Below, piece by piece: positions 1 through 41,098 of a DNA stretch of 41,098 bases. The stretch is from positions 1 through 41,098 of the IMG/VR virus record IMGVR_UViG_3300013181_000002; one strand, written 5' to 3'. The notes under the pieces are model-generated. The model had not been told where the DNA came from and made no database searches. It saw only the letters and a program-made list of their open reading frames with translations. Made by a program: the position numbers and the translations under genes. The first letter of the stretch is position 1. Every line of letters starts with the position of its first letter. The DNA is from a virus.

Positions 1-29
1 CTTCCCCCTAACCCATAAGATTTATTATT

Positions 30-2465
30 TTAAACCCCGTTTTGCTTATAATATTCTGAACCAGAATCATTTATAAATACTGTTTCCCAAGAAAACCCCC
101 CGCCACTATCAAGTGCTTGGAATGCTGCAGCGTTAGCAGTAACGTTAGCGCCACCGCCAGTAATAGTAACTGTATCAAGTAAAGTATATCCTGAACCAGC
201 AGCTAATGAAGCAGTATTAATTACAGCAAAAGCATTTACACCTTCATTAGTAAGAATTTGATTATTTACGAATGTTCCGTTTGCGATATGATGAGCAATA
301 ATATGAGTAGCGTTTACACTTTTAACATTAGCATGAACACCATTACCAGTTAAAGCAGCACCTAAAATAGCAACTAGATTAGCTCCGTTGCCTGTTCCTG
401 TACTTACTGTAACAGTAGGAGTTGATTCGTAATCAGCACCTTTAGTAGTAACTTGTAAAGAAGAAATAGTGCCGTTTGCAAATGTTGTTACGCCACCTAC
501 TGCAGTAGTGCCTGGATTACCGCCAGAAAAAGTAAGAGTGTCAGCATTATCATATCCAGTACCACCATCATGTGCATATACTGATGAAACGAATACATTT
601 GTACGAGAGTGAGCACCTTGAGCCCCCATTATAGCTGTTAAATTAGCCCCTGAGCCTGTTGATGTTGTAATAGTAACTGCAGGCTGGCTTTGATAGTATG
701 CACCTTTTGTATGTCTATAATAATTAATTGTACCGTTTGCAAAAGTTGTAATATTTGCTGTAGCTGTAGTTCCAGGTGAACCTCCAGTAAATACAACTGT
801 ATCACTATTACTATATCCAGTACCACCTGATTCCATATGAATAGAATTTACATATACATTAGCAGAAAAAACAACATCTGTATTAGTAAAAGCACCATTT
901 GAGTGCTGAGGATGTTGAGCATTAGCTACACCTTTTAAATGTATTAAAGTATCAACTGTAATTGAATCTACAAAACCAATATTAGATCCAGAACCGTCTA
1001 CTTTAATATCAGTATAAGGCTGATTTAATTCTTCTATTCCTGTATTATTATCTTCACCAATAATATCTGTAAATAGTGTTAATGTCTCTTGCTCACCTAA
1101 CGAACCAACTTCAAAATCAGCTCCTGTACCTTGGCCAACTGAAGTAATATTTGCAAATGTATTACTGCTTAACCCTTTTACAAACGCTGCTGTAACATCA
1201 GCATAGAATGGCTTACTATTGGCGTGCATACCAATTGTAAATACATTTGATTCTTGATTATATCTTGTTCCAATAAATCTGCCTGTCGGCGTGGCGTTTG
1301 TTACTGTATCTACTTGTACGTTAGTAGCAACATTGCTGACATAGATAAAATCGGCATTTAAATAGCTGCCTGTATGCACAGTTAAATGATATTGGTTAGC
1401 ACTTGTCTCTACAATATATCCAGTTGCAACATTACTGCTATTTAAATCACCGTTAGCATGTAAGTTAGCTCCATAAATTATTACACCATTAGAATAGGTA
1501 TCAAAATCTGAATTAGACCCTGCACTAATAGTTGTAACTTTGTGCATTGGTTGAACGATTGTTTCATTAAAAAAGAAATCTTCTATTTCTGAATTAGAAT
1601 TAATTATGTTGCTGACAGTTAAAGTTGCATTAGATGAAAGAGTATCAGTATATGTGTTTGATACTGTATAACCATAACCACCATTAGCTAATTGAAAGTC
1701 AACTCTACCTGTTGCATCTAAAATAGACGTTACTTTTGCTTGTCCTTGTCTACCACTGCTTGATATGACATCAAAGATATGTCCTACTTCAAAATTTCTA
1801 CCGCCATTTGTAATTGTTACACCTGATAGAGATCCAGATACTTTAGGTGCACCTTCGATTAATCCATCATCAGTTACAAATTCACCTGTTGTAAAAATAC
1901 CTTGAACTTGAGATAAGTACGCGATAGTAATTCTTTTTTGAGCTACTACTTTAGTGACAACACTTTCTACAAACCCTTTAGCACCAGAAACAGAACCAGT
2001 AATTTGCTTACCAATGAATCCTACGTTTCTAGGCGAATCAGTTAGTTCAACATATCTTGGTCTAATCCATTTAGATTCAGATGCAGCTGATATTCTTTTA
2101 GATGGTAAAAAGATTTCTACCTCTTGACCAAACATCAACCTTAGTAATAACTCAATAGATCTAATTGAGCCTTTTGCTTGATAAAGATCACTAATATGTT
2201 TAAGTATAAATCTAGTATCAGCAGTATTTTGTAATCTTGAATCAGCAAAGAATGTATTTTTGAAATATTTTACAAACTCGTCTATAGTTGTATCAATATC
2301 TCTATTATCTTTTAATTGTCTAGCTAATAGTGTAGCTTGACCCGTAGATTCTAACCATTCATAGTATGCTTGAATAAACAGTACTAACCCATCATTTTCT
2401 TCTTTAAAATGTTCGGGGAATTGATCTCTAATAAAATTAGATATTTTATAGTTGCTTGCAAGCAT
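30..2465 (-). CDS. Baseplate wedge/structural protein, gp7/gpI-like N-terminus with beta-repeat arms
   Basis: A large virion protein of 811 residues. The N-terminal 120 residues are helical (YYEWLESTG near 34, then LYQAKGSIRSIELLLRLMFG near 93-112). This resembles the tail-protein-I/gp7-core type of wedge protein that follows gp6-like proteins in contractile tails. The rest is beta-rich and low complexity, with at least two tandem copies of a repeat built on GGTGY-N-DT-F-GG-PGTTA and TTFANGTI (about residues 545-690) and a weaker third copy near the C-terminus (GSGYTLLDTVTITGGG). Its ATG overlaps the gp6 stop by one base, so it is translationally coupled to the wedge operon. T4 gp7 itself is longer and not clearly similar, so the gp7 assignment rests on position and the helical N-terminus. 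The repeats suggest an exposed structural arm. Confidence 0.6.
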   Translation of the reverse strand: MLASNYKISNFIRDQFPEHFKEENDGLVLFIQAYYEWLESTGQATLLARQLKDNRDIDTTIDEFVKYFKNTFFADSRLQNTADTRFILKHISDLYQAKGSIRSIELLLRLMFGQEVEIFLPSKRISAASESKWIRPRYVELTDSPRNVGFIGKQITGSVSGAKGFVESVVTKVVAQKRITIAYLSQVQGIFTTGEFVTDDGLIEGAPKVSGSLSGVTITNGGRNFEVGHIFDVISSSGRQGQAKVTSILDATGRVDFQLANGGYGYTVSNTYTDTLSSNATLTVSNIINSNSEIEDFFFNETIVQPMHKVTTISAGSNSDFDTYSNGVIIYGANLHANGDLNSSNVATGYIVETSANQYHLTVHTGSYLNADFIYVSNVATNVQVDTVTNATPTGRFIGTRYNQESNVFTIGMHANSKPFYADVTAAFVKGLSSNTFANITSVGQGTGADFEVGSLGEQETLTLFTDIIGEDNNTGIEELNQPYTDIKVDGSGSNIGFVDSITVDTLIHLKGVANAQHPQHSNGAFTNTDVVFSANVYVNSIHMESGGTGYSNSDTVVFTGGSPGTTATANITTFANGTINYYRHTKGAYYQSQPAVTITTSTGSGANLTAIMGAQGAHSRTNVFVSSVYAHDGGTGYDNADTLTFSGGNPGTTAVGGVTTFANGTISSLQVTTKGADYESTPTVTVSTGTGNGANLVAILGAALTGNGVHANVKSVNATHIIAHHIANGTFVNNQILTNEGVNAFAVINTASLAAGSGYTLLDTVTITGGGANVTANAAAFQALDSGGGFSWETVFINDSGSEYYKQNGV

Positions 2466-4300
2466 TAAATTCTTTCCTGAATAACCTTAACTCTAATATC
2501 TTCAGCGTTTTGTTGCAATATAGATTGCTTCTTAGTTTTTATATCTCTTGATTCTGTTCTACCAAATATTTTTAATACTGATCCAACCCATGTATCAATA
2601 TCAATAGGTAATATGTTTATTAACCCTGTCTCATAATTTACTGTTCCAGCGTTAGCTTTTAATATAGTAAATCTATCACCTGAATCAGATCTTACAATTT
2701 TTAAATTACCTAAGCCGTCATCTACAAAGTAAGCAATGCTGCTTGTACCAAATGTAAATTGAGTTGACTGTATAGCCGGCTCATATTTGCTTACTACTGT
2801 ATTTGTATCTAAGACACTATCTGGTTTTAATTTGTTATTAAGCTCGATTTTATAAGATGTGGTTAGCCCGTTAGGTGTAATTTTTACAAACGGTCTGTTA
2901 ATTAACTGTGAACTAATAATATTAACATCTGCTGCATCAATAGCATTCAGTGCTTTTGAGTTTCTCCATACTGCATCAAATTTATTAATATTGTTTGCTG
3001 CATATCCAATTAATGCATTTAAAGCTTTATTTCTTATTGTATCAGGAGAATCAGATGTTGTAGTAATATTATATGATACAGTTACATCTGTATCAACGTA
3101 AATAAATTCTGGTGTAATAACTTGAACATCAATTCCAACCGGTGTTCTTTTTTCTAAGTATTGAGATATTTCTAATTTCTTAGAATCAGGGACACCATCA
3201 GCATTAAATAAGTCAACAGCTAGAATTACTTTACCGAACTTAGGTGGTACCATTTCCTCTCCTCCAAAAGCGAGAACATTCTCTACTTCAGGGAAAGCAG
3301 CTTGTGTAATAATTTTAAAATCATTAGCTGTTACAGCTCTTTCAGCGACCTGGAAAGATCGAGGAGCATTTCGTCTTATTTCATCTAATGATTCAGATTG
3401 AGCTCCACCTTCGGAATTAATTACTGTTGTAGCAGTTGAATTATATCCAGCAAATGTATTAGCAGCTTTAAATCTGTTTGCATTGTTAGTGTCTTCACCG
3501 TTTGTTATTCTATAAGTGACGATAACCTTATCATTAGCTGCTGGTTTAGCACCAAATGTACCATCACCAAAGCTAACAGTAAATCTTTCTTCTTTAGCTG
3601 GCTCTAAAAAGAAAACATTTGAAGAAGAATTAACACCGAATAAAGTATTGGCTCTAATCCATTCTGATATTGTTGATTCACCGCCCTTTTGTACCTTAAC
3701 AATCATATGTCTTGTATCTGCTTCTTTATTAGATATAGTTACTGAGAATGTATTACCAGTATTAGCAGGTACAGTAAAAGATTCAGTTGTTAATTTACCT
3801 TCAAATAATTCTACATTGCTAATTTCATACTTAGAAGTATTTGTGGCAGTATCTGTTTCTGGAAGAATGGTATAATCATCTTCTGTATAATAACTATATG
3901 TTTTACCATCTAGCGTTGTTGTAAACTTTGTATGTCTGTCTACATTAATAGAGTCAGGTGCAGTTCTAGCGATTACATCTTCTTGAGGTACTAACACTTT
4001 TAAGTTAACAGTAGCTCTTGCGCCTTGTGCTGAACGGGGTACGTAGTTCAACTCTTTAGCATGTGAGACAATACTGTCTTTAAGTTGTGCAGTATCTAAA
4101 AACATTTCATTAGCAATCATATTAAGATAAAAATTTTGCTGGAATGAGTTGTACGCTAAAAGATCAATTAGCGTATTAATATTAGAACCTGCGAACTCAT
4201 AATCGAGAACTTTGTTCTGAGATTTCATGAATTCAACCAAATTACCTTTGATTGTATCGAAATCCAAATCGGAAATCTGTAAAGCTGAATTAGCTGCCAT
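2465..4300 (-). CDS. 6: Baseplate wedge protein gp6 (baseplate J-like)
   Basis: At 611 residues it is close to T4 gp6 (660). It forms the inner ring of the baseplate wedge and drives sheath contraction. The N-terminal region (DFDTIKGNLVEFMKSQ, then AGSNINTLIDLLAYNSFQQN near 38-57) is the signature gp6 start, with NMIANEMFLDTAQLKDSI after it. The middle holds the Baseplate_J-like core, including EIRRNAPRSFQVAERAVTAN near 310-330, the characteristic 'APR' patch of the family. It lies directly downstream of gp25, with the start overlapping the gp25 stop (TAATG), as in other T4-like wedge operons. Confidence 0.93.
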   Translation of the reverse strand: MAANSALQISDLDFDTIKGNLVEFMKSQNKVLDYEFAGSNINTLIDLLAYNSFQQNFYLNMIANEMFLDTAQLKDSIVSHAKELNYVPRSAQGARATVNLKVLVPQEDVIARTAPDSINVDRHTKFTTTLDGKTYSYYTEDDYTILPETDTATNTSKYEISNVELFEGKLTTESFTVPANTGNTFSVTISNKEADTRHMIVKVQKGGESTISEWIRANTLFGVNSSSNVFFLEPAKEERFTVSFGDGTFGAKPAANDKVIVTYRITNGEDTNNANRFKAANTFAGYNSTATTVINSEGGAQSESLDEIRRNAPRSFQVAERAVTANDFKIITQAAFPEVENVLAFGGEEMVPPKFGKVILAVDLFNADGVPDSKKLEISQYLEKRTPVGIDVQVITPEFIYVDTDVTVSYNITTTSDSPDTIRNKALNALIGYAANNINKFDAVWRNSKALNAIDAADVNIISSQLINRPFVKITPNGLTTSYKIELNNKLKPDSVLDTNTVVSKYEPAIQSTQFTFGTSSIAYFVDDGLGNLKIVRSDSGDRFTILKANAGTVNYETGLINILPIDIDTWVGSVLKIFGRTESRDIKTKKQSILQQNAEDIRVKVIQERI

Positions 4301-4704
4301 TATCGTACCCTATCTATTAAGAGATCAAACCTTGTAAGTCTGTCTGAATTTTTTAAACTAAAAGTTATTGTTATACCAACCGCGTTTTCGTCTGGACGTG
4401 CGATTATTTCAACATCATGTAAAATACATCTTGGTTCCCAGTTATCAATACATTCAATTATAAGCGTTTTTAAACTTTCTTGTGTCTGCTTAGTTAAGTT
4501 TTCAAATAATAATCCTTTTATCTGAGATCCGAGTGTTGGTTGCATGACCCTTTCGTACTGATCTGTAAGAAGTAAGTTTTTAACTGACTCAATAACCGCG
4601 TTTTCATTAGTAGTGAGCAACAGGTCATCAGACACAGGATGCTTCTCCATGTCTCCACGAATATCTGAGTAAATTAACTCTTTTCTTCTGTTAAGTGTTG
4701 GCAT
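4300..4704 (-). CDS. 25: Baseplate wedge protein gp25
   Basis: 134 residues, matching T4 gp25 (132). This is the small gpW/gp25-fold wedge component that joins gp6 and gp53 near the sheath start and resembles the type VI secretion TssE protein. Family features visible are YSDIRGDM near residue 12, NAVIESVKNLLLTDQYER near 34-51, the conserved P-x-G-S-x-I-x-x-L-L-F segment (near 56-67), and a C-terminal RP-E-N-V-I-I-F strand. An AAAGGTGAG ribosome site precedes the ATG. It is followed without a gap by gp6. Confidence 0.93.
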   Translation of the reverse strand: MPTLNRRKELIYSDIRGDMEKHPVSDDLLLTTNENAVIESVKNLLLTDQYERVMQPTLGSQIKGLLFENLTKQTQESLKTLIIECIDNWEPRCILHDVEIIARPDENAVGITITFSLKNSDRLTRFDLLIDRVR

Positions 4705-4721
4705 AACTCACCTTTATAGGT

Positions 4722-4729
4722 TATTTATC
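4722..4729 (-). promoter_or_regulatory. Possible T4-type late promoter box upstream of gp25
   Basis: On the minus strand the sequence GATAAATA matches the T4 late -10 box TATAAATA at 7 of 8 positions. It sits in the only non-overlapping junction of this part of the operon, about 18 nt before the gp25 ATG. Late sites are read by sigma gp55 with gp33 and the sliding clamp. One mismatch and the AT-rich background make it tentative. Confidence 0.35.
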
Positions 4730-5822
4730 AAGCCTTCAATACTTCGCCTATCTTAGCTGCAATTTCCTCTAATTCAGATTGCAGTTTTTCTTCTGACGAT
4801 ATATCGCTTTCTATTTTAGCTCCGACCTCTTTAAGATCCAATATTACTTCTTTGAGATCATCAATACCCTTTTTAGCATCTTCACTCGGAGATGTAATTT
4901 CTGTTCCAAGTGCAATAATATCACCGTCAGGGTCCAGTTGAATATTTTCAACTATTTTATTAATGTTAGACTCGTCTATCTTACCTTCTAAGATATCATT
5001 TTTTAAATTAATCAGCTTATCACCAGGTAATCCGAACTTTTCACCCATTGAAGTAAGTTGTGCATCCATACTTGATGCTAATGCAGCAACTCCTGGATTA
5101 CCATTATTATTATAATCCTGTACAGCCTTTTTAGTATTCTCTAAGCTTTGCTCTAACGAATCACCGGCTGCCTTAGCTGAATCAATCGCACCTGATATAT
5201 TACCTGAAGCAGCTGCTTCAGCGGCATTATTAACTTGATTAAGAGCATCCTGTATTGGATTTTGTACGCTTACTCCTAATTGTTGCATTTTTTCAGTTGC
5301 AAACTTTGTCAAATCACCAACAGCGCCTTGCAGGGAAGGAGGTGCGCCAGGTATTTCAGGCAATTCAATTTGCAATTCTTCTGCAAGTTTATCAAAACTA
5401 AATTCACCGTCTAATTTGCTTAATAAATTATCCGCTGGCAATTCTAACTTAGGCACCATCTCTTTTAACGAAGATAGCTCTTCTTTAATTTGTCCCTTTA
5501 AGTCTTCTATTGCACCATCTATATTCGGATATTCAAGTGCATCTTTTTCTGTTTCTAAATCAGCTTCTAACTCATCTATTTCTTTTGCAATATTACCTGC
5601 AACACCAAGCTCTTCTGTGCCTTGTGTTTTTAACTTATCAGCCATCTCTTCTGCTTTGGTGACAGCTTCTTTTACCTTTTCTAATTTAGAATCAATAAAC
5701 CCTTCAGCTTTTTCTAGTGTGTCTAATAATTCAGACGCTTTATCAATAACCTCACCAGTTTTTGCATCCAGTTTATTCTTAGTATCTGGATCAATAAAGT
5801 AATTTAATGCTTCTTCAGACAT
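4728..5822 (-). CDS. Coiled-coil structural protein of the baseplate operon
   Basis: 364 residues, strongly acidic and almost wholly helical. Long heptad-like stretches lie around residues 20-110 (EKVKEAVTKAEEMADKLK) and 310-360, with an Ala/Gly-rich middle (NNAAEAAASGNISGAIDSA). There is no membrane segment, signal peptide or catalytic motif. It lies between the short fibre-like protein and gp25 and is coupled to the upstream gene by a TAATG overlap. It is therefore expressed with virion genes and is probably a structural or assembly factor. I cannot name a T4 homologue. Confidence 0.7.
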   Translation of the reverse strand: MSEEALNYFIDPDTKNKLDAKTGEVIDKASELLDTLEKAEGFIDSKLEKVKEAVTKAEEMADKLKTQGTEELGVAGNIAKEIDELEADLETEKDALEYPNIDGAIEDLKGQIKEELSSLKEMVPKLELPADNLLSKLDGEFSFDKLAEELQIELPEIPGAPPSLQGAVGDLTKFATEKMQQLGVSVQNPIQDALNQVNNAAEAAASGNISGAIDSAKAAGDSLEQSLENTKKAVQDYNNNGNPGVAALASSMDAQLTSMGEKFGLPGDKLINLKNDILEGKIDESNINKIVENIQLDPDGDIIALGTEITSPSEDAKKGIDDLKEVILDLKEVGAKIESDISSEEKLQSELEEIAAKIGEVLKA

Positions 5823-6124
5823 TATTCACCACCGCCACCTTCTAAGGCATCAATTCTTGTATTTGCAGCTGCCAGATTAGTTTCTAATACTTTTATTCTA
5901 GCAACCAATTCATCTAATGCAGGGGCAACTTGTGTAGGTGCACTACTCCAATTACTACCTGTTGCAGGAACATAAGGAAGAGTGTTACTAAATGACATTG
6001 CATTGCTATTAATAGTAAGAATATTGCCATTTGCACCTGCTGCTGTAGGCATTGAATAGACAGCTGTTGCACCATCGTAGTAATCTACTGTGCCAGTATT
6101 TGAATTTATTTTCATATCTGCCAT
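5822..6124 (-). CDS. Small virion protein with C-terminal coiled coil
   Basis: 100 residues. The N-terminal half is polar and beta-like (NSNTGTVDYYDGATAVYS). Residues 65-95 form a short coiled coil (DELVARIKVLETNLAAANTR) followed by a Gly-rich tail, an arrangement seen in short fibre, whisker or spike-attached proteins. It is preceded by GGAGAATAGAC, a good ribosome site, and follows gp5 by about 10 nt. A trimeric structural protein is likely but the function is unknown. Confidence 0.65.
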   Translation of the reverse strand: MADMKINSNTGTVDYYDGATAVYSMPTAAGANGNILTINSNAMSFSNTLPYVPATGSNWSSAPTQVAPALDELVARIKVLETNLAAANTRIDALEGGGGE

Positions 6125-6135
6125 GTCTATTCTCC

Positions 6136-8013
6136 TTAGTTAGGTGCGCTCGTTGTACCAGCACCCAATCCTGCTGTATCAGTGTGAGTATGATCTTTAA
6201 GACTCTTACCACCGCCAACGACATCAGTTGATCCAGTAACTGTGCCAGAAGATGTCTGATCACCAGTATGAGTAATTGTGCCGATAATATTAGTATCGTT
6301 ATTAATAGTTGTAGAAGCTGCTGTAGTATCCTGAGCACCAGTAATTGATTCAGTATAGGTTCCACCAACTGTTTCACTAAAGTTAGCAGCCAGATTAGCT
6401 GTATAGTTACCTGTAACATCTTCAGTAACTGTATTGCTATAAGTTCCTGCTACAGCACCGATAACAGCTTCTGTAAATGTATTCTGATATTCGCTTGTAA
6501 ATACACCAATAGTATTAGATGTATAAGTATTTTGATATGTGCCGTCAAGTGCGCCGACTACTGCTTCACTAAATGTATTCTGATAACCGCTTGTAAATAC
6601 ACCGACTGTGTTTGATGTATACGTATTATTATACAAGCCAGTTAATGCACCATTAACTATTTCATCATGAGTAGCCCAGATATGAACATTAGAGTGAGCT
6701 TTAACAACTAACGTATTATTTGCACCAATATGTTCCATTCTATTATTAGCTGAGAACAGAACCATATTATTTGTAGTCCAGAATGTTGCTGTATCTTTTG
6801 AAGCAAGAGATAGTTTACCAGGATCAGCTAATACTGACATTCCTTTATCACCTGTTACAGTTAAGTTATAGTCACCACCTACACTTCTATCTTCTTTACC
6901 AGCAATATTATGAAGCAGCTTATCATTATTGACTCTTGTCTCTTTCAAATTAGTCTTAATCATTTTTTCACCACCAATAATAGTGTCCTGATTAGTTTCT
7001 ACTTTGTATGTCTCGCTGCCTGCAATTCTGATAGCATTATTACCATTAATCTGAGTACCTCTATCTGTCATAATTTCAGTTGCATGGTTCTTAGTAATCT
7101 TTTCTATCTTATCACCATGATAGAAATTACTTGACGTACCTCCTACTTCAGTGATAAAGTTGCCGCCTACTTTTAATCTAAGATTACCTGTAACGGTTAA
7201 ATCCATATCACCGTCAACAAACATCTTTTTATTACGTACTACAATTTCATAATCATCGCCAACAATTTTAACTTGTCTTGTTCCGTCTGCAATTATTTCT
7301 TCATAGCTTCCTGATCTGTGTTGTTGATGAATACGCTCGTACCCTTTAGTATCATCTACTTCAAAAATATGACCAGACTCAGTTTCTCTAACATGATTGA
7401 GAGGATACATGGTTTCTGATTTGTCTAATCCTTGAGGCTTTGGCTCTTCCCAAGCTTCCCGTTTGTAAGGAAGATCTTCTTTATCACCTGCAACTGATTT
7501 AACTGAAGCTGCTGATGCAAGCGGTATATCTTTAACTATTGTCTCTCTTTTTTGAATTAATGATGCATGTGTTTCAGCATTGTCTTTACCTCTAGCTAAT
7601 CTAGGTAAGTCTGATTCATCTAAAACATTATATCCGTCTTTATCTGTTCTAGGGTATACAGCATTAGGGTCATAAAACCCAACTGATGGGTCAGCAGGCT
7701 CTTCTGGCATACCTGCAATACTTCCCATAACAAATGGTTTGTGATAAGAATCTTCATCAGCAAAAAATCCGATAACCCAGGTGCCTTCAACTATACCTGT
7801 TGCAGGACCACCAATACCAGATGTCATAGAACTGTTGATAGGATTAATAGGAGTAGCCCAAGGCAGCTTCTTAGTTGGAATTTTATCCAGCTTTTCAGTA
7901 TGCACTCCTTGCCATCTTACTCTCAAACGACCAAGCTTAAGCGGGTCGTTTCTATCTTCAACGACTCCAAAATGCCACTTAAACTTCTCGTAAAGATTTG
8001 AACTATTAGGCAT
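6136..8013 (-). CDS. 5: Baseplate central spike gp5-like (OB fold plus beta-helix, no lysozyme domain)
   Basis: 625 residues from the ATG at 8013, chosen because GGAAGG lies 7 nt upstream; a TTG further upstream would add five residues without a ribosome site. Residues 1-120 hold the gp5/VgrG-type OB fold (HFGVVEDRNDPLKLGRLRVR, then GTWVIGFFADED and KPFVMGSI). From about 235 to the end the chain is a repetitive beta-helix needle (GDDYEIVVRNKKMFVDGD; repeated Y-NT-T/S-GVFTS-YQNTF units near 460-560). There is no lysozyme domain between the two, unlike T4 gp5. The C-terminus ends KSLKDHTHTDTAG; the H-x-H is the metal-binding pattern of contractile-tail spike tips such as P2 gpV. Its start overlaps the previous stop. 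Confidence 0.85.
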   Translation of the reverse strand: MPNSSNLYEKFKWHFGVVEDRNDPLKLGRLRVRWQGVHTEKLDKIPTKKLPWATPINPINSSMTSGIGGPATGIVEGTWVIGFFADEDSYHKPFVMGSIAGMPEEPADPSVGFYDPNAVYPRTDKDGYNVLDESDLPRLARGKDNAETHASLIQKRETIVKDIPLASAASVKSVAGDKEDLPYKREAWEEPKPQGLDKSETMYPLNHVRETESGHIFEVDDTKGYERIHQQHRSGSYEEIIADGTRQVKIVGDDYEIVVRNKKMFVDGDMDLTVTGNLRLKVGGNFITEVGGTSSNFYHGDKIEKITKNHATEIMTDRGTQINGNNAIRIAGSETYKVETNQDTIIGGEKMIKTNLKETRVNNDKLLHNIAGKEDRSVGGDYNLTVTGDKGMSVLADPGKLSLASKDTATFWTTNNMVLFSANNRMEHIGANNTLVVKAHSNVHIWATHDEIVNGALTGLYNNTYTSNTVGVFTSGYQNTFSEAVVGALDGTYQNTYTSNTIGVFTSEYQNTFTEAVIGAVAGTYSNTVTEDVTGNYTANLAANFSETVGGTYTESITGAQDTTAASTTINNDTNIIGTITHTGDQTSSGTVTGSTDVVGGGKSLKDHTHTDTAGLGAGTTSAPN

Positions 8014-8216
8014 TACTTTTCCTTCCAAACATATTTAATTTTTCGTCTATCTAATTCTCTGATACACTTTGCTCTAAGCTTTCTGTTAACGCCTTCTTTA
8101 TTGATAGTCTCAAACAGTTCGTCTTTAGGCTTACTTTTCATATATTCATGAACTACTGAAAGCTGCTTTGTGTGTTTATCTACTTGTTTAAATGATTTTG
8201 CAAATTTTACTGGCAT
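8013..8216 (-). CDS. Small basic protein of the baseplate operon, unknown function
   Basis: 67 residues, Lys/Arg-rich and predicted helical (HTKQLSVVHEYMKSKPKDEL). Its stop overlaps the gp5 ATG by one base (TAATG) and it follows gp27 by 8 nt, so it is co-translated between hub and spike. The position suggests a small assembly factor or hub accessory protein. No motif supports a more precise call. Confidence 0.65.
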   Translation of the reverse strand: MPVKFAKSFKQVDKHTKQLSVVHEYMKSKPKDELFETINKEGVNRKLRAKCIRELDRRKIKYVWKEK

Positions 8217-8224
8217 AATATACT

Positions 8225-9511
8225 CTAACTATTTTGTTGTGTTGCTGAACCTGATCTAATTAATGTTAGCTGAGCAAAATAGCCCTGCTGATTGAACATG
8301 TGCAGCACATCTCTGATTACATACATACCTGTTACAAACTGATCGTATGGTATTGGAGCATTATGCTCTTTCATAGATCGCTGTACAGGAATTTGTACTT
8401 CTAAAACCTTTCCACAGGTTAATTTACTGTTTCCAGGTACCATAATATTTAGTTGATCATTCTCCATTGCTGAATACATAGACCATTTGTGCTTTAATCC
8501 ATCAGGCTGATATTCAAATCTTTCTTGTCCATGATACAACCAATGTGTTTCTGTTGTCTTGGTTCCAAACTTATCATAGAAAGAAGGTGCACCATATGCA
8601 TAAGCACCAAACGGTTTAGGCTGATCACCTTTATAATTAAACTCATGTAGTATTACTTTCTTCTTTAAGTAATCCAATTCTTTGACTTCGTTTTGTAATT
8701 TACCTTTCTTAGCCATATGCCAGATATTGCCTCGGCCCTGGCCTTTCCAAGTAGATATTTCTCTGTTGACTGGATTGACTGACTCAGATAGAGATGTTTC
8801 TTCTGTAGGGTCATAAAAATATTTGTCAATTGGTCCTTCTGCAGCAATTGATTCAATACTACGCCAATTGTAACCATCTTTGTTTTTAAAATAATACCAA
8901 GCAGAACTAGGAAAAGCAGATGAATATGCCCAAGAAGATAGCATTTCTATAGTCTGAAACGGCTTCTCCCCAGGGCCAACAAATTCTATTACACCATCTG
9001 TTGCATCTGTTTTGGCTAATGCAAACGCCCCGGTAGACCCAAAGTCTGTAGGTCCTTCTATACCATTTAATACTTTATTATGTACAGCTTTGACAATACC
9101 TTCAATAGTATCTTCAATATACTCATCCCATTCAAAGAAAGGCTCATGCCAAGCAAATTCGGATATTGCAATTATCTGATATCCGTGACCAGGAATCTCA
9201 GTTGTAGTTTTTACATCACCAATATTAATAATTCTAAAAGCTTCTTGTCTTAGTTCACCTTGACCTGCAATTCTATCATCAGCTTTCCAGTCAATAACTA
9301 TTCTTTCATGACCTCTTACTGGAAGTTTACCTAGAGTGTCGTTTATATCAGCAACTAATAATTGAAGTTGTGAGCCTCTTTTATTCATAGACTCATTAAC
9401 AGTACAAGAGGTAACAATCGGTTTTAAATCGATAAATTGTTTTGTGTCTTCTTCAACTAATGTGATTTTATCAAGGTTAAAATTACCCGGACTGACGACT
9501 TCTGTAGACAT
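8225..9511 (-). CDS. 27: Baseplate hub protein gp27-like
   Basis: 428 residues (T4 gp27 is 391). gp27 trimers cap the tail tube and carry the gp5 spike. The N-terminus (KPIVTSCTVNESMNKRGSQL, then DINDTLGKLPVRGHERIVID) has the tube-fold strand pattern typical of this family. The central part (IEMLSSWAYSSAFPSSAWYY near 188-207) and the C-terminal SGMYVIRDVLHMF-like strand are also compatible. Its place directly before the spike gene and after gp53 supports the assignment. AGGTGAG precedes the ATG. Confidence 0.8.
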   Translation of the reverse strand: MSTEVVSPGNFNLDKITLVEEDTKQFIDLKPIVTSCTVNESMNKRGSQLQLLVADINDTLGKLPVRGHERIVIDWKADDRIAGQGELRQEAFRIINIGDVKTTTEIPGHGYQIIAISEFAWHEPFFEWDEYIEDTIEGIVKAVHNKVLNGIEGPTDFGSTGAFALAKTDATDGVIEFVGPGEKPFQTIEMLSSWAYSSAFPSSAWYYFKNKDGYNWRSIESIAAEGPIDKYFYDPTEETSLSESVNPVNREISTWKGQGRGNIWHMAKKGKLQNEVKELDYLKKKVILHEFNYKGDQPKPFGAYAYGAPSFYDKFGTKTTETHWLYHGQERFEYQPDGLKHKWSMYSAMENDQLNIMVPGNSKLTCGKVLEVQIPVQRSMKEHNAPIPYDQFVTGMYVIRDVLHMFNQQGYFAQLTLIRSGSATQQNS

Positions 9512-9518
9512 ATCTCAC

Positions 9519-10166
9519 CTATAATGAGAGAGCAGCTGAAAGCGATTCCTCTGCTTCTCTTAAATAAATTTTATTGAGCAACTTAATGCTGCGTCTTTCC
9601 TCATTTAAAAAATCTTCTTGAGTGTAAGCGTTTAATGGTACTAATAATGTTGAGAGAGAGTTTGAGTAAGCATTAAAAGCTTTCTCTCTTTCTTCCGCAC
9701 CATCTGCACTTAATAAATAATTATAACTATCAACTGAAAAAACTCTTCTTGTAAAAGTAGTTTTAAAAGTGTCACCTGTTCTATAAACAACATTATTATA
9801 TTCATCGTGCACTTCTTCTAAAGCAGTTTCGCCGACAATAAACTTTTCTTCATAGCCAACATTTGTTTCTTTTGCTTGAGCTACTGAACCATATTTTGCT
9901 TTTAGAAATGCTTCAAACTCTGTTGTGTCCATAAACCATTCGTAATAAGGATCAACAATATTGTTTGACATATAGACTAACCAATGTAAATCAGGCCGTC
10001 CATAATAATCATTTGCAATCATCCAAGGCTTATCACCATCTTTTAATGTATATGGATAAAAAGCTTCTGCTGTTACTTGAACTAAACTATTAAGCTTAAC
10101 ATTAGCAAGAATATTTTTGACATCTATATTATTGTATGTTATGTTAGGAAAATCTCTAAAAAACAT
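9519..10166 (-). CDS. 53: Baseplate wedge protein gp53
   Basis: 215 residues against 196 in T4. gp53 links adjacent wedges around the hub. The hallmark block lies near residues 50-80: ANDYYGRPDLHWLVYMSNN followed by DPYYEWF, equivalent to the T4 YGNPQLYWVLLMCNDNYDPYYGW region. The C-terminal half is helical. It is separated from the upstream tube-cap gene by 8 nt and from gp27 by 7 nt. Confidence 0.92.
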   Translation of the reverse strand: MFFRDFPNITYNNIDVKNILANVKLNSLVQVTAEAFYPYTLKDGDKPWMIANDYYGRPDLHWLVYMSNNIVDPYYEWFMDTTEFEAFLKAKYGSVAQAKETNVGYEEKFIVGETALEEVHDEYNNVVYRTGDTFKTTFTRRVFSVDSYNYLLSADGAEEREKAFNAYSNSLSTLLVPLNAYTQEDFLNEERRSIKLLNKIYLREAEESLSAALSL

Positions 10167-10174
10167 TTACACCT

Positions 10175-11098
10175 CTACGTAAAATCTTTTCTGCTAAGAG
10201 CTTCAAGTTCTATCATTTGTAATTGTAATTCAACAACTGCAGGTTTAAACTCTGCTCCATTAAGCATTACTGGTGCAGCTTCTGGTGCTAAGTTATATTG
10301 AAAGCTTTGTACTGCAGCAGTTTTAAAATAAGTTAGGTTGGCAGTATCAGTATATATTTTGACATCCGCAACATATGGAAATTTTAAAAGTGTTTGTGAT
10401 GTTGTTCTTTCTGGAAGCATATATGATCTTATCTTAGAACATATAGCAACTAAATCATTATACTCGCCTTGATTTCTAGGAGCGAGTCTCCAACTAAATC
10501 TATGTTGACGTAATGGAATACCTTTTAAGAGAGCTCTATCATTTGGATTCTCTGCAAAACCAGCGCCTAAAGAAATAGCACTTTTAATTCCACTAGCACC
10601 TGCAATCTTACTAGCTACAGCTTTACCAGCTGCTTTACCTGCTTCTACACCTACTGTTGCAGCTAGCTCAGGATCATCTAGCATCTGAGAAATTATTCCT
10701 TCATCTTTTCCACGAATCTGATCTACAGCTACATCTAAAAGCGGTTTAGTATATGGTCCGATCTGATCAGCTGCCCAATCTACATTATATTCCTGATTAA
10801 GTTCTTTTGGTAAAGGTAAATTACACTTCCATACTGTTCCTGATTGAGGATCAGCTTGACCTGTAGAAGGTGCGTATGTATATTCTTTAAATCCTAGTCC
10901 GAAAAATATATTACCTAAATCGGATGGATAATTTACATCACCGAATGTTTTATCAGCGCGTGAAGATGTAATAACAGTATCAGGTGTTTGCTGAATTGCT
11001 CTTTTTGTCTTTTTTGAGTCACCGCCCAAACCTAGTATATCAGCTGCTGCTTGAATACCTGTTGTTACGTTTGCTATTTTTCCAAATAAGTCTGCCAT
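10175..11098 (-). CDS. Baseplate tail-tube cap/initiator, gp48/gp54-type
   Basis: 307 residues. The C-terminal half contains the family hallmark LRQHRFSWRLAPRNQGEYND (about 197-216), followed by a MLPERTTSQTLLKFPYVADV segment, which in gp48 and gp54 forms the tube-like fold that starts tail-tube growth on the hub. The N-terminal half is Ala/Gly-rich. T4 has two paralogues (gp48 and gp54); only one is evident here and I cannot decide between them. It is the first gene of the minus-strand structural operon and diverges from gp4 across a 23-bp gap. Confidence 0.78.
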   Translation of the reverse strand: MADLFGKIANVTTGIQAAADILGLGGDSKKTKRAIQQTPDTVITSSRADKTFGDVNYPSDLGNIFFGLGFKEYTYAPSTGQADPQSGTVWKCNLPLPKELNQEYNVDWAADQIGPYTKPLLDVAVDQIRGKDEGIISQMLDDPELAATVGVEAGKAAGKAVASKIAGASGIKSAISLGAGFAENPNDRALLKGIPLRQHRFSWRLAPRNQGEYNDLVAICSKIRSYMLPERTTSQTLLKFPYVADVKIYTDTANLTYFKTAAVQSFQYNLAPEAAPVMLNGAEFKPAVVELQLQMIELEALSRKDFT

Positions 11099-11107
11099 TT
11101 AATTACC

Positions 11108-11115
11108 TATAAATA
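11108..11115 (+). promoter_or_regulatory. T4-type late promoter (TATAAATA) for gp4 operon
   Basis: A perfect match to the T4 late promoter box on the plus strand in the short gap between divergent structural operons. With T4 late spacing the transcript would begin at about 11121, at or one base before the gp4 ATG at 11122. This marks the start of the plus-strand virion operon, served by the gp55/gp33 late system; gp33 is encoded in this window. Confidence 0.75.
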
Positions 11116-11121
11116 TTAAGT

Positions 11122-11556
11122 ATGAGCTATAAGGGATCTTTTAAGCCTAGAAATCCGTCTAAGTATTTAGGTAACCCCTCTAACATTATTTATAGAAGTT
11201 TATGGGAGCTTAAGTTAATGACGTATCTGGATAAGCATCCAGATGTAATGGGGTGGGCGAGTGAAGAAGTGATCGTCCCTTATAGAAGCCCTCTAGACAG
11301 AAGGCTGCATAGGTATTATGTTGACTTTTATGTTAAAAGAAAGGTGAATGGTAAAATAAAAGAATCACTGATTGAAGTGAAACCGAAATCACAGACAGTA
11401 CCTCCTAAAGTTAAGAAACAAAAGAGTAGAAGATATCTTAACGAAGTGACAACATGGGGTGTTAACCAGGCCAAGTGGAAGGCTGCTCAAGAATATTGTA
11501 GAGACCGAGGTTGGGATTTCAAGATTATGACGGAACATGAGCTTGATATTAAATAG
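11122..11556 (+). CDS. 4: Head completion protein gp4
   Basis: 144 residues (T4 gp4 is 150). It acts at the head before tail joining and has a nuclease-like (PD-D/ExK-type) fold. The N-terminus (KGSFKPRNPSKYLGNPSNI, then IYRSLWELKLMTYLDKHP) and the core YYVDFYVKRK-IKESLIEVKPK give the Asp and Glu-x-Lys expected of that fold. The C-terminal NQAKWKAAQEYCRDRGWDF is also typical. It ends in TAG. The late box sits only 6 nt before the ATG, so the message may be nearly leaderless. It is followed 11 nt later by the next gene. Confidence 0.92.
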   Translation: MSYKGSFKPRNPSKYLGNPSNIIYRSLWELKLMTYLDKHPDVMGWASEEVIVPYRSPLDRRLHRYYVDFYVKRKVNGKIKESLIEVKPKSQTVPPKVKKQKSRRYLNEVTTWGVNQAKWKAAQEYCRDRGWDFKIMTEHELDIK

Positions 11557-11567
11557 GAGAACCTACA

Positions 11568-12041
11568 ATGATAGAAGTAGCAGCAGCCATAAGCATGGCT
11601 TCGGCTGCCTTCAATGGCTTAAAGAGAGCGATGGAGGCTGGTCGTGACGCTGAAGATATGATTGAATACTTCGGCAAGTTTTTTGACGCGAAAGATCAGA
11701 TAGCAGAAGCAGGATTAAGTTCAAAAAATGCTTCGATGGCCAGTAAACTTTTTTCTGGTGGTAGTGTTGAAGCACAAGCATTAGAGATAACAGCAGCTAA
11801 ACATAAAGCAGCTCAAATGGAAAAAGAGTTGAGAGAGTATCTTCTATATACAGGGCAAAGTGCCTTCTATGAGGATATGTTAAGAGAGAGAAGAAATATA
11901 AGACAAGCAAGAATAATGGAAGCTAAGAGAAGAGCAGAAAAAAGAAAGTTTATTTTAGATAGTATATTAATTTTTTGTGCTCTTGCAGCTAGCGGAGTAA
12001 TTATTGGCGGTCTTATTGCAATTATATCGAGTGCGGGATGA
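11568..12041 (+). CDS. Helical protein with C-terminal membrane segment, unknown function
   Basis: 157 residues. Residues 1-125 are helical and charged (REYLLYTGQSAFYEDMLRER, a basic RRAEKRK patch). Residues 127-155 form one hydrophobic membrane segment (ILIFCALAASGVIIGGLIAI). GGAGAACCTACA precedes the ATG and the stop overlaps the next start by 4 bases. It is expressed with head and tail genes. The tail anchor is unusual for a virion component and would suit an assembly or lysis-related membrane role, but nothing identifies it. Confidence 0.6.
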   Translation: MIEVAAAISMASAAFNGLKRAMEAGRDAEDMIEYFGKFFDAKDQIAEAGLSSKNASMASKLFSGGSVEAQALEITAAKHKAAQMEKELREYLLYTGQSAFYEDMLRERRNIRQARIMEAKRRAEKRKFILDSILIFCALAASGVIIGGLIAIISSAG

Positions 12042-12676
12042 CAGTAAAACGATTTCTATTTCAACGTATATTAAAAGAGGGTATTGAAGAAGGCTTCAAA
12101 CCTGGTAAAACTGAGCAATCACGAGAGTGGTTTAGAGAGCAAGCAGGTAAATTAAAAGATATTAGACCAGAACGTCTAGTTAGACGCCCTGGTGCTAAGC
12201 GTAATCAAGTTGCTAAGTTATGGAGACCAGGTGAAATGTATCTTTTTAGATACGAACCAAAAGGTAGAGAAACTCTTAAATATTATGATAGATACCCTCT
12301 TATAATGTTAGTTGATACTTATGAGGATGGATTTATTGGACTAAACTTCCATTATCTGCCTCCTGAGTTTAGAGCTTTGCTTTTAAATAGAATGTATCGC
12401 TATTTAAACAATACTGAGTTTAATGAGCAGACTAGATTATTATTAACTTATGATAAGATTAAGAGGTTAGCAGGTCGACCATATTATAAGCCGTGTGTGA
12501 AGCGTTATATAAATAATCGTGTAATAGGTAGGTTTATTAAAATACACCCATCTGAATGGGATATGGTTTTAATGCTACCTTTAGACAGATTTATGAAACG
12601 TAGAAGAAATACAGTCTGGCAAGACTCAAGAAAAATATACCAAGGACCAAGAGCAGGACAAAGAGATGGCATTTGA
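12038..12676 (+). CDS. Conserved T4-like structural-operon protein, unknown function
   Basis: 212 residues, very basic. The core reads WRPGEMYLFRYEPKGRETL, then YYDRYPLIMLVDTYEDGF and GLNFHYLPPEFRALLLNRM, a pattern I associate with a conserved but uncharacterised protein of marine T4-like phages. The C-terminal region has CVKRYINNRVIGRFIKI. No catalytic motif is evident. It overlaps the preceding gene by 4 bases and the following tube-fold gene by 11 bases, so it is tightly coupled to tail production. Confidence 0.65.
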   Translation: MTVKRFLFQRILKEGIEEGFKPGKTEQSREWFREQAGKLKDIRPERLVRRPGAKRNQVAKLWRPGEMYLFRYEPKGRETLKYYDRYPLIMLVDTYEDGFIGLNFHYLPPEFRALLLNRMYRYLNNTEFNEQTRLLLTYDKIKRLAGRPYYKPCVKRYINNRVIGRFIKIHPSEWDMVLMLPLDRFMKRRRNTVWQDSRKIYQGPRAGQRDGI

Positions 12677-13400
12677 TATTAATGAAATGAAAGGACAAAT
12701 GTCCTCAGCTAGAGGACTAGCTAGAGCTAATTTGTTTGAAGTATCAATGCCGGTAGGCGGTAAAACAATATCTCTTTTAGCTCATGCAGCTCAACTCCCA
12801 GGAATATCTTTTGATGTTATGGAAATTAGAAGACAGGGTTATGGTGTAGCAGAAAGAAGAGCAGGTGTTCCTATATTTCAAAACTTTACAGCGTCTTTTT
12901 TATTAGATAATAAAGGTGAAGTTCTGAAAGTAATCAAAGACTGGGTAGCACAAGTATCGCCAACTGTAAATGTTGAAAATCATGCTCAATATGGACAATC
13001 ATCTCTAGGTGGTATGATGGGTGCACATGGTCAAATTGGCTTCTTTGATGATTATACAAAAGATATCGAAATAACAATGTTTGCACCTGATTCATCTAAA
13101 ATTATTAAGTATAAGATGATTGATGCATATCCTCAAACTGTTTCTGATGTTACTTTAGGTTGGAGACAGAATGATGAAATAGCTGAACTTCAAGTAACGT
13201 TTGTATTCACTCATTGGAATGCAGAAACATATGGCGCACCAAGTGGTGGCGGTGGTGGTGAAGATGGATTCAATCTTTTACAGACACTATCCAAGCTTAA
13301 TTCAGCTGTACAGATTGTTAAAGACTTTAAGAAGCCAAGCAGTATTGGAGATGCGCTAAATATACTGAATAACGGAAAATCAATCCTTGATGCGTTTTAA
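12666..13400 (+). CDS. Tail tube-fold protein (gp19/gp54-like)
   Basis: 244 residues; T4 gp19 is 163. The tube fold is clear: ARANLFEVSMPVGGKTISLL near 19-38, AAQLPGISFDVMEIRRQGYG near 41-60, then DYTKDIEITMF and AYPQTVSDVTLGWRQNDEIA near 157-176 with a final VTFVFTHW strand. A Gly-rich linker (near 193-199) leads to a 45-residue helical extension absent from T4 gp19. The gene directly precedes the tail chaperones and tape measure, the classic tube-chaperone-tape order. It could be the major tube protein or a gp54-type initiator. Confidence 0.75.
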   Translation: MAFDINEMKGQMSSARGLARANLFEVSMPVGGKTISLLAHAAQLPGISFDVMEIRRQGYGVAERRAGVPIFQNFTASFLLDNKGEVLKVIKDWVAQVSPTVNVENHAQYGQSSLGGMMGAHGQIGFFDDYTKDIEITMFAPDSSKIIKYKMIDAYPQTVSDVTLGWRQNDEIAELQVTFVFTHWNAETYGAPSGGGGGEDGFNLLQTLSKLNSAVQIVKDFKKPSSIGDALNILNNGKSILDAF

Positions 13401-13420
13401 TTAAAATAATGGAGTAAATT

Positions 13421-14134
13421 ATGCCTTTGCCTAAAATTGATGTGCCGGTTTTCTATCTTGATTTACCTTACTCAAAGCTAAAAGTTCAATATAGACCCTT
13501 CACCGTAAAAGAAGAGAAAATTCTTTTGTTTGCTCAGCAATCAAAAGATCCAAAACAGATTGCTACTGCTGTTAAACAGGTAGCAGAGAATTGTATTACT
13601 AATGACGTTCGAATAGAAGATATGTTTACATTTGAGGTAGACTATTTCTTCTTAAAATTGCGTTCTGCAAGTGTTAATAACGTCATTAAGTTAAAGTTAA
13701 AAGAAGGAGAAGAAGAATTCTACGATGTAGATGTAGATCTTGAAGAAGTAGAACTTCCTAAACCTTCAAAAGAAAAATTAACCATTCCTCTAAATGAGGA
13801 ATACACAATGTCACTTAACTACCCAAAATATGGCAATGTTGAAGGTGTTGTTAAGTTACTAAATGAAGATAATGCTGCTGAGTTCTTATTTACTATGATG
13901 TCTGAATGCATTGAGTCAATTTATTCAGAAGATGAAATGTTTTTAATGAAGGATTATACAGCAGAAGAGAAGAAAGAGTTTTTAGACTCTTTAACAAGCA
14001 AGAATTTTAAAGACTTGCAACAATTTATTTCAAAAATTCCCGCTCTTGAGCATGAAATAAAATATATTAACGACGAAGGACAAGAGCGGTCCAGAGTGTT
14101 AAGAGGTCTCTTTGATTTTTTTACGTTTGTCTAA
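13421..14134 (+). CDS. Tail assembly chaperone, G-type (gp26/T4_baseplate family)
   Basis: 237 residues in the zero frame. The start KIDVPVFYLDLPYSKLKVQY followed by RPFTVKEEKILLFAQQSKDP is the hallmark of the T4 base-plate gp26-type family, which acts in tail assembly rather than in the final particle. VDYFFLKLRSASVNN near 69-83 is also typical. The reading frame ends at TAA 14132-14134, just inside a hairpin that follows a run of seven T (14116-14122), so some ribosomes should shift by -1 and add the T-type domain. It sits between the tube gene and the tape measure, as lambda G does. Confidence 0.85.
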   Translation: MPLPKIDVPVFYLDLPYSKLKVQYRPFTVKEEKILLFAQQSKDPKQIATAVKQVAENCITNDVRIEDMFTFEVDYFFLKLRSASVNNVIKLKLKEGEEEFYDVDVDLEEVELPKPSKEKLTIPLNEEYTMSLNYPKYGNVEGVVKLLNEDNAAEFLFTMMSECIESIYSEDEMFLMKDYTAEEKKEFLDSLTSKNFKDLQQFISKIPALEHEIKYINDEGQERSRVLRGLFDFFTFV

Positions 14135-14152
14135 GTCATAGCGACTTAGGCA
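14116..14152 (+). other. Programmed -1 ribosomal frameshift signal
   Basis: The zero frame reads GAT TTT TTT ACG, giving the slippery heptamer T-TTT-TTT at 14116-14122. After a 5-nt spacer a hairpin follows: 14128-14137 pairs with 14143-14152 (10 bp, one T-G wobble) around the 5-nt loop ATAGC. The zero-frame stop lies in the 5' arm. The -1 frame is open from 14116 to the TAG at 14305-14307 and encodes a plausible conserved domain. Slippery site, spacer and hairpin all match the standard design. Confidence 0.85.
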
Positions 14153-14307
14153 GTTATTATGAATTGATCTTCGGAATGGTGCAGCACCATAAATACTCTG
14201 TAACAGAAATAGAAAACATGTTCCCGTTTGAGCGTGATCTTTATGTTGAGTTATTGTTAGATTATTTAAAGGAACAGGAGAAAGCTAATAATCAAAGGAG
14301 ATCATAG
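14116..14307 (+). CDS. T-type tail chaperone domain reached by -1 frameshift (gp51-like position)
   Basis: In the -1 frame the ribosome continues as YVCLSHSDLGSYYELIF, then HHKYSVTEIENMFPFERDLY and a final LLLDYLKEQEKANNQ, ending at TAG 14305-14307. The text is protein-like, with the ENM-PFERD-YV pattern I associate with the second tail-chaperone ORF of T4-like phages. The fusion (13421 to 14307) would be about 295 residues. No start codon with a ribosome site opens this ORF alone; an internal ATG at 14176 lacks one. By analogy with lambda G-T, the fusion recruits tube subunits to the tape measure. Confidence 0.75.
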   Translation, partial: FFYVCLSHSDLGSYYELIFGMVQHHKYSVTEIENMFPFERDLYVELLLDYLKEQEKANNQRRS

Positions 14308-14636
14308 TGGCCGAAGAAGAAACAAAACCTGGATCACATCACCCAGCAGATACAAATGGTGATGGAAAGGTTAGTAAAGAAGAGCATGCTATGTATATGG
14401 AGTTTAAGCGTAAAGAGCTTGAAGACCAAGATGCAATGCGTGACTCACAAAGAAAGATGGCCTGGTACTCACTATTCGGGATGTTATTATACCCATTTGC
14501 AGTTGTAATGGCATCTTTAGCGGGTCTAGAACAAGCACAAGCAACATTAGGCGATATGGCACCAACTTATTTTGTAGCAGTAGCAGGTATTGTTGCTGCA
14601 TTTTTTGGTGCTCAAGCATTTACTAAAGGAAAATAA
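14307..14636 (+). CDS. Small membrane protein with EF-hand loop, holin-like topology
   Basis: 109 residues from a GTG start that overlaps the frameshift-ORF stop (TAGTG), with AAAGGAG upstream. Residues 15-26 (DTNGDGKVSKEE) form a textbook EF-hand calcium loop. Two membrane segments follow, about 52-72 (WYSLFGMLLYPFAVVMASLA) and 86-105 (TYFVAVAGIVAAFFGAQAF), with a short basic tail. The two-segment topology would suit a holin or a calcium-sensing membrane protein, but it sits between tail chaperone and tape measure, where an infection-stage membrane role is also possible. Function unproven. Confidence 0.6.
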   Translation: MAEEETKPGSHHPADTNGDGKVSKEEHAMYMEFKRKELEDQDAMRDSQRKMAWYSLFGMLLYPFAVVMASLAGLEQAQATLGDMAPTYFVAVAGIVAAFFGAQAFTKGK

Positions 14637-14639
14637 TAA

Positions 14640-16925
14640 ATGGCTGATAAACCATTACCAAAAGGCGACGGCGGTGGACTGATTGAAGCTATAAATGCAG
14701 GCAATCAGAAGATTTTTGGTATTATTGGTCGTCAGCAGAGAGATATTAATACCTTAGGTAGAGAAACCTCCACCCTCAATGATACAATCACAGCAGACAA
14801 TTTAGTAATAATTGATCTGCTTGTCGACATGTCTGAATCTTTAGGTAGGATATCAGAATCACTAGTCCCGGTCGGGATGTTAGCACAAGAAGAATTAGAA
14901 GGCGGTCCTAAGCCTGTTCCTATCATTATGCCACAAAACACTGCTGGTGCAGCTGGTGCTGAAGCTGGTATGAGTGATGAAGCTGGTGATGGTGGTAAAG
15001 AAACAGATAAGCAAGCCAAATCAGTTGGCGGTCTTACTAATGCATTAGCAGGGCTTGGTGCAGTAGCTGGAGGCGGTATTGCTGCCTTATTAACAGGTAT
15101 AGGTATTGCAGCAGCTGGTATTGGTGCTGGTATGCTTATGGGTGCTAAGGCAGTTGAAGTGTTCGGTGATGGCTTATCTGAAGTCGCAGAAGGAATCGAT
15201 GATCTTAATCGAGTTGATATTGACTTAGTCAAGTTTGTTGAACTTGGAGCTGCTTTACAAGCTCTAACTGGCGGTCTTGGAATGGGTGGTGCTGTTAGTT
15301 TAATGATAGTAGCATCTACAGATATGGAAGCACTGGCTGCAGGTATTGAGAGTTTAAACACCGCCGAGTTTGATCCAGCTAATTTAGAAGCAGCAGGAGC
15401 TGGACTTAATACATTCTTAAGTCAAATAGCAACAGGTGGCTCTTTAGTTGGTGGTTCAATTGGTGCTATGGTAGATGATAACTTAATTCCTCTAGCGGAA
15501 GGGTTAGAGAGATTAAGTGCTGCAGATATGCCTGAAGACTTCACTACTAAGTTGCCTGCTATGGGTGCTGCATTAGGTGCATTTATAGGTAATGTTGGAG
15601 GAGCTGGTTTTGGTTCAGCATTAGTAACACAAATAATTGATGACAATCTTTTACCATTAGCTGAAGGTATAGAGAGACTAGGACCTGCAGCTTCTAATGT
15701 ACCGAATGACTTTATGCAAAGAATGCAGCTAGCTGGTCTCGGTCTTAAAGTGTTTATGGACAGTTTAGACTTAGGTCTGTTCGGAGCATTTTTTGGTAAG
15801 GGAGCTGGTCTACAAGCAATAGATGATAACTTAGAGCCATTAGCAAAAGGTGTAGATGCAATCTCTCAAGTTGATGGTCAGAAGTTCTATGCTAATGCTC
15901 CATTAATCGGAATAGGCATGAAAGCCATGCTCGGTGGGTTTGGTGATATAATGGGTGTGCTTGGCGCTCAAATGGTTGATGATAACTTACCAATATTAAG
16001 AGAAGGTGTCGACCTATTTGCTGAGGCACCTGCAGAAGAGTTTAAGAAGCGCTCAATATTAATGGGCGATGGTTTCCAAGCACTATTTGATGGTACAGAT
16101 GATCTATTAGGCGTCATGGGCGCTCAAATGATAGATGATAATCTGCCAATGCTAAGAAAGGGTGTTGATCTATTCGCTGAAGCGCCAGCTGAAGAGTTTG
16201 CTAAGAGAGCACCTTTCGTTGGAGCAGGATTTAGAGATCTACTTGCTGGGTTCGGTGGAGAAGGTTTCTTTGATGGTCTTAAAAAGATGCTAGCAGGATT
16301 TAACATACAGATGATAGATGATAATCTATTACCTCTAGCTGATGCAGTTCAAAAGTTTGCTGAGGTTGACGCTGCTTCTTTTGCAACTAATGCACCTGAT
16401 ATCGGGGCAGGTTTAAATCTTATGGTTGAGCCTTTGTCAGCCTTTGGAGACGCGGTCGATGAGATTGATCCAGAGATACTTACACCTGTAGCTGAACTAG
16501 TGCGCTACGCTAGTGAGCTTATGGCAGACGGTGCAATTCAAGGTATGGCTGAAGGTGTAGAAGCAACAGTTGCTGCAGCTAAGAAGTTAAATGACGCTGG
16601 AGAGATAGGCACATTTAATAACTTTGAACAATTAATAACCAATCTAAAACAGTTTGAAAATATAGATGCTAATAAGATGCTCTTAGGAGCAGCGGCACTT
16701 AGATCTTTAGCAGCTAGTGCTCCAGTTGAGCCTACTGGTGAAGGTCAATCAATGGCTGAAGCTCTTTCTGAATCTGGTAATGAAGGTGCTAAAGTAAATA
16801 ACGTTATTACTGATGCATCAATTGTCAACAATACAGTTAATACTGTTAATACAAGAAATGCAGCAGGTGCAACACCTGCTATGGTACCAACAGGTTCTGG
16901 TGCAGGGATGAGAGTCTTTTCATAA
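14640..16925 (+). CDS. Tail tape-measure protein (gp29 position)
   Basis: 761 residues, the longest product of the plus-strand operon, following the chaperones as tape measures do. The N-terminus is helical (QQRDINTLGRETSTLNDTIT). Residues about 135-170 are a Gly/Ala hydrophobic stretch (GIAALLTGIGIAAAGIGAG), common in tape measures that insert in the host membrane. From about 270 to 580 there are six copies of a DDNL-PL-EG motif (for example MIDDNLLPLADAVQKF) spaced roughly 50-80 residues apart, the internal periodicity expected of a length ruler. The C-terminus is low complexity (VNNTVNTVNTRNAAG). Homology to T4 gp29 (590) is by position only. Confidence 0.75.
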   Translation: MADKPLPKGDGGGLIEAINAGNQKIFGIIGRQQRDINTLGRETSTLNDTITADNLVIIDLLVDMSESLGRISESLVPVGMLAQEELEGGPKPVPIIMPQNTAGAAGAEAGMSDEAGDGGKETDKQAKSVGGLTNALAGLGAVAGGGIAALLTGIGIAAAGIGAGMLMGAKAVEVFGDGLSEVAEGIDDLNRVDIDLVKFVELGAALQALTGGLGMGGAVSLMIVASTDMEALAAGIESLNTAEFDPANLEAAGAGLNTFLSQIATGGSLVGGSIGAMVDDNLIPLAEGLERLSAADMPEDFTTKLPAMGAALGAFIGNVGGAGFGSALVTQIIDDNLLPLAEGIERLGPAASNVPNDFMQRMQLAGLGLKVFMDSLDLGLFGAFFGKGAGLQAIDDNLEPLAKGVDAISQVDGQKFYANAPLIGIGMKAMLGGFGDIMGVLGAQMVDDNLPILREGVDLFAEAPAEEFKKRSILMGDGFQALFDGTDDLLGVMGAQMIDDNLPMLRKGVDLFAEAPAEEFAKRAPFVGAGFRDLLAGFGGEGFFDGLKKMLAGFNIQMIDDNLLPLADAVQKFAEVDAASFATNAPDIGAGLNLMVEPLSAFGDAVDEIDPEILTPVAELVRYASELMADGAIQGMAEGVEATVAAAKKLNDAGEIGTFNNFEQLITNLKQFENIDANKMLLGAAALRSLAASAPVEPTGEGQSMAEALSESGNEGAKVNNVITDASIVNNTVNTVNTRNAAGATPAMVPTGSGAGMRVFS

Positions 16926-16946
16926 AAAAAGGGGCCTTTCGGCCCC
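16924..16946 (-). terminator. Rho-independent terminator downstream of gp32
   Basis: GGGGCC (16931-16936) pairs with GGCCCC (16941-16946) around TTTC. On the minus strand the hairpin is followed by seven U (16930-16924). It lies 23 nt past the gp32 stop and ends the minus-strand replication operon. Confidence 0.9.
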
Positions 16947-16948
16947 TC

Positions 16949-16970
16949 AAAATAACCTCAGTTATTTTTT
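16949..16970 (+). terminator. Rho-independent terminator downstream of the tape-measure operon
   Basis: AAAATAAC (16949-16956) pairs with GTTATTTT (16961-16968) around CTCA, with the T run continuing to 16970. It serves the plus-strand operon and is distinct from the GC-rich hairpin beside it that serves the opposite strand. Confidence 0.75.
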
Positions 16971-17898
16971 AATCGTTAGCTAACTTCTGAAAGAATGACA
17001 TTGCATCGTCATCTTCATCGGCTGCTGTAGACTGTGTAAAGCTAGCCTCTTCTTGAACTGGAGCAGCTTCTACGCTTACTGTTTGAGTAGTCGCAGTTGT
17101 TGCTTCATTAAAAGAAGGAGCATCAGCTACTGGTGCATCATTCTGCTCACCTAAGGCAAGTACTCGATACAGTTTGACTTTCAACTCATCATAAGACTTG
17201 AAGTTAGTTGCATCGTTAAACTCAGCTAATGGATATTCAGCTTTCCAGATTTGCTCTAACGCAGCATCATCCTCATTAACGACAGATGGAGCATCGAATT
17301 CAGACTTATCATAGTTACGATAGCCTTCAACGTTTCTAATCTTCAATTTGAAGTTAGCACCACCCCATAAATCAAATGGATTTACTGGCGTCTCATCTTC
17401 GAATGCTGGATTCATTAAATCATTCAGCTTATCAAAGATCTTTTTACCATACTTATACAAGAATACTTTACCGTTGTTTTCTGGGTTAGCAGAGTCTTGA
17501 ACAACTAAAATATTAGAGTAGTATGAAAGTCTACGCTTATACTTACGTACAAGGTCTTTATTAGATTCAACCCCTGAGTTCCAGAGCATAGTATTATACT
17601 CAGAAACAGGATCAGGCTTACCGATAGTAGTCAAAGACTTTTCGATATACCATTGACCAGTAGGTCCTTGGAATCCATGATCCCATACTCTTACAAATGG
17701 AACATCTTCACCTTGAGGTGCAGGTAAGAATCTAATAACAGCATAGCCATTACCAGCCTTATCTACAGTCGGCTTCCAGATGCGCTCATCAGGACCACGA
17801 TTGGTCTGAGTAGGGTTGGTTATTTTCGAGAGTTCTTCAGACAGTTTGTCTAAAGACGAACGGGAATTGCTCTTAAGAGCAGCAAAGTCAGTAGTCAT
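16969..17898 (-). CDS. 32: Single-stranded DNA-binding protein gp32
   Basis: 309 residues (T4 gp32 is 301). It coats single-stranded DNA in replication, recombination and repair. The basic N-terminal cooperativity segment (ALKSNSRSSLDKLSEELSK), the core AVIRFLPAPQGEDVPFVRVW with DHGFQGPTGQWYIE, the YYSNILVVQDSANPENNGKV strand pair near 127-146 and an acidic C-tail (AADEDDDAMSFFQKLAND) give the standard three-part layout. The zinc ligands of T4 are mostly gone: the His in DHGF remains, but the Cys-x9-Cys-x2-Cys part reads KSLTTIGKPDPVSEYN with no Cys. CTCCTT (AAGGAG) lies upstream. The gene follows gp59 and is last in its operon. Confidence 0.95.
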   Translation of the reverse strand: MTTDFAALKSNSRSSLDKLSEELSKITNPTQTNRGPDERIWKPTVDKAGNGYAVIRFLPAPQGEDVPFVRVWDHGFQGPTGQWYIEKSLTTIGKPDPVSEYNTMLWNSGVESNKDLVRKYKRRLSYYSNILVVQDSANPENNGKVFLYKYGKKIFDKLNDLMNPAFEDETPVNPFDLWGGANFKLKIRNVEGYRNYDKSEFDAPSVVNEDDAALEQIWKAEYPLAEFNDATNFKSYDELKVKLYRVLALGEQNDAPVADAPSFNEATTATTQTVSVEAAPVQEEASFTQSTAADEDDDAMSFFQKLAND

Positions 17899-17949
17899 AT
17901 TTTTCTCCTTACGTATTGCGGTATATTTTAAACGACTTATTCACTTATT

Positions 17950-18528
17950 TCATAATGTAAATATATTTATCGTAATCTTTTTGAACTTAGGCAAATCAAT
18001 GCTAAGAAAAGGACGATATTTATATATTTTAGTATAAACTTGCTCAAAAATCAAGTCTTTTTCCAAACTTTTTTTCCAAACATTTGTATAGTTGACTAAC
18101 ATATCAAGAATGATCATAGTCTCAATACAGATGTCCTGTCGCAAGTATAACCTTAGCAAAAAAGGATGACCATATTTCTCAACTGTGAAATTAGAATCAA
18201 AATCCTCATTTAGTTTTGCTAAATCCTGAGTAAAGGTATATGTTAGAGACTCTTGCCTCTTTTTCCAATTACGGTATATTTCTTCAGGTGCATTTTCTCT
18301 AATACTACCTACCCAGAAATCCTGTGTGCCATCTACAAAGTTAGATAGCAAAAAATTCTCTACGTCTTTATGCTTTGAAAGCTTGTGAAAGAAGTATTTG
18401 TCTTTTCGAGTTTCAAAAGTCTCACGCTTAACTTTAACTCGGCCATTGTATTTGTGATAATCATATTTCTGCTGCGTGAAATGATTTTTTAGAGCAACGT
18501 ACTTCATGTATACCTCAAAAGGTTCCAT
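17950..18528 (-). CDS. 59: Helicase loader gp59
   Basis: 192 residues from the ATG at 18528, chosen because AGGA lies about 8 nt upstream and the start falls just after the preceding stop; a GTG at 18579 would add 17 residues inside that gene. T4 gp59 (217) loads the gp41 helicase onto gp32-coated forks. Matching features are YDYHKYNGRVKVKRETFETR, then KDKYFFHKLSK (T4 has a closely similar RRDKYFFQKLSE), a DFWVGSI segment near 90 and the C-terminal KYRPFLSIDLPKFK. It lies between an oxygenase gene and gp32, consistent with a replication cassette. Confidence 0.9.
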   Translation of the reverse strand: MEPFEVYMKYVALKNHFTQQKYDYHKYNGRVKVKRETFETRKDKYFFHKLSKHKDVENFLLSNFVDGTQDFWVGSIRENAPEEIYRNWKKRQESLTYTFTQDLAKLNEDFDSNFTVEKYGHPFLLRLYLRQDICIETMIILDMLVNYTNVWKKSLEKDLIFEQVYTKIYKYRPFLSIDLPKFKKITINIFTL

Positions 18529-18530
18529 AA

Positions 18531-19220
18531 TTACGTTCCTGTAGAATCCTCTGAGAGCTCTTGCTTCATCTGTTCCCACTCTTTATTTTCCTCATAATCA
18601 ATGAGCCATATAATTAAGGCTCTACGTTCACCTTCGGTTACATCTTCTACACCATGATGAGTGTAGCTATCAAATGCAACCATATCACCTTTATTTAAAT
18701 CAAGTGGTGTCTGTTCACCATCACCAACATCAATTATAAACTGACCTCCATTATAATCACTTCTGTCATTTAAGGCAACAGATATTGATATTTTTCTTCG
18801 CGGTCTAGTATTCTTTATATAAATTTCTTCTGGTGTTTTACCAACATCAGTTGTATGGAATAAGAAATGATCTAATACATCATGATGCCAATAGAAGTGT
18901 CCTCTATCTTCATGCTTATAGCGCTGTACTGCCCATGACTCTGAAAAATCATATGTACCAGGTATTACTTTTCGAGCTGCTAGCTCTACTCTATTTTTCC
19001 AATCGACGGGTATTGAGCTAGGATCTATACCTTTATATAATGACTTACGAGAAGAATTATAACTTACTTCTATATCACCACTATTAACAGCACCAGCACT
19101 AGTCCAGCCCTCAGCACTCTTATCAAAGAAGTCGAATATTTCATCTACTTCTTCTCTAGTAAAAAACTTTCGAAAGACCTTAAACGATGAACTTTTCACA
19201 AGATATGTTGGTTGTGTCAT
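18531..19220 (-). CDS. 2-oxoglutarate/Fe(II)-dependent oxygenase (prolyl-4-hydroxylase type)
   Basis: 229 residues. The iron site is visible: H112-x-D114 in FYWHHDVLD, and a distal His at 188/189 in SYTHHGVED followed by R199/R200 in EGERRALIIW, which would hold 2-oxoglutarate. KISISVALNDRSDYNGGQF is the strand between them. These enzymes hydroxylate protein side chains or small molecules; the substrate here is unknown. It sits inside the gp33-gp59-gp32 cassette with start and stop overlapping or abutting its neighbours, so it is co-expressed with replication and late-transcription functions. Confidence 0.88.
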   Translation of the reverse strand: MTQPTYLVKSSSFKVFRKFFTREEVDEIFDFFDKSAEGWTSAGAVNSGDIEVSYNSSRKSLYKGIDPSSIPVDWKNRVELAARKVIPGTYDFSESWAVQRYKHEDRGHFYWHHDVLDHFLFHTTDVGKTPEEIYIKNTRPRRKISISVALNDRSDYNGGQFIIDVGDGEQTPLDLNKGDMVAFDSYTHHGVEDVTEGERRALIIWLIDYEENKEWEQMKQELSEDSTGT

Positions 19221-19459
19221 ATAGGTAGTTTAGCGCCTGATGATTTTAGTAGCAGCTTTTCTTCTGATTCTGCTGCTAGTTTAGCTTTTAGTATATGAGA
19301 GTTCTTAACAAGTGACGCTACTGTTTCTAACTCAACATTATTTTTTTCTGAATATAGAGTGAGCGCATCAAGATAATCACACTTACACTCTATAACCATA
19401 CGTTCTATTATTTCAGTAAATTGTTTTACAGTTATTATATTATCAGATATTTCTTTCAT
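19217..19459 (-). CDS. 33: Late transcription co-activator gp33
   Basis: 80 residues (T4 gp33 is 112). gp33 binds the RNA polymerase flap and links it to the sliding clamp for late transcription. The conserved core IIERMVIECKCDYLDALTLY with SEKNNVELETVASLV parallels T4 IEKMVEEFGMSYLEATTAF-EENSI, and EKLLLKSSG fits the C-terminal clamp-contact region. It is preceded by a sigma70-like promoter and GAAGGGAGACGA ribosome site. Its stop overlaps the oxygenase ATG. Confidence 0.85.
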   Translation of the reverse strand: MKEISDNIITVKQFTEIIERMVIECKCDYLDALTLYSEKNNVELETVASLVKNSHILKAKLAAESEEKLLLKSSGAKLPI

Positions 19460-19482
19460 TCGTCTCCCTTCTCACAGATAAG

Positions 19483-19511
19483 ATTATAATGGCTTTTGAC
19501 CAAGAGTTCAA
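19483..19511 (-). promoter_or_regulatory. Sigma70-type promoter for gp33-oxygenase-gp59-gp32
   Basis: Minus strand: TTGAAC (19511-19506), 17-nt spacer, TATAAT (19488-19483), about 24 nt before the gp33 ATG. Same geometry as the other promoters here but with TTGAAC in place of TTGCCT. Confidence 0.7.
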
Positions 19512-19516
19512 CTGTT

Positions 19517-20965
19517 TTAGTAAAAAACTTTAATTTTATACAGATTTTCAAATCTATCAGCTGAGTCTCTATCATTAACCATAGGTTCTCCTCTGATGTT
19601 AAGAGATGTATTCAATAGAACTGGACAACCTGTTCTGTTATACCACTCTTCTAAAACTGCTCTTAAAATCGTTTTGTCTTTCTTGCTTACTGTTTGAACT
19701 CTACTTGTACCATCTTGGTGAACAATTGCTGGTAAATCTGTTACCAAACACTTATCCACTCTCTGCATATAAGGAGAGTTGTAATCAATAAAGCCGTCAA
19801 AATATTTGTGCGCGTGCTCTTCTAAAACGCAAGGAGCAAATGGCCTAAACTTCTGTCTTCGCTTTACTGTATTGACTAGATCTTTTACATCTTCTCCTCT
19901 AGGATCAGCTAAAAGAGATCTATTACCAAGAGCTCTAGGACCGTATTCTGCTGGCCCGTGAGCAACACCGCATATTCTTTCTTGTTCTAAATGATCAACT
20001 ATCTCGTTTACAAGCTTCTTCTTAGCTTTAGAGGCTTTAATCTTATATCCGAGATATGGACCATTCCATTTTACCTTTTTACCATATTTAAGACAGGCAG
20101 CTCCAAGAGCACCTCCTGCATCACCTGGATTAGGCATAATCCATAATTTGTTATTAACAAACTCTGCTAACTTTGAATTAGCTACACAGTTAAGAGCAAC
20201 ACCTCCACCGTAAACAAAGTTTGATCCATATTTTTTTGCTTTGTTAAACACTTTAAGCAGCTTAACTTCAATTATTTCTTGAGCCGTAGCTGCAATATCT
20301 TCATTGCTATATGCACTTAAAGATTTATGAAATTGTTCTGGAACGCCTTTATGAAGATTATAATCCAGCTCTAATAGATCAGATAATAACTGTCTAAGTT
20401 TGGCGTCCTTAGCTTTGCCGAAGGCGGCCATGCCCATGAAAATATATTCTTCATCTAATGGTCTTAAACCAACAAAATGAGTTAATGCTGTATACCATAG
20501 TCCAATACTATTAGGATACTTCATTGACCATTCTTTTATATAACGAGCTCTACCATTAGGCAGATAATCACATGACCAAATAGTAGTACAATCCCATTCA
20601 CCAATAGCATCTACTACAACTGCTACAGCTGTATCATAATTAGATGTTTGGAATGCTGCTGCAGCATGAGACAAGTGATGAGGATAAACATCATCAGGCT
20701 TCCATGCCATTTGTCTCTTCTTAAAAACGTGATGAAACTGACCAGCAAAAAACTGTCTGGTCTTCTTTACAAACGGTCTTTCATAAAACGCATTTGATTG
20801 TATGTTAAAATTCGTATCAATATAGTCTTTCAATTCAGGTGAGATGTTCTTCTCATGTTTTTTGCCTGAGAATCTCTCTGAATGGGAAGCGAATACTATA
20901 TTACCATCAGGGTCAATTACAGCAGCTGCTGCATCATGAAACCCTTCACTCCATCCTAATATCAT
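19517..20965 (-). CDS. Carbamoyltransferase (NodU/TobZ/HypF-C family)
   Basis: 482 residues, slightly short for the family. It would transfer a carbamoyl group from carbamoyl phosphate via a carbamoyl-adenylate to a hydroxyl of a sugar or modified nucleotide. Motifs in order: FHDAAAAVIDPDG (H10), YPHHLSHAAAAF (H96, H97, H100; metal ligands of the Kae1-like domain), GGGVALNCVANSKL near 253-266, NPGDAGGALGAA near 279-290, and the hallmark GPAEYGPRALGNRSLLADPR at 337-356, then FRPFAPCV and LNTSLNIRGEPMV near the C-terminus. All key parts are present. It heads a set of SGNH-like and oxygenase genes, suggesting joint modification of a glycan or base. Confidence 0.92.
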   Translation of the reverse strand: MILGWSEGFHDAAAAVIDPDGNIVFASHSERFSGKKHEKNISPELKDYIDTNFNIQSNAFYERPFVKKTRQFFAGQFHHVFKKRQMAWKPDDVYPHHLSHAAAAFQTSNYDTAVAVVVDAIGEWDCTTIWSCDYLPNGRARYIKEWSMKYPNSIGLWYTALTHFVGLRPLDEEYIFMGMAAFGKAKDAKLRQLLSDLLELDYNLHKGVPEQFHKSLSAYSNEDIAATAQEIIEVKLLKVFNKAKKYGSNFVYGGGVALNCVANSKLAEFVNNKLWIMPNPGDAGGALGAACLKYGKKVKWNGPYLGYKIKASKAKKKLVNEIVDHLEQERICGVAHGPAEYGPRALGNRSLLADPRGEDVKDLVNTVKRRQKFRPFAPCVLEEHAHKYFDGFIDYNSPYMQRVDKCLVTDLPAIVHQDGTSRVQTVSKKDKTILRAVLEEWYNRTGCPVLLNTSLNIRGEPMVNDRDSADRFENLYKIKVFY

Positions 20966-21723
20966 TTCTTCTCCTCAAATAACCTATGCTCATCAATAAT
21001 ACTATTTAAATAGTCAGCATAAGCTTTATGTGCTTCTGGTCCAGGGTGTTGTTCAGGCATCTTTCTGTACCCACCCTCTTCTGTAAAGGCATTAAACGAT
21101 CTATAATCAGTTCCAGGACAGCCAATCAAACACCAATCTGGTAAAGAGTTCATCTTTGATGCAACCGGTCTTTCAATAAACGGCAATCTCCCTCCTAGAA
21201 ACTTATCATTATTTGCACTAAATTGTCTTCTGTATCGAGATAGCATAGCTTGATGAAACCATCCTTGCATGCAATCAATACCTTTCATTTTACAAAGTTC
21301 ATATATCCATGTCATATAACAAGCAAGCATCCAAATGCCACCTTCGTTAGTATACAGCTCATTATAATAGTGCTGCAACGCTTCAACCTTTTTAGTGACA
21401 GGAGGATATTTTCTACTATCTAATCTAGCAGGAGAAGCATCAACCCAAGGATTATGATCTGGGTTGCCTGACCAATCCAAATTGTGAGCACTCATATTAA
21501 TAAATTCCATTCTTTCAAAAGCACTCCACATAATAATGACACCATCATACTTACCGTCATCATACATTAAAGCATCCATTGTTGTTCTAAATATTTTTGG
21601 ATTGCTTGCACCACATCTAGCAATGTTATGTGCATCATATTGCAAATAGTTTGACCATCTCTGCTTGTCAGGTCTTTTTAATTCATCACCGTAGGTGTAA
21701 CTGCAACCATTAACTAATAACAT
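20962..21723 (-). CDS. SGNH/GDSL-like hydrolase fold protein A
   Basis: 253 residues from the ATG at 21723 (a TTG four codons upstream is possible). It opens with LLVNGCSYTYGDEL, the nucleophile-Ser block I of SGNH hydrolases. ARCGASNPKI is the block II Gly region, VIIMWSAFERMEF is a strand leading to block III, and HPGPEAHKAYADYL near the C-terminus holds the block V catalytic His. Such enzymes remove or transfer acyl groups on polysaccharides. It overlaps the carbamoyltransferase start by 4 bases and is a tandem paralogue of the next gene. Substrate unknown. Confidence 0.75.
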   Translation of the reverse strand: MLLVNGCSYTYGDELKRPDKQRWSNYLQYDAHNIARCGASNPKIFRTTMDALMYDDGKYDGVIIMWSAFERMEFINMSAHNLDWSGNPDHNPWVDASPARLDSRKYPPVTKKVEALQHYYNELYTNEGGIWMLACYMTWIYELCKMKGIDCMQGWFHQAMLSRYRRQFSANNDKFLGGRLPFIERPVASKMNSLPDWCLIGCPGTDYRSFNAFTEEGGYRKMPEQHPGPEAHKAYADYLNSIIDEHRLFEEKK

Positions 21724-22492
21724 TATTTGTCTCAATATGATTAATTAACCACTCAGAATATACTCTGTGCCCTTCTTTAGATGGATGCCCTAGTGAATAT
21801 GTAGAAGAAGGTATCCCATCTATCACGCTATTGAAAGAAGTAATGTCACCATCAAAGCCGGGGAAGAGAGGATTACTTTTTAAAAATCTTTCTTGTGATT
21901 CTAGTTCAGTTAAAAGATTAGCGTGCGCTGTACTATCATCTTTATATTGATTGCAACGTATTTTGCTGTGACGTAATGTGCGCTCAAAGTTAGGCTTATA
22001 GTGTAAGTGTACAACTGGGATATCATAGTACCTAAAATACATCTCAACAGCAGACATATGATTCATTGTATGAGTAATTGCTGCTTCTTCTGTATGAAGA
22101 AAGGTATAATAGTGTAGTAGAGCTTCTCTATGATCATAAGAACCAGTTCCATTAGCCCCTTGAGGTGTAACCTGAGCTAGTTCTTGGAAGTCATATTCAT
22201 TTTCTTGAGGTCTAAATATCTCCATACGAGGAGCATCCGACCACATGATAACTGCCAGCTTTGTTTCTTCTGGTATACATTTAGAGTAGGTGTGTCTAGC
22301 AATTCTAAAATTACTTGAACCGGGTTGAGCTACATTATGCTCTTCTAAACCAAAGTAATCAGATACTAGTTTAGAGTATCTGTTAAGCTTAAGTTCTTCT
22401 CTACCTTCTTCGTTAGATGTATCTGCAACTCCAATCCCATATGTGTAGCTGCATCCATTAAAAAATAATTTATTCTTGGTCTTTGTTTTCAT
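21710..22492 (-). CDS. SGNH/GDSL-like hydrolase fold protein B
   Basis: 260 residues from the ATG at 22492; an ATG at 22507 is also in frame and neither has a strong ribosome site. Block I is LFFNGCSYTYGIG, block II VAQPGSSNFRIA, then KLAVIMWSDAPRMEIF, and the catalytic-His block is LGHPSKEGHRVYSEWL. The shared order and the NGCSYTYG / MWS / H-P-H pattern show it is a duplicate of the neighbouring gene that has since diverged. The two overlap by 14 bases. A pair of SGNH proteins beside a carbamoyltransferase suggests related steps on one glycan or nucleotide product. Confidence 0.75.
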   Translation of the reverse strand: MKTKTKNKLFFNGCSYTYGIGVADTSNEEGREELKLNRYSKLVSDYFGLEEHNVAQPGSSNFRIARHTYSKCIPEETKLAVIMWSDAPRMEIFRPQENEYDFQELAQVTPQGANGTGSYDHREALLHYYTFLHTEEAAITHTMNHMSAVEMYFRYYDIPVVHLHYKPNFERTLRHSKIRCNQYKDDSTAHANLLTELESQERFLKSNPLFPGFDGDITSFNSVIDGIPSSTYSLGHPSKEGHRVYSEWLINHIETNNVIS

Positions 22493-22610
22493 AGATAAAA
22501 GGGTCATCCTTTGTCAATTGTCTCATTCTATACCACATCTTTAGTTTCTTCCAAAGACGTAAAAAGATATTTGGTTTATCTATTTTGAAGTTGTAGTTAT
22601 CTTCATCCAT
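22470..22610 (-). CDS. Small basic protein, unknown function
   Basis: 46 residues, starting at 22610 and ending TAA at 22470-22472, inside the start of the SGNH gene. It reads MDEDNYNFKIDKPNIF, then LRLWKKLKMWYRMRQL, an amphipathic basic helix. It fills the only gap between the oxygenase and SGNH genes, and its ATG lies at the oxygenase stop (overlap of one base). The tight packing and protein-like sequence support a real small gene. Confidence 0.55.
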   Translation of the reverse strand: MDEDNYNFKIDKPNIFLRLWKKLKMWYRMRQLTKDDPFIYENKDQE

Positions 22611-23263
22611 TATAATAACCTAAAGAAATCATCTCCATAATGTTCAACAAGAGATGTCTTTTCAATATCTTCTTCACTACATCCCTGCCTATCGACACCT
22701 CCATTATCAGAAGGGTCTTGATATGCAATACTAAATCTGCCATAGCCTTTATGAACTTTAGTAGGTGCTACACCGCAATGATCTAAATCACCGCTGAATA
22801 TAACAACTCTACCAGGTTGAGGATAAGCAACATCAATTACTTCTCCATTATCATCAGCAAAGACAGTATAGCCAGCCCAGTTCCTTTCCCAATGCATGTT
22901 AGGATAAACCATAAAGGTTTTTGATTCAGGTGTACCAGGTGCATCTTTGTGAAACATTGGCGAGTCGCCAAATTTAAAATTGTTAATTAAGCATCTTTGA
23001 AATAGAGGCACTTTAATATCTGTCTCTGCCTCTATTCTTTCACGCATTATATTTTGAATATCATCTAGTATATGATGATATCCAACCCATTGATTATATT
23101 TTAATGATCTGCAAAGTGTAGCTGATGAAGCTCCATATTCTTGCATATCATATCCTAATCCCCACATTGTGTATTGTGCGAACCAATCATCCATTGTCTC
23201 TTTTTCTTTATCTGTAAAGACGTCGTCGATTAGGATTAGGTTATCTGTTTCTCTTATTTTCAA
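22610..23263 (-). CDS. 2-oxoglutarate/Fe(II)-dependent oxygenase
   Basis: 217 residues. Iron ligands H105 and D107 (MFHKDAPG), distal H162 (DLDHCGVAP) and the 2-oxoglutarate Arg at 176 (YGRFSIAYQ) are all present, separated by GYTVFADDNGEVIDV and PGRVVIFSGDL strands. The family architecture is complete. It overlaps the cupin-like gene upstream by 4 bases, so two iron-type enzymes are co-translated. The substrate is unknown; the neighbours (carbamoyltransferase, SGNH proteins) point to carbohydrate or nucleotide modification. Confidence 0.87.
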   Translation of the reverse strand: MKIRETDNLILIDDVFTDKEKETMDDWFAQYTMWGLGYDMQEYGASSATLCRSLKYNQWVGYHHILDDIQNIMRERIEAETDIKVPLFQRCLINNFKFGDSPMFHKDAPGTPESKTFMVYPNMHWERNWAGYTVFADDNGEVIDVAYPQPGRVVIFSGDLDHCGVAPTKVHKGYGRFSIAYQDPSDNGGVDRQGCSEEDIEKTSLVEHYGDDFFRLL

Positions 23264-23784
23264 AAGTCAAGTCCGAATGAAAAGCTGGCTCTGGGTTCTA
23301 CTGGTTCTGATGAATGATCCATGCCAGCTGGTATGTAAAGTACGTCACCAGGCGTCATATTATATTTATGTACCTTAGAATCCCATACCTTCATAGTTAC
23401 CTTTCCGATAATTGGTACAAAGAATACATCTGCTTTGTCTCTATGCTTACCGAAGGTCTTTGCTTGTGGCCCAAGACTGCAATATAAATGCGTAGTATAT
23501 TCTCGAGCCTCTTTAAATGTTCTTAGTTCTTCTCTTATTGGTCCAGCAACCTCTCTTAAGTCGCCGTTCATTATATGATTATCAAGCCAACCGCCCATCA
23601 TATATCCAATACCGTTTATCTTTTGCCCCATCCATTCAGAGTTGTCTGTATAGCATCTCTCATGGTTATTAATTATAGCGTTCCAAGTAAATGTGGGCAA
23701 GTCTAAAACTTGGGACATAAAAAAGTGAGTGCCGGATTGCCCGGCACTCTCGAGATCACTGGTGTGAACCCATTGCAGGTTCAT
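23260..23784 (-). CDS. Cupin/JmjC-like iron-binding protein
   Basis: 174 residues. The C-terminal half has the double-stranded beta-helix motifs: H114-x-D116 in FGKHRDKADVFFVP and H157 in GDVLYIPAGMDHSS, the standard cupin/JmjC metal set. The start is uncertain. ATG 23784 follows the DUF932 stop at once and has GAGG about 8 nt upstream, but a terminator-like hairpin lies at codons 12-20. ATG 23718 lies just past that hairpin but has no ribosome site. The N-terminal text (WVHTSDLESAGQSGTHFF) is protein-like, so I keep the longer form. Likely an oxygenase or a sugar-binding cupin. Confidence 0.78.
   Translation of the reverse strand: MNLQWVHTSDLESAGQSGTHFFMSQVLDLPTFTWNAIINNHERCYTDNSEWMGQKINGIGYMMGGWLDNHIMNGDLREVAGPIREELRTFKEAREYTTHLYCSLGPQAKTFGKHRDKADVFFVPIIGKVTMKVWDSKVHKYNMTPGDVLYIPAGMDHSSEPVEPRASFSFGLDF
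23720..23753 (-). terminator. Terminator-like hairpin with U run at the start of the cupin gene
   Basis: On the minus strand GAGTGCCGG pairs with CCGGCACTC (9 bp, loop about 5 nt), then AC and six U directly before the ATG at 23718. It looks like a rho-independent terminator for the DUF932 gene, yet lies inside the longer cupin reading frame. It may act as an attenuator. Confidence 0.65.
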
Positions 23785-24747
23785 TTAGGCTGCCTCGGCG
23801 TATTCGACCGCAGTCTCCAGTGCTTTCAACTTGAGGGTCTTAGACTGACCGTACCAAGCTGATTGTAGACGAGCATCGGCGTCGCGCCCTCGCTCGTGGT
23901 CGGTGAAGTAGGTAACCGCGTTGAAAGCGCTCCACCATGATCCAGCTGCAAAGTTAGCACCTGGTTGTTCGTCGACCAGTTCGATGATTCGCTCTGCAGG
24001 TCGCGAAAGGACAATCTCTTGACCATCTTCTGCCTCTTTCTTAGAGTAAGTAGGGAAGAGTCCGTCGAGATACTCATTCAAAGTTTGACCATTGAACCTC
24101 TTAGATCCGAGGAACTCAGCCATCTCTTTGTATTGAGCGAGCTTTGAGGATGCAATTCCAAGCATATCTTTCACAGCGTCGGCATCGAATACCTTCTTGT
24201 GATTGAGCTTGACTGCATTTTGAGCTTGAGAATTCAAGCTGAGGGTCAAGGTGTTGTTACATACTACTCTGATAGGAGTAAAACGTACATCAATAGATTG
24301 ACCAAAACGGTGCGGATTAGAGAAAAGGAGATATGATTCCACCTCGTCATTGCCAAACACCTTGAATGACTCCTTGACTTTAGCAAGTCCCCATACAATC
24401 TGACCGCCTTTCAGCGAACCAGCTGTATGCATCTCCATATCACCAGAGGTGACGAAGTCGTTGAAGAATTCGAACGCTTCTTGGTTCTGAACTGGATTCC
24501 AGTCTTTACCAACAATGTCGAGGACCTTGTTATCAGATGAGCGCACAAGTGCCATCTTTTCAGGAACTGCGTGTCCCTGAGCTGTAACAAGTTTTTGCTT
24601 ATCGACTGACCAATCAAGACCAGCCTTCTGTAGCATCTGCTCAGGAGACAAGTCAGCTGGTACTTTAACACCTAAACCGTGCCAAGGTACATCACCTGCA
24701 TATGCCATTTGAGCTTCGCCATTTACCATTTCAATTTCATGTGCCAT
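23785..24747 (-). CDS. DUF932 (phage/plasmid TIGR03299-like) protein
   Basis: 320 residues. The start (GDVPWHGLGVKVP near 18-30) and the block SIDVRFTPIRVVCNNTLTLS near 147-166 are diagnostic of DUF932, a family common on phages and plasmids with no settled function, often near recombination or anti-restriction genes. No membrane or secretion signal is seen. It has its own promoter 120 nt upstream and is followed by a terminator-like hairpin, so it is probably an independent, well-expressed unit. Its base composition is visibly richer in G and C than its neighbours, which may mark later acquisition. Confidence 0.88.
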   Translation of the reverse strand: MAHEIEMVNGEAQMAYAGDVPWHGLGVKVPADLSPEQMLQKAGLDWSVDKQKLVTAQGHAVPEKMALVRSSDNKVLDIVGKDWNPVQNQEAFEFFNDFVTSGDMEMHTAGSLKGGQIVWGLAKVKESFKVFGNDEVESYLLFSNPHRFGQSIDVRFTPIRVVCNNTLTLSLNSQAQNAVKLNHKKVFDADAVKDMLGIASSKLAQYKEMAEFLGSKRFNGQTLNEYLDGLFPTYSKKEAEDGQEIVLSRPAERIIELVDEQPGANFAAGSWWSAFNAVTYFTDHERGRDADARLQSAWYGQSKTLKLKALETAVEYAEAA

Positions 24748-24763
24748 AATATATTTTCCTTAG

Positions 24764-24862
24764 TTAAACAAATGAGTTAAGTTTGAGCGGCTTTTTCATT
24801 CCGCTCTTGAGTGTTCGGTCACTAACCTCCAAGAACTTTAGTAGGTATTTCTTGATCACCAT
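24764..24862 (-). CDS. Possible leaderless 32-residue ORF in the DUF932 leader
   Basis: The reading frame starts at ATG 24862, only 6 nt past the TATAAT box, so transcription would start at about the A of the ATG. It reads MVIKKYLLKFLEVSDRTL and ends at 24764, shortly before the DUF932 start. A hairpin (GAGCGG with CCGCTC) lies within it. It could be a leader peptide, but the frame is also open through the promoter, so it may be chance. Confidence 0.3.
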   Translation of the reverse strand: MVIKKYLLKFLEVSDRTLKSGMKKPLKLNSFV

Positions 24863-24868
24863 ATTACT

Positions 24869-24897
24869 ATTATAGGAACTTCCCACGAGAAAGGCAA
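24869..24897 (-). promoter_or_regulatory. Sigma70-type promoter for DUF932 gene
   Basis: TTGCCT (24897-24892), 17-nt spacer, TATAAT (24874-24869). It lacks the TTCCGG block of other members. The leader to the DUF932 ATG is unusually long, about 115 nt. Confidence 0.85.
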
Positions 24898-24902
24898 CCC
24901 CT

Positions 24903-25178
24903 TTAGGATTGCTTTCTTTTAAGAACTTCACCAGCATCAAAAACTGAGAAGTAGATTGGCTTAGGACGTTCTTTACCAGTCTCAGCATCAACTTCTTTCT
25001 CAGTCTTAGAAAATCTAATCAAAGTAGCAATTGCTTTGATACCTTTCATCTTTTTAGCAGGTACCTTCATGTCTCTGATTGCTTGTTTGAAAGTTACAAC
25101 ACCAGAATCAGCATCAACACCTGCAAGAACTGCAGCATTGTGTCCAGTGTATTCATAATTGGTTACATAATTAAACAT
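24903..25178 (-). CDS. ArdC N-terminal-like (ssDNA-binding domain) stand-alone protein
   Basis: 91 residues. The order YTGHNAAVLAG, then VVTFKQAIRDMKVPAKKMKG, IKAIATLIRFSKTEK and PIYFSVFDAGEVL follows the N-terminal domain of ArdC anti-restriction proteins, which binds single-stranded DNA. The metallopeptidase half of ArdC is absent, so this is the binding domain alone. It has its own promoter (25210-25238) and AAGGAAATAAG before the ATG. A role in protecting or handling entering DNA is an inference. Family assignment is from recalled pattern only. Confidence 0.6.
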   Translation of the reverse strand: MFNYVTNYEYTGHNAAVLAGVDADSGVVTFKQAIRDMKVPAKKMKGIKAIATLIRFSKTEKEVDAETGKERPKPIYFSVFDAGEVLKRKQS

Positions 25179-25209
25179 ATCTTATTTCCTTTTCTTAATT
25201 TATACATAT

Positions 25210-25238
25210 ATTATAGTGAAAATACCGGAATAAGGCAA
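25210..25238 (-). promoter_or_regulatory. Sigma70-type promoter for the ArdC-N-like gene
   Basis: TTGCCT (25238-25233), 17-nt spacer beginning TATTCCGG, TATAAT (25215-25210). The -35 lies immediately past the U run of a terminator, forming a terminator-promoter module. Confidence 0.9.
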
Positions 25239-25239
25239 C

Positions 25240-25300
25240 AAAAAAACCCCAGAAAAATCAATAAAATACAAAAAAATGTAACTTATTGATAAATCTAGGG
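25240..25300 (-). terminator. Rho-independent terminator downstream of the 25326 gene
   Basis: 25247-25264 pairs with 25283-25300 (15 of 18 positions on the minus-strand RNA, one G-U, three mismatches in an internal loop), with seven U at 25246-25240. A T run at 25302-25307 on the plus strand could make it work both ways. Confidence 0.8.
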
Positions 25301-25325
25301 CTTTTTTACTAAGGAAATCAGTAGT

Positions 25326-25688
25326 TTAGTCGGTATCGTACATGGTTTTTGGGTAAATCCACTGTCTATTCATGTATCCACGCACGAATTTATCAGCTTG
25401 CTTGAAAATAGCAGTGACATCTGAACCTTCTCCGTAGTTTGTCACTCTATCAAGCTCAACATATGCTTGTTTGATTGATTCTGGGTACAAAACCTTCGTC
25501 TTTTTATTAGGGAACTTATACTCAATGACAAGATCTTTGAACTTAGCTAGCTCTGATAGCTCTTGAGCATGCAGCTTGAGTTCGTTATTGCAGTAGTCGA
25601 TAGAAAACTCTCTATATTTACCTAATCGCTCTTTTAATACCTTTCTTTCTTCAGTTGGTATCTCACTATACTTTTCATAATTATACAT
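25326..25688 (-). CDS. Conserved small protein, unknown function
   Basis: 120 residues, mixed helical, charged (ERKVLKERLGKYREFSIDYC near the N-terminus; DKFVRGYMNRQWIYPKTMY at the C-terminus). No motif I recognise. The start overlaps the upstream oxygenase stop by 8 bases, so it is translationally coupled to it and may be an accessory of that enzyme. A terminator follows. Confidence 0.65.
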   Translation of the reverse strand: MYNYEKYSEIPTEERKVLKERLGKYREFSIDYCNNELKLHAQELSELAKFKDLVIEYKFPNKKTKVLYPESIKQAYVELDRVTNYGEGSDVTAIFKQADKFVRGYMNRQWIYPKTMYDTD

Positions 25689-26337
25689 CTTGTCTCCTTG
25701 GTAGTGGTGTTATATTATGCTTTTGCATTAATTCTAAATTTCCTGGCCAAATTTCGTTTGCTAGGAAGCCATTCCATCCTTTGTAACTGTCATCCATCTG
25801 CTCAATAAATGATCCAGCTCTTGAATGAGGGCTATAGAAATGAAAGAAGTGTTGGACTTGAAGGTCATTTGGATTTTCATCTCTCCAATGCTGAACTTCA
25901 CACCCAGAATAAATTAAACAATCTCCTATCTTAGTAGAAATAGATTTTGGTTCGCCTGTCTTATCGATAAGACGTATAGGCCAGTTTTCACCTTCATTTG
26001 CTACTGTGAATGTAATAGAGACATCACATGGTAATCTATCTACATGACCGGACATAGTTGCACCTTTATGATACATTCTGCCTTGATTGTAAGTTGGTAT
26101 TAAAGGTAATCCAACTTGTGCTTCTATTCTCGGTACGATAAAGTCTGATAAGTATTGTACTAATTGAAACTCATTAACATCCTGCTGACTGCTTTTGTGC
26201 ACAAAGTTAATATCTTCAGCTCCAGTGTCGTATTCAATATTACAATCTAACCAAAAGTCTTTAAGATCTTCTATAATAAAATGAGGTATGATATTCTCAG
26301 CTACTATATACCCTTTATCTTTAAACTCTTGATTCAT
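25681..26337 (-). CDS. 2-oxoglutarate/Fe(II)-dependent oxygenase (PhyH/P4H-like)
   Basis: 218 residues. The metal site is H98-x-D100 in MSGHVDRLPCDVSITF and H150 in SGCEVQHWRDEN. A 2-oxoglutarate anchor (Arg/Lys) after VQHFFHFY is less clear than in its neighbours: the expected basic residue could be R173 in PHSRAG. IGDCLIYSG is the usual strand before the distal His. It is co-translated with the lipoprotein gene upstream (4-base overlap) and the 25326 gene downstream. Substrate unknown. Confidence 0.82.
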   Translation of the reverse strand: MNQEFKDKGYIVAENIIPHFIIEDLKDFWLDCNIEYDTGAEDINFVHKSSQQDVNEFQLVQYLSDFIVPRIEAQVGLPLIPTYNQGRMYHKGATMSGHVDRLPCDVSITFTVANEGENWPIRLIDKTGEPKSISTKIGDCLIYSGCEVQHWRDENPNDLQVQHFFHFYSPHSRAGSFIEQMDDSYKGWNGFLANEIWPGNLELMQKHNITPLPRRQDV

Positions 26338-26543
26338 AAACTCGCTAATCTTTCTAATGTGCGTCTCTGTTCACTTCTATCAATACACACACATTCCATT
26401 TCTAGTTTGACTCTTCCTTCACAATATGCAAAGGATCCTACAGGACAATAAAAGTTTTCTGGGTCACCTATGTAAGTAGGTGGTAATGTGCCTACACTTC
26501 CAGCACATCCGGTTAACAATAAACTTAATACTAATTTTTTCAT
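26334..26543 (-). CDS. Small lipoprotein
   Basis: 69 residues from ATG 26543; a TTG upstream would destroy the signal. The N-terminus MKKLVLSLLLTGCAGSVG is a short lipoprotein signal with lipobox LLTGC. The mature part is Cys-rich (four more Cys, for example YCPVGSFAYC and MECVC), so disulfides in the periplasm are likely. It overlaps the one-span membrane ORF upstream (TGA in ATGA) and may pair with it. A spanin-like (Rz/Rz1) lysis role is one reading, but the proline-rich stretch of Rz1 is missing. Confidence 0.65.
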   Translation of the reverse strand: MKKLVLSLLLTGCAGSVGTLPPTYIGDPENFYCPVGSFAYCEGRVKLEMECVCIDRSEQRRTLERLASL

Positions 26544-26644
26544 TCTGGCAATTCTCCATCTAAAGCTTTCCAAATTAATACATGCAAGGATGTATTTACT
26601 ATTACTAACAATAATAAGAATAGCCAGCCTGCTACAATATCCAT
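26540..26644 (-). CDS. 34-residue single-span membrane peptide
   Basis: ATG 26644 overlaps the upstream stop (TAATG) and its TGA overlaps the lipoprotein start, so it fills its slot exactly. It reads MDIVAGWLFLLLLVIVNTSL then HVLIWKALDGELPE: one membrane helix and a short tail. Precise stop-start coupling on both sides supports expression. Function unknown; possible partner of the lipoprotein. Confidence 0.55.
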   Translation of the reverse strand: MDIVAGWLFLLLLVIVNTSLHVLIWKALDGELPE

Positions 26645-27120
26645 TAGCGCCTCATCTTTGCAATATCTTCTGCTTGCTTAGTACCTCTCATTACAGGTAC
26701 AGCATTAGACTTATGCATAGTAGCGATACCGACAATTAAGTCCCCAGTATACTTCTGAGTCTCTTTAGCGGTACCTTTACCGTCGCTAGAGGTATTAAAC
26801 GTTCCATTCTTAATAGCTTCTTCCATCATGGAAGGATACTTCTTTCTATGCTCTTTATCTCGTTCTGCAGCATAGTTACGCTGAGTAGTACGAGGCTTAA
26901 AGTTCTTATAGTCTCGAGGATTCGGCTTCTTATTAAGACCATAACAGTACGCAATATACTCCTCTAAAGTTTCATAGCGCATATGATGCATATGATTCTG
27001 CTTCATCTTCTTATTATGCTCACGCCAGCGTAATTCTAACTCCTTACGCTTAGCTTTCGTTATCTTCACTTTAGGTTTACGATAGTTAGTCGTAGTATAA
27101 GCCGGACTCATCAATCCCAT
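26644..27120 (-). CDS. Basic protein of unknown function
   Basis: 158 residues, very rich in Lys, Arg and His in the first 110 (KVKITKAKRKELELRWREHN, KMKQNHMHHMRYETLEEYIA) with a Tyr-rich middle. The C-terminus (GDLIVGIATMHKSNAVPVMR) is more hydrophobic and resembles a conserved tail motif. No signal peptide. It may bind nucleic acid by charge alone. It lies 2 nt past the secreted protein gene in the operon driven from 27482-27510. Confidence 0.6.
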   Translation of the reverse strand: MGLMSPAYTTTNYRKPKVKITKAKRKELELRWREHNKKMKQNHMHHMRYETLEEYIAYCYGLNKKPNPRDYKNFKPRTTQRNYAAERDKEHRKKYPSMMEEAIKNGTFNTSSDGKGTAKETQKYTGDLIVGIATMHKSNAVPVMRGTKQAEDIAKMRR

Positions 27121-27122
27121 AA

Positions 27123-27449
27123 TTAATTTCCCTCGCAGTTACGTCCCCATCTTCCACACTCATAAGCTCGCTGCTTAGCTTTCTCATAAGCTTCTTTCTC
27201 TCGTTCGTATGCTCCGCGCTCGTATGCACACTTAACACTATCACCTGTACAATGAAAAGGGGGATACTCTTCAGTATCAGGTACATAGATTACTTGCTTG
27301 TCCCGCTTCATATCGTTTCTAATCTCTTGAAAGATCTTAGTAGCGAGAACGCCGATAATAATACCATCGGTCTGATCATCTGCTGCAGCCGGTTGAGCTA
27401 CAATTAAACCAAAAACAATAACAAGTACAAATACAATAAACTTTTTCAT
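27123..27449 (-). CDS. Secreted/periplasmic small protein
   Basis: 108 residues. MKKFIVFVLVIVFGLIVAQP followed by AAADD is a standard signal peptide with AxA cleavage near 23. The mature part has a helical Lys/Glu/Tyr segment (YEREKEAYEKAKQRAYECG) and four Cys. It has a strong promoter and AAGGAGAACCTT ribosome site. Export to the host periplasm suggests envelope interaction, for example superinfection or lysis control, but there is no family match. Confidence 0.65.
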   Translation of the reverse strand: MKKFIVFVLVIVFGLIVAQPAAADDQTDGIIIGVLATKIFQEIRNDMKRDKQVIYVPDTEEYPPFHCTGDSVKCAYERGAYEREKEAYEKAKQRAYECGRWGRNCEGN

Positions 27450-27481
27450 AAGGTTCTCCTTAGGTCATCCTTAGACTATAC

Positions 27482-27510
27482 ATTATATGTGAAACCATGA
27501 ATATAGGCAA
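27482..27510 (-). promoter_or_regulatory. Sigma70-type promoter for the 27123 secreted-protein operon
   Basis: TTGCCT (27510-27505), 17-nt spacer, TATAAT (27487-27482), preceding the gene by about 35 nt. The -35 abuts the stop codon of the glycosyltransferase remnant. Confidence 0.88.
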
Positions 27511-28323
27511 CTACTTTTTTCTAGGCTGAACTTCAATAATATCTGGAAATGGTACACAATGCTCTTCTCGCTTATCCATATCTAACCATCTTGTCTTTGT
27601 GTTACCAAACGGATCTTTATACTCTTCATACCAACCCTGATCAATATAATATTTCTGAAGCTTAAAGAACTCATCAAAGGCTCTCATATCAGCTGGTTGA
27701 ATCTCTCTAGGAGATCCTTGCAGTGCTATTTTTTGAAGCTTTGAATCAGGAATAAGCAGTTCTTGTGAAAGCTGATTAAAAAAGGTGAAATCATAGCCGT
27801 ATGTGTAACCAAATGCCATATCATACCCGTATGTAAATCCCAAAAAATATGGCTTAGAAACAATCTAGGAATTAATAGATAAGAAACCCTTGCTGTTCTG
27901 GACGAGTGTATCTTCTTTCCTAATGTCGTTATATGCATGTCGTCGTCCTTTTTCAAATTGAAAACATATTGGTGCGTGATAGAGCTTACTGTAGTATCTT
28001 TTAAATTCAGTTGTTAAAGCTTTATAACAACCTTCATCTTTTAAGTCTATCACATAATCTAAATCTATTAATGCATTCCAAGTTGTCTCAGAATTTCTTA
28101 TTAATAAGTTTTTACATATCTCATTTCCCCATCCATGGTCTTCTGGTATTCGCAGAATGCGCCAAGCATCTGGAAGTGAACCAGCTGTTAGTGGATGGTC
28201 TTGAGACCCGTCATCAATAATCGTAAAGTTAAACCATTCATCATCATAGAACGGCTCATAGTGCTTTACAACCTGATCTAATAACTCTGGGTTATTATAG
28301 TATGTGTAATTAATCGTCAACAT
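27511..28323 (-). pseudogene. GT2-type glycosyltransferase interrupted by an in-frame amber codon
   Basis: From ATG 28323 the frame reads LTINYTYYNNPELLDQVVKH, FTIIDDGSQD and WNALIDLDYVI, the nucleotide-sugar and DxD-like motifs of a GT-A fold. It stops at TAG 27865-27867 after 152 residues. The same frame resumes at once (IVSKPYFLGFTYGYDMAFGY, TYGYDFTFFNQL) and continues to TAG 27511-27513. That second part is the acceptor-side GGYD-type block the fold needs. Together they would make 271 codons including both stops. The only start for part two is a TTG at 27843 without a ribosome site. TAG ends other genes here, so it is unlikely to be recoded. A recent nonsense mutation, suppression or a sequence error are the choices. 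Confidence 0.75.
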
Positions 28324-28894
28324 ATGTATAAAAGATCTGAAATGTTCTTCTTCTGTGATTCAATTGATAAACAGGAACAGTGCAATGAAAGGTAGGACAA
28401 AATATTAACACACCTGTATTATATTGTATCGGAGTTACCTTCACTACTCTTTCTTCATCTTTAGACATACATACATTCATTCCGCCATGCAATATGTCCC
28501 ATTCTTTATTTAGAAAGATAGTTATTGCGGCGAAATGTCCATTGTCAGCATGAGGAGGGATACACGAGTAATAGTTAACACCATTATCATCTGGATGTAA
28601 CTGCTCATGCAATCCCATACTTGGTCTTACATTGTCAGGCAACCAATTTGGATCACCTAAGGCTTTGCCAATATCTTCTGTTACTTCTGCACAGAGTTGA
28701 TCTCTTAGAGATTCTTGTTGTGGGTAGAACTTATATTGACGCAGAACAAAGTTAGTATGATCGTTCTTAAAGCTGAACGGATTATATTCATATCCGTACA
28801 TGCTATGAAAGTCATACTCATCAGCATTACGTATAACGTTATCTACTGTAACAACGTCATAGTCAGATCCTTTAGTTCTGTCAATTATATTAAT
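28310..28894 (-). CDS. 2-oxoglutarate/Fe(II)-dependent oxygenase with probable ATT start
   Basis: From ATG 28801 it has 163 residues, but the frame is open and protein-like for 31 codons more (RTKGSDYDVVTVDNVIRNAD), without ATG, GTG or TTG. An ATT at 28894 has AGGAG six nt upstream and overlaps the previous stop, so I place the start there (194 residues). In the ATG numbering H84-x-D86 (PPHADNGHFAAITIFLN), H139 (CPTFHCTVP) and a basic RRR at 150-152 form the iron and 2-oxoglutarate sites. HGGMNVCM lies between. It overlaps the glycosyltransferase gene by 14 bases. Substrate unknown; an enzyme acting with the glycosyltransferase is possible. Confidence 0.8.
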   Translation of the reverse strand: MNIIDRTKGSDYDVVTVDNVIRNADEYDFHSMYGYEYNPFSFKNDHTNFVLRQYKFYPQQESLRDQLCAEVTEDIGKALGDPNWLPDNVRPSMGLHEQLHPDDNGVNYYSCIPPHADNGHFAAITIFLNKEWDILHGGMNVCMSKDEERVVKVTPIQYNTGVLIFCPTFHCTVPVYQLNHRRRTFQIFYTYVDD

Positions 28895-29150
28895 GTTCTA
28901 CTCCTGTACCGGTATACCAACGTTCAACGGTATCAACAATAAATGAACGGTAAGCTTTCTTATCAATAGCCCAAACAACAAAGTGATGGCTATTCAGATC
29001 AAAGCTCTTTACATTGATGTCATGCTCAGCAATATCACTGTTAAGTGTACAAGGCATGATACGAAGTTCATTGGTATCGATCTTTCTGAACTCAACAGTA
29101 ACGATACCTTTCTTCAACTCTTTAAAAAACTTTTCTTTTTCATTTAACAT
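28890..29150 (-). CDS. WYL_2-type Sm-like SH3 barrel protein
   Basis: 86 residues. KKGIVTVEFRKIDTNELRIM followed by PCTLNSDI and the C-terminal HHFVVWAIDKKAYRSFIVD is the pattern of the small phage family known as WYL_2 (DUF2693), an Sm-like SH3 barrel that may bind nucleic acid or ligand. GGAGTATATT lies before the ATG. It lies 10 nt downstream of tRNA-Thr, so it is probably co-transcribed with the tRNA cluster. Confidence 0.7.
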   Translation of the reverse strand: MLNEKEKFFKELKKGIVTVEFRKIDTNELRIMPCTLNSDIAEHDINVKSFDLNSHHFVVWAIDKKAYRSFIVDTVERWYTGTGVEH

Positions 29151-29160
29151 AATATACTCC

Positions 29161-29236
29161 TGGTGCCGGATGAGAGAATCGAACTCCCGACCTTCTCATT
29201 ACAAGTGAGCTGCTCTACCTGCTGAGCTAATCCGGC
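29161..29236 (-). tRNA. tRNA-Thr (UGU)
   Basis: 76 nt, minus strand. The acceptor GCCGGAT pairs with ATCCGGC, followed by discriminator A and an encoded CCA. The D-arm is GCTC/GAGC, the anticodon loop CTTGTAA (UGU reads ACA/ACN), and the T-arm GGGAG/CTCTC with loop TTCGATT. One mismatch closes the anticodon stem. Confidence 0.95.
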
Positions 29237-29438
29237 GTTAGAAAAATGGGCAGGGCGACAGGAGTAGCCTGTCCCGAGCATCCGATTGAGGCCTTCTGTC
29301 ACCAAAAGGCCGTACCCAAAACTTAAAAAAGGAGGGATGGGTTCAAGTTTTCACTCATGTCGTGATAATAATTGTGGACTTGGTGATGTTTTAGAACCCT
29401 GTCCCTTCCCCGAGTCTTTCGACCCTAAACTCTAATTG
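29237..29438 (-). ncRNA. Candidate structured RNA between tRNA-Leu and tRNA-Thr
   Basis: About 200 nt with no ORF in an otherwise gapless region, richer in G and C than its surroundings. On the minus strand GGCCTT and AAGGCC form a 6-bp hairpin. GGGACAGG pairs with CCTGTC-CC (one bulge). GGGACAGGG near 29395-29407 could instead pair with CCCTGCCC near 29249-29256, closing the whole element. An AUUUUU run lies at its 3' end. T4 encodes stable non-tRNA species among its tRNAs, so a stable RNA is plausible; a long processed spacer is the alternative. Confidence 0.35.
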
Positions 29439-29525
29439 TGGTGCCCCTGGCCGGACTCGAACCAGCATGAGCTAATGCTCGAGAGATTTTAAGTCTCTTG
29501 TGTCTACCAATTTCACCACAGGGGC
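29439..29525 (-). tRNA. tRNA-Leu (UAA)
   Basis: 87 nt, minus strand. The acceptor GCCCCTG pairs with CAGGGGC, then A and encoded CCA. The anticodon stem AGAGA/TCTCT carries loop CTTAAAA (UAA, reads UUA/UUG). A long variable arm (GAGCAT...ATGCT) marks a class II tRNA, and the T-arm is GGCCGGAC-type with TTCGAGT loop. It overlaps the upstream ORF's TAG by one base. Confidence 0.95.
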
Positions 29526-29821
29526 TAATTAAATATACTACCCTCATGATCAGCGTGGCTGCGCTCGAATTGAGATAGTAGTGCTTCCCCTGTAAGTCCT
29601 TTTTTAAGGATATATTTCTTTTTGCCGATGGTTCTTTCAATCTTTCCACTATTGTACTGGATATCAGTTACCATCTTATTCTTTTTCAATGCCCTAGACT
29701 CTGGTGTTTCATACCACATAGAATCTAATGAATGTACATGTAAGTCTTTAACACCTTTAGCCCATTCTTCAGCCATGAGCTTATACTTTTGTTTTTCGAC
29801 TCTACTTTTATACTGTGTCAT
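29525..29821 (-). CDS. Protein between tRNA genes, unknown function
   Basis: 98 residues, basic (SRVEKQKYKLMAEEWAKGVK; IERTIGKKKYILKKGLTGEA). It has good ribosome-site context (TAAAGGAGTAATT) and lies between tRNA-Arg and tRNA-Leu. Its TAG stop shares one base with tRNA-Leu, so tRNA processing would cut its message at the end of the frame. No known domain recognised. Confidence 0.65.
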   Translation of the reverse strand: MTQYKSRVEKQKYKLMAEEWAKGVKDLHVHSLDSMWYETPESRALKKNKMVTDIQYNSGKIERTIGKKKYILKKGLTGEALLSQFERSHADHEGSIFN

Positions 29822-29838
29822 AATTACTCCTTTAGAGT

Positions 29839-29915
29839 TGGCGCGCCCGGTAGGACTCGAACCTACAACCCTCGGCTTAGAAGGCCGATGCTCTATCCTG
29901 TTGAGCTACGGGCGC
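29839..29915 (-). tRNA. tRNA-Arg (UCU)
   Basis: 77 nt, minus strand. The acceptor GCGCCCG pairs with CGGGCGC, then G and encoded CCA. The anticodon stem TCGGC/GCCGA has loop CTTCTAA (UCU, reads AGA/AGG) and the T-arm GTAGG/CCTAC has loop TTCGAGT. AGA is a favoured Arg codon in the surrounding AT-rich genes, so the tRNA fits the phage's own codon use. Confidence 0.96.
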
Positions 29916-29923
29916 CTTAAACT

Positions 29924-30394
29924 CTAGACTGACTTATTATAGCCGATCTTACCGTAATTGGCAACCCTGTCTCTCAACTCGGACGTACTAAACGAATGAC
30001 TTCTACTGTTATAAACAATATCAACATCATTATCCAAACAATATTGTTTAGCAGTAAAATCTTTACCAATATAATCTGCACCTATGATACGTACAGCAAT
30101 TGGTAGTGTTTTAAAAATATCTTCTAGTTCTTTCTCTGTGTTATATACAACTATATCATCCACAAAGCGACATGCTGACAATTGCAGCTGTCTTTCAAAA
30201 ATAGATTGAATGGGTTTGTTTTTGGATTCACGATCTACTGATGGATCGTTTTGAAGTGCAACAATTAAATAATCACAATTCTGTTTACATTCCGCAAACA
30301 TAGCTACATGGCCTGTGTGCAATAAATCAAATGCACCGCAGGTGATCCCGATGCGTCCTTTATCTTCGACGTCACCGTTCAACCACTTTAACAT
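29924..30394 (-). CDS. Cytidylyltransferase-like nucleotidyltransferase
   Basis: 156 residues. GAFDLLHTGHV at 20-30 carries the HxGH nucleotide-binding motif and SFSTSELR at 133-140 is the matching C-terminal (ISTT-x-x-R type) motif. YLIVALQNDPSVDRES and RIIGADYIGKDF are the intermediate strands. This is the glycerol-3-phosphate cytidylyltransferase/RfaE-C group, which activates alcohol phosphates or sugars for envelope polymers. It could supply an activated sugar to the glycosyltransferase and carbamoyltransferase of the island. The tRNA promoter lies inside its last codons. Confidence 0.88.
   Translation of the reverse strand: MLKWLNGDVEDKGRIGITCGAFDLLHTGHVAMFAECKQNCDYLIVALQNDPSVDRESKNKPIQSIFERQLQLSACRFVDDIVVYNTEKELEDIFKTLPIAVRIIGADYIGKDFTAKQYCLDNDVDIVYNSRSHSFSTSELRDRVANYGKIGYNKSV
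29936..29964 (-). promoter_or_regulatory. Sigma70-type promoter for the tRNA cluster
   Basis: TTGCCA (29964-29959), 17-nt spacer, TATAAT (29941-29936), inside the end of the nucleotidyltransferase gene. Transcription would start at about 29929, some 14 nt before tRNA-Arg. Confidence 0.75.
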
Positions 30395-30397
30395 AAT

Positions 30398-30595
30398 CTA
30401 ATCCTTTTTGTTTATTTGCTTATTCAGCTCACCTATTCTAGTCCAAGCTTTATACTTTGCAGTATTTTCTTCTTTAATAATTGCCTTGAGTCTACTATTT
30501 TCGGCTCTCAGTTCATTATTGGCTTGAAGCAAATCGCAGAGTTCTAATCTTAGTCTCTCTTCTAGTGTGTCATTAAGACTCAAATTCTGTGGCAT
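30398..30595 (-). CDS. Small coiled-coil protein
   Basis: 65 residues, nearly all helical. Leucines and asparagines are spaced as in a zipper (ERLRLELCDLLQANNELRAE, NSRLKAIIKEENTAKYK). The start lies inside the preceding 47-residue gene. It could be a dimerising regulator or a scaffold, but has no visible DNA-binding domain. Confidence 0.55.
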   Translation of the reverse strand: MPQNLSLNDTLEERLRLELCDLLQANNELRAENSRLKAIIKEENTAKYKAWTRIGELNKQINKKD

Positions 30596-30716
30596 CTACT
30601 GGCCCTCTTACTTTGCGTTTCTGTTCTTTCTTTCTATCAACAAACGTCTTAGGTTTGTTAAATGTATTTATATGCTTAGCAACCGGGTTTGTCCTCTTCT
30701 GTCGTTTCTTTTTCAT
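30573..30716 (-). CDS. Small basic conserved protein
   Basis: 47 residues, ATG 30716 to TAA 30573-30575. It reads MKKKRQKRTNPVAKHINTFN, then KPKTFVDRKKEQKRKVRG. The NPVAKH-NTFNKPKTFVDRKK core resembles a short conserved protein of T4-like marine phages. It overlaps neighbours at both ends (41 and 23 bases), typical of small phage genes. Function unknown; strongly basic, possibly nucleic-acid binding. Confidence 0.6.
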   Translation of the reverse strand: MKKKRQKRTNPVAKHINTFNKPKTFVDRKKEQKRKVRGPVDATEFES

Positions 30717-30906
30717 TGTTGCTGTCCCATAATGGCATTATATCAATTTGTCCGTCTAGGCCAGCTTTCCATCTGACCATTCTCTTTTCGATTAGAACAT
30801 CTAAACACTTTTCAATGCCGTGCTGTATAAAATGTTCTTTAAAAATAAATAACGAGGCTACGGTACCTACTATGTAACCTACTACTAATGCAGTTCCTGC
30901 TTCCAT
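30676..30906 (-). CDS. Single-span membrane protein, unknown function
   Basis: 76 residues. Residues 5-22 (TALVVGYIVGTVASLFIF) form one membrane segment near the N-terminus, followed by a basic-acidic cytoplasmic tail (CLDVLIEKRMVRW; NNEKETTEEDKPGC). It overlaps dCMP deaminase by 22 bases. No family recognised. Confidence 0.6.
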   Translation of the reverse strand: MEAGTALVVGYIVGTVASLFIFKEHFIQHGIEKCLDVLIEKRMVRWKAGLDGQIDIMPLWDSNNEKETTEEDKPGC

Positions 30907-31316
30907 TTCTGTACCTCAATTCCTACTTTGTTTAAAAAATCTAGTCCATCTATACTCTTATATAGCTGGTCATAGACGACTTTCTTTATTCCTGCTCCAT
31001 AAATTAACTTGGCGCAATGTAAACACGGAGCATGTGTTACAAATATTGTCGCACCTTCAGAAGAAATAGTTGATGTACACAACTTAGCTATACAATTAGC
31101 TTCAGCATGTATAACTTCTGATCTGGTTAACAGTGTCCCATCCTTCATAGATATTTCACAGCTGTTATCCCACCCATGGGGTGTACCATTATACCCAATA
31201 GATATAATCTGATGGTCACGTACAGCAATACAACCTACCTTTAACCTCACAGCATGTGAGCATTTAGCCGCTTGATGTGCTATGCTCATGTACATGTCAA
31301 TGTGTTTAGGTTTCAT
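30885..31316 (-). CDS. cd: dCMP deaminase
   Basis: 143 residues; T4 Cd is 193. It turns dCMP into dUMP to feed thymidylate synthesis. The zinc and catalytic motif HAEANCI (H70, E72) and APCLHCA (C98, C101) are complete, with the upstream VGCIAVRDHQIISIGYNGTP that shapes the pocket. The shorter length means less of the insert region around the active site. The message is shared with the surrounding small genes. No sign of an allosteric extension can be judged by eye. Confidence 0.92.
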   Translation of the reverse strand: MKPKHIDMYMSIAHQAAKCSHAVRLKVGCIAVRDHQIISIGYNGTPHGWDNSCEISMKDGTLLTRSEVIHAEANCIAKLCTSTISSEGATIFVTHAPCLHCAKLIYGAGIKKVVYDQLYKSIDGLDFLNKVGIEVQKWKQELH

Positions 31317-31536
31317 AGTATTTGTATGCTTCCATTAACTCCAACAAATCCAGTTCAGTTACGTCTCCGTCTACTAAAATAGAATCAGAATTAGAATCAA
31401 AAGATATAGTAGCTTGATTACCTGATTCAAAAAAGAAGACATTACGCTCATCACGATCATACTGTACTCGTGAATAGTAAGCGTTCACTCCTATTCTGGA
31501 TATGTCTTTTGTTGCAAGATCGACTTTGTGGTACAT
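31306..31536 (-). CDS. Small protein, unknown function
   Basis: 76 residues, acidic, beta-like (YYSRVQYDRDERNVFFFES, ATISFDSNSDSILVDGD) ending in a helix. GAGGAATAA precedes the ATG. It overlaps the upstream membrane-protein gene by 46 bases in another frame, one of the longest overlaps here. No motif recognised. Confidence 0.55.
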   Translation of the reverse strand: MYHKVDLATKDISRIGVNAYYSRVQYDRDERNVFFFESGNQATISFDSNSDSILVDGDVTELDLLELMEAYKYYET

Positions 31537-31817
31537 TTATTCCTCTGTTTAATTTTGCCCGTGTAAATTAAAGGAATATACCACCACGGCTGCCGTCCCA
31601 TACGAGGGATAGTATATTCCCATTCATTGCCCTCAGGATCAACCCAAGTACAATGAAAACCAAACCAGGTTAACGACCTATACCATCTAACACTACCACC
31701 TTTAGTAATAAGATGTTCTAAGGTCCAAAAATAGCAATTGTTCTTATCAGTAAATAATCTGATAGGCCAAAACCAAAAGAATATAAGCATGAGCAGGCAC
31801 GTTGTTAGGTACCTCAC
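31491..31817 (-). CDS. Trp-rich membrane-anchored protein
   Basis: 108 residues from a GTG that overlaps the zincin stop (GTGA). Residues 1-20 (MRYLTTCLLMLIFFWFWPIR) form a signal anchor. The body is aromatic (WYRSLTWFGFHCTWVDPEGN; RQPWWYIPLIY) with a strikingly high Trp content. It looks like a conserved phage protein, but I cannot name it. Confidence 0.6.
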   Translation of the reverse strand: MRYLTTCLLMLIFFWFWPIRLFTDKNNCYFWTLEHLITKGGSVRWYRSLTWFGFHCTWVDPEGNEWEYTIPRMGRQPWWYIPLIYTGKIKQRNKCTTKSILQQKTYPE

Positions 31818-32377
31818 TTGTTATAATGCTCCCATTTCTTCTTCCACTCTTCGTATGAAAGAATAGGTCTTGGTTTATTCATCTTAAGCTTTGCTTTCCT
31901 AAAGTTTAATTTCAATTGCTTAGCGACATCTCTTCCTAAAAATCTAGATGTCATCTCTACTAGTTTGTTACGGAACCCTCTGCCGTGGTTCATATAACCC
32001 ATGCAATGTACCAGTTCATGGATTATCGTGTATTTTGAACTCCCACTCGGGGAGAGTTTAATTCGACTGCCGTAGGCAGTGCCGTTCACGGCGCGCTTGG
32101 CGCCCATATCTTTATACCACTCAACGATAATATGTTTACCGTTGGCGTTATTACCCCAGTACTTAGACTTTAAGATCCTTTTAATATACTTCTCAGCTTC
32201 TTTCCTGTCTAGTACCTTATCGATCTCTGGAAACTGTGATTGCAGTGACCATTCGCATCGGTAGACTTTAGTCTTCTCAGAATCTACCATATAATTAGAA
32301 CCAGAAGAATACCTATCCTGCTTACCCTTACGCTTTACGTACAGGTTATACTTCTCTCTTAACTCTTGTTCAGTCAA
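31814..32377 (-). CDS. SprT-like zinc metallopeptidase
   Basis: 187 residues from a TTG start supported by AAAGGTGG just upstream and by the overlap with the preceding stop. The zinc motif HELVH (120-124) with HGRGFRNKL containing the third ligand H131 gives a HExxH plus distal His site of the SprT/WLM zincin type. RIKLSP before it is the usual edge strand. Such proteases cut DNA-protein crosslinks or other proteins. Length is close to SprT (about 165). No signal peptide, so cytoplasmic. Confidence 0.82.
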   Translation of the reverse strand: MTEQELREKYNLYVKRKGKQDRYSSGSNYMVDSEKTKVYRCEWSLQSQFPEIDKVLDRKEAEKYIKRILKSKYWGNNANGKHIIVEWYKDMGAKRAVNGTAYGSRIKLSPSGSSKYTIIHELVHCMGYMNHGRGFRNKLVEMTSRFLGRDVAKQLKLNFRKAKLKMNKPRPILSYEEWKKKWEHYNK

Positions 32378-32594
32378 CTGTCCACCTTTGTCCTGGCATC
32401 TCTTCTAAAAAGTAATCAATGCCGTGAATGTAGTCCTTATCTTCTTCCGATAGGAAGTGCCAATAAGAACGACACTCATCTAATAACTCGACCACCTCAC
32501 TCATATTACTGAGTTGGTGGTTACTTTCCATATACGACTGAAGGAGATCCATTCTCTCCTTCACTCTGCTTTTAAATTCGGTTAACTTACCCAA
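32370..32594 (-). CDS. Small helical acidic protein
   Basis: 74 residues from a TTG start overlapping the upstream stop; a later in-frame ATG (codon 15) is possible. It is helical and acidic (RMDLLQSYMESNHQLSNMSE; DECRSYWHFLSEEDKDYIHG). Overlap with both neighbours supports translation. Unknown function. Confidence 0.5.
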   Translation of the reverse strand: MGKLTEFKSRVKERMDLLQSYMESNHQLSNMSEVVELLDECRSYWHFLSEEDKDYIHGIDYFLEEMPGQRWTVD

Positions 32595-32865
32595 TGAACG
32601 AGTTCATCCTTAAGTAACCATTCACCATTCTAGGTTTACAATCAGTGATACCGTTCATCAGCATATTTCTATTGACGCAGTCCAAAAAGTTCTGCTCAAC
32701 GTCACTAGAAGAACAATAAACACAAAACGTTACATAACGCTCTTTTCTACTATGATCATGAAAGTACTGTCTGTCAGTCCACGTTCTATAGTTATAACGT
32801 ACACCACATGACTCCATGCATTGCTTTGCAATCTTTCTAACGTTTTTAGTAGTATTCTTTACCAT
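32587..32865 (-). CDS. Small protein, unknown function
   Basis: 92 residues, basic at the N-terminus (TTKNVRKIAKQCMESCGVRY) with six Cys overall, including CVYCSSS. The Cys and His (YFHDHSRK) could bind a metal, but no standard finger spacing is evident. It has its own promoter and GAGGAAATATT ribosome site. Confidence 0.58.
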   Translation of the reverse strand: MVKNTTKNVRKIAKQCMESCGVRYNYRTWTDRQYFHDHSRKERYVTFCVYCSSSDVEQNFLDCVNRNMLMNGITDCKPRMVNGYLRMNSFIG

Positions 32866-32895
32866 AATATTTCCTCTTAATTAATTTATACCTAT

Positions 32896-32924
32896 ATTAT
32901 AAGTACAAACCTGTTTTAAGGCAA
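32896..32924 (-). promoter_or_regulatory. Sigma70-type promoter for the 32587 operon
   Basis: TTGCCT (32924-32919), 17-nt spacer, TATAAT (32901-32896). The spacer differs from TATTCCGG. The -35 overlaps the end of the upstream 62-residue gene. Confidence 0.88.
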
Positions 32925-33104
32925 CTCTTTAAATGATGGTTGTCTACTAATACAATCCCATTCACTTCTATGTAACTTCATAAAACGTTTACGCCAGGGT
33001 ACTTTTATCCATACCCATTTGGGTCCAACGGAGCGAACGTGCATCACCACACGTCCAGACTTCCACTTACCCATTATCCAATTGGTGAACTGATAAACTT
33101 TCAT
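32916..33104 (-). CDS. Small basic Trp-rich protein
   Basis: 62 residues, rich in Trp, Lys and Arg (FTNWIMGKWKSGRVVMHVRS, VWIKVPWRKRFMKLHRSEWD). The LHRSEWD tail recalls the HPSEWD segment in the 12038 gene product but is too short to link them. It has its own promoter. It may be a small SH3-like barrel. Confidence 0.55.
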   Translation of the reverse strand: MKVYQFTNWIMGKWKSGRVVMHVRSVGPKWVWIKVPWRKRFMKLHRSEWDCISRQPSFKELP

Positions 33105-33111
33105 TATAATT

Positions 33112-33140
33112 ATTATATGAACTTATTGTCGTGATTGCAA
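33112..33140 (-). promoter_or_regulatory. Sigma70-type promoter for the 32916 gene
   Basis: TTGCAA (33140-33135), 17-nt spacer, TATAAT (33117-33112), ending 8 nt before the ATG, so the leader is very short. Confidence 0.65.
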
Positions 33141-33199
33141 GCACCTTTTACAGTTACACCCATGTACATAACGCCATACTATATAACTGTGCCACCAAT

Positions 33200-33469
33200 C
33201 TATTGAACTAACGTCCATCCATTGTCCTCACATACACTAACGGCATGATCAAATAACTCTTGCCATGTACTAAAAACATCAGATCTATCTTCACTAGTAG
33301 ACCCTTCAGTAGGCCATACAGGGAAGTAATTAGAAGGAGCAGCAGGAACACCAGCATCATACATACCGCCATGTGTCCAATCTGGGTGTCTGGGTCTACT
33401 AACATCACCTAACCAATAGGTCCAACTATCATTATTATCACCAGCTGAATGAATTATCTTTACATCCAT
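33200..33469 (-). CDS. Acidic Trp-rich protein, unknown function
   Basis: 89 residues. Acidic and rich in Asp, Trp and Pro (DNNDSWTYWLGDVSRPRHPD; NYFPVWPTEGSTSEDRS), unlike its basic neighbours. GGAGTATTTT precedes the ATG. The composition suggests a protein-binding or DNA-mimic-like surface, but that is a guess. Confidence 0.55.
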   Translation of the reverse strand: MDVKIIHSAGDNNDSWTYWLGDVSRPRHPDWTHGGMYDAGVPAAPSNYFPVWPTEGSTSEDRSDVFSTWQELFDHAVSVCEDNGWTLVQ

Positions 33470-33647
33470 AAAATACTCCTGTAGTTATTATATGTACAAG
33501 TATTTATTCAAAAATTGCTTTCTCAAGAAATTTAGCGCCAAAAAAATTTTCATATCAGAATTTTCAAAACACCCTGGGAATTAGCTCGTACTTAACGCAA
33601 GAACCTGGTACCTGAGATATACAGAAAAATCCTGCCCCGAATCTCAG
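33470..33647 (-). other. Non-coding gap, weak promoter and hairpin only
   Basis: 178 nt with no convincing gene. A TATAAT at 33492-33487 precedes the 33200 gene but has no acceptable -35 at 17 nt. CTGAGAT and ATCTCAG near 33613-33646 could form a 7-bp stem with a long loop. AT-rich elsewhere. Confidence 0.4.
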
Positions 33648-34172
33648 CTACTTACAATATTGTGCGAATACATAGTAGTCATATGGACCATCATATATCT
33701 TATAGTCCTCATGCTCGAGCTCGCCTTCCTCTCCTGCTTCTAATTGAACCAGCTGTCCTCTACGACCTCTTCTACCTACTACTACTATGTCACTATATGT
33801 GGCTAATGTATTCCATATATACCGTCCCCCTGGACTCTGCTCTATGCCAGCTTGTAACATAATGCCTAATCTTTTCATCAGATATCTGTATACTATAGGA
33901 GCTATTCCGTGCCCCTGAAATACTCTATCCACCTTTACTATATCTACGTGATAACTATATCCGTCTCTTGACAGCTCCATAGTACATACACGCTTATGTC
34001 TGCCATCTATATTGGTAGTCACGTCAACAGACCAGAAGTCGGGGTTCTCATCATCCACCCAGACGTCCATTCCTCTCACTCTACCAACTTTCCTATAGCC
34101 ACACGTAATCGCTGGGACTCCGGGAACGAAGAACCCCAGCTGCGCGCGCTTGGATAACGCGATTCTGTTCAT
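33648..34172 (-). CDS. GNAT-like acetyltransferase-fold protein
   Basis: 174 residues. The segment VDRVFQGHGIAPIVYRYLMK near 97-116 is the acetyl-CoA binding motif A of GNAT folds (Q-x-x-G-I-A), followed by a helix and QSPGGRYIWNTLA. The N-terminal strands DVWVDDENPDFW and CTMELSRDGYSY are compatible. The C-terminus is acidic and Tyr-rich. It could acetylate host or phage proteins or an antibiotic-like molecule; no substrate clue. It overlaps the 34172 gene by one base. Confidence 0.65.
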   Translation of the reverse strand: MNRIALSKRAQLGFFVPGVPAITCGYRKVGRVRGMDVWVDDENPDFWSVDVTTNIDGRHKRVCTMELSRDGYSYHVDIVKVDRVFQGHGIAPIVYRYLMKRLGIMLQAGIEQSPGGRYIWNTLATYSDIVVVGRRGRRGQLVQLEAGEEGELEHEDYKIYDGPYDYYVFAQYCK

Positions 34173-34525
34173 TAAGCTACCTTGTTAAAACCGAACCCAG
34201 CAACCTCGAACTTTGATCCTTCAGCAAACATCACATCGCCTACTGAAGTCGAACGAGCACCATATACAGTACCATCCTTACCAATGGGATACTCACCCAC
34301 GAATTCCACGTTCTCGTTAAAGTCGGGGTTATCGTGCTTCTCGCCCATCCATTCAATGATCTGGCCCTTAGACCAAGAACCATTGATATTGTTGGTATGA
34401 TGAAATGCGTACTCGAGAGCTTCGTTTACATCAGTACATGGAGCCTCTACGACAGCAACACGCTGCATTGCGTTGTTCTCTTCGCGGGGATCCAGTGACT
34501 CTTTGTGAAAAACTACTACTCGCAT
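34172..34525 (-). CDS. Small protein, unknown function
   Basis: 117 residues, acidic (EAPCTDVNEALEYAFHHTNN; IEWMGEKHDNPDFNENVEFV) with a C-terminal part (YGARSTSVGDVMFAEG) that resembles a conserved block of T4-like marine phage proteins. It has its own promoter (34557-34585). No catalytic motif recognised. Confidence 0.6.
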   Translation of the reverse strand: MRVVVFHKESLDPREENNAMQRVAVVEAPCTDVNEALEYAFHHTNNINGSWSKGQIIEWMGEKHDNPDFNENVEFVGEYPIGKDGTVYGARSTSVGDVMFAEGSKFEVAGFGFNKVA

Positions 34526-34556
34526 ATCTACCTTCCTTTTCTCAATTTATACATAT

Positions 34557-34585
34557 ATTATGGCTCAAAACCGGGAAAAAGGCAA
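34557..34585 (-). promoter_or_regulatory. Sigma70-type promoter for the 34172 operon
   Basis: TTGCCT (34585-34580), 17-nt spacer containing TTTTCCCGG, CATAAT (34562-34557). The -10 has one mismatch. Confidence 0.82.
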
Positions 34586-34799
34586 CCCTTTCAGATACCC
34601 CCGTTCTCTGTGGTTCTCCCGCGCGAGCCGGCATTTTACAGAAAAAGTTGCCATTTCTGTCGTTTCACGCTAAGACCCCCCGGAGATCCCTATTAAACCC
34701 CCCTCTTTTTTATTTTTATTTTAATTAAAAATAGAAAAACCTATATATTCACGGTGATTTGCAGTATCTTTCGCCACGTATGATGAAGGAGAAATTACT

Positions 34800-35213
34800 A
34801 TGAAATACGTATTTTTCGGGGTTCTCGCCCTATTCTCACTGAGCTCTCATGCTCATACTATCACATACGACAATGGAGATGTCTATACCGTTAAGGATAA
34901 CGAGTATGTTTTTGTAGCTACACAGCAGGAATTATGGAGAAAGCAATCTCTCAATAATGGCCGTACTATTCAATATAAGAAGGTCACTCCTGTTGAAAAG
35001 GTTGACTACGTTCCTGTAGATGACGGTACCACGGACGACATGACTGTCGGCTCTCATGAATGGTGTAAAGCTTACATTCCATGGAGTGAAGGCTTCACAT
35101 TTAATATGCAAGCATGGATGCGTTATTGTGATACCGATAATAACAATAGCTACGGTTGCGGTGATAAGACGTTTGATTCTTCGGACGACGCTTCTGTCTG
35201 TCCAGCTGGCTGA
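34800..35213 (+). CDS. Secreted Cys-containing protein on the opposite strand
   Basis: 137 residues. MKYVFFGVLALFSLSSHAHT is a signal peptide with cleavage after AHA. The mature protein is polar and acidic, with four Cys in its C-terminal half (HEWCKAY; MRYCDTDN; YGCGDK; ASVCPAG) that could form two disulfides. AAGGAGAAATTACT precedes the ATG. It is the only plus-strand gene in the right-hand half, carries its own terminator, and looks like a self-contained insert (moron) acting at the host envelope. No homology recognised. Confidence 0.68.
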   Translation: MKYVFFGVLALFSLSSHAHTITYDNGDVYTVKDNEYVFVATQQELWRKQSLNNGRTIQYKKVTPVEKVDYVPVDDGTTDDMTVGSHEWCKAYIPWSEGFTFNMQAWMRYCDTDNNNSYGCGDKTFDSSDDASVCPAG

Positions 35214-35317
35214 TTTTTAAGCCATTCTAAGCACTTACCACACTGAGGATCTTTTACGATCCTCTTTTCCCATCCCTCTTCCTTATCGGATATATTACGG
35301 CAAATGCATACGATCAT
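35150..35317 (-). CDS. Bfd-like [2Fe-2S] ferredoxin, small
   Basis: 55 residues, ATG 35317 to TAG 35150-35152. It begins MIVCICRNIS and later has DPQCGKCLEWLK: Cys4, Cys6, Cys26 and Cys29 form the C-x-C ... C-x2-C set of bacterioferritin-associated ferredoxins, a motif common in small phage proteins. It starts 28 nt past the metzincin stop on the same strand, with no clear ribosome site. Its last 22 codons overlap the end of the opposite-strand 34800 gene (64 bases). An electron carrier for the iron enzymes here is an inference. Confidence 0.6.
   Translation of the reverse strand: MIVCICRNISDKEEGWEKRIVKDPQCGKCLEWLKNQPAGQTEASSEESNVLSPQP
35245..35268 (+). terminator. Rho-independent terminator of the 34800 gene
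   Basis: GAGGATC (35245-35251) pairs with GATCCTC (35258-35264), loop TTTTAC, then TTTT. It lies about 30 nt past the stop. It also lies within the coding region of the Bfd-like ORF on the other strand. Confidence 0.8.
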
Positions 35318-35345
35318 AAGCTGCGGCGCTGGGCCCTGCGGGCAA

Positions 35346-36245
35346 TTAGTAAGAACCTCTCACTTTTTGTACTTCTTTGAGTAGTATGTCGAATTGTCTG
35401 AAAGGGTTCGTATTGCCGGCTACTTCGTTATCAAAGACAGGATAGTCATAGGGTCCGAAATCTTCGTATATCTGTGAGATGGTAGGAGCTGCTGCATTGA
35501 TACTCATGTCTGCTCTATGCTCTGAGTCGCCATAGCGTACGCCATCGATCTCTACCCAGCAATTAGCATAGTAGGGCACTCTTTCTTTTGCATAAGACAT
35601 AATCGTTCCCGTGCCGTCAGATGCCATATATCCATGACCTAACTCAAAGGTAGGATTTCCTGGAGCTACATCATCTTTGGCGTGTGCTAAGCCTAATTGA
35701 TGACCGATCTCATGTGCGAATATGTATTCGGTTGACGTGTTTTGTTCAGGATCTACGGTAGCTATATCGTTCTTACTATAGCATGCGGTCATTCCTGCTG
35801 TCATCCCTTCGCCTTTCCATGGCCAACCTGCGCCGCATACTTCCCAATCTTGGGTATTATCGAGCATGACGTGCACCATATCAGCTTCGTACTTGTCTAC
35901 TAGCCAGGCTTTATCGTAGAACGGATCGTATAAATGCCAATCCTCTAAATCGTATGCAAGCTCGATATTTCCTAAGTCATCATACGTGGTTTCGATGTCG
36001 ACGGGCTCTACAAATGCAGCTTCCATGTAGATCTGGATGCCGTTTTTCTGGAATATCTCATTGAGTTGTCGGATGTATCCGAATACTCTGCGTCTATCCA
36101 TCCTATCATCCATGAAGACTCCTAGGCGGATAGTGTTAATACCTGGACGGTATACCATAGGGAAATTAGGGAAATTAGATTTCATCCCTATGCAATTTTC
36201 GTAATTTTCTACATTACACTCTATATAATCAGCTGTCAGATCCAT
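35346..36245 (-). CDS. Metzincin-type zinc metallopeptidase (M12-like)
   Basis: 299 residues. HEIGHQLGLAH (178-188) is the full HExxHxxGxxH zinc motif and TIMSYA with M216 is the Met-turn, so this is a metzincin, not just a HExxH zincin. It has YRPGINTIRLGVFMDD and MVHVMLDN upstream strands. No signal peptide is seen, which is unusual for a group of mostly secreted enzymes, so it may act inside the cell, in the virion, or after lysis. The start overlaps the previous small gene by 17 bases. Confidence 0.85.
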   Translation of the reverse strand: MDLTADYIECNVENYENCIGMKSNFPNFPMVYRPGINTIRLGVFMDDRMDRRRVFGYIRQLNEIFQKNGIQIYMEAAFVEPVDIETTYDDLGNIELAYDLEDWHLYDPFYDKAWLVDKYEADMVHVMLDNTQDWEVCGAGWPWKGEGMTAGMTACYSKNDIATVDPEQNTSTEYIFAHEIGHQLGLAHAKDDVAPGNPTFELGHGYMASDGTGTIMSYAKERVPYYANCWVEIDGVRYGDSEHRADMSINAAAPTISQIYEDFGPYDYPVFDNEVAGNTNPFRQFDILLKEVQKVRGSY

Positions 36246-36396
36246 CCCAATTCAACTCCGTCATCTGTCGTTGCTTTGTCTTATAGTTCTTATCAACTGG
36301 TTCTTTTTGTGGCTTCTTCTTGAAGATTTGATCCCACTTCTTATCAAACTCCTTGCGAGAAACCTGTATAGGTCTTTGTTTTGAGCCTTTACTCAT
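36229..36396 (-). CDS. Small basic protein (MSKGSKQRP type)
   Basis: 55 residues. It begins MSKGSKQRPIQVSRKEFDKK, a start common to short conserved phage proteins, and continues WDQIFKKKPQKEPVDKNY. Its ATG overlaps the upstream stop (ATGA) and it has GGTGAAGGT upstream. It overlaps the metzincin start. Unknown function; Lys-rich and probably nucleic-acid or protein binding. Confidence 0.65.
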   Translation of the reverse strand: MSKGSKQRPIQVSRKEFDKKWDQIFKKKPQKEPVDKNYKTKQRQMTELNWDGSDS

Positions 36397-36563
36397 ACCT
36401 TCACCCACAATTCCTTATAATTACAATGTCGCTGATGTCCAGATAAGGTCTCGTACACAAATTGAGCACCTAGAAGCTCGACTACAATTCCTTTAGTCTC
36501 TCTTCTGAATGCAGGCTCTCTATGTAAAATCATATCGCCTATCTCTGGTTTTCTTGGCTTCAC
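36393..36563 (-). CDS. Small SH3-like barrel protein
   Basis: 56 residues from a GTG overlapping the upstream TGA (GTGA) to a TGA overlapping the next ATG. It reads PEIGDMILHREPAFRRETKG, then IVVELLGAQFVYETLSG and ELWVKV: a run of short strands with a G-D-x-V/I start as in small SH3-like barrels. Both overlaps argue that it is real. Function unknown. Confidence 0.62.
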   Translation of the reverse strand: MKPRKPEIGDMILHREPAFRRETKGIVVELLGAQFVYETLSGHQRHCNYKELWVKV

Positions 36564-36871
36564 TGCTTCCCTTCTGCCTCAGCACCCTTCTCAAACGACA
36601 AGTCGGGCGTAGCTAGTCTCCATACTCCTTTCGATGTCTCGAGCTGCCATCCGTCAAAGTACTTGATCTTATGATCCTTACGGAACTTCTCGAGGTAGTC
36701 TCTTAAAGATGAAAGAGAGGTCCATTCTCCTTGTAGAATCTCCTCATCTGTCAGCTTTCTGGTCTTCTTAATCTTAATACGCTTTAATTTAGCTTCCCTC
36801 TTACGATCAAACTCTTCAGAGATCTTAGCTAGACGTTCACGTTTCTTGCGTAAGTAATAAGACTCAGCCAT
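36560..36871 (-). CDS. Small basic helical protein
   Basis: 103 residues from ATG 36871, chosen because AGGTGAG lies just upstream (a GTG at 36880 is in frame). The N-terminal 45 residues are a very basic helix (LRKKRERLAKISEEFDRKRE), followed by SLRDYLEKFRKDHKIKYFDG. Overlaps both neighbours. Unknown function. Confidence 0.58.
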   Translation of the reverse strand: MAESYYLRKKRERLAKISEEFDRKREAKLKRIKIKKTRKLTDEEILQGEWTSLSSLRDYLEKFRKDHKIKYFDGWQLETSKGVWRLATPDLSFEKGAEAEGKQ

Positions 36872-37046
36872 GTCGCTCACCTATTTTCTTGAATTTGCGT
36901 CTGGCTTTGGAGAATCCTTTGAGGGGATTCTTAAAGATCTTATCGTTATGCTGCACCAGATGGCCGTTCTCATTGACATGATAGATGCCATTAGCTACTT
37001 TCTCATCACCCCAGTCGGTGATTTCTTGTAAGATATCAATCTTCAA
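36864..37046 (-). CDS. Small conserved protein, TTG start
   Basis: 60 residues from TTG 37046, chosen because GGAG lies upstream and the conserved part starts here (EITDWGDEKVANGIYHVNEN, GHLVQHNDKIFKNPLKGFSK). The pattern ITDWG-NGIY-VNENGHLV is a common short domain in T4-like phages. Function unknown. Confidence 0.6.
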   Translation of the reverse strand: MKIDILQEITDWGDEKVANGIYHVNENGHLVQHNDKIFKNPLKGFSKARRKFKKIGERHG

Positions 37047-37176
37047 GATCTTTCTCCCAAAATAAAGGTAAACGCTTGCCTTCTTTCTTCTCTTGCACCA
37101 TATGACTAGAGATATAGCAAAAGAAAGCTGCAATAACTATGAGAGGAACGGCAATGATGTAATCAATTACTGTCAT
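37036..37176 (-). CDS. Single-span membrane peptide
   Basis: 46 residues from ATG 37176 with AAGG ten nt upstream. MTVIDYIIAVPLIVIAAFFC is one membrane segment with a short basic tail (SSHMVQEKKEGKRLPLFWEK). A longer frame to 37248 lies inside the upstream gene and has no ribosome site. Unknown function. Confidence 0.55.
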   Translation of the reverse strand: MTVIDYIIAVPLIVIAAFFCYISSHMVQEKKEGKRLPLFWEKDLED

Positions 37177-37420
37177 CTGTCGTAACCTTATATATCTTGT
37201 CTCCAAAGAGCTCTTCTTCTCTTCGCACAATCCAATCCTGCTCTCCATGATATCTAGGAGCGTTCTCTAAGCATTTCTCAGCATGCCAGATCACCTCATA
37301 GATCTTCTGCTTGCATGCGTAACCGTTGAATCCATCGATATTACGGTCATGCATGACACCTTTCCATTGATCGAGTTGTTCTTTTACTGTCTCGACACCA
37401 GCTTTTTCTACATAGGGCAT
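37163..37420 (-). CDS. Small protein, unknown function
   Basis: 85 residues, mixed (EQLDQWKGVMHDRNIDGFNG; YEVIWHAEKCLENAPRYHGE). GAGGTGAAATA precedes the ATG, which overlaps the psiE stop by one base. No domain recognised. Confidence 0.58.
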   Translation of the reverse strand: MPYVEKAGVETVKEQLDQWKGVMHDRNIDGFNGYACKQKIYEVIWHAEKCLENAPRYHGEQDWIVRREEELFGDKIYKVTTDDSN

Positions 37421-37833
37421 TATTTCACCTCTTCTTCTTTTAATTTCTGTAAACTTATCTTGTCTTTATACGACATAACTAGAGCAGCAACAGCTAAAAT
37501 AAAGATAGCCGATGCTTCTGCTACGAGTTGTAGCATTTCCATGTCTTTAGAATGCAGTATAATGAGTCTGCAGAGGGCGGTAATAGAAATAATGATAGGG
37601 AGCGTAACGGGAATCCGTTCTGTAGAATAGAACGCCCCTATCATCGCCACGACCTCGGCATAGATGAAGAGCATAAACAAATCTGCCAGCTCTACGTTTT
37701 TGACTAGCCACATTGCATAGATGTAATCACCTACTGCAATGAGCGTACAGATACCTATAATTGAGATAATAACCTTTTCACTGATTCTTGTTGTCCAGTG
37801 AACTCGGCTTTTCAGCTTCTCCAGGTTTTCCAT
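37420..37833 (-). CDS. psiE: PsiE-like phosphate-starvation-inducible membrane protein
   Basis: 137 residues with four membrane helices (about 18-38, 48-70, 75-92, 105-125). The diagnostic segment reads YAEVVAMIGAFYSTERIPVT, then LPIIISITALCRLIILHSKD, which fits the E-V-V ... P-x-x-I-I-ITA-x-R-IIL pattern of PsiE. The last helix ends in a charged tail. In bacteria psiE belongs to the phosphate-starvation response. Carriage by a phage of nutrient-poor water suggests a role in phosphate-limited infection, but the molecular function of PsiE is unknown. An imperfect hairpin lies just upstream. Confidence 0.8.
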   Translation of the reverse strand: MENLEKLKSRVHWTTRISEKVIISIIGICTLIAVGDYIYAMWLVKNVELADLFMLFIYAEVVAMIGAFYSTERIPVTLPIIISITALCRLIILHSKDMEMLQLVAEASAIFILAVAALVMSYKDKISLQKLKEEEVK

Positions 37834-37855
37834 TATCTTTCCTCACAAATTGAAA

Positions 37856-37909
37856 GTAGCTGCTGCGAGCGAGTCTCTGTCTCATTCGAGATCGCGACAG
37901 CTGAGCTAC
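37856..37909 (-). promoter_or_regulatory. Imperfect long hairpin in the psiE leader
   Basis: Four nested stems: 37856-37861 with 37904-37909 (6 bp), 37862-37865 with 37898-37901 (4 bp), 37869-37872 with 37892-37895 (4 bp), and 37874-37877 with 37888-37891 (4 bp). It fills most of the 89-nt gap between the 37923 gene and psiE, ending about 20 nt before the psiE ATG, with GAGGAAAG following. It may terminate or modulate psiE expression. Confidence 0.5.
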
Positions 37910-37922
37910 TCTAAAATTCCTT

Positions 37923-38108
37923 CTAGATGTATTCATCGAGTTGACCTCTGCGCTTCATTGCAGCTAGACCAAAACCCATAAATGCGAATCCAACTAAGCA
38001 TTTGACGATGAGCTCGTCAATTGACGTTACAACGCCTTGCTCGATCATAAAGTCCTCATGACCTACTGCACCGAGCACAATAAACAAACCGATGAACAAT
38101 CTAATCAT
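37923..38108 (-). CDS. Small membrane protein
   Basis: 61 residues from ATG 38108, supported by GGAGAAGTAAT. Two hydrophobic segments: IRLFIGLFIVLGAVG (2-16) and LVGFAFMGFGLAAM (about 38-51), with a basic end. Likely an inner-membrane protein of unknown function. Confidence 0.58.
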   Translation of the reverse strand: MIRLFIGLFIVLGAVGHEDFMIEQGVVTSIDELIVKCLVGFAFMGFGLAAMKRRGQLDEYI

Positions 38109-38109
38109 A

Positions 38110-38397
38110 TTACTTCTCCAAATCAAAAACAATCTTCTCAATCAAATTACACAACTTATCTTTTTCAAAAATATACAAACTCATATCTTCATTAACACTC
38201 ATAACTCCAATACCAGCTTTCATTTCTAAAACATCATCTAATTTAATTTCATCTTTACAAAACCAATCTTTACAAAACTCAACATCAATATATTTTTCAA
38301 ATACATCTTCCAAACTATCAAATTTTATAACATCACCATACTCATTGGTTCTTCCATACTCTCTAACACTTTCACTAAATTCAATTACATTGATCAT
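38110..38397 (-). CDS. Acidic protein with divergent base composition
   Basis: 95 residues, acidic (KFDSLEDVFEKYIDVEFCKD; DEIKLDDVLEMKAGIGVMSV). The coding stretch is notably A/T-rich, with T/A third positions, compared with its neighbours, and its bases lie in strand-skewed runs. GGAGATGTAAT precedes the ATG. No family recognised. The composition hints at a separate origin. Confidence 0.58.
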   Translation of the reverse strand: MINVIEFSESVREYGRTNEYGDVIKFDSLEDVFEKYIDVEFCKDWFCKDEIKLDDVLEMKAGIGVMSVNEDMSLYIFEKDKLCNLIEKIVFDLEK

Positions 38398-38588
38398 ATT
38401 ACATCTCCATCAATGAGATTATCGGAAGAACCAATTCTACCGAAAGGCGCAGATACCAGCTCAGTAGCTGAGCATTGGTTGTCGTACTTCATCTTCTGAC
38501 GATCTACGATGTACTTAGCTAATGACTTAGCCTTCTTATCATCATCTGCGTAGATGAACATTTCAGTTGTTAATACATATCTCTGCAT
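38394..38588 (-). CDS. Small protein, unknown function
   Basis: 64 residues. YVLTTEMFIYADDDKKAKSL then AKYIVDRQKMKYDNQ suggests a strand-helix fold with a conserved-looking VSAPFGRIGS tail. AAGGAGAACGAT precedes the ATG and it overlaps the next gene by 4 bases. Confidence 0.58.
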   Translation of the reverse strand: MQRYVLTTEMFIYADDDKKAKSLAKYIVDRQKMKYDNQCSATELVSAPFGRIGSSDNLIDGDVI

Positions 38589-38598
38589 ATCGTTCTCC

Positions 38599-38790
38599 TT
38601 ATAATCTGTTATCGGGCTCGTCTACAAGACCTTGGACTCGATCTATTGTTCTTTCAATTTCAGACAACTTGTCAATAATAAGTTGCTGTCTCTCTACCAG
38701 CTTTGCAACTGATGCGCTGACATCTTTAACAGCGCTAGCGCGTCTACGTTCACCGCGTTGCTTAGCCATTTCCAGTTTATTCAATTTCAT
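38599..38790 (-). CDS. Small basic coiled-coil protein
   Basis: 63 residues. Basic N-terminus (LNKLEMAKQRGERRRASAVK) then a coiled coil (SVAKLVERQQLIIDKLSEIE, RTIDRVQGL). GGAGAACGTT precedes the ATG. A DNA-associated small dimer is possible. Driven by the promoter at 38814-38842. Confidence 0.58.
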   Translation of the reverse strand: MKLNKLEMAKQRGERRRASAVKDVSASVAKLVERQQLIIDKLSEIERTIDRVQGLVDEPDNRL

Positions 38791-38813
38791 AACGTTCTCC
38801 TAATTATACTATT

Positions 38814-38842
38814 ATTATATGAACAAACCCGGAAAAAGGCAA
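38814..38842 (-). promoter_or_regulatory. Sigma70-type promoter for the 38599 operon
   Basis: TTGCCT (38842-38837), 17-nt spacer with TTTTTCCGGG, TATAAT (38819-38814). Starts a few bases past the stop of the phosphatase gene. Confidence 0.9.
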
Positions 38843-38845
38843 CCA

Positions 38846-39286
38846 CTAAAAGTCACCTCGTGCTACCTGAAAACATGTGAGACCCTGTTGTCTCCACATG
38901 TCTACCACTGAATCGCGATCGTCGAATACTAATGTAGGATTAAATCCGTCCGACCTCAAGACGTTAAGCATAGCACGTTTGAGATCATGATCTGGAGTGT
39001 AGTCATCATCCGGACGCATCATAATGTGGTCTGGAAATAGTCTCGCTGCACTCAGCTGACGTACTGTAATGTCCCAGCTACGCTGATTACGTCCTGTCAG
39101 AACAATAATCCTGCTGCCGTTATCTTGCAGCATACGAGCCATCATGAAGACATTAGTAAACGGAGTGTCATCGTGCATTGCTTTCTCAAATGCTTTCCAA
39201 TCTTTGCGACCCATAGAGCCATCGACAAACTTACGTCGATGGTCTATGTTCATCAAAGTTCCGTCTACGTCAAAAATTACATCCAT
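38846..39286 (-). CDS. HAD-family 3'-phosphatase domain (T4 polynucleotide kinase C-terminal type)
   Basis: 146 residues. DVDGTL at 6-11 (D6, D8 nucleophile and acid), IIVLTGR near 60-66 (T64), the Lys in DLKRAML (K103) and VFDDRDSVVDMWRQQG (D122, D123) complete the HAD motifs. The DHRRKFVDGS and MWRQQGLTCFQVARGDF details match the phosphatase half of T4 Pnk/PseT, which removes 3'-phosphates from nucleic acid ends during tRNA or DNA repair. The kinase half is absent here. It ends in TAG. Confidence 0.85.
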   Translation of the reverse strand: MDVIFDVDGTLMNIDHRRKFVDGSMGRKDWKAFEKAMHDDTPFTNVFMMARMLQDNGSRIIVLTGRNQRSWDITVRQLSAARLFPDHIMMRPDDDYTPDHDLKRAMLNVLRSDGFNPTLVFDDRDSVVDMWRQQGLTCFQVARGDF

Positions 39287-39288
39287 TA

Positions 39289-39696
39289 TTAAACTCCAAA
39301 AAACGCTCTAACGTCCTTCCATCTGCCAGAGATAATAGGACCGTCAAAGTCATTATCTCGACCCCAAACTTCTGCATCGCTAGTATGTCCAGAGCGAGGC
39401 ACAATTGTGTACTTCACATCACCAGACTTCATATCGCAGATACGGAAGTCATCGTAAAGAGGACCATGAAAAGGACAGTTGTTCTTAAAGAACACATAGT
39501 CGTTATCAATGTCGACTTTATCTGAGTTCATGATCTGCAGAACTTTCTTACCAAGCACTTTAGTCTTGTTAGCAAGAGAATTATCTCTACAGAACCAATC
39601 GTACCAGCCAGCATCACACTGAGTGTGGACATCAGCTGCATCAAAGTCACCGTTCTGAAAACGGTCACGGAAAGTTTTTAAATTCATATCTGACAT
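39289..39696 (-). CDS. Conserved phage protein, unknown function
   Basis: 135 residues, soluble. It contains DAGWYDWFCRDNSLANKTKV, then VLQIMNSDKVDIDNDYVFFK and YTIVPRSGHTSDAEVW-RDND. The pattern seems conserved in T4-like phages. Three Cys and two His do not form a clear metal site. It has its own promoter and AAGGAAATAAA ribosome site and lies 2 nt upstream of the phosphatase. Confidence 0.65.
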   Translation of the reverse strand: MSDMNLKTFRDRFQNGDFDAADVHTQCDAGWYDWFCRDNSLANKTKVLGKKVLQIMNSDKVDIDNDYVFFKNNCPFHGPLYDDFRICDMKSGDVKYTIVPRSGHTSDAEVWGRDNDFDGPIISGRWKDVRAFFGV

Positions 39697-39723
39697 ATCT
39701 TTATTTCCTTAATTAATACAAAT

Positions 39724-39752
39724 ATTATAGTGACAAAACCGGAATAAGGCAA
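39724..39752 (-). promoter_or_regulatory. Sigma70-type promoter for the 39289-38846 pair
   Basis: TTGCCT (39752-39747), 17-nt spacer beginning TATTCCGG, TATAAT (39729-39724). Closest copy to the 25210 promoter. Confidence 0.92.
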
Positions 39753-39755
39753 CCC

Positions 39756-39914
39756 CTACCTCTGAGAGTGTAGGAGTTGATCGATGCGAGCTGGAATAAC
39801 TTTTTCGTTGTTACACTTATCACAGCACTCGCCATGTTCCTTGATTGGCCAGGGGTTGTTGCCCCATCCTTCAATCTTTTCACCACAAATAACACAAGTT
39901 TCTTTCTTTGACAT
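39756..39914 (-). CDS. Small zinc-ribbon-like protein
   Basis: 52 residues, ATG 39914 to TAG 39756-39758. SKKETCVICGEKIEGWGNNP and ECCDKCNNEKVIPARIDQ hold C-x2-C and CC-x2-C pairs 19 residues apart, so a treble-clef or zinc-ribbon fold is likely. Its ATG overlaps the upstream TAA (TAATG). Nothing tells what it binds. Confidence 0.68.
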   Translation of the reverse strand: MSKKETCVICGEKIEGWGNNPWPIKEHGECCDKCNNEKVIPARIDQLLHSQR

Positions 39915-40420
39915 TACGCAGCCTCCGGAGCATAGATTTTCATCCAGTTACCAAGTTCACCATAGGTAACTTGATCACCATTGATCATTTCGAAAGAGCT
40001 CTTATACTCTTTCTGTTCACCATTAACGAGAAGATAAGTCTCGAACTTCTTAGCGATTTCCTTTCGCATGTAGCCATACTCTTGATTGTTTTGAGTACGA
40101 TGAGCACGAACAGCGTCGGCCTTGACATCAAACGAGAGATGGATAACAGAATCCCACTCAGGGATGTGATCGGACTCACGATAGTCCTGATCATCGATCA
40201 GGTCTTCACCAATGACATACTCCTCGAAGTATTCATTACGCTCAGTAACAGCGTCGATAAAGAGCTGATAGTACTCCTTGTCCATAGCTTGACGGACGTT
40301 CATTTGAACAACATAAGTGTTGCCACCTTTGAACTTCCAATACTGAGGACACTCACCTTGGCCGTCCCAATCGTGGGCGCCGTAGTTTTCTTTGTGTTGA
40401 GTCTGAATTACTAATTTCAT
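39914..40420 (-). CDS. Conserved acidic protein, unknown function
   Basis: 168 residues from ATG 40420 with GGAGATAAAGAT upstream; a TTG at 40444 lies nearer the promoter and is less likely. The N-terminus VIQTQHKENYGAHDWDGQGE then PQYWKFKGGNTYVV is distinctive and is followed by a helix (DKEYYQLFIDAVTERNEYFE) and VIHLSFDVKADAV. I think it is conserved in marine phages but do not know its function. Driven by the 40447 promoter. Confidence 0.65.
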   Translation of the reverse strand: MKLVIQTQHKENYGAHDWDGQGECPQYWKFKGGNTYVVQMNVRQAMDKEYYQLFIDAVTERNEYFEEYVIGEDLIDDQDYRESDHIPEWDSVIHLSFDVKADAVRAHRTQNNQEYGYMRKEIAKKFETYLLVNGEQKEYKSSFEMINGDQVTYGELGNWMKIYAPEAA

Positions 40421-40446
40421 ATCTTTATCTCCTAACCTATACATAT

Positions 40447-40475
40447 ATTATAGGAAGAAACCCGGAATAAGGCAA
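40447..40475 (-). promoter_or_regulatory. Sigma70-type promoter for the 39914 operon
   Basis: TTGCCT (40475-40470), 17-nt spacer beginning TATTCCGGG, TATAAT (40452-40447). Lies 15 nt past a terminator. Confidence 0.92.
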
Positions 40476-40490
40476 CCATTCAGCCACAAG

Positions 40491-40513
40491 AAAACCCCTT
40501 GGAAACCAAGAGG
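40491..40513 (-). terminator. Rho-independent terminator downstream of the 40535 gene
   Basis: 40495-40502 pairs with 40506-40513 (8 bp, one G-U on the RNA) around a 3-nt loop, followed on the minus strand by UUUU (40494-40491). It separates the bS21 operon from the next promoter. Confidence 0.8.
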
Positions 40514-40534
40514 TTACAAAAAAGTTGAAAATAA

Positions 40535-40729
40535 TTAGGACTTTTTTCGGGATTCTACGGGGATTCCACCGAGAAGAACGCGTACTTCATCACGAACCTC
40601 AGCAGATACTGCCATACCGAAGCGCTCTGGATCGAGCAAGGAGAATAGGAATCGCTCATATTCTCCTATTTTCTCGACATTGAACGTCAATTTAGAGTTA
40701 GGATGCTCAGTTAATATTGCATCATGCAT
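40535..40729 (-). CDS. Small protein, unknown function
   Basis: 64 residues, acidic-basic mixed (NVEKIGEYERFLFSLLDPER; SAEVRDEVRVLLGGIPVESR). It overlaps the end of bS21 by 8 bases, so the two are co-translated. No motif recognised. A terminator follows. Confidence 0.6.
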   Translation of the reverse strand: MHDAILTEHPNSKLTFNVEKIGEYERFLFSLLDPERFGMAVSAEVRDEVRVLLGGIPVESRKKS

Positions 40730-41021
40730 GCTTGCTATTCCTTCTTTTTCTTGGACGAGATGTAGAAAACTGATAGTCAGGATTAGTCCTCATGGCCTTC
40801 TCCCATCTACGCTTGCCTTCTTTCTTCTTACGTCTCTCTTTTTCACCTTTAGACTCATAGAACTCTTTAGCTCTCAGATCTTTCATCAAGCCTGATCGCT
40901 CTACTTTCTTTTTGAATCTACGTAGCAAGACATCAAAGGGCACGTCTTGATTTCTTCTATCGCCTCTCTTTTTGAAAGGCTTTCGTCCATTACTTTTAAA
41001 ATTTCGATTATATCTTTGCAT
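40722..41021 (-). CDS. rpsU: Phage-encoded ribosomal protein bS21
   Basis: 99 residues from ATG 41021, chosen because the bS21 part begins soon after; a more upstream ATG at 41066 adds a hydrophobic leader. QDVPFDVLLRRFKKKVERSG, then LMKDLRAKEFYESKGEKERR and a basic Lys/Arg tail, matches bS21 (FD-x-L-RRFK-x-x-E-x-x-G, R-x-REFYE). bS21 sits by the mRNA exit of the 30S subunit and aids initiation. Marine phages are known to carry it, probably to bias host ribosomes to phage messages. No clear ribosome site is seen. Confidence 0.86.
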   Translation of the reverse strand: MQRYNRNFKSNGRKPFKKRGDRRNQDVPFDVLLRRFKKKVERSGLMKDLRAKEFYESKGEKERRKKKEGKRRWEKAMRTNPDYQFSTSRPRKRRNSKHA

Positions 41022-41025
41022 AAAA

Positions 41026-41098
41026 TTAATAATAGTTATAAAAAATATGAGCACCAATCTGATCATGATAGGCCATAGTCATTGCCCAATAAGGCTCG
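41026..41098 (-). CDS. C-terminal end of a gene cut by the window edge
   Basis: 23 residues (YWAMTMAYHDQIGAH region, ending FYNYY) before TAA 41026-41028. The frame is open to the window end. The stop lies 4 nt before the bS21 ATG, so it is probably the preceding gene of the operon. Too short to name. Confidence 0.4.
   Translation of the reverse strand, partial: EPYWAMTMAYHDQIGAHIFYNYY

Follow-up and report, generated by a model that had tools for sequence, protein, structure and literature searches.

Frameshifting is reportedly conserved in several groups of T4-like phages, and the T4 group is said to use the separate genes 26 and 51. Among the dsDNA phage tail chaperones, lambda G and G-T likewise exist as a short form and a form extended in the −1 frame (Xu, Hendrix and Duda 2004). 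The gp26 and gp51 proteins of T4-like phages have been identified as tail assembly chaperones (TACs) (Vladimirov, Gautam and Davidson, Virology 2022, 566:9–15, as cited in PMC10885494), and the separate genes 26 and 51 of the T4 group are confirmed by the citing paper and by the comparison below. The window analysed here, i.e., a whole virus record of 41,098 bases, carries the same two domains as these T4-like proteins, for which the sequences suggest chaperone functions as TAC-N (gp26) and TAC-NC (gp51). In comparison with the published system, the window represents an uncultivated member, and a long-range RNA stem and a clade with a local hairpin are added. Since such a frameshift has reportedly been published for T4-like phages (Vladimirov 2022), its novelty is low; a conserved RNA stem and a change of its pairing partner were not found described, the 2022 study being represented here by the paper that cites it.

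Gene order and frame overlap in the window

The gp26-like gene has a GGAG ribosome site at 13411–13414 (Table 1). Its product is homologous to T4 gp26, as indicated by the PF12322 and phrog_150 matches and by the alignment of T4 gp26 to the family short form, which ends at the slip point (hhalign 99.6%). The −1 frame domain is homologous to the C-terminal part of T4 gp51; it matches phrog_634 and shows 50–77% identity to IMG/VR relatives, in which it lies in the same −1 frame. T4 gp51 aligns with gp26 (hhalign 97.4%) as well as over the full 295-aa fusion of the zero and −1 frames (98.7%, 234 columns). T4 gp51 thus carries its own TAC-N, which means that the TAC-N gene is duplicated in T4 and that one of the copies is fused to TAC-C. 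The initial annotation was right that T4 keeps gp26 and gp51 as separate genes, but gp51 is a complete TAC-NC rather than the second domain alone.

Table 1. Coordinates of the chaperone locus and its neighbours in the window.
Feature	Position	Strand	Evidence or remark
Tail tube gene	12666–13400	+	phrog_45, E 1.5e-33; directly upstream of the chaperone gene
gp26-like gene, TAC-N short form, 237 aa	13421–14134	+	PF12322 T4_baseplate, E 1.1e-47; phrog_150 (baseplate hub), E 1.7e-53
−1 frame stop TGA	14113–14115	+	Directly 5′ of the slippery site; rules out a −1 start farther upstream
TAC-C (gp51-type), −1 frame continuation	14122–14307	+	phrog_634, E 1.7e-23; ends at TAG 14305–14307
5′ arm, local putative stimulatory hairpin	14127–14137	+	RNA folding; contains the zero-frame stop TAA 14132–14134
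3′ arm, local putative stimulatory hairpin	14143–14153	+	RNA folding
Distal 3′ arm position, TGGTGCAGC	14177–14185	+	Pairing with 14130–14138 broken in the window: 6 of 9 pairs, with wobbles
Membrane-like ORF, 109 aa	14307–14636	+	Separates the chaperone gene from the presumed tape measure gene; AAGGAG 14295–14300
Presumed tape measure protein, 761 aa	14640–16925	+	Position and size only

As in lambda, the chaperone gene follows the tube gene; the tape measure gene that it would precede is here a presumed one. The order tube, chaperone, tape measure proposed from the sequence holds on the tube side, but the 109-aa ORF intervenes on the other. The presumed tape measure protein had no family match in profile searches against protein families and no BLASTP match to phiM12 or T4 gp29. 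The lambda slip sequence is GGGAAAG; the window differs in its T_TTT_TTT slip site, in the selected downstream RNA structure and in the extra ORF. This ORF contains an EF-hand-like DTNGDGKVSKEE motif (PF13202 below the cut-off) and hydrophobic stretches.

The AlphaFold2 model of TAC-N (pLDDT 84) matches gp26-type proteins of many phages in a viral structure library. The HK97 tail assembly chaperone gp13 (PDB 2ob9) is among its top PDB matches, at non-significant scores (prob 0.41–0.57, E 1.4–1.6, 59–62 columns), and only the helical part aligns. A sequence search of the PDB returned chance matches only.

The heptamer T_TTT_TTT occupies 14116–14122 (+ strand) in the zero-frame register, and the codons across it read GAT TTT TTT ACG TTT GTC TAA. 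An open −1 frame extends from 14116 to 14304, leaving a frame overlap of just 19 nt (14116–14134). Within this overlap the heptamer is the sole slip candidate, and it has the X_XXY_YYZ form and register of programmed −1 ribosomal frameshifting. Its placement exceeds chance: it falls in register within a 19-nt overlap, T7 runs are rarer than expected in the window (8 observed versus 23 expected, both strands), and it is kept in relatives. The first −1 frame start codons are TTG 14164 and ATG 14182, with no ATG, GTG or TTG before them; both are within the conserved domain and have no ribosome site. Since the −1 frame has no such codon ahead of the conserved domain, the fusion needs a shift, and in the window the whole domain cannot be initiated independently. 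The slippery sequence claimed in the initial annotation is thus borne out in register, position and uniqueness, as is the open −1 frame with a second chaperone domain, through its phrog_634 match.

Slip site among relatives

Eighty IMG/VR loci were found with the short protein. T_TTT_TTT stands in the same register in 77 of them and in 52 of the 53 non-redundant ones; the remaining three of the 80 (L046, L061, and L063) have G_TTT_TTT in its place, with all else conserved. All 79 relatives with enough sequence carry the second domain in the −1 frame. T_TTT_TTC or T_TTT_TTT was also present in all ten named phages, which lie outside the T4 subfamily: P-SSM2, Bellamy, Mosig, phiM12, OLIVR6, Marzo, KVP40, R11Z, phiAS5, and LPCS28, of which KVP40, phiAS5, and LPCS28 are within Straboviridae. 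The alignment of relatives that had been proposed as a check therefore finds the heptamer conserved. Codon usage alone (TTT for 69% of Phe, GAT for 71% of Asp) predicts a T followed by TTT in about half of the cases. Only the 80 protein-found loci and the ten named phages enter these counts, because the DNA pattern used to retrieve loci L098–L216 already prescribes T7 and part of the left arm described below.

RNA pairing downstream of the slip

For comparison with the observed folds, synonymous recodings of the −1 frame were made that left the protein and the zero-frame stop unchanged. Across 156 loci, the 72 nt after the slip gave a mean z of −2.96 against these recodings, with 81% of loci below −2, and folding was weakly stronger in the first 45 nt (z −0.87). 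A re-run on 60 loci yielded −3.24 after the slip versus −0.07 to −0.47 in control windows on either side, and −2.79 was obtained for the 53 loci whose retrieval involved no DNA pattern. Family-wide, the downstream structure is under selection beyond coding, as in programmed −1 frameshifting.

The strong 72-nt fold is caused by a stem between positions +14..22 (GCUGAGYCA) and +61..69 (UGGCUCAGC), which is gapless across groups. All nine pairs are formed in 90 of the 156 loci, and the mean pairing exceeds that of all 2000 arm swaps. Compensatory types include GCUGUGCCA/UGGCACAGC and GUUGAGCCA/UGGCUCAAC. With relatedness ignored, the third base of Ala tracks the left arm (Fisher p 4e-5) and the choice between Leu UUG and CUG tracks that between Gln CAA and CAG (p 1e-4). 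Among 68 diverse sequences, both sides have changed in 6 of 11 pairs, and the covariation score is above all 500 shuffles and all slid controls; a tree-based covariation test on independent pairs had too few of these and was underpowered. RNAalifold gave no single consensus on the mixed set of 68, probably because local-stem and distal-stem members are combined in it, and Rfam contains no family for the distal-stem element. The distal stem takes an alternative form in three loci (L153, L172, and L205), where a GGGCUAAG left arm is paired in a shifted register with CUUAGCCC or CUUGGCCC.

In the window, RNA folding places a local stem of 11 bp with a 5-nt loop 4 nt after the heptamer. This is the helix first described as a 10-bp hairpin behind a 5-nt spacer; both figures change once the outer U-G pair is counted, and the zero-frame stop does fall inside its 5′ arm, as had been claimed. 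Its z is −2.12 against dinucleotide shuffles and −1.93 (p 0.04) against synonymous recoding, and taken alone it is only moderately unusual. The window's own hairpin goes only modestly beyond coding constraint, the yardstick proposed for checking; the local form is particular to the window's clade, and most relatives use the longer-range stem. This clade (the window, L213, L114, L001, L002, L014, L015, and L080) clusters on a tree of the upstream protein with support 98. Within it, the local stem has 9–11 of 11 pairs, and six of its eight members have a broken distal stem. The local-stem members have a mean z of −2.31 over 45 nt; L001 and L002, with a weak local stem, are able to form both.

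The simplest reading of these patterns would be that the same left arm changed partner in the window's clade. On balance, we slightly favor a joint reading in which the marine T4-like frameshift is stimulated by an undescribed stem of 9–11 bp with compensatory changes, its left arm starting 14 nt after the slip start and its right arm lying about 40 nt on, in AQHH codons. The left arm of the window's clade would then have switched to a nearby right arm, so that stimulators were exchanged and the use of the frameshift was kept. Through the selected RNA stem, the control of the ratio between the two chaperones becomes accessible to testing.

Mechanism and alternative readings

Register, missing start codon, conserved heptamer, and RNA selection are accounted for together only by a −1 frameshift that links gp26 (TAC-N) to a gp51-type TAC-C. 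It is very probable, judged from the sequence, that this shift yields both TAC-N and the 295-aa TAC-NC in the window. Most ribosomes would stop at TAA 14132 and release TAC-N (gp26, 237 aa). We infer that a smaller share would be slowed down at the RNA hairpin (14127–14153) and slip when both Phe tRNAs on U_UUU_UUU re-pair one base back, continuing in the −1 frame to TAC-NC (gp26 plus the gp51 domain). By analogy with lambda G and GT, TAC-N and TAC-NC may cover the tape measure protein and bring in subunits of the tail tube. The textbook −1 frameshift signal proposed for this T4-like tail-chaperone gene is hence supported as an interpretation by register, domains, conservation, and RNA selection.

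GenBank annotators usually draw the second domain as a separate gp51 gene, with its own start or read by termination-reinitiation, and most records carry gp51 as a separate CDS. Homologues with their own starts, which the initial annotation had named as evidence against a frameshift, do occur: a start codon precedes the conserved motif in the −1 frame in 41 of 156 non-redundant loci, often overlapping the stop, as in KVP40 and phiM12 (TAATG and TGATG), where re-initiation would be allowed in principle. The other 115 loci have no ATG, GTG, or TTG there. In the window, the first −1 starts lie inside the domain and have no ribosome site, although the flanking genes have good ones, and a separate gene leaves the conserved heptamer and RNA pairing unexplained. 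We consider this reading very unlikely. Even less credit is due to a homopolymer sequencing or assembly error, or a decayed gene, that makes one gene look split. T7 homopolymers are generally error-prone, but T6C and T7 versions alike show the same −1 relation across hundreds of independent records, which refutes this candidate, and the conservation of both chaperone domains speaks against decay.

A different question is whether slippage occurs on T7 alone, the frameshift being real and the local hairpin arising by chance from the protein motif LSHxDLG and playing no part. The modest z of the window's hairpin against synonymous recoding and the weak local stems of L001 and L002 are in line with this. 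It appears improbable, if less so than a separate gene, given the average 45-nt z of the local-stem clade members and the strong selection on pairing at the same place in relatives.

The frameshift therefore stays the preferred reading, and with it an uncultivated marine member and many unannotated ones join the frameshifting tail chaperones of T4-like phages. The older shared design suggested in the initial annotation is supported but not new, as the gp26/gp51 TACs had already been identified (PMC10885494). Our results support the view that frameshifting is the wider state and that the split genes 26 and 51 of T4 arose by duplication and fusion. In GenBank, 530 phage records span at least 80% of the fusion; among the best-matching ones listed, the match is split in two. 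In loci that have no start codon, drawing gp51 as a gene of its own is probably a mistake.

A related arrangement was observed in Ackermannviridae and Vibrio relatives (L091–L093, L096, and L222–L236), where a gp26-like gene is followed by an overlapping TAC-C-like ORF in the −1 frame. This ORF is clear in Kuttervirus and Miltonvirus, weak in two Vibrio phages, and unannotated in allotria. These relatives have no X_XXY_YYZ heptamer; their zero frame reads NTT TTY NNN stop, where a P-site slip on U_UUY is possible. Elsewhere in the window, three tRNA genes are located on the minus strand at 29164–29915.
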